Translations under genes and position numbers: made by a program | In this document: positions 1 to 42,403 of the stretch, one piece after another | Position numbering within the stretch: position 1 is the stretch's first letter | Layout: each line of letters begins with the position of its first letter | Assembly (NCBI GenBank): GCA_031267675.1 | Contig: JAIRYT010000102.1 | Span: 1 to 42,403, forward strand | DNA from: Treponema sp. | Lineage (GTDB): Bacteria; Spirochaetota; Spirochaetia; Treponematales; Breznakiellaceae | Length of the DNA stretch: 42,403 bases | Reading direction: 5' to 3' | The notes under the pieces: model-generated | The model's input: the letters and a program-made list of their open reading frames with translations, nothing else | The model's database searches: none | Told to the model about the DNA's origin: nothing

Positions 1-2
1 TT

Positions 3-203
3 CATATTTGTCAAAATCATCCGTTTATTGACGGAAATAAACGTGTTGCGTTAACAAGTTCGTTGGTATTTTTAGACATTAACGGTTATACATTTAACTG
101 TAAAGAAGAAATAATATATAATAAAATCATAGATGTGGCAAAAGGTGAGTTGAAAAAAGAAGATTTGATAAAATATTATGAAAAACATTCAAAGAAGAAA
201 TAA
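3..203 (+). CDS. Doc/Fic-family toxin, 3' end only (5' truncated by window)
   Basis: The reading frame is open from base 3 to the TAA at 201-203 and gives the last 66 residues. It contains HPFIDGNKR near the start, the Fic/Doc active-site motif with Lys in place of the Gly of AMPylating Fic proteins (GNK instead of GNG). This is the signature of Doc-type toxins of type II toxin-antitoxin pairs; the phage P1 Doc enzyme is a kinase of EF-Tu. The antitoxin, if present, would lie upstream outside the window. The gene is AT-rich and ends 19 bp before an attC-like element, so it may be an integron-type cassette gene. The family call is firm from the motif; the substrate is inferred from the family. 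Confidence 0.85.
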   Translation, partial: HICQNHPFIDGNKRVALTSSLVFLDINGYTFNCKEEIIYNKIIDVAKGELKKEDLIKYYEKHSKKK

Positions 204-222
204 TTGTAAAAAGCGGTACGTC

Positions 223-389
223 GTATAACAGGTCTGTATATGCTTCGCCGCCGCAGGCGGCTCGGGGTTTATTCGCCTGGGTCGCTTTGCTCCCACGCTC
301 CGCTCCACTCACATTTTTGCAGCCCTGGTCTTGCTACGCAAGCCCTTATTCGGGCTGCAAAAACGCCATATACAGCCGGAACGTTAGGC
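223..389. repeat. attC-like recombination site (integron-type dyad element)
   Basis: A 167-bp imperfect palindrome. Read on the minus strand it opens with GCCTAAC (fits the R'' consensus RYYYAAC) and closes with GTTATAC (R'-like). Inner arms CTGTATATG (234-242) and CATATACAG (367-375) are perfectly complementary. A second pair, TTTTTGCAGCCC (314-325) and GGGCTGCAAAAA (352-363), forms a 12-bp stem capped by a smaller CTTGC/GCAAG hairpin. The R''-like heptamer overlaps the TAA stop of the minus-strand gene at 384, as is usual for gene cassettes. Similar core sequences recur at 1103-1109 and 2457-2463. No integrase is in the window, so the attC identity is inferred. Confidence 0.55.
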
Positions 390-614
390 ACCCGGTTGTT
401 TATGAGGTTTTTGCCGTTTGCTTAAATATGCTATATATGTGCATTCATAAAAAATAAATGCAAATATCATTCCTCCAATGATAAAAAAAACCCGATCAAA
501 ATTTTCATTGCTATTTTGTGATAATAGAAACAAAAGAAAATTGGAAATACCTATAGTTACTATTGGTAAACAGGTTATCGGTATAAGAATTCTTGCCATA
601 ATACCTGCATCCAA
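384..614 (-). CDS. Small hypothetical membrane protein (possibly the frameshifted tail of the upstream gene)
   Basis: Up to 76 residues if translation begins at a TTG (614); 71 residues from the first ATG (599). Two hydrophobic segments are visible (about residues 9-29 and 44-62), then a basic tail. No family is recognised. There is no Shine-Dalgarno sequence, and the frame is open upstream of 614 into the end of the preceding gene (641-1048) without a better start. It may therefore be the C-terminal part of one longer membrane protein interrupted by a frameshift at the T-run near 645-649, or a translationally coupled partner. Its stop codon sits inside the attC-like element. AT-rich. Confidence 0.45.
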   Translation of the reverse strand: MDAGIMARILIPITCLPIVTIGISNFLLFLLSQNSNENFDRVFFIIGGMIFAFIFYECTYIAYLSKRQKPHKQPGA

Positions 615-640
615 TTTTTTTATTTCAACCAGCGCTATTG

Positions 641-1048
641 CTATATTAAAAACAATATTATAAATATTTGTATAATTACAATTCCGATAAAACCAATAGA
701 AATATTAAAACTCGTTCCTAAATAAAAAAATATTGTACCAGAAAATATTTTTAAAAATACCGCGTATGCAATTATATAAAATAAACATTTTGCAAGTATC
801 TTTTTTGTGGGATCGCGCCTATTCAACAATATTATCCAGACCAAAAATAATGTTCCAATGATACATAAAACCTTACCAATATCTTCAATCCACATGGTTT
901 TATTCTTTGTCATTTCAAAAATCAAGGTAATATCTGAAATGACAGCCAAAAATAGTATCGAAGTTATTGTTTTAACATTTAATCCCGAAAATTGATGGTA
1001 AAGATACATTACAAGTATTAATATGCCCGCCGACAGGTATAATTTCAT
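641..1048 (-). CDS. Hypothetical multi-pass membrane protein
   Basis: 135 residues with four or five hydrophobic segments and almost no loops; unrecognised family. The frame also allows an ATG at 1087, but I prefer the ATG at 1048. A TTGACA -35 box, 17-bp spacer and TATCTT -10 box end exactly 6 nt before it, so transcription should begin at this ATG, and from here the protein begins directly with a signal-anchor-like hydrophobic stretch. Neither start has a Shine-Dalgarno sequence. The downstream gene at 384-614 begins 26 nt further on and may be its frameshifted continuation. Low GC, cassette-like location. Confidence 0.5.
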   Translation of the reverse strand: MKLYLSAGILILVMYLYHQFSGLNVKTITSILFLAVISDITLIFEMTKNKTMWIEDIGKVLCIIGTLFLVWIILLNRRDPTKKILAKCLFYIIAYAVFLKIFSGTIFFYLGTSFNISIGFIGIVIIQIFIILFLI

Positions 1049-1054
1049 TTTATG

Positions 1055-1083
1055 AAGATACCATATTGATAATTTTTTGTCAA
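1055..1083 (-). promoter_or_regulatory. Predicted sigma70 promoter, leaderless geometry
   Basis: TTGACA (1078-1083), 17-bp spacer, TATCTT (1055-1060), both on the minus strand. The -10 box ends 6 nt before the ATG at 1048, so the expected transcript starts at the start codon. Confidence 0.5.
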
Positions 1084-1090
1084 CCATTTA

Positions 1091-1128
1091 GGCGCAAACG
1101 CCACATAACGTTCCGGTGTGTATGCGCC
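1091..1128. repeat. Short attC-like / half-site dyad
   Basis: GGCGCA (1091-1096) pairs with TGCGCC (1123-1128); between them CACA...TGTG flank ACATAAC followed by GTTCCGG. The string TAACGTTCCGG is shared with the minus strand of the 223-389 element, so this is a degenerate or half copy of the same family. It separates the gene starting at 1048 from the stop of the gene at 1134. Too short for a full attC with both boxes. Confidence 0.4.
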
Positions 1129-1133
1129 GATTT

Positions 1134-1907
1134 TTATATATTTTTTACAATTATTTCCTTTATTACTGCAAAATATTCACGGACATAATAATTTACTAAT
1201 AAAATACGCGGGCTTTTACTGGCAAGTGTATATATATTTTTATATCCTATCTTTTTTGCAATACTTTTTGCGCGAAATAGATGAAACTCTGACGATACAA
1301 TCAGGACTTTTTTATTATAATCGTTTATTATTTCTCCGGAGTATTTTAAATTTTCCAATGTGTTTCTTGACTTGTCTTCTAAAACAATATGTTCGGCGCT
1401 TATGCCGTTATTTTGCAACACATTTGATATAACTTCTGCTTCGGATATATCTTCATCTCTTCCCCTTCCGCCGCTGACAATTATTTTAGTGTTTTGATTT
1501 AGTTTCAAATAGTCTATTGCCGTATTTATTCTTCTTGTAAGTGTCAAAGACGGATTTTTCCCATTCAGTCCGGCCCCCAGTAGTATAATATAATCCGCAT
1601 TTTCCACCTGATTTGTTTTGGCGTTATTTATTACATTAATTTCTATCAAAATAAATGATAATGAAAAAATAAAAGCTATAACTAAAAATAGTATTCGAAT
1701 AATTTTATGTTTTAATATTTTGTATATACGTTTCCTGAAAACAGTAACTGCTATTAATGCCAATCCGGAGAAAAGCCATATCAGATTAAACATATTCAAA
1801 TAACCAATAAAGCCGGTTATTGCCATAAAGTACCATATACAAATTATGCTTAGACCTATAAACAGTAAATTTTTGAATTTATCGATTATTTTCAACAACA
1901 CATTCAT
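1134..1907 (-). CDS. YdcF/SanA/ElyC-like (DUF218) membrane protein
   Basis: 257 residues. The N-terminal third holds about three membrane segments (roughly residues 13-35, 38-55, 68-90). It is followed by a DUF218 domain with IILLGAGLNGKNPSLTLTRR, IIVSGGRGRDEDISEAE, LEDKSRNTLENL and VSSEFHLFRAKSIA, the conserved stations of this fold (acidic and Arg/His residues of the pocket). Members such as SanA and ElyC affect envelope permeability or peptidoglycan/lipid carrier metabolism; the reaction is unknown. ATG at 1907 is preceded by GGAGACGGG and a good promoter at 1961-1989, so the gene has its own normal leader. It lies in the AT-rich cassette-like region and is probably acquired. Confidence 0.8.
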   Translation of the reverse strand: MNVLLKIIDKFKNLLFIGLSIICIWYFMAITGFIGYLNMFNLIWLFSGLALIAVTVFRKRIYKILKHKIIRILFLVIAFIFSLSFILIEINVINNAKTNQVENADYIILLGAGLNGKNPSLTLTRRINTAIDYLKLNQNTKIIVSGGRGRDEDISEAEVISNVLQNNGISAEHIVLEDKSRNTLENLKYSGEIINDYNKKVLIVSSEFHLFRAKSIAKKIGYKNIYTLASKSPRILLVNYYVREYFAVIKEIIVKNI

Positions 1908-1960
1908 TTTTCCCGTCTCCTTTGGTATCGTTATATAGTATTTGCAGCCCTTTCTTTTTG

Positions 1961-1989
1961 AATATAGATCATCTTGATTCGTTTGTCAA
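1961..1989 (-). promoter_or_regulatory. Predicted sigma70 promoter of the YdcF-like gene
   Basis: TTGACA (1984-1989), 17-bp spacer, TATATT (1961-1966), minus strand. The predicted start is near 1954, giving a leader of about 45 nt that contains AAAGGAGAC before the ATG at 1907. Confidence 0.65.
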
Positions 1990-2007
1990 CCATTTTTTTA
2001 CACTTTA

Positions 2008-2442
2008 TTAAACGTATTTATATTTTATATAATATTGATTAGCCTCGTCAAGAGAAATAATCTCATTTTTATGAATCATATTACCATTATTAAATTTAAT
2101 TGTTATTTTTCCGCAAAAATTTACCCTGATTAATTTTTTTACCAATTCGACACAATAATTGTTTCTTTCATTGGCATTTAATGAATGGAAAAATAATAAC
2201 GATCCATTACTGTCAAATATTAACAACATAATAAAATCCTTTTTTACAATGTGACCATGATTTTTGGACGAATTTTGAGGTTCATAATAGATTGGTAATT
2301 GATGAATATTTAAAATTTCTATTTTTTGAATATCACATAAATTATAATAATTCCGTGAAAACAATGATTTTTTTATTAGAAGATGGTTCGTTAAGACAAC
2401 TTTTTTATTAAAATATAATGAAATTACAAGATTGCTTTCCAT
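2008..2442 (-). CDS. Hypothetical protein
   Basis: 144 residues, no recognised family. It is lysine- and asparagine-rich like the rest of the AT-rich region. The N-terminal half looks like alternating beta strands (LVISLYF, VVLTNHLLI, IMLLIF, LLFFHSL) followed by an amphipathic helix (residues ~92-106) and two more strands, an order reminiscent of pleckstrin-like PH folds; this is only a guess from pattern. No signal peptide or membrane segment. ATG at 2442; a TTGACA (about 2472-2477) and a TATAAT-like box lie immediately upstream within the attC-like core, with a spacer of about 20 bp if both are used, and TATAAT ends only a few nt before the ATG. Confidence 0.55.
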   Translation of the reverse strand: MESNLVISLYFNKKVVLTNHLLIKKSLFSRNYYNLCDIQKIEILNIHQLPIYYEPQNSSKNHGHIVKKDFIMLLIFDSNGSLLFFHSLNANERNNYCVELVKKLIRVNFCGKITIKFNNGNMIHKNEIISLDEANQYYIKYKYV

Positions 2443-2456
2443 TCAATTATATTGCA

Positions 2457-2785
2457 GCATAACGAAAAAAATGTCAAATGGTATTGCGCCTGACAGGTCT
2501 GTTTCCGCTCCGCCGCGCTCCCCGGGGTTCAGTCGCCTGGGTCAGTCGCGTCCCGGCTGCGCCGGGGAACTTTCCTCGGCTCCTTCCCCATTTGGACCGG
2601 GCGGGTGCCGCGCAGGACTGTTTACACTTCGGCTGCTTCGGCGGCTCGGCCTCCGTAACGGCTAAGTCATTACGCTACGCTCCATTCCCGCGCCGTTGCT
2701 CAGGCACATTTTGCCGGCCATGGTCTTTGCCGCGCAAGGCCCGCGAGGGAACCATTATGCGGAATGTATAACCCTGTTCTTGTGG
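2457..2785. repeat. Large dyad/repeat element related to the 223-389 attC-like site; no gene seen
   Basis: This covers most of the gene-free stretch 2443-2897. It starts with GCATAAC (2457-2463), the third copy of the RYATAAC core. Two tandem half-copies begin CAGGTCTGTTTCCGC (2501) and CAGGACTGTTTACAC (about 2608), each followed by GC-rich runs like those after CAGGTCTGTATATGC in the first element. The right part matches it too (ATGGTCTTTGCCGCGCAAGG versus CTGGTCTTGCTACGCAAG). It ends with GCGGAATGTATAACC. Short open frames here are repeat artefacts. From 2786 to 2860 I see nothing. Confidence 0.5.
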
Positions 2786-2860
2786 GTTGCGCCGTTGGTG
2801 AGCTTGGGTTAAAACGGGAATTGCCGGTAAACTCCGGGGGGACAAAACTCCGGGGCGGAC

Positions 2861-2889
2861 TTGACAAAGCGGCAATTTTTTTTTAGCAT
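2861..2889 (+). promoter_or_regulatory. Predicted sigma70 promoter of pilZ gene, near-leaderless
   Basis: TTGACA (2861-2866), 17-bp spacer containing a T-run, TAGCAT (2884-2889). The ATG at 2898 begins 8 nt after the -10 box, leaving at most a two- or three-base leader and no Shine-Dalgarno sequence. Confidence 0.6.
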
Positions 2890-2897
2890 ACCGGGCG

Positions 2898-3242
2898 ATG
2901 TATAATTCAGACAAACGAAAGAACCGCCGGTATTCCTCGATTGCCAGGGCAAAACTGGCGGGCGTTTCTTTTGGCGAGGCCCTGTTAAAAGATATAAGCG
3001 TTACCGGCGCGTGTATCGAATATACCATGCATCTTGATATCGAAGCAAAAAGCCGCTACACACTCGAAATAATCCCGGAAGAAGTAAGCAGTATCCGGCC
3101 CTTTCTTTTGACGGTGGAATGTAAATGGATTCGGCAGGCCGGATATTCCTGCGACGCCGGTTTTGATATTATCAAATCGCCCAAGGGCAAAGCGTTTGAG
3201 AACTATGTAGACTACCTTGACTGGCGCTCAAACCAGAATTGA
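2898..3242 (+). CDS. PilZ-domain c-di-GMP receptor
   Basis: 114 residues, a stand-alone PilZ domain. The first binding motif RxxxR is R7-K-N-R-R11 and the second, D/NxSxxG, is D32-I-S-V-T-G37; a beta-barrel-like pattern follows, ending about residue 100. Such proteins bind cyclic di-GMP and alter a partner protein, in spirochaetes typically motility or envelope functions; the partner is not evident here. It is the first gene of a plus-strand run with two rRNA methyltransferase-like genes and overlaps the next frame by 26 bp. A diguanylate cyclase lies 5 kb away (8395-9891). Confidence 0.85.
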   Translation: MYNSDKRKNRRYSSIARAKLAGVSFGEALLKDISVTGACIEYTMHLDIEAKSRYTLEIIPEEVSSIRPFLLTVECKWIRQAGYSCDAGFDIIKSPKGKAFENYVDYLDWRSNQN

Positions 3243-4239
3243 CCGGCAAAAGGCTCCTTCCGGCGGCATATTCCCCGGACAGCTTGTGTATCAAAGCATT
3301 GACGGCTTTGCGGATCACCTTGAATACGAATTAAATAGTTTGGGTTCCTGCGGGCGGGAAGCGTGCTGGTCTATATTGGGCGGCCCGCTTTACGCGGCGA
3401 ATATAAATACGAGTGCGGCGAACGGAATATTTTGGTATCGTAATCGATGGCTTGAACCGTTTATCGTTGAGTTTGATTCAATAAACCATGCGGCAGACGC
3501 CCTGCGGGCGATACAGCGGAACTGGGCCCAGACGCCGGCTGCCTGTTTTAGACGCGCCGCGCTCATTGGCAAAAAACTGCCGCCGATTTCGGCAAAGCCA
3601 AAAGCCTTTCCCTGGACGCTGCCGCAGACGCCAATGGGGGCCTGGGCGCTGCTTGATGAACATACGATGATTGCGAGCGCCCGCTGTACCAGTCCCTTTC
3701 CCTCGGGAATGCCGCGTTTTGCCGAAACACGACACGCGCCCAGCCGCGCGTATTTAAAGCTGTGGGAGGCGCTTACGCTCTGCCGCGCCTGGCCCGGTCC
3801 CGGCAGTGTATGTCTTGACGCGGGCGCAAGTCCGGGCGGCTGGACCTGGGCGCTTTCGCAACTTGGCGCGGAGGTTACCGCGGTTGATCGCGCGGAACTT
3901 GAGGGAGAAGCCGCGTCAGCGGCAAAGCGGTTTATCAAGCATGACGCGTTTACCCTTACGCCCGGCGATATCGGGAGCGTTGACTGGCTTTTCTGCGATG
4001 CCGCCTGTTATCCCGGACGGCTTTACCGCTGGATCGAAACATGGCTCGAAAGCGGTCTTTGCAAAAATTTTATCTGTACCATAAAAATGCAGGGCGTTCC
4101 CGGCCGCGAAGGATCGGAGCCGGATTTTGAAACACCCCGGCTTTTTGCCGCCGTGCGCGAAAGCCGCGTTGTTCATCTGTATCATAATAAACATGAACTT
4201 ACCTGGATCAAATTGGCGGCGGATTCAACACAAAGTTAA
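3217..4239 (+). CDS. RlmM-like 23S rRNA 2'-O-ribose methyltransferase (FtsJ fold)
   Basis: 340 residues from a TTG that lies inside the 3' end of the PilZ gene; the next in-frame candidate is a GTG at residue 24, so the N-terminus is uncertain. The SAM-binding loop is D201-A-G-A-S-P-G-G208, and the K-D-K-E tetrad of 2'-O-methyltransferases is visible: K181 (in RAYLKLWEA), D261 (FCDAAC), K290 (TIKMQG), E327 (HELTW). The DLGASPGGW and SRxxLKLxEA arrangement matches RlmM, which methylates C2498 of 23S rRNA in E. coli; the N-terminal ~150 residues would be the THUMP-like part. The exact target here is inferred. Confidence 0.75.
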   Translation: MTGAQTRIDRQKAPSGGIFPGQLVYQSIDGFADHLEYELNSLGSCGREACWSILGGPLYAANINTSAANGIFWYRNRWLEPFIVEFDSINHAADALRAIQRNWAQTPAACFRRAALIGKKLPPISAKPKAFPWTLPQTPMGAWALLDEHTMIASARCTSPFPSGMPRFAETRHAPSRAYLKLWEALTLCRAWPGPGSVCLDAGASPGGWTWALSQLGAEVTAVDRAELEGEAASAAKRFIKHDAFTLTPGDIGSVDWLFCDAACYPGRLYRWIETWLESGLCKNFICTIKMQGVPGREGSEPDFETPRLFAAVRESRVVHLYHNKHELTWIKLAADSTQS

Positions 4240-4257
4240 AAAATATGGTATGTTAGA

Positions 4258-5436
4258 ATGATGAATTACAATGCGGTGGCGCTTTGCGCGGTAGGAGCGG
4301 AGAAGGTTCTTGCCAATGAACTGCGCCGTTTAAATAAAACATCCGGCAGCGGAACAACATACACCATTTTGGAAAGCGCCTATGGCAAAGTGCGTTTTTC
4401 GGCCGGACTTTCGGGAATCTATCGCGCGCTTATGGCGCTTCGCTGCGCGGACCGCGTATTACTTGAAGCGGGGCGCTTTTCCGCCGCCGGTTTTGACGAG
4501 CTTTTTGAAGGCGCGGCCGCAATTCCCTGGGAAGAATATGTACCCCGGGGCATGGGCCTCAAGATCAATAAAGTACGAACAAACCGTTCCGCGCTCAAGG
4601 CGGAAACGGCGATACAGGGATCGGTGCACAAGGCGGCCGCCCAGCGGCTCTGCGGCAAATACGGGGTGAACCGTCTGCCCGAGGGGCCGCCGCAGGCCGA
4701 ACTGCGCGTCTATATAGAAAAAGATGAAGCTTCCGTACTGCTCGATTTGTCGGGCGATCCGCTGTTTAAAAGGGGATACCGCCGCGAAGGCGGGCCCGCG
4801 CCGCTCAGGGAAACCAGCGCCGCCGCGATAATTTTACTTTCGGGATGGAAGCGAAAGTTTGCGCTGTACGACCCCCTTTGCGGCTCCGGTACAATCGCGC
4901 TTGAGGCGGCGCTGTATGCCTGGAACGCCGCGCCCGGCCTGGGGCGGCAGTTTGCTGTTTCCCGCCTGAATATTGCTTCGCCGGATGCCGAAGCGTCCGT
5001 ACGCGAAGAGCTAAAAGCGGCTGTCGATGTTACGCGCGAGATACGCATCCGCGGCAGCGACTTTGACAAATCCTCGGTGACGCTGGCAAAACGGAATCTG
5101 GAATATGCGGCAAAGATTGCGTTTTCCGGCGTGGAAGATGCGGCAAAATGCGTGAATTTTGAATGCCTTCCGCTTTCCGATGCAAAGCCGCCCGATGAAC
5201 CGGCGGGATTTGTCATTACCAATCCGCCGTACGGAAAGCGCCTGGGCGATACCGCCGGAGCGGAAGCGGGGTACCGCGAAATGTCCGTGCTCGCAAAAAA
5301 TTTTACCGGATGGAAACTGGCTGTTATTTGCGACAACAAAGACTTTGAGTCGCACTTTGGTAAAAAGGCAAATTCACGCCAAAATTTTAAAAACGGCGCG
5401 CTGGATACGCTTTTATATGAATACGAAAAATTGTAA
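4258..5436 (+). CDS. RlmL-like 23S rRNA m2G methyltransferase (THUMP + class I MTase)
   Basis: 392 residues. The N-terminal ~160 residues are a THUMP-type RNA-binding region. The catalytic domain follows, with DPLCGSGT (205-212) for SAM and NPPYG (322-326), the motif of base N-methyltransferases. The layout equals the N-terminal half of E. coli RlmKL (m2G2445) without the RlmK half, the usual form outside gamma-proteobacteria. It starts 18 bp after the RlmM-like gene; two ATG codons in tandem at 4258 make the exact start ambiguous. Together the two genes suggest co-ordinated modification of the peptidyl-transferase region of 23S rRNA (C2498 and G2445 in E. coli). Confidence 0.82.
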   Translation: MMNYNAVALCAVGAEKVLANELRRLNKTSGSGTTYTILESAYGKVRFSAGLSGIYRALMALRCADRVLLEAGRFSAAGFDELFEGAAAIPWEEYVPRGMGLKINKVRTNRSALKAETAIQGSVHKAAAQRLCGKYGVNRLPEGPPQAELRVYIEKDEASVLLDLSGDPLFKRGYRREGGPAPLRETSAAAIILLSGWKRKFALYDPLCGSGTIALEAALYAWNAAPGLGRQFAVSRLNIASPDAEASVREELKAAVDVTREIRIRGSDFDKSSVTLAKRNLEYAAKIAFSGVEDAAKCVNFECLPLSDAKPPDEPAGFVITNPPYGKRLGDTAGAEAGYREMSVLAKNFTGWKLAVICDNKDFESHFGKKANSRQNFKNGALDTLLYEYEKL

Positions 5437-5460
5437 TTCAGAAAAAGGGATTATTGTAAA

Positions 5461-6042
5461 ATGGCGGTAATGGTTGAGCACGAAAAACGATTCCAGGAGA
5501 TTTTGGAAAAGTCCCTGGATGTTTTTATTTCCCTGGGCTTTGAAGACGCGACGTACCAAAAAATAGCCGAAAAGTGCAAAATTAACCGTACGACGCTCTA
5601 TCTTTACTTTCGAAACAAGCGCGAAATTTTTAATTACAGCATCAAACAGCTTATGGCAAAAATGGAAAGCGACATAAGCGCGGTACAAAAAAACGATAAT
5701 TTGACCTACCCGGAAAAAATTACCCAAATGCTTTTCTTTATCCTTGACCGCATCGAAGAACACCGCCGTCTGCTCCAGGTTGTTTTAAGCACGCTGCTTC
5801 CCGCAAAAGATCCGGACACCCGCGTTAAAAGGCGTACCGTTAAAATGCGGCATATTCTTGCCTCTGCGGTAATTGACGGCATAAAGGCCGGCCAAATAAA
5901 AAAACGCGCGGTACATACCATTGACGAATTATTTAACAGCCTTATTGACGCGGCGTTGTACCGCCTGGTAATACTCAAGCGCAAGAGTATTTCGGAGCTA
6001 AAAGCGGTAATTGATCTTTCGGTAAAAAATTTAAGCGTATAG
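5461..6042 (+). CDS. TetR/AcrR-family transcriptional regulator
   Basis: 193 residues. The N-terminal helix-turn-helix is clear: residues about 10-55 with FISLGFEDATYQKIAEKC followed by INRTTLYLYFRNKREIF, the recognition helix motif of TetR proteins (TLYxYFxxKxE). The C-terminal ligand-binding part is helical and unassigned. It begins 24 bp after the RlmL-like gene with a weak AAAGGG box 12 nt upstream of the ATG, so it may be cotranscribed. No obvious target or efflux gene is adjacent; the convergent gene downstream is separated by the SRP RNA. Confidence 0.85.
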   Translation: MAVMVEHEKRFQEILEKSLDVFISLGFEDATYQKIAEKCKINRTTLYLYFRNKREIFNYSIKQLMAKMESDISAVQKNDNLTYPEKITQMLFFILDRIEEHRRLLQVVLSTLLPAKDPDTRVKRRTVKMRHILASAVIDGIKAGQIKKRAVHTIDELFNSLIDAALYRLVILKRKSISELKAVIDLSVKNLSV

Positions 6043-6053
6043 ACCGTTTTGGC

Positions 6054-6166
6054 AAAACCCCGCCGCCAGGAGGGCTACGGCGCGGGAACCAACCGCTTGC
6101 CGCTGCTTCCTTCCGGACCTGACGGGGTTGGGCGGCGATTCCCCGCATAGTTCCTGGCGAGGAGGC
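6054..6166 (-). ncRNA. ffs: Signal recognition particle RNA (4.5S type)
   Basis: The minus strand carries the universal SRP core GTCAGGTCCGGAAGGAAGCA, with the GGAA tetraloop and flanking asymmetric loops that bind Ffh. Outer strands close into one long hairpin: GCCAGGA (6158-6152) pairs with TCCTGGC (6071-6065), and the terminal CCTCCTC pairs with GGCGGGG (6064-6058) with one mismatch. A TTTT run at 6057-6054 follows. The predicted transcript start from the upstream promoter is G6166, giving about 113 nt: a short bacterial SRP RNA without Alu domain. It fills the gap between the TetR gene and pdxK. The SRP receptor gene ftsY is also in this window (38161-39027). Confidence 0.92.
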
Positions 6167-6172
6167 ATGCTG

Positions 6173-6202
6173 ATTATACGCCCGGATTGCCCCCAAGGTC
6201 AA
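6173..6202 (-). promoter_or_regulatory. Promoter of SRP RNA gene
   Basis: TTGACC (6197-6202), 18-bp spacer, perfect TATAAT (6173-6178), minus strand. The -10 box places the start at 6166, the first base of the folded RNA. Confidence 0.8.
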
Positions 6203-6254
6203 GCGCACGCGTTGACGGAGGGAGGTAGAGATGGGGATGAACCTGCGCGGCGAA

Positions 6255-7070
6255 TCACTCAAACAGCCGGTCTTTTCTCCAGGCGCTCGGGTTCCCCGGC
6301 CCGACCCATTGATTAAGGGGAAAGCCGGCGCCAAGGCTCGAACCGATAAATTTTTTTGCAAGCGTTACCGCCTCCCCTGCGGAAAGGCCGCGGGCCAGAC
6401 CGGAACTTATCGCCGCCGCGACGGTACAGCCCGCGCCGTGGGTCCACTGGGTGTTGAACAAATCCCCCTCCACAATGCTAAAGGTTTTTCCGTCATAAAA
6501 AATATCCGTAGCCCTGACCGCCGAAGGGAGTTTGGAACCTCCCTTGATAAATACCTGGCGGGCGCCTTTCCCGGCGATACGTTTTGCCGCTTCTTTCATC
6601 GCGTCAATGCTGGTAATCTCGCCCAGTCCGGAAAGCTGCCCGGCCTCAAAAAGATTGGGTGTGGCCACTTCGGCAAGCGGCAGCAATTTTTGGGCGATGG
6701 CGGCGTTAAGTTCAGGGCTTAACGGCTGGCCCGCTCCCTTGCAGACCATTACCGGATCAAGCACAAAGTTTTTTAGTTTGTATTCGCTTATATATTCGCG
6801 TGTCAGTTCAACAGCGTAGGGCGTTCCCAGCATGCCCGATTTAACCGCCGCCGGTTTAACTCCCTTAAAAATGGTTTCAAGCTGTGAGCGAAGGGCCGTT
6901 TCCTCAATGGGAAAGACCGCGTGCGACCAATTGTTTGAAGGATCCATTGTTGCGATTATGGTAACGGCGGCCATACCGTAAAGGCCGTATTCGGCAAAAG
7001 TTTTAAGGTCCGCTTCAAGGCCCGCTCCCCCCGAAGCGTCCGAACCGGCTATGGTTGCAATTTTGATCAT
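6255..7070 (-). CDS. pdxK: Pyridoxine/pyridoxal kinase, ThiD-like type
   Basis: 271 residues, ribokinase fold. It phosphorylates B6 vitamers, with possible activity on hydroxymethylpyrimidine. S10-D-A-S-G-G-A-G opens the protein, DPVMVCKGAG is in the middle, and THGAGCT is the nucleotide/anion-hole motif. The whole sequence follows the Bacillus subtilis PdxK type, including the C-terminal FPLNQWVGPG; in that lineage the protein was once called ThiD. The frame is open to 7184, but the ATG at 7070 has AAAGGAGATG at the right distance and matches the family N-terminus. Monocistronic, with its own promoter at 7124-7153. No thiamine genes are adjacent. Confidence 0.85.
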   Translation of the reverse strand: MIKIATIAGSDASGGAGLEADLKTFAEYGLYGMAAVTIIATMDPSNNWSHAVFPIEETALRSQLETIFKGVKPAAVKSGMLGTPYAVELTREYISEYKLKNFVLDPVMVCKGAGQPLSPELNAAIAQKLLPLAEVATPNLFEAGQLSGLGEITSIDAMKEAAKRIAGKGARQVFIKGGSKLPSAVRATDIFYDGKTFSIVEGDLFNTQWTHGAGCTVAAAISSGLARGLSAGEAVTLAKKFIGSSLGAGFPLNQWVGPGNPSAWRKDRLFE

Positions 7071-7123
7071 TTTTGCATCTCCTTTATACCGGGACCAAAG
7101 CCTCCGGCTAGATTTTATATCCA

Positions 7124-7153
7124 AGTATAACGATGTATATACAAGGAAATCAA
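7124..7153 (-). promoter_or_regulatory. Predicted promoter of pdxK
   Basis: TTGATT (7148-7153), 18-bp spacer, TATACT (7124-7129), minus strand. The leader is about 45 nt and holds the Shine-Dalgarno AAAGGAG. A TGTATATACA palindrome lies in the spacer and could be an operator. Confidence 0.55.
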
Positions 7154-7175
7154 CTGGGCGCGTTGCCTCATGAAA

Positions 7176-7218
7176 GCGAACCATTTTGTTAAATTCCAGG
7201 GTATTCGTGATGGTTCGC
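7176..7218. repeat. Inverted repeat between lipoprotein gene and pdxK
   Basis: GCGAACCAT (7176-7184) and ATGGTTCGC (7210-7218) are perfectly complementary across a 25-nt loop. Located just downstream of the lipoprotein gene (stop at 7273) and upstream of the pdxK promoter. No T-run follows, so it is a weak terminator candidate or an operator. Confidence 0.4.
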
Positions 7219-7272
7219 GAAGTTTGTTTGTGGTAAATTCTCTTTTCAGTTCAAAGCCCGGCCTGAAGCAGC

Positions 7273-8349
7273 TTAGAGCGATTTTCCATCAGCCCCGATT
7301 TTGCCCGAATCCCCGTTGATCAAAAAACGCTGATAATTCGGCGGATTTCCGGAGAGCGTGTCGCCGTACAACAGGGGAATGCCGGGCAGCATAATCATCA
7401 TGTTTATGTTTGCCGCAGGATTGGCGGTCAAAGCGCCGGAAAGGGTGATCCTGGCGCCGCTTCCCAGGCTTACCGCGTTATCGGGCGTCACCACGGCGGA
7501 TTCGCTCATGGTAAAAGAAACCAAACCACTGTCGGCATACACGCCGTCGCCGGCGCTGGCAGAAATATTTTTGCTGATGGTTCCTCCCCTCATGATAAAA
7601 GAGGTGCCGTTGCCGGTAACAAACACGCCGCCGCCGTTACCAAGAGCCGTGTTCCCGCTGATGGCGCCGCCTGTCATGGTAAAGGTTCCTTTGGTAATAT
7701 ACACGCCGCCGCCGGTGCTCGCGGCCGTGTTCCCGCTGATAGCGCCGCCGTTCATGATAAAGGTTCCGCCGGCAATATGTACGGCGCCGCGGCCGGTTGC
7801 CGTATTCCTGCTGATAACGCCGCCGTTCATGGTAAAGGTTCCGCCGGTGTCAATGGAGACAGCGCCGCAGGTGCCGGCGCCGTTTCGTAGTTCAGCCCCC
7901 CTGTTCAGGGTAAGATGTGCCGAACTCCCCCCAATATTGATCAGCCCGCCGGCGCCAACGCCGCCGCCGTCCAGAATCAGGGTTCCCTTGTTCCGGTCGG
8001 TTCCCAGGGTAAGGCGTCCGCCGATCACGGTAAACAACGCGCTTGTCCCTTCCCGGCGGATATGGACAGTCCGGCCGTCGCGGTAGGCCTCCAGGGTAAT
8101 GGCTTTTGAGCTGTTTACGGCTATGGCGGCGGGAATCGTAATGTCGCACATCACGGTAAAGGTGCGCCCGCCGGATGCGCCGGCTATGGCGTCCGCCAGT
8201 TCTTTTCCGCTGGTAATGGGGTGGACAGAAAGATTGTACTCAATGTCTTCTTTAAGGGGGGCGTTAAGCTGTTCACAGCCGGAAGCAAAGAAGATGCCAA
8301 GGAAGGGAAGAAGGAAAAACCTGTTCCAGCCCGTCATACTGGCTCTCAT
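7273..8349 (-). CDS. Surface/periplasmic lipoprotein with beta-helix repeats
   Basis: 358 residues from the ATG at 8349. Signal peptide with lipobox FFASGC, lipidated Cys25. Residues ~150-270 carry about five tandem repeats built on GGTFTMNGGAISGNTA with GGxVY/GGxVF between them, typical of right-handed parallel beta-helix (pectate-lyase-like) proteins. No catalytic residues can be assigned, so a structural or adhesive role is as likely as polysaccharide binding. A promoter at 8356-8385 ends 6 nt before this ATG, which decides the start over TTG 8355 or ATG 8337. The repeat unit could vary in number by slippage. Confidence 0.75.
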   Translation of the reverse strand: MRASMTGWNRFFLLPFLGIFFASGCEQLNAPLKEDIEYNLSVHPITSGKELADAIAGASGGRTFTVMCDITIPAAIAVNSSKAITLEAYRDGRTVHIRREGTSALFTVIGGRLTLGTDRNKGTLILDGGGVGAGGLINIGGSSAHLTLNRGAELRNGAGTCGAVSIDTGGTFTMNGGVISRNTATGRGAVHIAGGTFIMNGGAISGNTAASTGGGVYITKGTFTMTGGAISGNTALGNGGGVFVTGNGTSFIMRGGTISKNISASAGDGVYADSGLVSFTMSESAVVTPDNAVSLGSGARITLSGALTANPAANINMMIMLPGIPLLYGDTLSGNPPNYQRFLINGDSGKIGADGKSL

Positions 8350-8355
8350 GATCAA

Positions 8356-8385
8356 AAGATACTTGCGTTACGGGCCTATCGTCAA
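8356..8385 (-). promoter_or_regulatory. Predicted promoter, leaderless geometry
   Basis: TTGACG (8380-8385), 18-bp spacer, TATCTT (8356-8361), minus strand; six bases then the ATG at 8349. It lies between the stop of the diguanylate cyclase gene and the lipoprotein start. Confidence 0.5.
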
Positions 8386-8394
8386 ATTTGTCTG

Positions 8395-9891
8395 TCAAGT
8401 TTTTGCCGGAGCGTTCGCGTCATAAAAAACTACCCGGTTGCGGCCCAATTCCTTGGCCTGGTAAAGGCCCTTGTCGGCCATATCGATTAACTCGCTTACC
8501 GAACATACCGGGTTGCTTTCGGCGACTCCTATGCTCACGGTACAGGGAACAAGAATATTGCCGTGGACACAGGGGGTGTTTTCAATTGAGTCGCGGATAC
8601 GTTCGGCCAACAGCATCACCGCCTCTTTGGAAGTGTCGGTAAGGACGACAAATTCTTCGCCGCCGTAACGGCACAGAAGATCGTAGGCCCGCAGGGTGTT
8701 TTTCATAACCATTGACGCGTTTTTTAAAACCTCGTCTCCGGCAAGGTGTCCGTAGGTATCGTTTACTTTTTTAAAAAAGTCCAAATCCAGAATCATCGCA
8801 AAACAGGTAGTGTTAAAGCGCCGGGCCTTTTCCAGCGATCCCATAGCCAGTTCCATAAAATGGCGGCGGTTGTGAAGGCCCGTAAGCGCGTCGGTGTAGG
8901 CGAATACTTCCAGCGCGTCGGCGCGTATCGAAGTGGTGTTTATTTTATCCACCGCCAGATAAAGGTTTTTGTTTAAATCGTAACGGATAACCGAATTAGC
9001 CAAAAGAAGCCCTGCGGAACGAAGCACCGATTCTTCGGCGCCGGTAAAACGCTGTTCCCTGCTGCGGTCGTATCCGACAAAACCCCAGAGCAGATCCTTG
9101 ATAAACACGGGAACAATGAGCAGCGCTTTAATTCCGGTGGGAACAAACGATTCAATTTCGCTGCTTACTTCGCGTACCAGATGATTGTAATTGTTGGCGC
9201 GCGTGAGTGTTTCTTCGAGTCCGGGCCAGGAATGGTAGGGAATATCGGTGGTATATTCCTCGCCCAGGGTAGGCTCGATGGAATCCGTCCACTCGTAAAT
9301 TTCGGTACAGCAAAGAATGCCTTCCACAAGGTGATTTTTATACATATAGACGCGGGCAAGTCCCGCGGCGTTTCCAATAATTTCCATGCTTAACTGCACT
9401 GTTTTTTCAAAGCCCGAATCTTCGGCGTTTAGAAGAATTTCGGCTGTTTCGGACACGCAGCGGTACAGTTTTTCTTTTTGCGAAAGTTCCACGGCGGCGG
9501 AGTCTGCCCGGGTGGTAAAATATTCCAGCGCCCGGCCTTCCAGCACCTGCGTGGTACCCAGCACAAAATTCTTGCCGCCCTTGGAATAGCCCTTGCCAAG
9601 ACTGCGTACCCAGCGGTAGCTGCCCCGGTACAGAATACGATAGTCGGCAATCTGGTGACTGCCCGGTTTTTCGTTGACCAGGTTAAACACCTGTTTAATA
9701 ACATCGCGGTCGCTTTCGTGAACAAGGTAAAGAAAGGTATCCAGCTTGACCGATTTTTCGCCAATGCCGATAATTTCGCCGGCTTTTTGATCAAGGTGAA
9801 GAATGCCCCCGGACAAATCCCAGAGCCCCAGTCCGTAGGCTCCAATAACGTCCATGAGCGCCATCGTACGATTTTCAAATAATTCTGTCAC
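8395..9891 (-). CDS. Diguanylate cyclase, PAS-GAF-GGDEF
   Basis: 498 residues, no membrane segment, cytoplasmic. A PAS domain (about 10-125, PAS fold-3 type with YRWVRSLGKG), a GAF domain (about 150-310) and a GGDEF domain (about 335-495) follow one another. The active site is G410-G-E-E-F414 and the allosteric inhibitory site is R401-A-Y-D404 exactly five residues before it, so the enzyme should make cyclic di-GMP from two GTP and be product-inhibited. The GTG start overlaps the TGA of the GerMN gene (GTGA), indicating translational coupling. Ligands of PAS and GAF are unknown. The PilZ protein at 2898 is a possible receptor. Confidence 0.9.
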   Translation of the reverse strand: MTELFENRTMALMDVIGAYGLGLWDLSGGILHLDQKAGEIIGIGEKSVKLDTFLYLVHESDRDVIKQVFNLVNEKPGSHQIADYRILYRGSYRWVRSLGKGYSKGGKNFVLGTTQVLEGRALEYFTTRADSAAVELSQKEKLYRCVSETAEILLNAEDSGFEKTVQLSMEIIGNAAGLARVYMYKNHLVEGILCCTEIYEWTDSIEPTLGEEYTTDIPYHSWPGLEETLTRANNYNHLVREVSSEIESFVPTGIKALLIVPVFIKDLLWGFVGYDRSREQRFTGAEESVLRSAGLLLANSVIRYDLNKNLYLAVDKINTTSIRADALEVFAYTDALTGLHNRRHFMELAMGSLEKARRFNTTCFAMILDLDFFKKVNDTYGHLAGDEVLKNASMVMKNTLRAYDLLCRYGGEEFVVLTDTSKEAVMLLAERIRDSIENTPCVHGNILVPCTVSIGVAESNPVCSVSELIDMADKGLYQAKELGRNRVVFYDANAPAKT

Positions 9892-10589
9892 AACATATCC
9901 TTGCTGATCGGGCTGCCTATCCAGATTCCTTCGCCCAGATAATCCTGCCGTTTTCCGTCAATCAAAATCTGCACATCTTTTATATTGGAAAATTCAGTGG
10001 CGGTAAGCACGATCTGCCGGCGCTGTCCCACATAGCCTTCAATTCCGTCCTGGTTAAAAAGAAATTCTTCGTTAAAGTTAAGGTACGCGGTGCTGCCCCG
10101 GACGGTCGCGCCGAGCAGGCGAGTCTGCGCGGGAATAAGCGACCGCAGGCCTTTTTTTGCTTCATCTGCCGCCGGCCCCCTGATAAGGGCGTCTATGGTG
10201 TCGCGGAGCGGGCTGTCGCTCGAAGGAAGGCTGCGCGTTACCCTGGTTTGAAGAATCGCCCCGTCATTGTCAATCCGCAGTAAATAGAGGTTCCGGTCAA
10301 CTGTACGCGGGTTCGTACGCTCCACCGCAGCCGGCCCGGCGGGCGCGTCCGGCGGGGCTTCGACGACCGGCGCCGCGACCGCCGGCGCTGTGTCGCTTTC
10401 GGCGACATCGTCCCCGTCAGGCGGCGCTTCTTCTTCCTCTGCGGGCGGGCGGTTTAGCACATTGGTTTGGGCAAGGGTCGCCTTGATCCGCTCAAGGTTG
10501 AACATAAAAAGGAGGGTAACGCCCAGGATAAAGGCAAGCCAAAAGAACAGCCAGCCCGCACCGGATTTTTTTCTTACATGAGAAGCCAT
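9888..10589 (-). CDS. Membrane-anchored GerMN-domain protein
   Basis: 233 residues from the ATG at 10589. A single N-terminal membrane anchor (about 13-32), an acidic Pro/Ala-rich linker (about 45-95), then a GerMN domain (about 100-230) with the SLxxxDSPLRDTIDALIRGP and TAYLNFNEEF stations. GerMN domains are found in GerM spore proteins and in non-sporulating bacteria, probably as peptidoglycan-associated modules; the role here is unknown. The promoter at 10597-10625 ends 7 nt before this ATG. An in-frame TTG at 10625 is inside that promoter and is rejected. The 3' end overlaps the diguanylate cyclase start, so the two may work together. Confidence 0.75.
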   Translation of the reverse strand: MASHVRKKSGAGWLFFWLAFILGVTLLFMFNLERIKATLAQTNVLNRPPAEEEEAPPDGDDVAESDTAPAVAAPVVEAPPDAPAGPAAVERTNPRTVDRNLYLLRIDNDGAILQTRVTRSLPSSDSPLRDTIDALIRGPAADEAKKGLRSLIPAQTRLLGATVRGSTAYLNFNEEFLFNQDGIEGYVGQRRQIVLTATEFSNIKDVQILIDGKRQDYLGEGIWIGSPISKDML

Positions 10590-10596
10590 TTCCTTT

Positions 10597-10625
10597 ATAA
10601 TAGATGGCTCCCGCCCCCTCGTCAA
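10597..10625 (-). promoter_or_regulatory. Promoter of gerMN-cyclase operon, leaderless geometry
   Basis: TTGACG (10620-10625), 17-bp spacer, TATTAT (10597-10602), minus strand; the ATG begins after 7 bases. The -35 box overlaps that of the divergent mla promoter. Confidence 0.6.
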
Positions 10626-10647
10626 TCGCCCGCAATGGGTCTATACT
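10619..10647 (+). promoter_or_regulatory. Promoter of mlaEFD operon, leaderless geometry
   Basis: TCGTCA (10619-10624), 17-bp spacer, TATACT (10642-10647); six bases then ATG at 10654. Its -35 shares bases with the divergent minus-strand promoter, so the two cannot be occupied at once. Confidence 0.5.
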
Positions 10648-10653
10648 AAAAGT

Positions 10654-11418
10654 ATGTTCGCCAGAGTACTCAATAAACTCGACGGTTTGGGCCGGTACTT
10701 TACTTTTTTGGGGGAGCTGCTTCGCAGCGTCGTCATGAGGCCGTTCCGTTTTGCCCAGGTAATCGCCGAAATTGAGCTGTTGGGCGTCAATTCGATCATG
10801 ATCATCCTGCTTTCCGGCGGGGCGATTGGCATGATTTTCGCCCTCCAGATGGTGGTGATGTTTCAGATGTTTCAGGCGGAAGTCGGCACCGGCGCGGCGG
10901 TCGCCATCGCCATGGCCCGCGAGCTGGCCCCCATCATTACCACGCTTATGCTGATTGCCAAAAACGGCTCTGCGATGGCCGCCGAACTGGGGACCATGCA
11001 GGTTACCGAACAAATTGACGCGCTGGAGTCAATGTCGATCAACGTGGTTCAATATCTGGTGCTGCCCAAGGTAATCGCCTCGATTTTGGTGTTTCCCGTG
11101 CTGACGCTGCTGGCCAACGTAATAGGCGCGCTGGGGGCCTATGTCATTTCCACGGAACTGTACGGAATAGATTCCGCCAGCTATCTCGATTATATGTTCG
11201 ACCTTCTTAAACCGGCGGATGTGGCAAGCGGGCTTATCAAGGCGACCGTAATGGGGTTTATTACGGCGACAATCTGCTGTTTTTACGGCCTTCATACAAC
11301 CCAGGGAGCAAAGGGAGTCGGCGACAGCGCGACAAAAGCCGTTGTGGCGTCCTCTGTTTCCATCCTTATGGCGGACTATATTATGGCCTCCATGATGATG
11401 AGGCTGCTCTATGGCTGA
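10654..11418 (+). CDS. mlaE: MlaE-family lipid transport permease
   Basis: 254 residues, about five or six hydrophobic segments. It contains the family core GTGAAVAIAMARELAPIITT and the EIDALESMSINVVQYLVLPK coupling region that contacts the ATPase. It is the membrane permease of the MCE-type lipid transporter which moves phospholipids between inner and outer membranes. First gene of an operon in the order permease, ATPase, MCE protein; the next gene starts 8 bp before its stop. No mlaB, mlaC or mlaA is seen in the window, as in many non-proteobacterial systems. Confidence 0.92.
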   Translation: MFARVLNKLDGLGRYFTFLGELLRSVVMRPFRFAQVIAEIELLGVNSIMIILLSGGAIGMIFALQMVVMFQMFQAEVGTGAAVAIAMARELAPIITTLMLIAKNGSAMAAELGTMQVTEQIDALESMSINVVQYLVLPKVIASILVFPVLTLLANVIGALGAYVISTELYGIDSASYLDYMFDLLKPADVASGLIKATVMGFITATICCFYGLHTTQGAKGVGDSATKAVVASSVSILMADYIMASMMMRLLYG

Positions 11419-12166
11419 GACTATCATTCGTACCGAAAAGCTTGCAAAGGCCTTTGGTCAAAACCATGTGCTGCGCGATGTTTCTGTCGCCATACCCGAA
11501 AAGGTTATTTACGCGGTCATCGGCCAGAGCGGCACCGGTAAAAGCGTTCTTGTCAAGACAATCATTGGCATGATCAAACCAGACGCGGGCCGTATCTGGT
11601 TTAAGGACAAGGAGCTTTCCGGCCTGTCGCGGGGCGAAATGACGCCGATACGGCGTTTTTTTGGGTATTCGTTCCAGAACGCCGCGCTGTTTGACTCAAT
11701 GACCGTGGGCGAAAATCTGGCCTTTCCCCTTGTCGAAGTGCTGGGATTAAAGAATAAGGACGAAATAAACAAAAAAGTAGCGGAACTTCTTGATTGGATC
11801 GAGCTTCCCGGTATAGAATTAAAGTGGCCCGACGAGCTTTCCGGCGGAATGCGAAAGCGCGTGGGCGTTGCGCGGGCGTTGATCCTTAACCCCGAGGTGC
11901 TGTTCTTTGACGAACCTACCACCGGGCTTGACCCGGTGCTTTCCGAGACAATCAACAATTTGGTTGTCCGCGTAAACAAGGAGCTCGGAATTACCTGTGT
12001 TATGATAACCCACGATATTCCCGCGGCGTTTCGTATCGCCGACGACATCGCGTTTCTGGATCAGGGGTATATTATCGCGCAGGGCAGCGCCGGGGATCTG
12101 GCAAAATCGGATCATCCCATGGTAAGGGATTTTATACGCATTTCCTTTAACGAGCTAAAAATATGA
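11411..12166 (+). CDS. mlaF: MlaF-family ABC ATPase of lipid transporter
   Basis: 251 residues. Walker A G38-QSGTGK-S45, Q-loop around residue 92, signature LSGGM near 143, Walker B with EPTTGLDP near 170, and the switch His in MITHD near 199. It powers the MlaE permease. The ATG overlaps the end of mlaE by 8 bp, and its stop overlaps the start of mlaD (ATGA), so all three are coupled. Confidence 0.93.
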   Translation: MAETIIRTEKLAKAFGQNHVLRDVSVAIPEKVIYAVIGQSGTGKSVLVKTIIGMIKPDAGRIWFKDKELSGLSRGEMTPIRRFFGYSFQNAALFDSMTVGENLAFPLVEVLGLKNKDEINKKVAELLDWIELPGIELKWPDELSGGMRKRVGVARALILNPEVLFFDEPTTGLDPVLSETINNLVVRVNKELGITCVMITHDIPAAFRIADDIAFLDQGYIIAQGSAGDLAKSDHPMVRDFIRISFNELKI

Positions 12167-13524
12167 ATGTGACACGATACGCCAAGGTAGCGCTTTTCTT
12201 TGTTGTTCTGGGGGCGGTAGGCATAGGGTATGTGGTCCTTTCCGCGGACGGCTTTAGCGGCTTTAACACGGTTGCCTACAGCGCGGTTTTGCCGGACGCG
12301 ACAGGGCTTTCGCAGCAATCCAAAGTGTATATGGCCGGCGTTCAGGTCGGCAAAATAGACGGAATATCCATCAGCGGCAGGCAGGCGCGGATAAAAATGG
12401 CGATTCTTAAGGATGTTGAATTACACGAAGGCGCCACAATAGCGCGGCGTTCGTCTTCGATATTGGGAACATCGATGATCGCCCTGGACCCCGGGAATGA
12501 TTTTGAACCGGTGCTTCCGCCGGGGAGCATGCTTGGCACTACCAGGGGCGGCGACCTTATGAGTGTCGCGAGCGACGTACTCGAAGAAATACGCAACAAT
12601 CATTTACAGCTGCTGGAAGTTTCCATACAAACCTTTAATTCCATCGCGGGCAAGCTTGACGCGGTCATGGATGCGGAACTTGCCAAGATTTCCGAAATTC
12701 TGGATAACGCGGTAAACATTACGGCAAATGTCGATTATATCCTTTCGGCGCACGGAGAAGACATTAGCCTGTCGCTTTCGGAAGTAAGGCTTGCCCTTCA
12801 AAATATACGGGCGATTTCCGATCAGATTGCTTCCGGAGAGGGCACGGTAGGCGAACTTATCTACGATGACTCGCTGTATAACGAAGTGGAAGTTGCCGTG
12901 GTAAAACTGCAAACCGCCATTGACGGCGCGAACGAGTTTCTTGCGCGGGCCAATAATATGGGCCTTTTAATTGATACGGGCGCGAACTACGGTTTTAACA
13001 GCAAGAATGTACGCGCCGGCGCGTCTCTGGTTCTTGAGCCGGCCTCAGGCGACCGCTGGTACCGCCTGGGCGTAAACGGCGCGCCCGACGGAATAAGCAC
13101 CCGCACCGTAACCACAACATCCGGAACGGCGACAAGTTACGAAGATAAAACAGAAACAAAATATACGTTTTCGATTGACGCGGAAATCGCGCGTCGTTTT
13201 GGCATGGTAACGGTCCGGGGCGGTTTGCTGGAAAGCACCGCCGGTCTTGGCGTTGATATCCGGCCGGTACGCTGGGTAGCCCTGTCGGGCGAAGTATTTA
13301 AATTCAAGAATGACAGCCTGCCGAATTTGCGGGCAACCGCGACGTTCTATCCCTTCTATAACCCCGAAGCAAATAATCCCCTAAACTGGCTTTACCTTAA
13401 GGCGGGGGTGTACGACACGCTTAACAAAGATCGCGACTTCTTCCTGGGCGGCGGCGTACGTTTTAGCGACCGCGAAATAAAGGGCCTTGCGGGAATGGCG
13501 TTTACCGTGTACGGCGCGCAATAA
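12163..13524 (+). CDS. mlaD: MlaD-family MCE protein with long C-terminal extension
   Basis: 453 residues. An N-terminal membrane anchor (about 8-27) is followed by one MCE domain (about 38-118, with LPDATGLSQQSKVYMAGVQVGKI and the SSSILGTSMIAL strand), then helical segments (about 130-260). Residues ~270-453 are rich in alternating polar/hydrophobic strands and aromatic residues and end in FTVYGAQ, unlike E. coli MlaD (183 residues). The tail looks like a beta-barrel or outer-membrane-directed domain and could replace the missing MlaC/MlaA. The MCE assignment is firm, the tail function is inference. Confidence 0.85.
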   Translation: MNVTRYAKVALFFVVLGAVGIGYVVLSADGFSGFNTVAYSAVLPDATGLSQQSKVYMAGVQVGKIDGISISGRQARIKMAILKDVELHEGATIARRSSSILGTSMIALDPGNDFEPVLPPGSMLGTTRGGDLMSVASDVLEEIRNNHLQLLEVSIQTFNSIAGKLDAVMDAELAKISEILDNAVNITANVDYILSAHGEDISLSLSEVRLALQNIRAISDQIASGEGTVGELIYDDSLYNEVEVAVVKLQTAIDGANEFLARANNMGLLIDTGANYGFNSKNVRAGASLVLEPASGDRWYRLGVNGAPDGISTRTVTTTSGTATSYEDKTETKYTFSIDAEIARRFGMVTVRGGLLESTAGLGVDIRPVRWVALSGEVFKFKNDSLPNLRATATFYPFYNPEANNPLNWLYLKAGVYDTLNKDRDFFLGGGVRFSDREIKGLAGMAFTVYGAQ

Positions 13525-13530
13525 CTTATC

Positions 13531-15438
13531 CTATCCCTCTTCCAGCAAACGGGCGGTCTGTTCCCATTCCCCGCTTTTTGTGTCGATTGCTATTTTGGTT
13601 TTATCCAGCGCCGCTTTTGTTTCGCGGGCTTTTACGGCGTCGCGGTATACGCCGCTTTGCGACAGGAGCTGTTCCAGGCGTTTGTATTCTGTTTCCAGCG
13701 CTTCCAGCTCTTCAAGTAATTGCTGTTCGTTTTTTTTAAGCCGGCGAAGCTGTGCCTGCCGTTCCTTGGAAACACGCCGATCTTCGTTTTTTTCCGGCGT
13801 TTTGGGTATTTCGCGCTCCTGGACCCGCGCGTGTTCAAGATAGTAGCCGTAACCGCCGTAAAAAAGCCGCGCGCCGCTTTCGGAGCTCAGTTCCAGGGTT
13901 TTGGTTGACAACGATTCCATAAACGCGCGGTCATGGGAAACAAACACAATCGTGCCGCTAAAGGCGTTAAGCGCGTCAAGAAGAATATCTTTGGAATGCA
14001 GATCAAGGTGATTGGTAGGTTCGTCCAGAATTAAAAGATTTGCCCCTTTAAGCAAAAGACACAAAAGGGCAAGGCGGATTTTTTCTCCTCCCGATAATAC
14101 CGAAACACTTTTGTAAACATCGTCGCCCGGAAAAAGAAACGCGCCCAGCATATCGCGCAGTTTTGGAACAAGGGAATCGGGCGCGCGGTTTTCGATAAAC
14201 TCAAGCACGCTTGCGGCGCCGTTCAAAAAGAGGCGTTCGGCATTATCCTGCGAAAAATACGCGCCGCTAATTCCCGCGCCAAAAGAAACACTGCCGGAAA
14301 AATCAGTGTCCGCCCCGGCGATGATGCGCAGCAGCGTCGATTTACCCGCGCCGTTTTTTCCGGCGACCACCAGGCGCTCCCCCGAATCAAGCAAAAGGTT
14401 TAGGTTTTCCAGCACGCGTTTTGTTCCGTAGCTTTTGCCGACGCCCTCAAGTTTTACCGCCGTACGGCCCGAGTGGGGCGGCGGCGGAAAACGTATCGAG
14501 ATTTTTTTAAGTGACGGCGGGGTTTCGATCCGGTTTTCTTTTATTTTTTCAATTTTTTTAATCCGTTCCTGTACCATCGCCGCCTTGCTTGCCTTGTAAC
14601 GGAAACGGCGGATTAATTCTTCTGATTTTGCTATTTCTTCTTCCTGTTCGGCGTACTGTTTTAACAGGCTTGCCATTTCCGTTTGCCGTGTTTTTTCGTA
14701 TGCGCTGTAATTGCCGGCATAGCGTCTGCACCTTCCCTGAAACAGCTCGTATACTTCGTTAACCAGCGTGTCAAGAAAATAACGATCATGGGAAACAAGT
14801 AAATAACCCCCCTTAAAGGAAGCCAGATATGCCTCCAGCCAGGTACGCGCTTCGATATCAAGATAGTTTGTCGGTTCGTCAAGCAGCATAATATCGGGAT
14901 TTTCGAGCAGCACTTTGGCAAGCGCGATACGCATCTGCCAGCCGCCCGAAAATTCCGCCGCCCCTTTGCGGTAATCGGCGGCGGAAAAGCCAAGCCCGTC
15001 CAGCACGCGGCCAATCGCCGCATCCCGTTCGTAGTAACCGGAAGCTTCTACCGCTTCCTGCAATTTATGGTACGCTTCGACAAGAGACGCGCTTTCGCGG
15101 GCTGTTTTAAGTTTTTCGCCCAGGACATCCATGGAGACAAGCAGTTCCTGAATGCGGGCAAACGCTGTTTCCGCTTCTTCCCAAAGGGTGCGCCCCGAAA
15201 GATAAGCGCCGGGTGTCTGCGGCAGATACGAAACGCGGCAGTCTTTGCTTGCGGTAACTTCGCCGCAGTCCGCCTTGACAAGGCCGGCGGCGATTTTCAT
15301 AAGGGTAGTTTTGCCCGATCCGTTTACCCCCGCCAGGGCGGCATGCGAACCGGTTGCAAGCAAAAGGGTTACTTCTTTGAGCAAATCCCTGTCGCCAAAG
15401 GCAAACGAGATTTTACTGCATTGAACGCGGCTGTCCAC
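13531..15438 (-). CDS. ABC-F family ATPase
   Basis: 635 residues with two nucleotide-binding domains and no membrane segments. First domain: GVNGSGKTT near 38, FSGGW, DEPTNYLD. Second domain: GKNGAGKST near 355, LSGGEK, DEPTNHLD. The interdomain linker (about 240-310) is charged and helical and a C-terminal coiled coil (about 545-635) is present, typical of Uup/YdiF-like ABC-F proteins that act on ribosomes. The specific subfamily is not assigned. GTG start overlaps the TAG of the upstream lipoprotein gene (TAGTG). It converges with mlaD with six bases between stops. Confidence 0.9.
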   Translation of the reverse strand: MDSRVQCSKISFAFGDRDLLKEVTLLLATGSHAALAGVNGSGKTTLMKIAAGLVKADCGEVTASKDCRVSYLPQTPGAYLSGRTLWEEAETAFARIQELLVSMDVLGEKLKTARESASLVEAYHKLQEAVEASGYYERDAAIGRVLDGLGFSAADYRKGAAEFSGGWQMRIALAKVLLENPDIMLLDEPTNYLDIEARTWLEAYLASFKGGYLLVSHDRYFLDTLVNEVYELFQGRCRRYAGNYSAYEKTRQTEMASLLKQYAEQEEEIAKSEELIRRFRYKASKAAMVQERIKKIEKIKENRIETPPSLKKISIRFPPPPHSGRTAVKLEGVGKSYGTKRVLENLNLLLDSGERLVVAGKNGAGKSTLLRIIAGADTDFSGSVSFGAGISGAYFSQDNAERLFLNGAASVLEFIENRAPDSLVPKLRDMLGAFLFPGDDVYKSVSVLSGGEKIRLALLCLLLKGANLLILDEPTNHLDLHSKDILLDALNAFSGTIVFVSHDRAFMESLSTKTLELSSESGARLFYGGYGYYLEHARVQEREIPKTPEKNEDRRVSKERQAQLRRLKKNEQQLLEELEALETEYKRLEQLLSQSGVYRDAVKARETKAALDKTKIAIDTKSGEWEQTARLLEEG

Positions 15439-16760
15439 TAGAACAGGGGGCTTAGATAAATAACCTGCGGATCGGGCGCCCGCCTGCTTACCGTGCGGCG
15501 GCTTACATAATCATTGGGGACATATTCAAGCCGCAGTCCCTGATTGTCCAGCAGATAGGCAAAAACCATGACCCGCCCGCCGCCGGACACCGCGTCAAAA
15601 CGCATTGCCAGCGCTCCCGAATAACGATCGGTCATTTCGCCGGAAAGATAATAGCCCATGTCAACAGAACCGCTCCCCAGGCCGTTTATGCCGGCGAATT
15701 CCATTCCCTCCCAGCGGAATTGCCCGTTTTCCGTAAAGGTAAGGGATCCAAAATTGGCGCTTTGAAAATCGGGGCCCCGCACATAGATTGTCTGGAAAGC
15801 GGCGCGGCGGCGTTCCCGTTCCTGATTTACGACATTTTCCGCCGAAACAACCAGGGTAACAAATGTTTCGGTATGCCGCTTGCCGTCCCGTTCCCAGGAA
15901 ACAGTCAGTGAATTTGCCGAATTAAGCGTAAGCTCCAGGGAACTGCCGTCAAATTTCCAGTTTCGATCCCCCAGTTTTGATATTTTGGTATAGGGAAAAT
16001 TTTCCGTGCCGCTTTCCAGCGAAAGAACGGCGGTGCCCGACGCAATACCCGGTTTAAATGAATAGAGCTTTGCCATGTAGTCAAGATCGATTTGGCCGGA
16101 ATCGACCATGGCCCTGTACGACTCCGGATACCAGCTGCGGGTAAGCAGAATTTCCAAATCGCGGTCGCTGCCGGCGGATATTTCCTGTTCCGCGCTGTTT
16201 AAGGGCCCTGCCTCATGTTCAAACAGACGCAGCCGGTACGAAAAACAAAAACCGGAACTGCCGCTTTCGGTCATTACCTTAAACCATTCGCCTTCGAGCG
16301 CGGAACCGCTTGTACCGACGGCGGCGACGCCTTCGGCTTTTTGCAGTATCTTGATAATCTCGCCCTGTTTAAGGCGGTAACTGCGCCGCGCGTTGTTCGC
16401 GGGCGCTTCGCGTATCGGCAGCCCGTCCTGCATGGTTTCCGCGTAGGTTTTTGCATAGTCGCCAAAGGTTTCCCGTCTTTTTTCGGCGGCGCCTTTTGAA
16501 CGCATTAATTCCAGATGGGGAAGGGGAACTTCCATATTTTGTTCTTTGGGCCCTTCGGGGTTGCGGAATTCATCGGGAACAGCGACAATCCAGGCCTGCT
16601 CCACATTGGACCGCACATACACCGGTACAACAGTTCCCGAAGGAACAGAAGGATCGGCGGTCTGCCACAGTATTACTCCCCAGCCTATGGTTTTGGAACA
16701 AGCGCCCAGCATAACAAGCGCGCCAAGAAGCCCGCCAAACAACACACGTTTTGAAAGCAT
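15438..16760 (-). CDS. SH3-domain lipoprotein, spirochaete type
   Basis: 440 residues from the ATG at 16760. Signal peptide with lipobox LVMLGAC, lipidated Cys21. Residues ~90-180 contain a bacterial SH3-like segment (DGLPIREAPANNARRSYRLKQ then GEWFKV and SGFCFSYRLRLFE), which usually binds peptidoglycan or peptides. The remainder (about 200-440) is beta-rich and unrecognised. No enzyme motif. The start is chosen because the promoter ends 6 nt upstream; the longer TTG frame start at 16796 falls within the promoter. Cotranscribed with the ABC-F gene, for no obvious functional reason. Confidence 0.7.
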   Translation of the reverse strand: MLSKRVLFGGLLGALVMLGACSKTIGWGVILWQTADPSVPSGTVVPVYVRSNVEQAWIVAVPDEFRNPEGPKEQNMEVPLPHLELMRSKGAAEKRRETFGDYAKTYAETMQDGLPIREAPANNARRSYRLKQGEIIKILQKAEGVAAVGTSGSALEGEWFKVMTESGSSGFCFSYRLRLFEHEAGPLNSAEQEISAGSDRDLEILLTRSWYPESYRAMVDSGQIDLDYMAKLYSFKPGIASGTAVLSLESGTENFPYTKISKLGDRNWKFDGSSLELTLNSANSLTVSWERDGKRHTETFVTLVVSAENVVNQERERRRAAFQTIYVRGPDFQSANFGSLTFTENGQFRWEGMEFAGINGLGSGSVDMGYYLSGEMTDRYSGALAMRFDAVSGGGRVMVFAYLLDNQGLRLEYVPNDYVSRRTVSRRAPDPQVIYLSPLF

Positions 16761-16766
16761 ACTGCT

Positions 16767-16796
16767 ATTGTAACGCGGAGTATTTAGCGGTTGCAA
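16767..16796 (-). promoter_or_regulatory. Promoter of SH3 lipoprotein-ABC-F operon, leaderless geometry
   Basis: TTGCAA (16791-16796), 18-bp spacer, TACAAT (16767-16772), minus strand; six bases then ATG at 16760. Confidence 0.5.
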
Positions 16797-16852
16797 GACA
16801 GGGATAAGCTACCCGAACGGCGAAAACGGGGCTTTTGTCATAAAGAACGTGG

Positions 16853-17071
16853 TCATTTTCGGGACTTGGTATCAGCCTTTTGGGAACCGTGCGCATAAGC
16901 CGGGGTTTTAGGGCGGCTTCGGATACCGGTACGGACCGCTTTATTCTCGTGAACAAGGCAGCCTTCATCAAATTCGCGCATTTCATCAGTATCAATAATG
17001 CCAAGTTTAAATAGCTCCTGAGCCGAATGGTGGCAGACCATCAAGGCTTTGCTCTCGTATTTCTTTCTCAT
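16853..17071 (-). CDS. Antitoxin-like protein, probably truncated or altered C-terminus
   Basis: 72 residues. The N-terminal half, with ALMVCHHSAQELFKLGIID followed by EMREFDEGC, resembles the N-terminus of small Xre/HigA-type antitoxins. The helix-turn-helix expected after it is not visible: residues 45-72 are basic and low-complexity, and other frames in 16765-17004 contain no obvious continuation. It may be a spirochaete variant or a degenerate gene. The ATG overlaps the TGA of a toxin remnant just upstream (ATGA), the normal order for RelE-like toxin then antitoxin. The assignment rests on recognised motif wording only. Confidence 0.45.
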   Translation of the reverse strand: MRKKYESKALMVCHHSAQELFKLGIIDTDEMREFDEGCLVHENKAVRTGIRSRPKTPAYAHGSQKADTKSRK

Positions 17072-17139
17072 GTCTCACCATCGCTTATGCCTTCTTTTCG
17101 GGCAAAGCGGCTGAACCATGAATTCTTGAATATCCTCAC
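17068..17139 (-). pseudogene. Remnant of RelE-like (COG4737-type) toxin gene
   Basis: A GTG-initiated frame of 23 residues with IFKNSWFSRFARKEGISD, which resembles the N-terminus of RelE-like toxins normally ~110 residues long, then an immediate TGA. The stop overlaps the antitoxin start as in intact pairs, so the body of the toxin appears deleted in frame with its own 3' end. A different open frame through the same bases is judged coincidental. Confidence 0.4.
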
Positions 17140-17185
17140 TAACAAAGTATCGTAGTAACGACGGATCAGCAAGGTCCAGGACCTC

Positions 17186-17214
17186 TTGCGGATAGAAGGA
17201 TCATTTGCTACCAT
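17186..17214 (+). promoter_or_regulatory. Promoter of lipoprotein 17221, leaderless geometry
   Basis: TTGCGG (17186-17191), 17-bp spacer, TACCAT (17209-17214); six bases then GTG at 17221. Reads against the decayed toxin-antitoxin remnant. Confidence 0.45.
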
Positions 17215-17220
17215 AGTGCC

Positions 17221-17961
17221 GTGATCATTTTTACGCGTAAACTAAACTTTAAAATTTTTGCGGCGGCTTTGCTTTTTACACTGGTTTCCTGTTCGGCGCA
17301 GATATCCGCGACTCTTGCCGCCGATGCTTCGGCCGGCGCCGAGTTGAACGCCTCTATCGGGACACAAACGGCGGCGCTTATCCGCAGTTTGGCGGCGGTG
17401 TCGGCGCGCGGCGCCGATTCAGGGGCGGCCGCGCCGGTGCTGGACGGGCCCGCGCTTTCGCGTTCACTTTCCCGCTCGCCGGGTATAACGCAGGCCGATT
17501 TGCGCAACCGGACGCCGGAGCGGATTGCCGGTACGATCAAAATCGGCGCGATTGGCGATCTTCTTGCCGCGGATAGGACCGCCCAGGTGACGCGGCAGGT
17601 ATTCCGCTACGACGCGGCGGGCCGGAGGCTCGCCATACACTTTGACAGAACCATCGCCCCCAAAGCGCTCCTCCTGTTGTCGGCGGAAGCCTCCGATTAT
17701 CTTTCGGCGCTTATGGCGCCGGCGGCTACCGGCGAGGCGCTGGGCAAAACAGAATACCGCGCGCTTGTGCGATCAATTTACGGCGAGGCCATTGCCGCCG
17801 AAATTGACGCGGGCAAAATTACCGTAACACTTACCCTGCCCGGTCAGGTACTTTCATCAAAAGGCGGGTCCTTTCAGGGCCGTGTTGCGCGCTTTGAGAT
17901 TCCGCTTATCGATTTATTGGTACTGGAGCAGGCGATTGATTATGAAGTAACATGGCAGTAA
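17221..17961 (+). CDS. Hypothetical lipoprotein
   Basis: 246 residues from a GTG. Signal peptide with lipobox LFTLVSC and lipidated Cys24, then an Ala/Ser-rich stretch (residues 25-90) and a folded part (about 100-246). No family recognised; the pattern of an Ala-rich linker and ~150-residue domain suggests a periplasmic or outer-membrane lipoprotein of spirochaete type. The stop is 16 bp before the acyl-CoA synthetase start, so they are probably cotranscribed. High GC and Ala content agree with the resident genome. Confidence 0.6.
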   Translation: MIIFTRKLNFKIFAAALLFTLVSCSAQISATLAADASAGAELNASIGTQTAALIRSLAAVSARGADSGAAAPVLDGPALSRSLSRSPGITQADLRNRTPERIAGTIKIGAIGDLLAADRTAQVTRQVFRYDAAGRRLAIHFDRTIAPKALLLLSAEASDYLSALMAPAATGEALGKTEYRALVRSIYGEAIAAEIDAGKITVTLTLPGQVLSSKGGSFQGRVARFEIPLIDLLVLEQAIDYEVTWQ

Positions 17962-17977
17962 CGGCGGAGGTGAACGT

Positions 17978-19663
17978 ATGCGTGAAGTTGGAAGCTGCGG
18001 AAGGCAGCCGTGGAAAGTTTTGGAAGAATACCGGGGCAGATACTACGAGGATGCGTGGCCGACGCTTCCGCAGATGTTTCGTATTAGCTGCGAGCGTTTT
18101 GGGGAACGGCCCTGTCTAACCATCTACGAACCCGACAGAATCAGCCTAAGCTATAACGAAGCCCGCGACCGGGCGGAGGCGATTGCCCGCTGGCTTCACG
18201 CCAAGGGCATACGGCGCGGCGACAAGGTTGCCGTTACCGGAAAAAACAGCCCCGAATGGGCCGCCGCGTATCTGGGCGTGCTTTTTTCGGGAGCGACGGT
18301 AGTGCCGATTGATTACCAGCTTAAAGACGAAGAAACCGAACTGCTTGTTAAAACCGTTCACGCGCGCATTCTTTTTGTCGATGAAGAAAAATTTGACCGC
18401 TTTCGGGACAAGGGCCTTGAAGAAGTAATTTCGCTTAAACGCGGCATTGGAACCTACGTCTATGATCTTGACGGCCTGAACGAACGGATCGAAGACGCAA
18501 AAAGCGATGATCTTGCCGCGATTTTGTTTACCAGCGGAACAATGGGGAATCCCAAAGGCGTTATGCTTACCCACGAAAACCTTGTTTCTGACTGTTACCT
18601 TGCCCAGGGACATCTGAATCTTTTTCCAACAGATGTGTTTTACGCGCTTTTGCCGGTTCATCATGCCTATACCATGCTTGCCGTTATAATTGAAAGCTGG
18701 AGTATCGGCGCGGAAATCGTATTTGGAAAACGTATGGTAACCAGTCAGATTCTTCGCGATCTTAAACAGGCAAAAATCACGATGCTTTTGGCGGTACCGC
18801 TGCTTTTTAACAAGGTACTCGCCGGGATTATCCGCGGAATAAAAGAAAAAGGCCCCGTTGCGTACGCGCTTATTTCGTTTCTTATGATTATTTCGGGCCT
18901 TATAAAAAAACTATTCAGGGTAAATCCGGGTAAAAAACTTTTTGGTTTTATTCTGGAAAAAGCAAGCCTTAACACGCTGCGTATCGGCATTTGCGGCGGA
19001 GGACCGCTCGCTCCCAGCGTATTTCGCAAGTACAACCAATTGGGTATTGACTTTATTCAGGGTTACGGCCTTACCGAGACCAGCCCGATTATCGCGCTTA
19101 ACCCCAAGGAGCATTACAAGGAAACAAGTGTAGGCCGCGTATTGCCCTACGAAGAGATGAAAATACTAAATCCCGACGAACGGGGAGTAGGAGAGGTAAT
19201 TGTAAAGGGCCCGATGGTAATGCCCGGTTATTTTGAAATGCCCGCCGAAACCGCCGAGGTGTTTACCGAAGACGGTTTCCTTAAAACCGGCGATCTGGGC
19301 TATCTGGACAGCGAAGATTACCTTTACTTAACCGGACGCGCCAAAAACATGATTGTCACCGAAGGCGGCAAAAATGTGTACCCCGAAGAAATCGAAAATG
19401 AATTCCAGCTCTTTGAAGAGGTTGATCAGATTTTGATTAAGGGATACCAAAAAGGGCAAAACAAATCCGAACACATTGAAGCGCTCGTATATCCCAGCGC
19501 CGACTTTAAATGGAACGATTCAGGCGAAGCGGCAATTAAGGCGCGGATCGAGGCGGTTGTTTCGGAGGTAAACACCCGGCTCCTTCCTTACCAGCGTATC
19601 GAGCGCGTCGAAATCCTAAAAGAGCCGCTGGAAATGACAACGACGAAAAAGATTAAGCGGTAA
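17978..19663 (+). CDS. AMP-dependent long-chain acyl-CoA/acyl-ACP synthetase
   Basis: 561 residues, ANL superfamily. The P-loop-like A3 motif is LFTSGTMGNPKGVMLTHENL near 185-204, A5 is QGYGLTETSP near 365, A7 is TGDLGY near 430, A8 contains GRAKNMIVTEGGKNVYPEEIE and the C-terminal catalytic Lys is in the TTKKIKR tail. It activates a carboxylic acid to acyl-AMP then thioester. The length and sequence style match FadD-like long-chain fatty acid ligases; the substrate cannot be read from sequence. A hydrophobic stretch near 295-310 may anchor it to the membrane. Strong GGAGGTGA Shine-Dalgarno before the ATG. Confidence 0.85.
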   Translation: MREVGSCGRQPWKVLEEYRGRYYEDAWPTLPQMFRISCERFGERPCLTIYEPDRISLSYNEARDRAEAIARWLHAKGIRRGDKVAVTGKNSPEWAAAYLGVLFSGATVVPIDYQLKDEETELLVKTVHARILFVDEEKFDRFRDKGLEEVISLKRGIGTYVYDLDGLNERIEDAKSDDLAAILFTSGTMGNPKGVMLTHENLVSDCYLAQGHLNLFPTDVFYALLPVHHAYTMLAVIIESWSIGAEIVFGKRMVTSQILRDLKQAKITMLLAVPLLFNKVLAGIIRGIKEKGPVAYALISFLMIISGLIKKLFRVNPGKKLFGFILEKASLNTLRIGICGGGPLAPSVFRKYNQLGIDFIQGYGLTETSPIIALNPKEHYKETSVGRVLPYEEMKILNPDERGVGEVIVKGPMVMPGYFEMPAETAEVFTEDGFLKTGDLGYLDSEDYLYLTGRAKNMIVTEGGKNVYPEEIENEFQLFEEVDQILIKGYQKGQNKSEHIEALVYPSADFKWNDSGEAAIKARIEAVVSEVNTRLLPYQRIERVEILKEPLEMTTTKKIKR

Positions 19664-19711
19664 GCATACCGCCTGGCTGCCCCCCAACGTTATGCAACGT
19701 TTTTGAAGGTA

Positions 19712-20458
19712 TTATTTTTTTACGATAAAAACGCCATTCTCCTTCACACATTGAATTAGTAATTGAATTTGTAATGGTTCATGGCGATACCGGTGTATCA
19801 TTCGGTGACAGTTAGAACAAAGTGGAGTTATATTTACTACCGCGTTTTTTATCGTTTGGACAAGATTATCTCCTTGATATTGAAATATCGGTTTGATATG
19901 ATGCATTTCTATAAAATTATCACCAATTTTCTTCCCATAAAAATTTGTGAAGTTAAAACCACAACAAAAACAATTTAAACCCCCATGTTCATCATAATAG
20001 GATAATGCATATTCACGCAATTGGTTGGAACGTGTATAAACCTCTCTCTCTGTGATAGTTTTCATGCCTTCCTGTATTATTGGGTTTTCATCAAACACTT
20101 GAATTTCCTGTGTCCTTTTACAATTGCTAATTGTCTGCAGACTTTCAACAAGGTCAGGATAAGAAAAATCATTAATTAAGAGATATTTTAGAATATCCTG
20201 ATTTTCGTCTAAATACCTCTCCCCTTTTTGGTTTATAAAATACGTGCCATCTGTGTATTCCGCATAGCCGAGGCGTTCAAATGTTTCATGTGATTTAAGG
20301 TTTCTTACTTTTTGTGAAAATTTATCGTCTGTACGATTGTTTAATATTTCTAAATCTGCTCCGGTTGGTTTCATAATTTCGCGCAAACGAGGCGTTAACT
20401 CTTCGGTTGTAATATGATCGCCATTCATTCGCATAAGAAAAAGAGCGGGTAAGACCAA
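19712..20458 (-). CDS. HNH endonuclease, restriction partner of the Dam-like methyltransferase
   Basis: 248 residues from a TTG; the frame is open further upstream and a family-like stretch IPESELVLPALFLM suggests the true start may be a few codons earlier at a non-ATG codon. Residues ~1-90 look like a winged-helix DNA-binding part. The C-terminal ~160-230 contains the HNH nuclease: CFCCGF and CSNCH zinc-binding pairs around EMHHIKPIF and HRMIHR. It follows the methyltransferase by 22 bp in the same AT-rich island and so is the likely restriction enzyme of a type II system. The recognition site cannot be read. Confidence 0.75.
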   Translation of the reverse strand: MVLPALFLMRMNGDHITTEELTPRLREIMKPTGADLEILNNRTDDKFSQKVRNLKSHETFERLGYAEYTDGTYFINQKGERYLDENQDILKYLLINDFSYPDLVESLQTISNCKRTQEIQVFDENPIIQEGMKTITEREVYTRSNQLREYALSYYDEHGGLNCFCCGFNFTNFYGKKIGDNFIEMHHIKPIFQYQGDNLVQTIKNAVVNITPLCSNCHRMIHRYRHEPLQIQLLIQCVKENGVFIVKK

Positions 20459-20480
20459 TTCACTTTCGGGTATTCGGTTA

Positions 20481-21647
20481 TTACTTGCCGTATAAAGCCC
20501 CGTTATTGTAGTTGGTAATCAATAGATGCTCGGCATCTTTATTATTCCTGTTCATAAAACTAACGAGATATGTTTTATTAAAAGATTTTATTTCTAACCC
20601 TTTGTTGAAATACAACTGCTTGATAAAGTCCGTATTTTTTATTATTAACATCCAATACGCCCTGCATTTGTTTGTCAGAAATTCTGATAATCGTTTTTGA
20701 TCTGATTGTCCGAACGTATTTTTGGTATAAGTACTGAATTCGGTGTCATATGGAGGATCAAGAAATATAAAATCATTTTTTGCCGGCTTATATTTTTTAA
20801 AAAAATCTTCAAAGTCAAGATTGTCAATAATTGTATTTTTAAGGGTATGGTACAATGAATCAGATTTTAAATAATTGACCTTTTTTTGCAGGTTGTTTTT
20901 GTTATATTGTATTCCGCCATACGGAGCGTTAAATTGTCCCAATGAATTATAACGAAACATGCCGCCATACGCATAATTTCTGATAAAGAAAAATATTGCC
21001 GATTTTGTGAAATTATCGATATTGTATTCACCAACATGGTTGTATATATGCCTAAAATGCATATAAAATGCGCTTTTTAACGCTGTCTCCATATTGTCTA
21101 AAATATCTTCATCAGGTAATTGTTTCTTCTTTTGTTCAATTTGCTTCATACGAATAATTTTTCTGAATAAATTGGTTTGGAGTTCTGTTAAAAAATTTGA
21201 AGTGTTAAAATTAAAATTATCAGAAAACATCCCATTGAATTGCTTGGAATTATCAAAGATAAAAGCAAGCAATTTATTCTTTGTCTTTTCTTCATTTGTT
21301 TTTTCTTTCGAAAAATTTTTATATGTTTTGATAAAAAATACCGCGTTTTTCCTTATTACCGCATTTAAAATATTCCAATTATGTATTATCTCTTCAATCG
21401 ATTTAAAAAAAAGAGATCTGTTTTTGTCCGAAATACTTTGGTAGAGCGAGATTAATTCATTTGATTTATCATTAATAAAATATTCCTTTGCAGAGGAGAT
21501 GGCCGTGTAAACAGCGCCGCCGCCGACAAAAGGCTCGTAATATTTATGAATAGAGGCAGGTAAGTTGGGAATAATATATTTTAACTCTTTCTTTTTGCCA
21601 CCGGGCCATTTAAGAATAGGCGACAGCCCTTTTTGTCCGGTTTGCAT
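20481..21647 (-). CDS. Dam-family (D12 class) DNA adenine-N6 methyltransferase
   Basis: 388 residues from ATG 21647, chosen because GGGAGGG lies 3 nt upstream and the protein then begins just before the SAM motif; an in-frame TTG-type start further upstream is not supported. Motifs in D12 order: LKWPGGKKK at ~11-19 (SAM binding), EPFVGGGAVY near 38, and catalytic DPPYDTEF near residue 300. It should methylate adenine, as Dam/DpnM do at GATC, but the target may differ because the central region (~110-220) is unusually long. Very AT-rich compared with neighbours (horizontal transfer). Paired with the downstream HNH nuclease. Confidence 0.85.
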   Translation of the reverse strand: MQTGQKGLSPILKWPGGKKKELKYIIPNLPASIHKYYEPFVGGGAVYTAISSAKEYFINDKSNELISLYQSISDKNRSLFFKSIEEIIHNWNILNAVIRKNAVFFIKTYKNFSKEKTNEEKTKNKLLAFIFDNSKQFNGMFSDNFNFNTSNFLTELQTNLFRKIIRMKQIEQKKKQLPDEDILDNMETALKSAFYMHFRHIYNHVGEYNIDNFTKSAIFFFIRNYAYGGMFRYNSLGQFNAPYGGIQYNKNNLQKKVNYLKSDSLYHTLKNTIIDNLDFEDFFKKYKPAKNDFIFLDPPYDTEFSTYTKNTFGQSDQKRLSEFLTNKCRAYWMLIIKNTDFIKQLYFNKGLEIKSFNKTYLVSFMNRNNKDAEHLLITNYNNGALYGK

Positions 21648-21688
21648 AATCCCTCCCAATGTATAAACCAACGTAAACCTGCCCGCCA

Positions 21689-21706
21689 ATATGGTGGCAT
21701 ATGGTG
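21689..21706. promoter_or_regulatory. Tandem direct repeat upstream of the methyltransferase; possible operator
   Basis: ATATGGTG occurs twice with a two-base gap (21689-21696 and 21699-21706), i.e. once per 10 bp, one helical turn, 42 bp upstream of the methyltransferase ATG. A TTGACA on the minus strand (21714-21719) lies just beyond. Arrangement suits an operator for autoregulation; no separate controller gene is present. Confidence 0.35.
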
Positions 21707-21938
21707 AAAGTGTTGTCAAGCGCTTTTGAGACATTTTGCGGCAAAGGCGGCGAAGAATAGAATATACCGGATTAATGGCAGCTTCCGGCGGCGGATCGGG
21801 GGAAAGCCGGCATATTTTTGGGGTCTGTTTCGGCTCATGCGCTATCCTCATGATCCTTTAGCGAACATGGGTCCGCTACAGCGGGAGCATTTGCCGGTTT
21901 TTAACACTTCGCCGTAACAGCTATTTCCACGAGGCGAA

Positions 21939-21953
21939 GGATACCGGGTATCC
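21939..21953. repeat. 15-bp palindrome in intergenic region
   Basis: GGATACC / GGTATCC with a single central G. It lies in the 21648-22086 gap between the divergent methyltransferase and symporter genes, which otherwise shows only the listed repeats, small open frames without family resemblance, and the symporter promoter. Possible regulator site. Confidence 0.3.
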
Positions 21954-22034
21954 CACCAAACAGCCTTTTGACCGGCATTCCTGCCGCCGGCAGTTGGAAA
22001 CCTCGGGCGCCGTAGCACCCGGTTTCCGCGACAA

Positions 22035-22063
22035 TTGACACACAAATTGTATTGGTGTACAAT
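22035..22063 (+). promoter_or_regulatory. Promoter of the sodium/alanine symporter gene
   Basis: Perfect TTGACA (22035-22040), 17-bp spacer, TACAAT (22058-22063). Leader about 17 nt with GGAGGT (22075-22080) and ATG at 22087. Confidence 0.85.
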
Positions 22064-22086
22064 AACGGAAAATTGGAGGTCGTTGT

Positions 22087-23472
22087 ATGGAAAAATTTGT
22101 AGACATTGTTGGTAAGGTAAACGGTTTTGTGTGGGGGCCCTGGCTTCTTGCCCTGCTCTTTGGGACCCACCTGTTTATTACCATTCGTACGGGGGTTCAA
22201 CGCAAGCTTGGCCTGGGTATTAAACTTTCCGTGACCAAGGACGAGGGGAGCGAGGGGGAGGTGTCCCAGTTTGGCGCCCTTACCACGGCTCTGGCTTCAA
22301 CCATCGGAACCGGTAATATTATCGGGGTGGGTACGGCGATTGCCCTTGGCGGTCCGGGGGCCGTGCTCTGGATGTGGCTTACCGGTATTTTTGGTATCGC
22401 GACAAAGTACGCCGAAACCTGGATATCGGTTAAATACCGTGTTAAGGACGAACGGGGCGAAATGCTCGGCGGCGCGATGTACGCGCTGGAACGCGGCCTT
22501 AAAATGAAGTGGCTTGCCGTTATTTTTGCGGCCTTTGCCGCCCTTGCCGCTTTTGGCATAGGGTCGGGCGTTCAGGCAAACGCCGTGGCGAATCTGCTTA
22601 AGGAAACGTTTAACATTAACATGCAGGTTTCCGGCGTGGTAATCGCGCTTCTTGCGGCCCTGGTGATTATCGGCGGTATCAAGATAATCGAAAAAGTATG
22701 TATCGCGCTTGTGCCGTTTATGTCGGTTCTTTACATCATAGGTTGTATTATCCTTTTGGGAATTAACCACGCGTCGGTAATTCCGGCCATTACAACGATT
22801 GTCCAGTCGGCGTTTAGCGCCCGGGCGGCGGGCGGCGGTTTTGTAGCGGCCATGGTTATGCAGGCCGCGCGTTTTGGTATTGCCCGGGGATTATTCTCCA
22901 ATGAATCCGGTATGGGTTCGGCGCCCCTTGTGGCGGCGGCGGCCAGGACAAAAAACGCCGTACGCCAGTCGCTGGTTTCCAGCACCGGAACTTTTTGGGA
23001 TACCGTCGTAATCTGCCTTCTTACCGGCCTTGTGGTAGTAAGTTCGGTCATTGGCAATCCGGCGATTTCCGCCGGCGCGACAAACGGCAGTCTGCTTGTC
23101 CACGCGGCGTTTACCCAGATTCCCTTTATCGGAAAAGTCGTGCTTACGTTCGGGCTTTTGACCTTTGCCTTTTCAACAATCCTTGGCTGGTCGTACTATG
23201 GCGAACGATGCGCGGTATATCTTGTCGGTGTAAAAATCAGCATACCGTACCGGATTATTTACATCGCGGCGGCGTACTGCGGATGCGCGCTTACTGTCGG
23301 CGTCGTATGGGATATTGCCGATACGCTGAACGCCCTTATGTCGATCCCCAACCTTGTCGCGGTTCTTCTTTTGAGCGGCGCCATGGCAAAGGAAACAAAG
23401 CTGTATCTTAAAGGAAACCACATTGATGATATTGACACCGAGCCGGTGCCGTACCGTAAAGATCTAAAATAG
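22087..23472 (+). CDS. Sodium:alanine/glycine symporter (AGCS family)
   Basis: 461 residues, about ten membrane segments. Family-specific stretches are visible: TGNIIGVGTAIALGGPGAVLW-type region near 76-97, GGAMYALERGL near 125, and NESGMGSAPLVAAAA near 280. AGCS proteins import alanine or glycine with Na+. A standard promoter and GGAGGT ribosome site precede it and a strong terminator follows, so it is a single-gene transcription unit. Substrate between alanine and glycine cannot be separated. Confidence 0.93.
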   Translation: MEKFVDIVGKVNGFVWGPWLLALLFGTHLFITIRTGVQRKLGLGIKLSVTKDEGSEGEVSQFGALTTALASTIGTGNIIGVGTAIALGGPGAVLWMWLTGIFGIATKYAETWISVKYRVKDERGEMLGGAMYALERGLKMKWLAVIFAAFAALAAFGIGSGVQANAVANLLKETFNINMQVSGVVIALLAALVIIGGIKIIEKVCIALVPFMSVLYIIGCIILLGINHASVIPAITTIVQSAFSARAAGGGFVAAMVMQAARFGIARGLFSNESGMGSAPLVAAAARTKNAVRQSLVSSTGTFWDTVVICLLTGLVVVSSVIGNPAISAGATNGSLLVHAAFTQIPFIGKVVLTFGLLTFAFSTILGWSYYGERCAVYLVGVKISIPYRIIYIAAAYCGCALTVGVVWDIADTLNALMSIPNLVAVLLLSGAMAKETKLYLKGNHIDDIDTEPVPYRKDLK

Positions 23473-23486
23473 CATACCGCTTAAAA

Positions 23487-23513
23487 AGCTCCGGCAGCGC
23501 CGGAGCTTTTTTT
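23487..23513 (+). terminator. Rho-independent terminator
   Basis: AGCTCCGGC (23487-23495), loop AGC, GCCGGAGCT (23499-23507), then a run of seven T. A perfect 9-bp stem preceded by AAAAA, so it may also stop transcription from the other side. Confidence 0.92.
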
Positions 23514-23520
23514 GTCTTCG

Positions 23521-23549
23521 TTGACCTAACTGTCAATCCATTGTAGAAT
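23521..23549 (+). promoter_or_regulatory. Promoter of small exporter-helicase unit, leaderless geometry
   Basis: TTGACC (23521-23526), 17-bp spacer, TAGAAT (23544-23549); seven bases then ATG at 23557. It starts eight bases after the terminator of the symporter gene. Confidence 0.6.
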
Positions 23550-23556
23550 TGATCCA

Positions 23557-24063
23557 ATGACATCCGACCCTTTATCGTATTTATGGACGGCTTTTCTTTC
23601 GCTGCTTCCCGTTTCGGAGCTGCGCGGCGGAATTCCCTTTGCCATTGTAGCGGGAATCCCCTGGTATATTGCCTGGCCCTTTGCCGTATTGTTCAATTCG
23701 CTGGCGGCTCCGCTCTGCTGGCTTTTTCTTTCGACGCTGCACCGTCTTTTTTACGACGGCGCAAAGGGCCAGGGCGGCTTTGGCTGGTATCGCAGGTTTT
23801 TTGACCGGGTGGTAGAACGCGCGCGGGAAAAACTGCATTCCGGCGTTGAAAAATGGGGGGCGCTGGGAATCGCGCTGTTTGTCGCCGTTCCCCTTCCCAT
23901 GACCGGCGCGTGGACGGGAACAATAGGCGCGTGGGTGCTGGGCCTGCCAAAACGTAAAACACTGCCGGCGGTAATTTTGGGAGTATGTATCGCGGGGGCC
24001 GTTGTAACCGCCGTTATGACGCTTGGTATAGGCGCATTGCATATATTTATGAAAGCATCATAA
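23557..24063 (+). CDS. Small membrane exporter-like protein (COG2426 / Sm_multidrug_ex family)
   Basis: 168 residues. Three or four membrane segments with the two family signatures: LLPVSELRGGIPFAI near 16-30 and VAVPLPMTGAWTGTIGAW near 109-126. The family name comes from a proposed role in multidrug export that is poorly proven. Start ATG at 23557 has no Shine-Dalgarno; its promoter implies a leaderless message. The UvrD-like helicase begins 3 bp after the stop and is probably cotranscribed. Confidence 0.8.
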   Translation: MTSDPLSYLWTAFLSLLPVSELRGGIPFAIVAGIPWYIAWPFAVLFNSLAAPLCWLFLSTLHRLFYDGAKGQGGFGWYRRFFDRVVERAREKLHSGVEKWGALGIALFVAVPLPMTGAWTGTIGAWVLGLPKRKTLPAVILGVCIAGAVVTAVMTLGIGALHIFMKAS

Positions 24064-24066
24064 TCA

Positions 24067-26187
24067 ATGCTTAATCTAAAAGAGGAACTCAACGATCCGC
24101 AGCTTCAGGCGGTACGCGCCATTCACGGGCCGGTTTTGATCATCGCCGGAGCGGGTTCCGGCAAAACGCGCGTAATTACCTACCGCATTGCCCACATGCT
24201 TGAATCGGGCATTCCGCAGCATTCAATTTTGGCGCTTACCTTTACCAACAAGGCCGCCCGCGAAATGGAAACCCGCGTTAAAGAATTAAGCGGAAAAAAA
24301 TTACAGGCGCTTACCGTTTGTACCTTTCACGCGTTCGGCGTAAAGTTCCTTAAAGAAGAAATTGAATCGCTTGGTTACCGAAAGAATTTTTCAATTTATG
24401 ATGAAGTTGACAAAGAGGCCCTGATCAAGGACTGTCTGCGGGAAAGCAGAATTGCAAATCCCGACATCAATTATTACGAGATGGGGCAGCTTTTTTCCGG
24501 CATCAAGACAGGGCGTTATACCTGGGCTGACAGTCCGGGTGCGGCAGGAACGGGCGCGCGGTACGATGCGGCGTACGAAAACGTTTACAATGAATACAAC
24601 CGCAGCCTCAAAATATTTAACGCGGTTGATTTTGACGATCTATTGACGCTGCCCATAACGATTCTTGAACAGAACACGGCGCTGCTTAAAAAATACCACG
24701 AGCGCTTTCGTTACATTATGGTAGACGAGTTTCAGGACACCAGTTTAATCCAATACCGGCTGTTTTCACTTATTGCGCGGGGAAGCGGCGCAGATTTAAT
24801 TGGTACGCAGGCAAATGTTTGTGTAGTGGGCGACGACGATCAGTCAATCTATTCCTGGCGCGGCGCCAATTACCGCAACCTTGCCTGCTTTGAAAAAGAC
24901 TTTCCCGATCTTGCGGAAATCAAACTGGAACAGAATTACCGTTCTACCACCACCATACTTGAAGCGGCCAACGGCGTAATTTCGCACAATACCATGCGAA
25001 AAGAAAAATCACTCTGGTCAGATCAAAGCGGCGGAAAAAGCATAGAACTTTTTTATCCCGGCAGCGAAAGCGACGAGGCGGATTTTATTGTTTCACAGAT
25101 CAATACGCTTATGATGGGAGGCACATTCGCCTACGACTCCTTTGGCGTGCTGTTTAGAACCAATTCCATGACGCGCTCAATCGAAGAAAGTTTTCTTGAA
25201 TCAAACATTCCCTATAAGGTTTCCGGGGGAACCAGTTTTTTTCAGCGTAAAGAAATTAAAGATATTATTTCGTACCTCAAATTAATAGCCAATACCCATG
25301 ACGATATAAATTTGCTGCGCAGCATCAATACTCCCCGGCGCGGCATAGGAAAAACCACCATACAGACCCTGTCCGATTTTGCCCACAGCCATAAAACATC
25401 GCTCTGGGACGCGATGGAACGGCTTTGCCGCCTTCCGGAGGGGGTTCCCTCTCCGCTGCCGCAAAAAACGCGTGCGGAGCTTGATACATTCATGGGCCTT
25501 ATCGAGGATTTTCGCGTGCGAATGCTGGGCGAAAAAAAGGACCTTGCGGCAAAAACCCGTAATCTTGCAGACCAAATTGATTACTGGTCTTATCTGATAA
25601 GCGAACACAGCAAAAACGAAAAAATAGCGCGGTGGAAATTCGCGAATATCGAATACTTTATCGGCGCAATTGATCAATGGGAAAAAAATCCCGACAATAC
25701 TGATACGGGCCTTTTTGCCTGGCTAAACCGCATAAGCCTTATTACGCGCGACGAAGGCGGCGAAGACAGGGGAAAGGTAAACGTGATGACGATACACGCT
25801 TCCAAGGGACTGGAGTTTCCGGTTGTTTTTATCGCCGGAGCGGAAGACGGAATTATTCCCCATACGCGAAGTCTTGAAGCGGCCGGAGAAGAGCCGTTTA
25901 CCCCGGCTTCGGCAGAAGAAGATACACAAACGCCGGTATCGCTTTCAATGGAAGAAGAACGCCGCCTCTTTTATGTGGCAATAACCCGCGCCCGCGACAA
26001 ACTTTTTATTACCAGCTGCCAAAAACGGCGGCGTCTGCAGGAACTGGTTGAATGCAGGCCGTCTCCTTTTTTGGAAGAAATACCGCCTCATTTAATCGAG
26101 GTTCACCAGACAGAAAGCGCCGTTGAAAACCCGAAACAGGCAGAAGATTATTTTAACCTGATGCGAAAGCGTCTGGCAGTTACGTAA
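24067..26187 (+). CDS. UvrD/Rep/PcrA-family superfamily 1 DNA helicase
   Basis: 706 residues. Ordered SF1A motifs: Q motif LNDPQLQAV near 6-14; Walker A GAGSGKTR near 27-34; Walker B MVDEFQDTS near 219-227; motif III GDDDQSIYSWRGA near 256-268; motif V TIHASKGLEFPVVFIAG near 575-591; motif VI VAITRARDKLF near 638-648. It unwinds DNA 3'-5' in repair or replication restart. Which of UvrD, Rep or PcrA it represents cannot be decided without alignment. The 3' end overlaps the convergent mrfB gene by 8 bp, and mrfA/mrfB are also repair genes. Confidence 0.92.
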   Translation: MLNLKEELNDPQLQAVRAIHGPVLIIAGAGSGKTRVITYRIAHMLESGIPQHSILALTFTNKAAREMETRVKELSGKKLQALTVCTFHAFGVKFLKEEIESLGYRKNFSIYDEVDKEALIKDCLRESRIANPDINYYEMGQLFSGIKTGRYTWADSPGAAGTGARYDAAYENVYNEYNRSLKIFNAVDFDDLLTLPITILEQNTALLKKYHERFRYIMVDEFQDTSLIQYRLFSLIARGSGADLIGTQANVCVVGDDDQSIYSWRGANYRNLACFEKDFPDLAEIKLEQNYRSTTTILEAANGVISHNTMRKEKSLWSDQSGGKSIELFYPGSESDEADFIVSQINTLMMGGTFAYDSFGVLFRTNSMTRSIEESFLESNIPYKVSGGTSFFQRKEIKDIISYLKLIANTHDDINLLRSINTPRRGIGKTTIQTLSDFAHSHKTSLWDAMERLCRLPEGVPSPLPQKTRAELDTFMGLIEDFRVRMLGEKKDLAAKTRNLADQIDYWSYLISEHSKNEKIARWKFANIEYFIGAIDQWEKNPDNTDTGLFAWLNRISLITRDEGGEDRGKVNVMTIHASKGLEFPVVFIAGAEDGIIPHTRSLEAAGEEPFTPASAEEDTQTPVSLSMEEERRLFYVAITRARDKLFITSCQKRRRLQELVECRPSPFLEEIPPHLIEVHQTESAVENPKQAEDYFNLMRKRLAVT

Positions 26188-27565
26188 CAAATAGTGTAAG
26201 TTCTTCCCGTAGTCCGTTTGGAAGCGATTCCAGGGAAAGGGCGGTATCCAGAAATGTTTTTGCGGGCAGTTTTCCCGGATATTTACGCGCGTCAATGGCA
26301 AGCCGGCGCAGGGCCAGCGCTTTGACGGTATCCGGACATACTATGCGAAAGTCCCCGGACAGGCCGGTGTTTTTATACCCCGCCAAACGTACGCCGCCGC
26401 GATAGAGCAGTTCGTACAGCCGCGTTATTCCCGCTTCGCGCGCGCCCTGGCGCAGATCATCCAGCGCAAGCCGAAGGCTGGCCCGGGGCCAGTCTTCGGC
26501 GGCCAGTTCCAGCAGGGCGCGCGCGGTTTTTGCCGTTTCAGTTACAGGAAGGCCGCTTTGCGCCGGTAAAACCCGCGCGGCGCGCCGCCACATCATGGCG
26601 ACATGTTCGCTGTCGCCGTTATAGCGGCCGCAGCCGTCAAGCGGATCGCGGGCAATTTTAACAACGGCGCCAAAAAGCGCGGCAAGACCGCTGATATCCC
26701 TGACATTATGATTACAAATCGCGAGCAGATTGAGCGAAGCTTCTTCGGTATCCGGCTGTTCCTTTTTGGAAGATCGTGAACGCAAAAAACGGAACCAAAT
26801 ATCGGGGGCGAACGCGCCCGATACATCGTCGCTTCGATCAATGCCCAAAATCTCCGCCTCGACTACCGCCTGTGAACAACTATAAAGAATCCGTTTCCAG
26901 AGCCGGCGCGCGGGATAAAGCAGGTCCAGCTGCTTTATTACGGGCGGCTTAAATCCGTTCATAAGACAGCGGGTTTTTAGAATTTGCGAGTCAAATGTTT
27001 TTCCGTTGTAGGTGCTTAGATAGACATTGCCCTTTGACGCGATAAAATCCAAAACAAGCGCGATAAAATCGGCCTCGCCGGGATAATCCATCAGCAAAAA
27101 CTGATCAATGTGGAGCTGGACGCGCGATTTTTTATCGGTCACAAAACTTCCAAACGCGGCAAGAAAAGCGACCGTGCCCGCGCCGCCGGAAAGCCCGGTT
27201 GTTTCCAGATCAAAGAAAAGAAAGTCTTCATACTGCAGATTGTTTTTCCCTTCCAGATCGGGAGCAAGCAGCGCGAGGTGAGCCGGTATTTCGCCGTAGC
27301 TGCCCATATCCTTTACCAGGGTGCGGCGCAGCACCTGGTAGCCCGCCGCCTCCCAATCGTTAAATTCCCCCGGTATCGGTGCGGTGCTTTCGGGCGTTTT
27401 TGCACTGCGGCCCGGCGCGCTGCGGGGAGGCAGGCGTTTTTTTGCGGACGTTTTTACGTCAGGTTTTACGGGCGCTTTTTTTTCCTCTTCGCGCGGCGAA
27501 AGCTCGGACGCGGGAGCAAGACCAAGCTCCCTGATTTTTTTTAAACGCGACGCAAGATTAGCCAT
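26180..27565 (-). CDS. mrfB: MrfB-like (YprB) DEDD 3'-5' exonuclease
   Basis: 461 residues. Residues ~110-290 are a ribonuclease H-like exonuclease domain: FFDLETTGLSGGAG supplies the first acidic pair (D, E), STYNGKTFDSQIL the second motif, and HNVRDISGLA the last His/Asp. An N-terminal ~80-residue basic linker precedes it. A C-terminal helical region (~330-461) may carry TPR-like repeats. The pair with the adjacent helicase matches Bacillus subtilis MrfA-MrfB, which repair mitomycin C lesions independently of UvrABC. It starts 3 bp after the helicase stop. Confidence 0.78.
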   Translation of the reverse strand: MANLASRLKKIRELGLAPASELSPREEEKKAPVKPDVKTSAKKRLPPRSAPGRSAKTPESTAPIPGEFNDWEAAGYQVLRRTLVKDMGSYGEIPAHLALLAPDLEGKNNLQYEDFLFFDLETTGLSGGAGTVAFLAAFGSFVTDKKSRVQLHIDQFLLMDYPGEADFIALVLDFIASKGNVYLSTYNGKTFDSQILKTRCLMNGFKPPVIKQLDLLYPARRLWKRILYSCSQAVVEAEILGIDRSDDVSGAFAPDIWFRFLRSRSSKKEQPDTEEASLNLLAICNHNVRDISGLAALFGAVVKIARDPLDGCGRYNGDSEHVAMMWRRAARVLPAQSGLPVTETAKTARALLELAAEDWPRASLRLALDDLRQGAREAGITRLYELLYRGGVRLAGYKNTGLSGDFRIVCPDTVKALALRRLAIDARKYPGKLPAKTFLDTALSLESLPNGLREELTLFVT

Positions 27566-27568
27566 TGT

Positions 27569-29890
27569 TCATGTCGCCGCTGTCAGTATGGAAAGAAACC
27601 GGGCGGCGCTTTCTTTGCCGCCGTCCAGTCCCACACAGGAAGGACAGCCCGATTTACACCGGCAGTTACCAATGGTTCGAAGCGCCGCGGCAAGAACAAG
27701 GGGAATTTTTTCGGCTAATGCTTCGGAAAGGCCGGTTCCGCCCGGATATTTGTCATAAATATAAAGCGCCGCCTGGGCAAAATGCGGGTCCCGCACCCGT
27801 TCCGAAATTCCCAGATCGCGCGGATCGCACAAAAGATATACCGGCGAAATATTTTTTATCAATGTTCCCGCCCCGCTCAATACCGAGCCCGCCGTTTCTT
27901 CGTCAATGGCGGAAAGAAAACGCTCCGCGGGCCCTGGGGGAAAGCGCAGGATAAGCGCGCGCGTCTGCATTTCTTCCTCGCCCAGGTCGATATCGCCGTA
28001 TCCAATATTTTCGTGCGTGTGAAAACGGAGCTTTTTAAATTTGGAAACCTGGGAACGAACCAGCACATCGCCGATAATACCCGCATATACTTCGTCTGCC
28101 GGGTCCGCCCGGGATTCCGCCTGTCTATGGATTTTTGTTTCATCCTCGCTTAATACTTTGATATCAGTTTTAACAAGGCCGTCGGTAAAATAATTAACCT
28201 CCGATTCACGTACAAGACATTTACGGTTGGGAATATCAAGTTCTTCCACCATGTACTGGCTGCCCCGGTGAATGTACACGGCGTTTTTAAAAACAAGTTC
28301 GCGGGCGCTGGGCCGGTCCATTTCGCCAATGACCGCGTTACGCCCGCCGGTAATGTCGATGATCACTACATTGTCAGAAGCGGCGGAGCGCAGGCTGATC
28401 CCTTCCGCGGGGAACGAACGATCCGACCAGTGCCAGCGCCCCGCGGCATGGCGGACAACGCCGTCTTCTTCAAGGTATTCCAAAACGTCAAGCGCTCCAG
28501 GATTAAAGGGATCGTCTTCTCCGTCCCGAAAGGGAAGTTCAAAACAGGCGCATTTTACATGATCGGTCAGTATGTAGGGGTTATTCGGATCGATATGGCC
28601 TTCTTCCGCGCCCCGGCCAAAAAACCATTCGGGGTCGTCCATAATAAACTGATCAATGGGGCTGGAGGACGCGACAAAAACCGAAACAGAAGTTCCGCCG
28701 CGCCTGCCCGCGCGGCCCGACTGCTGCCAAAAACTGTTAAACGAGCCGGGAAAACCCGACACGACCGAAGCGTCCAATCCGCCTATATCAATGCCCAGTT
28801 CCAGCGCGTTCGTGCTCACAACGCCCTGTATCGATCCTTCGCGCAGGCCTTTTTCGATTTCGCGCCGCTCATTGGGAAGCAGCCCGCCCCGGTACGGTTC
28901 AACATGTATGCCGTGGTTCGCGGTAAAAAAATTATTTAAATCCTCGTTTACATAGGAAGCGGCAATCTCTGTTTTAATTCGCGAATGGGCAAAGAGAATT
29001 GTCTTGATTCCCCCGCGAAGGAGCGCGACCATCCATCTTCTTGATTCCGCGACCGCGGAACGGCGTATTCCCTGCACGGAATCGACAAGCGGCGGATTGT
29101 AAAGGATAACCCGCTTTTCTCCGCGCGGGGCGCCGTTTTTGTCAACCAGCGAAACCGCCTCTCCAATGAGCGCTTCGGCCAGTTCTTTCGGATTGGCAAT
29201 GGTCGCCGAGCAGAGTATAAAGGCCGGGCGGGAACCGTAAAAGGCTGCTATGCGTTTAAGCCGCCTGATTACGTTTGCGACATGGCTCCCCAAAACGCCG
29301 CGATACGCGTGGGCCTCGTCCACGACAATAAATTTTAAGCGCGAAAAAAACTTGATCCATTTGGGATGATTGGGAAGAATCCCGGCGTGAAGCATGTCGG
29401 GATTGCTGATGACGATCCGCGCCGTATCGCGGGCGGCGATGCGCAGGCTGCCCGGGGTATCGCCGTCATAGGTTGAAACGTTTACCGGCAGCCCAAAACC
29501 GTCCCCGACTACTTCGTTTAATTCTGACTGCTGATCCTGGGAAAGCGCCTTGGTGGGAAACAGGTACAGCGCGCGCGCTTCATCGTCCTCGAGCAGGGTC
29601 TGGAGCACCGGTAAATTGTAACAGAGGGTTTTGCCCGAGGCGGTCGGGGTGACGACTACCACATTACGGCCCTGCCGCGCTTCCTCCCATACGGCGCCCT
29701 GGTGGGTATAGAGCCGTTCAATGCCCCGCGAACAAAGCGCGCCGCGCAGGCGGCTGTCCAGGTCCTGCGGAAAAGGGATATAAACGCCCTCCGCCGCTGG
29801 AATAAGGCGGTTTACCACGATATGCCGGGCAAATTCCGGGCTTGCGATAATGTCATCTAACGCGCTGTACTGACCGGACCGATCGCTCAC
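27569..29890 (-). CDS. mrfA: MrfA-like (YprA) DEAD/DEAH helicase with C-terminal Zn cluster
   Basis: 773 residues. Two RecA-like lobes: Walker A TPTASGKTL near 80-88, DEAH box VVDEAHAY near 187-194, SAT near 227, and motif VI QQSGRAGRRG near 388-397. The C-terminal DUF1998 region ends with C-R-C-K-S-G-C-P-S-C, the four-cysteine cluster of MrfA. The family unwinds 3'-5' and acts with MrfB in repair of mitomycin-type adducts. Start is GTG at 29890 behind GGGAGG; promoter at 29906-29934. Family and operon call are strong; damage specificity is taken from B. subtilis. Confidence 0.85.
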   Translation of the reverse strand: MSDRSGQYSALDDIIASPEFARHIVVNRLIPAAEGVYIPFPQDLDSRLRGALCSRGIERLYTHQGAVWEEARQGRNVVVVTPTASGKTLCYNLPVLQTLLEDDEARALYLFPTKALSQDQQSELNEVVGDGFGLPVNVSTYDGDTPGSLRIAARDTARIVISNPDMLHAGILPNHPKWIKFFSRLKFIVVDEAHAYRGVLGSHVANVIRRLKRIAAFYGSRPAFILCSATIANPKELAEALIGEAVSLVDKNGAPRGEKRVILYNPPLVDSVQGIRRSAVAESRRWMVALLRGGIKTILFAHSRIKTEIAASYVNEDLNNFFTANHGIHVEPYRGGLLPNERREIEKGLREGSIQGVVSTNALELGIDIGGLDASVVSGFPGSFNSFWQQSGRAGRRGGTSVSVFVASSSPIDQFIMDDPEWFFGRGAEEGHIDPNNPYILTDHVKCACFELPFRDGEDDPFNPGALDVLEYLEEDGVVRHAAGRWHWSDRSFPAEGISLRSAASDNVVIIDITGGRNAVIGEMDRPSARELVFKNAVYIHRGSQYMVEELDIPNRKCLVRESEVNYFTDGLVKTDIKVLSEDETKIHRQAESRADPADEVYAGIIGDVLVRSQVSKFKKLRFHTHENIGYGDIDLGEEEMQTRALILRFPPGPAERFLSAIDEETAGSVLSGAGTLIKNISPVYLLCDPRDLGISERVRDPHFAQAALYIYDKYPGGTGLSEALAEKIPLVLAAALRTIGNCRCKSGCPSCVGLDGGKESAARFLSILTAAT

Positions 29891-29905
29891 TCATCCTCCC
29901 GGTCC

Positions 29906-29934
29906 AGTTTACCGTGTTTTAACAAAAATGTCGA
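29906..29934 (-). promoter_or_regulatory. Predicted promoter of mrfA-mrfB
   Basis: TCGACA (29929-29934), 17-bp spacer, TAAACT (29906-29911), minus strand; short leader containing GGGAGG. The -35 lies inside the 16-bp palindrome at 29925-29940. Confidence 0.55.
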
Positions 29935-29940
29935 CATTTT
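29925..29940. promoter_or_regulatory. 16-bp perfect palindrome, candidate operator of divergent mrfA/glgC region
   Basis: AAAATGTCGACATTTT is self-complementary. It covers the mrfA -35 box and ends four bases before the glgC -35 box (29944), so a bound dimer could repress both. An SOS-type role is possible given the repair genes, but it does not match the well-known LexA boxes. Confidence 0.45.
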
Positions 29941-29943
29941 CTA

Positions 29944-29972
29944 TCGACAGAACGGCAAAATGGTATTATACT
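29944..29972 (+). promoter_or_regulatory. Promoter of glgC
   Basis: TCGACA (29944-29949), 17-bp spacer, TATACT (29967-29972). Leader about 16 nt with GGAGGT before the ATG at 29995. Confidence 0.65.
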
Positions 29973-29994
29973 AAATGTAAAAATCGGAGGTGTC

Positions 29995-31263
29995 ATGTCG
30001 GAAGTTTTGTCGATTGTTCTGGGAGGCGGAAAGGGAACACGGTTGTTCCCCTTGACTCAAGCCAGGGCAAAACCTGCCGTTCCCTTTGGGGGAAAGTACC
30101 GGCTTGTTGACATTCCCATTTCCAACTGCATCAACGCCAATCTGCGGCAGATATATGTGCTGACCCAGTTTAACTCGGCGTCGCTTAATCTGCATCTGGC
30201 CCAGACCTATACGTTTGACACCTTTTCGCGGGGCTTTGTAGAAATTTTGGCCGCCGAGCAGACGTTTGAACATACCAGCTGGTTTGAAGGTACGGCCGAC
30301 GCAATCCGCAAGAATTTTATCCATTTTCGCACCCAGAACCCTTCCTACTATTTGATTCTTTCAGGCGATCAGCTTTACCGTATGGATCTAAAAGAATTCC
30401 TTAAAAATCACCAACAATCGGGAGCGGAGATCACCATTGCCGCGACATCGGTATCGCGCGAAGAAGCCGGTTCGCTGGGCATACTCAAGGTAAATAAAAA
30501 CGCGGGGATTACCGAATTTAGCGAAAAGCCGGGGCCGGACAAGGATATCGGCGATTTTCGCGTTCCCCCGGAACTTAAAAAAGACAACGGCCGGGAGGAA
30601 TATCTTGCCTCCATGGGAATTTATATTTTTAACGCGGCGGCAATGGAAGCGGTGCTGAATAACGATCTGACCGATTTTGGCAAAGAGATTATTCCCCAGT
30701 CAATTAACAAACTTAAAATAAACGCGTTTATTTTTAACGGCTATTGGGAAGACATCGGAACCATACGCAGTTTTTATGACGCGAACCTTGAGCTGACAAC
30801 CCTGCGCCCCCGCTTTGACGTGTATAACGAAAGCATGCCGATTTACACGCACATGCGGAACCTTCCCCCCTCCAAAATGAATTTTAGCAACATGAACCAG
30901 TCGATTGCCTCCGAGGGTTGTATTATTACAAACGCGTCAATTTCCAATTCGATTGTCGGCGTCCGAACTTCGATTGAGTCGGGGGCAAGCCTGAACGGCG
31001 TTGTCTGCATGGGCTCGGACTACTACGAGTCCGAGGCGCAAAAAAAACTTAACGACGAAAAGCATATTCCCAATATTGGCATTGGCAAGGGCAGCATTAT
31101 CAAAGGGGCGATTATTGACAAAAACGCCGCAATCGGCGAAGGCTGCCGCATTGGCATTGACAACATTGTCCGCTCCAACGGGAATTACGGTCACTACTAC
31201 ATTATTGACGGAATTATCGTTATTCCCAAAAATACGGTGCTCTATCCGGGAACGGTAATTTAG
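29995..31263 (+). CDS. glgC: Glucose-1-phosphate adenylyltransferase (ADP-glucose pyrophosphorylase)
   Basis: 422 residues. N-terminal nucleotidyltransferase domain with GGGKGTRLFPLTQARAKPAV near 9-28 and DIPISNCINANL near 40-50; SGDQLYRMD near 125; FSEKPG with the catalytic site region near 180; a left-handed beta-helix C-terminus (about 300-422). Makes ADP-glucose for glycogen synthesis. No other glycogen gene is adjacent. The stop overlaps the stop of convergent clpC by 4 bp. Confidence 0.93.
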   Translation: MSEVLSIVLGGGKGTRLFPLTQARAKPAVPFGGKYRLVDIPISNCINANLRQIYVLTQFNSASLNLHLAQTYTFDTFSRGFVEILAAEQTFEHTSWFEGTADAIRKNFIHFRTQNPSYYLILSGDQLYRMDLKEFLKNHQQSGAEITIAATSVSREEAGSLGILKVNKNAGITEFSEKPGPDKDIGDFRVPPELKKDNGREEYLASMGIYIFNAAAMEAVLNNDLTDFGKEIIPQSINKLKINAFIFNGYWEDIGTIRSFYDANLELTTLRPRFDVYNESMPIYTHMRNLPPSKMNFSNMNQSIASEGCIITNASISNSIVGVRTSIESGASLNGVVCMGSDYYESEAQKKLNDEKHIPNIGIGKGSIIKGAIIDKNAAIGEGCRIGIDNIVRSNGNYGHYYIIDGIIVIPKNTVLYPGTVI

Positions 31264-33761
31264 CAGCCGGCGGGAATGTTCGACAGCTCGGCTGTCTTTT
31301 GCTCCTGCCCGGTTTCAGCTTCAAGATAAATGCCGTTTTTTTCGTCTCCGCGCGCGTAAAAGACCGTTCCTTCCGGGTGATTATGCTCCAGCAAAAGAAG
31401 CGACAGCGGATTTTCCAGATCGCTCTGAATAACACGGCGCAGGGGCCGCCCGCCGTATTTGGGGTCCCAGCCTTTTTGCACAAGGTATTTGCGCGAAGCA
31501 TCGTCAAGGTCAAGCGAGTATTTTTTTTCGGCAAGGCGCTCTTTAAGTTCGCCAAGCTGCAGATCGAGGATTTTTTCAATTTCTTCTTCGGACAGGGATT
31601 TAAACACCAGCACATCGTCAACCCGGTTAATAAATTCGGGATTAAACAGTTTTTTTAGTTCAGAAAGGGCGGCGCTTTCGATCTCGGACGCATTCATAAG
31701 GCCGTCCTGCGCCGAAAAACCAAGCCGTGAATCCCGCGAAATTTCGCGCACGCCGGCGTTGCTTGTCATAATGATCACCGTATTGCGAAAGCTTACCGTA
31801 TGGCCCAGATGATCGCTTAGCTCCCCTTCTTCGAGCACCTGTAAAAGCAGATTAAATACATCGGGGTGCGCCTTTTCAATCTCGTCAAAAAGAACCACCC
31901 GGTACGGATTACGCCTGATTTCTTCGGTAAGCGCGCCCCCCTCGTCATACCCGATATATCCGGGAGGCGCGCCGGTAAGGCGGGATATATTATGTTTTTC
32001 CATATAATCCGACATGTCAACGCGCACAAGCGCGCCCGGCGAACCGAATAGGCAGGACGACAGCGTTTTGGCAAGCAGGGTTTTGCCTACGCCGGTCGGC
32101 CCCAAAAAGATAAACGAACCCATCGGCCTGCACAGATCGGCGACTCCCGCCCGCGAGCGGCGCACCGCCTGGCTTACCCGCCGCACCGCCTCGTCCTGGC
32201 CCACTACTTTTTTATGCAGTTCGTCTTCGATATGAAGCAGGCGTTTTGATTCGCCTTCGGCAATGCGTTCAACCGGAATGCCGGTTGCCTCGGCTACCGC
32301 GCGCCGTATGTCGTTTTCTTCCACGGCGACCGGATTTTCAAGGCTTTCCCAGGAAATTTTTAATTGTTCCAGTTTTTCGCGCATCCTGCGGACGCGGTCG
32401 CGGAGTTCCGCCGCTTCTTCAAAATGCTGTAGATACACCATGGAATTTTTTTGGGCGCTTACCGTGTCTATTTCTTTTTCCAGTACGGCAATTTCTCCGG
32501 GCTGTACGGCAACTTCGAGCTTTTTCATTGCCGCCGCTTCGTCAAGCACATCAATCGCCTTGTCGGGCATGGCCCGGCCGGAAATATACCGCGATGACAA
32601 ACGGGCCGCCGCTTCTACCGCCTCGCCGCTAAAATGAACATGGTGGTATTCCTCGTACTTTGACTGTATTCCCCTGAGTATATTGATGGTCTCGTCGATC
32701 CCGGTTTCTTCGACCATGACCGGTTGAAAGCGCCGTTCCAGCGCGGCGTCCCGTTCAAAGCGCCGGCGGTATTCGTTTGAAGTAGTCGCGCCTATACATT
32801 GCAGGCCCCGGCGCGAAAGGGCGGGCTTTAACATATTTGACGCGTCGACTGTTCCCTCGGCGCCGCCCGCGCCAATGATGGTATGGATTTCGTCAATAAA
32901 AAGAATAATGTTCCCCGCCTGAACAATCTCTTTCATTAGTTTTTTTAGGCGGCCCTCGAATTCGCCGCGGTATTTTGTTCCCGCGACAACGGCGCCCAGA
33001 TCAAGCGAAAGAATCCGCTTGTGCGAAAAAACCGCCGGCGCGTCATCGCCCGCAAAATAACGGGCCAAACCTTCTACAATCGCTGTTTTTCCGACGCCGC
33101 TTTGACCGACAAGTATGGGATTGTTTTTTGTACGCCGCGCAAGAATTCGTACCGTTCGTTTTATTTCGCGTTCGCGCCCGATAACCGGATCAAGTTTATT
33201 TTGTTTTGCCAGCGCGGTAAGATCGGTAGAAAATTCATCAAGAACAGGGGTAAGAACCGGATACACCACGGGTTTCGCGCGGGCCGCCGTTTCGCGGCTT
33301 GTCACCGGATTAATGGTTGTTTCGACAGCTATGCGGAGCATGTCAACGTCGACCGCGCGGAACGCCAAATAATTGTGCACGCTCATGCCGCGTTCGCGGG
33401 CCGCCGCAAAAAGCAAATGTTCGGTGCCTACATATTCCCGTCCCAGTACGCGGGCTTCTTCGGCGGCGTTTTCAAGCAGCTGGCGGGTCCTTTTTGAGGG
33501 AGGCAAATCGCCGGGGAGCAGCGCCGTGGTTCCGTATAAATCGCTTTCCAGCCCCGGCAGCTCCCGCTCCAGGGTCTGCCGGAATTCACCCAGATCGACT
33601 CCCAAAAAAAGCAGCGCTTTGCAGGCTGTTCCCCCGCCTTCTTTTAGCAGTGAAAGAATAACATGCTCCGGCAGCAAATGCCCGGAGCCAAAGCGCCGCG
33701 CTTCGTTTTGCGCGTCAATGCTGAGAACACGTTGGGCACGTCTGGTTAGTCCTTTAAACAC
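31260..33761 (-). CDS. clpC: ClpC-type AAA+ unfoldase
   Basis: 833 residues from GTG 33761, chosen because the protein then starts [13 protein letters not shown] as in ClpC and GGAG lies 5 nt upstream; the longer TTG frame at 33785 falls in the promoter. Order: Clp_N repeats (1-145), AAA-1 with GQSGVGKTA and [11 protein letters not shown], a coiled middle region with a UVR-like [20 protein letters not shown]-2 with [13 protein letters not shown], and a ClpP-binding LGF loop near 680. It unfolds substrates for ClpP. Promoter lies in the 3' end of lolE. Confidence 0.92.
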
Positions 33762-33781
33762 GGCTTCTCCGGATGACAGTA

Positions 33782-33810
33782 ACAATAGCGCTTTCGCCGC
33801 CGTCTGTCAA
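33782..33810 (-). promoter_or_regulatory. Promoter of clpC
   Basis: TTGACA (33805-33810), 17-bp spacer, TATTGT (33782-33787), minus strand. It overlaps the end of lolE and gives clpC its own short leader with a Shine-Dalgarno. Confidence 0.65.
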
Positions 33811-35084
33811 ACCCGCCGTACGATATCCAGGGGTTTTGATTTACCGGCGCGAACGGCGGGAAGCAACGAACCGGCACAGGAGCAGAGCAGGGTAAAAATT
33901 CCAATGGCAAGGATCATGGCGCCGTTCAGCAAAACAGGTATTGTTTCAAGGTAGTACTCACTGTCAAGAATTTTTACCGTCCTGCCCCAGGGCGAGGCAA
34001 AAAAACTTAACGCGGCCTCAAGGCTCCGTATAACGCTGTTAATGTTAACGCCCAAAACAAGAGCGACAGCCGTACCAAGCACCGTTCCCGCAAGGCCGGT
34101 CAAAAACGCCCCCATTAAAAAAACAATCCCGATAAAAAACGGCGAAGCGCCCGCCGCTTTTAATACGCCTATGTCCCTCTGGCGTTCGATTACCAGCATT
34201 GAAGCTGCCGATGAAACATTTACCGCCGCGACAACAACAAGCAGCGCCATAATAAAAAGCAGCATTTGGCGCGTCGACTCAAATGATTTATAAAGCGATG
34301 TCTGCAGTTCCTTCCAGGTAAAAACGCCAAAGCCCGGACCCAGACTGCCGGCGATGGCGTATGAAACCTCGTCCGCCTGTGTATAGGGATCGTCGCATTT
34401 AACCATTAAAAATGAACGGTACAGATCGCCGGAAAGCAATTCCACTCCGGCTTCGTAGCTTATTATGCACCATAACGCGTCCAGTTCGCGGTACCCGGAA
34501 GATACAATGCCGGCGACGGTAAACAGCGTAAGGCGGGGAAGCGTTTGTCCTTCTTCGCCGCTTCGTACGGTCATTATTCGTATGGTATCGCCTGTTTTAA
34601 CATTAAGATTCCGCGCAAGCGAAAGCCCCAGTAAAACCTGGCGGTCACCGGCAATAACAGAACTGCCTTCAATTGTTTCAAGGAATTGGGCGCTTCCCCT
34701 GTCCTGCCAGAAACCGGTTTCGACCGCGCGTACTGCGGCGCCTGTCCGCCCGTGCGCGCCCAAAATAATTCCCAGCCCCTGTTTTTCGCGCCAGACGCCG
34801 CGCACCTTGTCTAGGCGCCCGATTTCATCTTTGGCGGAATCCTCCAGCGGCGCTCCAAAATAATCATATATCTGAATATGGCCTGTTCCCAATTCAATAT
34901 AGCGGTCGCTTATGCCGCGTATCATTCCGTCGGAAACAATAAGCGTAATGATAATGGGAACAAGGCTTAACGCGATTCCGATTGCCGCGCCCCTAAGATA
35001 ACGGCCTCCTTCTTTCGCCCTTCCCAAAAGATAACGCAGCGCGATAAAAAAAGAAGAACGCATTGTGGAAAAAAAAACGTTCAC
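33807..35084 (-). CDS. LolC/LolE-family lipoprotein-releasing permease
   Basis: 425 residues. One N-terminal membrane segment (about 25-50), a large periplasmic domain (about 50-270) and three C-terminal membrane segments (about 275-400, FtsX fold). The MLVIERQRDIGVLKAAGASP coupling helix that contacts the ATPase is near 298-317. With the upstream permease and ATPase it forms a LolCDE-type complex that lifts mature lipoproteins from the inner membrane. Last gene of the block; the ATG overlaps the ATPase stop by 4 bp. Confidence 0.85.
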   Translation of the reverse strand: MNVFFSTMRSSFFIALRYLLGRAKEGGRYLRGAAIGIALSLVPIIITLIVSDGMIRGISDRYIELGTGHIQIYDYFGAPLEDSAKDEIGRLDKVRGVWREKQGLGIILGAHGRTGAAVRAVETGFWQDRGSAQFLETIEGSSVIAGDRQVLLGLSLARNLNVKTGDTIRIMTVRSGEEGQTLPRLTLFTVAGIVSSGYRELDALWCIISYEAGVELLSGDLYRSFLMVKCDDPYTQADEVSYAIAGSLGPGFGVFTWKELQTSLYKSFESTRQMLLFIMALLVVVAAVNVSSAASMLVIERQRDIGVLKAAGASPFFIGIVFLMGAFLTGLAGTVLGTAVALVLGVNINSVIRSLEAALSFFASPWGRTVKILDSEYYLETIPVLLNGAMILAIGIFTLLCSCAGSLLPAVRAGKSKPLDIVRRV

Positions 35085-35779
35085 GCTTTTCTACCCGCTT
35101 CAAAAAGGGCGCCGCCGGAAAGTTCGTAACTAAGCTGGGCGCGCGCGGCGACTTTTTCATCATGCGTTACCACCACAAGGCTTGTGTGCCGTTTTTCCGC
35201 TTCGGTATAGAGGAGTTCCGCCACCTGGGCGCTGTGTTCGCTGTCAAGGTTTCCTGTCGGCTCGTCGGCCAGCACGAGCGCGGGATTGTTTACCATTGCC
35301 CGCGCCACGGCGACACGCTGGCGCTCGCCGCCGGAAAGCTGCGAGGGATAATGATGTTCGCGGTTGGTAATTTTTAAATCGGCAATAAGCGCGCGGGCCT
35401 TTTCGACAGCCTCTTTTTTGGAGAGTCCCGCAATATAGGCGGGAAGCATGACATTTTCCAGCGCGGTAAAATCGCGTAAAAGATAATGAAACTGAAAAAT
35501 AAATCCTACTTTATGTTTACGGTATTCGGTAAGATCGCTTTCGCCAAGCGATGAAATCTCCGTTCCGTCTACCGTTATTGTTCCCGCGTCGCTTTTGTCA
35601 AGGCCGCCCAAAATATTAAGCAGGGTGCTTTTTCCGCAGCCGCTCTTTCCGCAGACCGACGCCGTCGCGCCTTTCTTTAGCGTAAACGAAAGGCTTTTAA
35701 GGATATTAAGCGTTTCGTCTCCGGACGCATAATTTTTTACCAGCCCCTGTGCCTGTATAATGTTGTCAATTTTACTCAT
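35081..35779 (-). CDS. lolD: LolD-family ABC ATPase
   Basis: 232 residues from ATG 35779, which has GGAGGTG upstream and overlaps the stop of the permease by 8 bp; a longer frame to 35944 is inside the permease gene and rejected. Walker A GKSGCGKST near 47-55, signature LSGGERQR near 145, Walker B ALVLADEPTGNLDS near 162-175, switch His in VVTHD. Powers lipoprotein release. Confidence 0.93.
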   Translation of the reverse strand: MSKIDNIIQAQGLVKNYASGDETLNILKSLSFTLKKGATASVCGKSGCGKSTLLNILGGLDKSDAGTITVDGTEISSLGESDLTEYRKHKVGFIFQFHYLLRDFTALENVMLPAYIAGLSKKEAVEKARALIADLKITNREHHYPSQLSGGERQRVAVARAMVNNPALVLADEPTGNLDSEHSAQVAELLYTEAEKRHTSLVVVTHDEKVAARAQLSYELSGGALFEAGRKA

Positions 35780-37052
35780 ATCGAAGCACCTCCACGGGAT
35801 TAATTTTGGACACCTTGCCGGAAGCAAACCAGGCGGCCGCGAGAGCCGAAAAAAGCCCGAATAAAAAAATGAGCAGCGCTTCGCGGGGAATAACCCGGGC
35901 GGTAATTTCTTTAAGATAAAAAACAGCCGGCGAAAACACGGCAAAGCGCTGTGAGCTGTTAAGAATCCGAAGGATTCCGTTTACCGCTTTTTCAAACGCG
36001 GCAAAGAAGCTTCCGATATTAAAACTAATGGCGAGCGCGGGGATCATTCCCAAAAGCGCGCCCAAAAAACCGATGATAAAACCGTCCCACACAAACACCA
36101 TGCGCACTGTTTTTTCGCCCGCGCCGACCGCGCGGAGCAGGCCTATTTCTTCGCGCCGCTCAAGTACGATGCGCTGCTGCGACTGGTAAATGTTAAGTCC
36201 GACCACGATAAAAATAAGGCCGACCAGTATAAACATAAATAATTTTTCGGTGCGCAGCGCGCCAAAAAAAGCGCGGTTGTAATCCCGCCACGAAGACGCC
36301 GCCGCCTGCGGATAATCGGCAAGAAGGGCTGTTACTTCGTCAAGCAGTTTACGATCCCCAAAGCGGTCGTTCATTTTAAGGCCCAGGGTATATTCAGTCC
36401 CGGCAAGTTCCCCGGCGCGGTCAAAATTAATAAAGGCCCAGCCTAAATCGTATTCATAAAACCCCGATCTAAAAATTCCCCTTACGGTAAATTCCGCGTT
36501 TATAACGCTGTTTGACTGTTCCGCAGAAAGTTCCGCCAGCGGAACTTCGCCGCTGATTGCGATAAGGGTAACAGTATCGCCGGTTTCGACACGCAGCCGC
36601 CTTGCCAGTTCCGACCCCAAAAGAATTGATGAATGATCATCCAGTGAAAAATTCCCTTCTTCAAAATCAAGTTTTGCGGCCATGGCGGGATCTTTTGTCC
36701 ACGTGTCAGTAGTAAGCCCCCGGATCAAAGCCGCTTCCTGATATATCTCGCCCTTTATTAAAACCTGGGCTTCGCGGTAGGGAATAACCGCGCTTACTCC
36801 GTGCATCGCCTGCAGGCGGGAATAAAGTTCTTTGCCTTCGCCGCCCGGAGGAGCATTGTCCACCCGTACATAATATGATGAAATTTCCAGAATACTTTCG
36901 ATAAAGCCCAGTTGAAATCCGTTCATTACCGCGATAATTACGGTAAGGGCCAAAACGCCGACGGCAATTTCAAGTATGGGAAAAAAGGGAAGAAAGCGCC
37001 GCTTGCGCACCAAAAGACGGCGGGCAATAAACGCGATCCAGTTTAATTTCAC
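35772..37052 (-). CDS. LolC/LolE-family lipoprotein-releasing permease
   Basis: 426 residues, same FtsX-type layout as the 33807 permease: N-terminal membrane helix after a basic stretch (about 22-45), periplasmic domain (about 50-270), three C-terminal membrane helices (275-410), with VLERREEIGLLRAVGAG as coupling helix near 296-312. The two permeases are related but clearly different, so a heterodimer of LolC and LolE type is likely. ATG overlaps the preceding gene's stop by 4 bp. Confidence 0.88.
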   Translation of the reverse strand: MKLNWIAFIARRLLVRKRRFLPFFPILEIAVGVLALTVIIAVMNGFQLGFIESILEISSYYVRVDNAPPGGEGKELYSRLQAMHGVSAVIPYREAQVLIKGEIYQEAALIRGLTTDTWTKDPAMAAKLDFEEGNFSLDDHSSILLGSELARRLRVETGDTVTLIAISGEVPLAELSAEQSNSVINAEFTVRGIFRSGFYEYDLGWAFINFDRAGELAGTEYTLGLKMNDRFGDRKLLDEVTALLADYPQAAASSWRDYNRAFFGALRTEKLFMFILVGLIFIVVGLNIYQSQQRIVLERREEIGLLRAVGAGEKTVRMVFVWDGFIIGFLGALLGMIPALAISFNIGSFFAAFEKAVNGILRILNSSQRFAVFSPAVFYLKEITARVIPREALLIFLFGLFSALAAAWFASGKVSKINPVEVLRYE

Positions 37053-38164
37053 AGGCGCTCCTCCGAAACTTTTCGTCCGTTATCCCACACCGCGCGAAGA
37101 ACTGTTTTTCCGTTTACAATTATTTCTTCAATGTCCAGCGTTCCCGACTTGCGGACGGTACGGCCAAGCACGCCGTTACGAAAATCATCTTCGCTCATGC
37201 GCTCGCCCTTTGAATTATAGCCAAACACAATCTTTCCTTCTTCCGGTCCCGCTTTCCACATGACCGTGCTTATCCGGTCGTTTGCCCACTGGTTTTCGAT
37301 TTGGGCGACAATTTCATCTTCTTCATTATAATGAATTTCACTTAAAACTCTACCTGCCGGATCGGTGTTATACACTACCCGCTCGGCTTTCATGGCGTAT
37401 ACCGCCTCAAGCGCGCCCTGCATCATGGAATAATCAAAAGGAGGGGAGCTGTCTATAAAACCGGTTATGGGCTGCGCGTTTTTGAGTGAAGGCGCAATTT
37501 GAGGCAGGGCGCTTGATCGTTGATCGGCAGCCTCGCTGTTTGTAAAAACGCGCTCTACCGCGCGGAGCAGACGCGAACGTGTGTAGCGGTAGCGGTCGGT
37601 CCACAGGGTGTTCCCGCCTGCTTTTGTTTGTGAACTGGTTAATACTTCGTCGTGGTAATTATAATAGGTTGAATAAATACCGCCGGTCAAATACTGGTGA
37701 TTTTCTACAAGACGGCGTTCTGTGTTAAATACCTCTACAAATGCCGGCGTTTCGCCGTCGTCCTGCTGCGCCTCCGGCTCGCTGTTACCGCCGGCCGCGC
37801 GCTTTTCCGTCGCGCCGCCTGAGTACACAAGCGAAAGATCCGAGGGCAGCGAAGCGTTAATCCGCGTTCGTCCGCCTGAATCGCGGAATATCCACTGGCG
37901 GCGGCGTATTGTACCGCGCTGGTAAAGCAGGCGCTGTTCAATTTGGTATTCACCGGCATAATACGGACGAAGCGCTTCGGGAAGCGATTCATAGGCCGCA
38001 TCCTGTACCGACAACGCCCATTCATGGTGCAGAGCGATCATGCGGGAATCGGCGCGTTCCAGCGCCATGCCCGACGGATTTGAGCGGTACCAAACCTGCG
38101 CCTTTGCCGGGGCCGCCGAAAAAAAGAAAAGCGCCGCCAGAATTATTGGCAGGGATAAATTCAA
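37049..38164 (-). CDS. Exported hypothetical protein in the lol operon
   Basis: 371 residues with a cleavable signal peptide (AAPAKAQ, cleavage about residue 23) and no lipobox. The mature part is mostly beta-strand and polar. The C-terminal third contains YD-like repeats (YNTDPAGRVLSEIHYNEEDEIV and YNSKGERMSE), as in MORN/Rhs-like repeats. No known family. The position between ftsY and lolC, with 4-bp overlaps on both sides, suggests a function linked to envelope protein handling, but this is inference from context. Confidence 0.6.
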   Translation of the reverse strand: MNLSLPIILAALFFFSAAPAKAQVWYRSNPSGMALERADSRMIALHHEWALSVQDAAYESLPEALRPYYAGEYQIEQRLLYQRGTIRRRQWIFRDSGGRTRINASLPSDLSLVYSGGATEKRAAGGNSEPEAQQDDGETPAFVEVFNTERRLVENHQYLTGGIYSTYYNYHDEVLTSSQTKAGGNTLWTDRYRYTRSRLLRAVERVFTNSEAADQRSSALPQIAPSLKNAQPITGFIDSSPPFDYSMMQGALEAVYAMKAERVVYNTDPAGRVLSEIHYNEEDEIVAQIENQWANDRISTVMWKAGPEEGKIVFGYNSKGERMSEDDFRNGVLGRTVRKSGTLDIEEIIVNGKTVLRAVWDNGRKVSEERL

Positions 38165-39027
38165 TTTGAAAAACCGGTAAATTCTTTTACAAAAGCGGCG
38201 GGATCAAATTCAAACAGATGTTCGTAGCCTTCGCCGTTTGCGATAAAGAGCAGGGGCAGTTTTAGTTGTGACGCCAGCGAAAATACCACGCCTCCCCTGG
38301 CAAGCGAATCGTATTTGGTAAGTATTGCCCCGTCCAGACGCACCGCGCCGTGAAAAATTTCGGCCTGGGCGAGAGCGTTTCTTCCTGTTGTCGCGTCAAG
38401 AACAAGGTACTTTAACACCGGAACAGAAGGCATTTTTGTTTCAAGCACGCGGTCGATTTTTTTTAATTCTTCCAGCAGCGCGTTTTTGGTATGCATTCTA
38501 CCCGCGGTGTCGGCGATAACAAGATCGCCGCCGCCGGAAAGCGCCGCTTCGGCCGCGTCGTAAACAACCGCCGCGGGATCGCCGCCGTGCTGATGCGCTA
38601 TTACCCGCACATTGATCCGCTCGCCGTGTATTTTGATTTGATCAATGGCGGCGGCGCGAAATGTGTCGGCTGCGGCAAGTATTGTTTTTCTGCCGGCTTT
38701 ATTCTGCCGCCAGGCAAGTTTTGCCGCCGTGGTAGTTTTGCCTACGCCGTTTACGCCCAAAAGTAAAATTACCGCCGGATTTGGCAGCGCCGCGTTTGCC
38801 GGCACAAGCATGGACAAAAGCAGCGCGGCAAAGCGTTCGCGCAGATCGCCGGGAAGGGTGATTTTTTCTTTTCTTGCCAGTTCCCTTAGTTCCTTGACAA
38901 GTTTAAACGATTCGGCGGGGCCAAAATCCCCCTCGACCAAAAGGTCGGCCAAATCATCATAAAAGGCATCGTCAATTGCTTTGGATACGCCAAAAAAAAA
39001 TTTTAGCGCGGCGGTAAATTTTGCCAT
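38161..39027 (-). CDS. ftsY: Signal recognition particle receptor FtsY
   Basis: 288 residues, short form lacking the acidic A domain of E. coli FtsY. The N domain is ~1-80, the GTPase G domain follows: G1 GVNGVGKTT 91-99, insertion-box region DTFRAAAIDQIK, G3 DTAGR, and G4 TKYD. TKYDSLARGG replaces the common TKLDGTAKGG but keeps the Lys and Asp that read guanine. Co-operates with the SRP RNA at 6054-6166. Stop overlaps the next gene by 4 bp. Confidence 0.93.
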   Translation of the reverse strand: MAKFTAALKFFFGVSKAIDDAFYDDLADLLVEGDFGPAESFKLVKELRELARKEKITLPGDLRERFAALLLSMLVPANAALPNPAVILLLGVNGVGKTTTAAKLAWRQNKAGRKTILAAADTFRAAAIDQIKIHGERINVRVIAHQHGGDPAAVVYDAAEAALSGGGDLVIADTAGRMHTKNALLEELKKIDRVLETKMPSVPVLKYLVLDATTGRNALAQAEIFHGAVRLDGAILTKYDSLARGGVVFSLASQLKLPLLFIANGEGYEHLFEFDPAAFVKEFTGFSN

Positions 39028-39033
39028 ATACTC

Positions 39034-40572
39034 CTATTCCCACAATGGTATTGTTTCTTTGTTTGCCGTATGAACATAAATTACCAGGCGAATCATCGAT
39101 TCAACAAAAAATGTTCCCGCCGCTATCCACGCGCCGATGGACCAATAGTAATAATTATTCGTATTGCGGTAAAGATTTTGATTCCCCGATAAATTATAGC
39201 CTAACGCATAGGTTTGGGTATAACCGTTAAGAAAGAACGCCACAGGCAGTGTTACCCAAAAACGGCCAAACGCGCCGTAAAATTTTCTTCGGGCTTTTTC
39301 AACCGTCTGTTCGTCTTTTGACGACAGCTTTTTTAAATCCAGATCCAATACGCGGATTTCGGCGGTGTCAACCGTTCCCTTTACGATTGCTTCGCCGGTA
39401 AGACCGTCTTCTGTTTCAATTCTGATATAGCGGTATTCGTTTACCGGAATGCGAAGACGCAGCGCCGTCTGCATTTCCGATTCCAGTTCCCCAAGTGTTT
39501 CGGTTTCCCCTGATATATCGTTCATGCTTTCTATATTATTCGCGGACAGGGAGCCTTCGTAAAACGCGCCCATATATACCGATAAATTTTTTTCGCCTGC
39601 CGGCATAATATCCAGCTCTTCGACAAGAAACGGCGTTAAGATAAAAAAATAATCCGCTTCTTCCGCGCTTTTTATGGTTGTGTTTTCGATACGGCGCAGG
39701 TGCTCATTGGCGCTGACGATTATTTCTACCGGCCCCGGGGTAATGGTAAGCCGTTGGCCCGATTCCATCAAAGCGCCGTTTACCAGAATTTGCGCGTCTT
39801 CCGGATCGGTTGTTATGGTAATATGCGCCGGCTGTTCGCCTGAAACCGCAATTAAAAGACGGCGGTTAATTTCATCGGCGGCTTCGTTCATCGCGTCGGG
39901 CGAAAAAATGGTTGAGTCTTCGTAGGTAAAAGCGCCGCCCCGCGTATAAAGACGCAGTTCGACATAGATGCGCCCATAGAGGAATTGAAGCGTTCCGGCA
40001 ATAAAAGAATCGGCGTTATTTGTTTTAAGAAAACTTTCTTCTTCGCCCCTTTTTGGGGGCAGGGGAAAAACAGTCATGGATGGATCGGAAAGAAGAAAAA
40101 CCGGCTCGCCCTCGATCAAGGGTTTTTTTACTTCTGTTTTTGCAAACTCAAGTTCCAGCGCGATTATTTCCCTGTCAAGGCGCCTGGTTTCTTTTTTGTA
40201 CTTCCATTTTGGAAGCCCCTGGTAAACAAGGGCGTCGCGTTCAGCGCGTTTTTCGGCAAGTTTTACCGCAGCCTCGTTCATCGCCGCCGTCCAGCCAAGA
40301 TCCCCGTAACGTAAAAGTTCGGCCCCGCTTCTGGTACGATGATGGATACGGTTTAACTGGAACGCAAGCTGCTGCTGCAGAATGGGCCCAAAGGCCTCTT
40401 GCGCGGCGCTTACAGACGAGGTGTCAAAGGCGGTAATGAGCAGCGTATATTCAGTGTTTTTTGCTTCTTCCCCGGCGGCCTCTGTTTTGCCGCGCGCGTT
40501 GACATGCCGCGCGGTAAAAAATAACGCGGCGCATAAAAACAAAAAGCATGGTTTTTTTACGTTATCCCACAC
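39034..40572 (-). CDS. PEGA-like exported membrane protein, spirochaete type
   Basis: 512 residues, GTG start overlapping the prfB 3' end by 11 bp. Signal peptide or anchor (about 8-24); residues ~255-300 look like a PEGA domain (ITITTDPEDAQILVNGAL and TPGPVEIIVSANEH). Two membrane segments at the C-terminus (about 430-450 and 478-500) flank an Asn/Tyr-rich loop. No catalytic motif; likely envelope structural protein. FtsY begins 6 bp after its stop. Confidence 0.6.
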   Translation of the reverse strand: MWDNVKKPCFLFLCAALFFTARHVNARGKTEAAGEEAKNTEYTLLITAFDTSSVSAAQEAFGPILQQQLAFQLNRIHHRTRSGAELLRYGDLGWTAAMNEAAVKLAEKRAERDALVYQGLPKWKYKKETRRLDREIIALELEFAKTEVKKPLIEGEPVFLLSDPSMTVFPLPPKRGEEESFLKTNNADSFIAGTLQFLYGRIYVELRLYTRGGAFTYEDSTIFSPDAMNEAADEINRRLLIAVSGEQPAHITITTDPEDAQILVNGALMESGQRLTITPGPVEIIVSANEHLRRIENTTIKSAEEADYFFILTPFLVEELDIMPAGEKNLSVYMGAFYEGSLSANNIESMNDISGETETLGELESEMQTALRLRIPVNEYRYIRIETEDGLTGEAIVKGTVDTAEIRVLDLDLKKLSSKDEQTVEKARRKFYGAFGRFWVTLPVAFFLNGYTQTYALGYNLSGNQNLYRNTNNYYYWSIGAWIAAGTFFVESMIRLVIYVHTANKETIPLWE

Positions 40573-41681
40573 GGCTTTTTAAATATTCCTCTATAAAAAA
40601 ATCTATGTCGCCGTCCATGACCGCCTGAATGTTTCCGGTTTCCGCCTTTGTCCGGTAATCCTTAACAAGTGTATAGGGTTGAAAAACATAGCTGCGAATC
40701 TGCATTCCCCACGAAATATCTTTTTTTTCCTGGGCAAAGCGTTCGTTTTCTTTTTCTTTTTCCTGGCGGTAATGTTCATACAGCCGCGCTTTAAGCATGC
40801 TCATTGCCGTGGCGCGGTTCATTGTTTGGCTGCGTTCGCTTTGACAGGCGACGACAATGCCCGTGGGAAGATGGGTAAACCGCACCGCGCTGTCTGTTTT
40901 ATTGACGTGCTGTCCTCCCGCGCCCCCCGAGCGGTAGGTGTCAACCCGCAGATCTTCGCTGCGAATTTCTACCTCTATTGAATCGTCAAGCAGGGGAAAC
41001 GCGTACACGGAAGCAAACGAAGTATGGCGGCGGGCGTTGGAATCAAAGGGGCTTATCCGTACCAGGCGGTGAACGCCGGATTCGCCCTTAAGATACCCGT
41101 ACGCGTAGTCGCCTTCGATTTTACAGGTGGCGCTTTTTATGCCGCCTTCCGCTTCCAGCATATCTACTTCTTCAACGCTAAACCCCCTTCGCTCCGCCCA
41201 GCGCAGATACATACGGTACAGCATCTGCGACCAGTCACAGGCTTCGGTGCCTCCCGCGCCGGAATGGATGGTAAGGAAACAGCCGTTCTGATCGACCTCG
41301 CCGGACATTAATTCAACCAGATTTTGTTTTTCAAAACGCTCGCCCGTCATTTTTAGGGCGGCTTCGATTTCCGCGCTCTGCGACTCGTCGCCCGCCTCAT
41401 TGGCAAGCTCAAGCAGCGCGGTTAAATCTTCGGAGTCTTTTTTAAGGACCTGCCAGGGGTCGTAGCGTTTTTTAAGCGCCTTTAATTCGGCCATTACTTT
41501 TTCGGCGCTGCCGCTGTTATTCCAGAAATCCGAAGCGCCCGAAAGCCCTTCTAGCTCCGCAATACGCCGGGGCAGCGTCTCTTTGCCAGAATTTACCGGG
41601 ACGCTTTCAAAGACGCCTCCAGGCGTCGAGTATTTTTGCGGAAAGTTCCGTTACCGGACTCCCCAATTCAATTAGCAGCAT
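40562..41681 (-). CDS. prfB: Peptide chain release factor 2, expressed by programmed +1 frameshift
   Basis: Translation begins at ATG 41681 behind a strong GGAGGGGG. The first 24 codons end at an in-frame TGA (41609-41607); skipping one base after CTT continues in the long frame to 40562, total 372 residues, normal for RF2. Codon-recognition SPF is in ISPFDSNARRHTSF and the catalytic GGQ is in SGGAGGQHVNK, so it is RF2 and not RF1. The long open frame alone would start at residue ~63 and lack the N-terminal domain. It starts 47 bp after the Cas2-like gene. Confidence 0.95.
41606..41620 (-). promoter_or_regulatory. RF2 autoregulatory frameshift site
   Basis: GGAGG, three bases, CTT TGA A: an internal Shine-Dalgarno exactly three bases before CTT, followed by the UGA that RF2 itself reads, as in E. 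coli prfB (AGGGGG-TAT-CTT-TGA-C). Low RF2 gives pausing and a +1 shift. Confidence 0.92.
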
Positions 41682-41728
41682 AATTCCCCCTCCAGCGTGC
41701 CGGCAAATAAATTCGCATTTGATCGCAG

Positions 41729-42064
41729 TCAGCGCCGCTGTCTTTGCGTTCCGGCCTGATGGACCGGAACAGAAGCTTTTTGTGCGGTATCCCCGCCTCT
41801 GGCAACCAGACGGCGCCATTTTTTGTCACGCAGCGTGCTTAAAACAAGGGTTTCATCAACGGGAAACTGAAAAAGCCGCAGCCGGTCAAACGCGTCGGTA
41901 GCACGATCCAGATCCCGTTTTAGGCGGCCCAGTGTCGCCGTTGACACAAAAGCCGATTCCCACAAACCGCGCTGGACTTTCTCGAAGCCATACTGGGCCA
42001 GCATTTCGGCAAGTTCCTTTGCCCTGCTTTCTGATCCCGGATCTACGGCAATGGACACATACAT
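41729..42064 (-). CDS. Stand-alone Cas2-like ferredoxin-fold protein
   Basis: 111 residues. MYVSIAVDPGSESRAKELAEML starts like Cas2 (hydrophobic strand then Asp8, the metal-binding residue), followed by YGFEKVQRGLWES (like YGxxRVQxSVFE of Cas2), LKRDLDRA and DRLRLFQFPVDE (the last strand, like DSVRIYxLC). A basic unstructured tail of ~20 residues follows. There is no cas1, other cas gene or CRISPR array in the window, so it may be a VapD/Cas2-type RNase or a structural protein. It is the first gene of the long prfB-ftsY-lol run. ATG 42064 lies 5 nt after a -10-like box. Confidence 0.55.
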   Translation of the reverse strand: MYVSIAVDPGSESRAKELAEMLAQYGFEKVQRGLWESAFVSTATLGRLKRDLDRATDAFDRLRLFQFPVDETLVLSTLRDKKWRRLVARGGDTAQKASVPVHQAGTQRQRR

Positions 42065-42069
42065 GACTC

Positions 42070-42098
42070 ATTTTCGCCCGATATGGGCGCGTTGTCAA
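42070..42098 (-). promoter_or_regulatory. Promoter at head of Cas2-like-prfB-ftsY-lol block
   Basis: TTGACA (42093-42098), 17-bp spacer, GAAAAT (42070-42075), minus strand; five bases then ATG at 42064, so a leaderless or nearly leaderless message. No other convincing promoter is seen before clpC. Confidence 0.45.
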
Positions 42099-42104
42099 TA
42101 CCAT

Positions 42105-42290
42105 ATTTACCTGCTGCCGGTTGGGAGGATGGCCGGGCGGACATTCCGGGGCAGAAGCTCATCCATCAGCGGGCCGCATCTTGTCGTACGCCTTGAAAAT
42201 GGCTGACAAAATATACACTCCCGGTAAATATTTTGAAGGCTCGGAGTTACCCATTGCCCGCTATCCGCGACAATGACAAAAGTGAAATAA
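42105..42290. other. Intergenic stretch with no supported gene
   Basis: No gene with family resemblance on either strand. A 25-codon frame (42199-42276, plus) starts MADKIYTPG, without ribosome site or recognised homology, and is not annotated as a gene. Confidence 0.4.
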
Positions 42291-42403
42291 AGAATCCCCG
42301 CCGTGAACGGCGGGGTATTAAAGATTTCTCCTTGAAATCTATGTGTTTACGGGGGAACAAATCCCCCGCACCCCCAGTGTTACGCCCTAAAGGGCGGGGA
42401 ATT
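42291..42403 (-). mobile_element. Hairpin-rich end, possibly of an IS200/IS605-type element (continues past window)
   Basis: Four hairpins within ~105 bp: CCCCGCCG/CGGCGGGG with TGAA loop (42296-42315), AGATTTC/GAAATCT (42322-42340), GGGGGA/TCCCCC (42351-42367), and GCCCT/AGGGC with a two-base loop (42384-42395). CCCCGCC...GGCGGGG hairpins at the tips are common at IS200/IS605 ends, and the structured run could be an omega-like RNA of a TnpB element coming from the right. No tnpA or tnpB is in the window, so this is inference; a terminator cluster is the alternative. Confidence 0.3.

Follow-up and report, generated by a model that had tools for sequence, protein, structure and literature searches.

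The hairpin-forming element near the left end of the window is, judged from sequence comparison, very probably the attC site of a Doc toxin-antitoxin cassette and part of a family-wide integron-like system with a linked integrase other than IntI. The window, 42,403 nucleotides long, makes up the whole of contig C34; the draft genome comprises 2.49 Mb in 110 contigs and is 88% complete. By its sites, cassettes and layout the system would be an integron, but by its integrase it would not. We consider it likely that this is a second integron lineage in the Treponematales, run by an XerA-related tyrosine recombinase that lacks the additional domain (I2) of the classical integron integrase and captures attC cassettes.

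Structure and surroundings of the attC element

The original prediction described a 167-bp dyad at positions 223 to 389 with attC-like boxes, matching arms and an extruded 12-bp stem. These coordinates are exact, and all parts of the element could be located (Table 1). As is typical of attC sites, the R''/R' and L''/L' boxes pair with each other and contain the AAC and GTT triplets. When the bottom strand is folded as DNA, the R and L stems form and one L'' base is left out; such an extrahelical base is the feature associated with bottom-strand preference in attC sites. Crossover would take place at G^TT in the R' box, and the bases 3' of R' (GTTAGGCACC) are part of the next cassette, whichever came after. 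The stop codon of the adjacent minus-strand ORF had been noted to lie inside one of the boxes, which is indeed the case, the box being named R' here. An Rfam search returned no family at the attC site. Compared with shuffled sequences, the fold of the window copy alone is modestly unusual (z of -1.8 for the top and -2.7 for the bottom strand), so that comparative evidence has to decide.

Table 1 Features of the window, with positions counted from its first letter.
Feature	Position	Strand	Basis or remark
attC, whole modelled element	220-391	+	164.7 bits, E 2e-39 with R1, built partly on this copy; further copies by blastn; bottom-strand hairpin
R'' box GTCGTATAAC	220-229	+	core GTATAAC at 223-229
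Complement of R'', GTTATACGAC, start expected for the Doc cassette	220-229		9/10 against start of C41 homologue, GTTATGCGAC
L'' box GGTCTGTATATG, one extrahelical base (T233)	231-242	+	fold; copy alignment
Extruded hairpin of the variable terminal structure	314-363	+	12-bp stem, 314-325 TTTTTGCAGCCC / 352-363 GGGCTGCAAAAA
L' box CATATACAGCC	367-377	+	fold; sequence reading
Spacer GGAAC	between L' and R'	+	sequence reading
R' box GTTAGGC	383-389	+	sequence reading
3' part of Fic/Doc toxin gene, predicted cassette gene of the window attC, cut by contig end	3-203	+	
Minus-strand ORF without assigned function, stop in R'	384-614	-	ORF list; Pfam
Lone L'-R' half-site core (CCGGAACGTTATGTGG), remnant or single site	1101-1116	-	sequence reading
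Two degenerate attC remnants (R''/L'' at ~2486 and ~2609)	2480-2770	+	blastn; sequence reading
Bacterial small SRP RNA gene	6061-6159	-	Rfam RF00169, 68.5 bits
Tandem repeats of ~78 nt within coding region	7537-7845		

The toxin gene fragment to the left of the element matches Fic in Pfam (4.5e-06) and a Doc-like toxin in PHROG (2.6e-17), and is 94% identical to a copy on contig C41 of the same genome. The fuller cassette found there begins with GTTATGCGAC and encodes an AbrB/MazE-like antitoxin followed by Doc, after which comes R'' with the sequence GTCGTATAAC. The earlier proposal of a Doc-type toxin belonging to a toxin-antitoxin cassette is thus borne out by this homologue. A comparison of the two Doc cassettes (C41 locus L044 and window positions 1 to 266), made in search of a footprint, showed 94% identity that extends about 46 bases into attC, beyond which the attC bodies diverge; this mosaic is not the product of a simple R' crossover. 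To the right of the window attC, minus-strand ORFs, a DUF218 gene, the half-site and the two degenerate attC follow, and chromosomal genes begin near position 2,898.

A search for further copies, proposed together with the original prediction, yielded 45 copies or fragments in the same genome by blastn and 40 matches at E<=0.01 with a covariance model, R1, built on 12 aligned own-genome copies including that of the window. In the 12-copy alignment, 90.0% of cells hold standard pairs, compared with 80.5% when letters are shuffled and 32-41% when pairing partners are slid by 1-3 columns, the pairing structure itself having been derived from folds of the same copies. Double-sided changes are seen in 53 cells, where shuffles give 25.9, and many of the compensatory changes fall in helices 4 and 5, that is, in the extruded hairpin. 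In a comparison set of one genome per species, with 119 relatives searched, R1 matched 59 of the family's roughly 72 genomes, the own genome being counted, and one genome among those searched from other families of the order. The copies, the covariance model and the arrays found in relatives support the reading of the hairpin as a probable attC, the site where gene cassettes recombine in an integron-like system by which gut-type spirochaetes capture genes.

Cassette arrays and attI sites in relatives

The single-contig genome G035 carries 42 attC on one strand between positions 3,521,955 and 3,560,488 (39 kb), located directly behind a tyrosine recombinase gene. Genome G040, also a single contig, likewise contains an array of a single orientation. 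Among the first 30 complete cassettes of G035, 28 have their longest ORF on the attC (plus) strand, and these ORFs often stop 5-30 bases short of attC. The remaining two cassettes are about 300 bp long and have no ORF. Nine cassette products of G035 were compared with Pfam and comprise two GNAT acetyltransferases, a HicB-like protein, a RibD_C and a NUDIX protein, a weak VCA0040-like match and three proteins without match. At locus L089 of genome G031 (183-7135), the array is reversed, its R' boxes facing the 3' end of the integrase gene, which is opposite to the other loci read.

Cassettes start with GTT, mostly GTTA (GTTRRRY type), the reverse complement of the R'' box of their own attC. In a set of 77 cassettes taken from several genomes, agreement between a cassette's own start and the complement of R'' averaged 6.43 of 7 variable bases, compared with 4.49 for the next start. 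The own start was the better match in 62 cassettes and the worse one in 2, and 0 of 10,000 permutations were as good. This complementarity is the trace expected when cassettes are excised and re-inserted at the G^TT of R'. For the window cassette, the rule was checked via the C41 homologue only (Table 1). A detector working without a model, by the same logic only, returned 23 cases on the G035 plus strand and 0 in three Markov controls. With DNA folding parameters, the bottom strand was the more stable one in 89 of 90 attC, by a mean of ~6 kcal/mol, compared with 24 of 60 for control DNA of the array.

In the relatives, an attI-like platform adjoins the integrase gene. A GTTA[TGA]RY box is located 43-500 nt 3' of the integrase stop codon in 14 of 21 loci, against a background of 0.4 per kb. 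Among nine loci with a readable first attC, the attI sequence predicted by the R''-complement rule was found in 8, agreeing with the complement of the first attC R'' at 9-10 of 10 bases (G035, G040, G067, G052, G044, G020, G056 and G019); the ninth, G021, has a degenerate first R''. Six integrase loci with enough flanking sequence yielded no attI (G045, G050, G002, G033, G064 and G005). At the G045 locus (L095), a tRNA-like sequence, recognized by eye, is found 3' of the integrase at the expected attI position.

These observations also bear on the idea that the element is a palindromic intergenic repeat of the REP or MITE type, similar to attC by chance. Dispersal, hairpin formation and AT-rich surroundings would fit such a repeat, but the relation between own start and R'', attI, arrays on one strand spaced by single genes and the strand bias would all be unexpected, and the 77-cassette test already contradicts it, making this explanation extremely improbable. 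Instead, the complementarity rule, the bottom-strand bias, the preserved fold and attI point to recombination of a folded bottom strand at G^TT. In such a cycle, the bottom strand of attC would fold into the bulged hairpin serving as substrate, and the tyrosine recombinase, presumably the I2-less enzyme encoded next to the arrays, would cut R' at G^TT. A circular cassette would be released, its attC joining its own start and R'', and would be inserted again either into another attC or into the attI that adjoins the integrase gene, so that single-gene cassettes are moved.

A tyrosine recombinase without the I2 domain

In the course of its evolution, the integron integrase gained a small extra domain that enables recombination of folded single-stranded DNA; published work treats this domain as both necessary and unique (PMC7790495, PMC9024848). 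The tyrosine recombinase encoded immediately upstream of the arrays consists of an N-terminal extension of ~110 residues, a SAM-like core-binding domain and a Phage_integrase domain. Its catalytic residues R247, K272, H337, R340, H363 and Y372 (R-K-H-R-H-Y, G040 numbering) are invariant in 15 aligned integrases. The G040 integrase scores 215.1 bits against the XerA-type model NF040815 of NCBIfam (cut-off 220) and, in two stretches, 203.8 bits against the integron integrase model TIGR02249, below its cut-off of 265. The GKGxKDR and LRHxFAT motifs lie 61-62 residues apart, compared with 102-103 in the IntI proteins of Treponema and of other phyla. This short spacing indicates that the additional domain is absent, and the alignment shows a gap; no I2 helix is found between the catalytic K and HxxR. 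The best relative of solved structure by sequence is VchIntIA (IntI4, PDB ID: 2a3v; E 1.8e-56), the match being broken into two stretches at the IntI additional domain.

In phylogenetic trees, the I2-less family forms a clade with 100/100 support, outside the IntI clade (100/100), and groups with recombinases from other Treponematales families with a support of 97/96. Most of these other-family recombinases carry an R box 219-528 nt downstream. XerA-type recombinases (NF040815) of Bacteroidota and Archaea share the catalytic core, also lack I2 and in many Bacteroidota have a similar N-terminal extension. However, the R1 model found no attC in the flanks of 80 XerA-type and IntI relative loci elsewhere, and no claim is thus made beyond the Treponematales. 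An N-terminal extension with a W....W.IP-type motif is common to I2-less integrases, Treponema IntI and XerA-type recombinases, as seen in the 15 aligned integrases (A3), Treponema IntI and loci L105, L106, L109, L111 and L113. Given its resemblance to that of Treponema IntI, the extension alone does not explain how the enzyme would do without I2. In the single-contig genome G030, broken integrase copies (L191 and L193) lie near a few attC, apparently a decaying system.

The arrays could also have been made by a classical IntI, lost in the meantime, with the I2-less neighbor being a bystander or acting on double-stranded L'-R' sites only. Four family genomes and others in the order indeed contain classical IntI, and I2 has been called necessary for cassette capture (PMC7790495). 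However, R1-type attC were not found in these four IntI-bearing genomes, and no genome of the family has both enzymes in full length. G035 and G040 contain no IntI, yet have intact arrays and an attI adjoining the I2-less gene, this gene is linked to attI-like sites in other families too, and the catalytic residues are retained in 15 divergent copies. We therefore regard a lost IntI as unlikely and favor the I2-less recombinase as the enzyme moving the cassettes. One genome (loci L210, in G104, and L063) encodes, on separate contigs, a classical IntI and an I2-less integrase that has its own attI-like site and attC.

Chromosomal integrons have been described in Treponema denticola, T. vincentii, T. 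succinifaciens and T. brennaborense (PMC3607928). They share with the present system the attC R and L boxes, the protruding base, R' boxes of the GTTAGG type, an attI following an integrase gene that is transcribed in the direction of the array, cassettes of one gene each and, in some species, long attC. They differ in their integrase, an IntI with the additional domain, whereas the recombinases described here form a separate I2-less clade. A search of the open literature, with subscription papers and preprints outside its coverage, found no report of an I2-less integron.

Dispersed sites in the genome of the window and implications

In the genome to which the window belongs, attC copies are spread over ~30 contigs. 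Some 15 contigs of 10 kb or longer have an attC close to one end, and several single copies lie in contig interiors; single attC or remnants are for example seen inside the long contigs C46, C47, C57, C85, C51, C5, C105 and C19. The presence of attC at many contig ends as well as in interiors suggests that cassettes are dispersed around the chromosome, unlike the single array of G035. A profile search of the assembly found neither IntI nor the I2-less integrase, an attI platform is absent, and arrays are present as fragments only. As evidence against an integron, the original prediction had named a missing intI with no other copies near cassette-like genes, or copies scattered at random. For this assembly the outcome is mixed, with intI missing and the copies spread over many contigs, but in complete relatives oriented arrays lie behind an integrase and attI. 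With no integrase in the assembly, the window site is either a leftover of the CALIN type, or its integrase is located in the unassembled part, the missing 12%, of the genome.

It is quite possible, though somewhat less probable than the opposite, that the elements of this genome represent common dispersed repeats, or else dead remnants of cassettes, and are now immobile. The many degenerate copies, the missing integrase and the distribution of attC over contig ends and interiors would agree with this. Compensatory changes nevertheless keep the fold, the Doc cassette is found in two copies in different contexts and with different attC bodies, and the assembly, just 88% complete, is broken at attC repeats.

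The two best matches to TIGR02249 in this genome were considered as integrase candidates and turned out to be XerC and XerD, encoded in a topA-dprA-hslVU locus. These host recombinases are present and mechanistically related, but their genes belong to the core genome, with topA, dprA and hslVU as neighbors, and are unlinked to arrays, and attI adjoins a dedicated recombinase. It is thus very improbable that XerC/XerD perform the recombination, and the dedicated I2-less enzyme remains the preferred candidate.

Clusters of attC without an integron integrase are known as CALINs, a term from IntegronFinder. As assembled, the genome of the window, with attC and no IntI, would be classed as such. 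The relatives differ in having an adjacent integrase, which would be rejected by profiles requiring the extra domain of IntI. This domain has been said to let IntI be easily told from other integrases (PMC9024848). If the second lineage is real, some CALINs would be complete integrons with an unrecognized integrase.

A working integron without I2 would break the rule and provide a natural experiment on the origin of the activity: single-strand cassette recombination would then have evolved on two occasions, or I2 would not be the enabling domain. Wu et al. 2013 (PMC3607928) report integrons in oral, bovine and swine treponemes and none in the termite-gut species T. primitia and T. azotonutricium. 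If correct, our interpretation would reverse this published view of termite-gut treponemes as integron-free.
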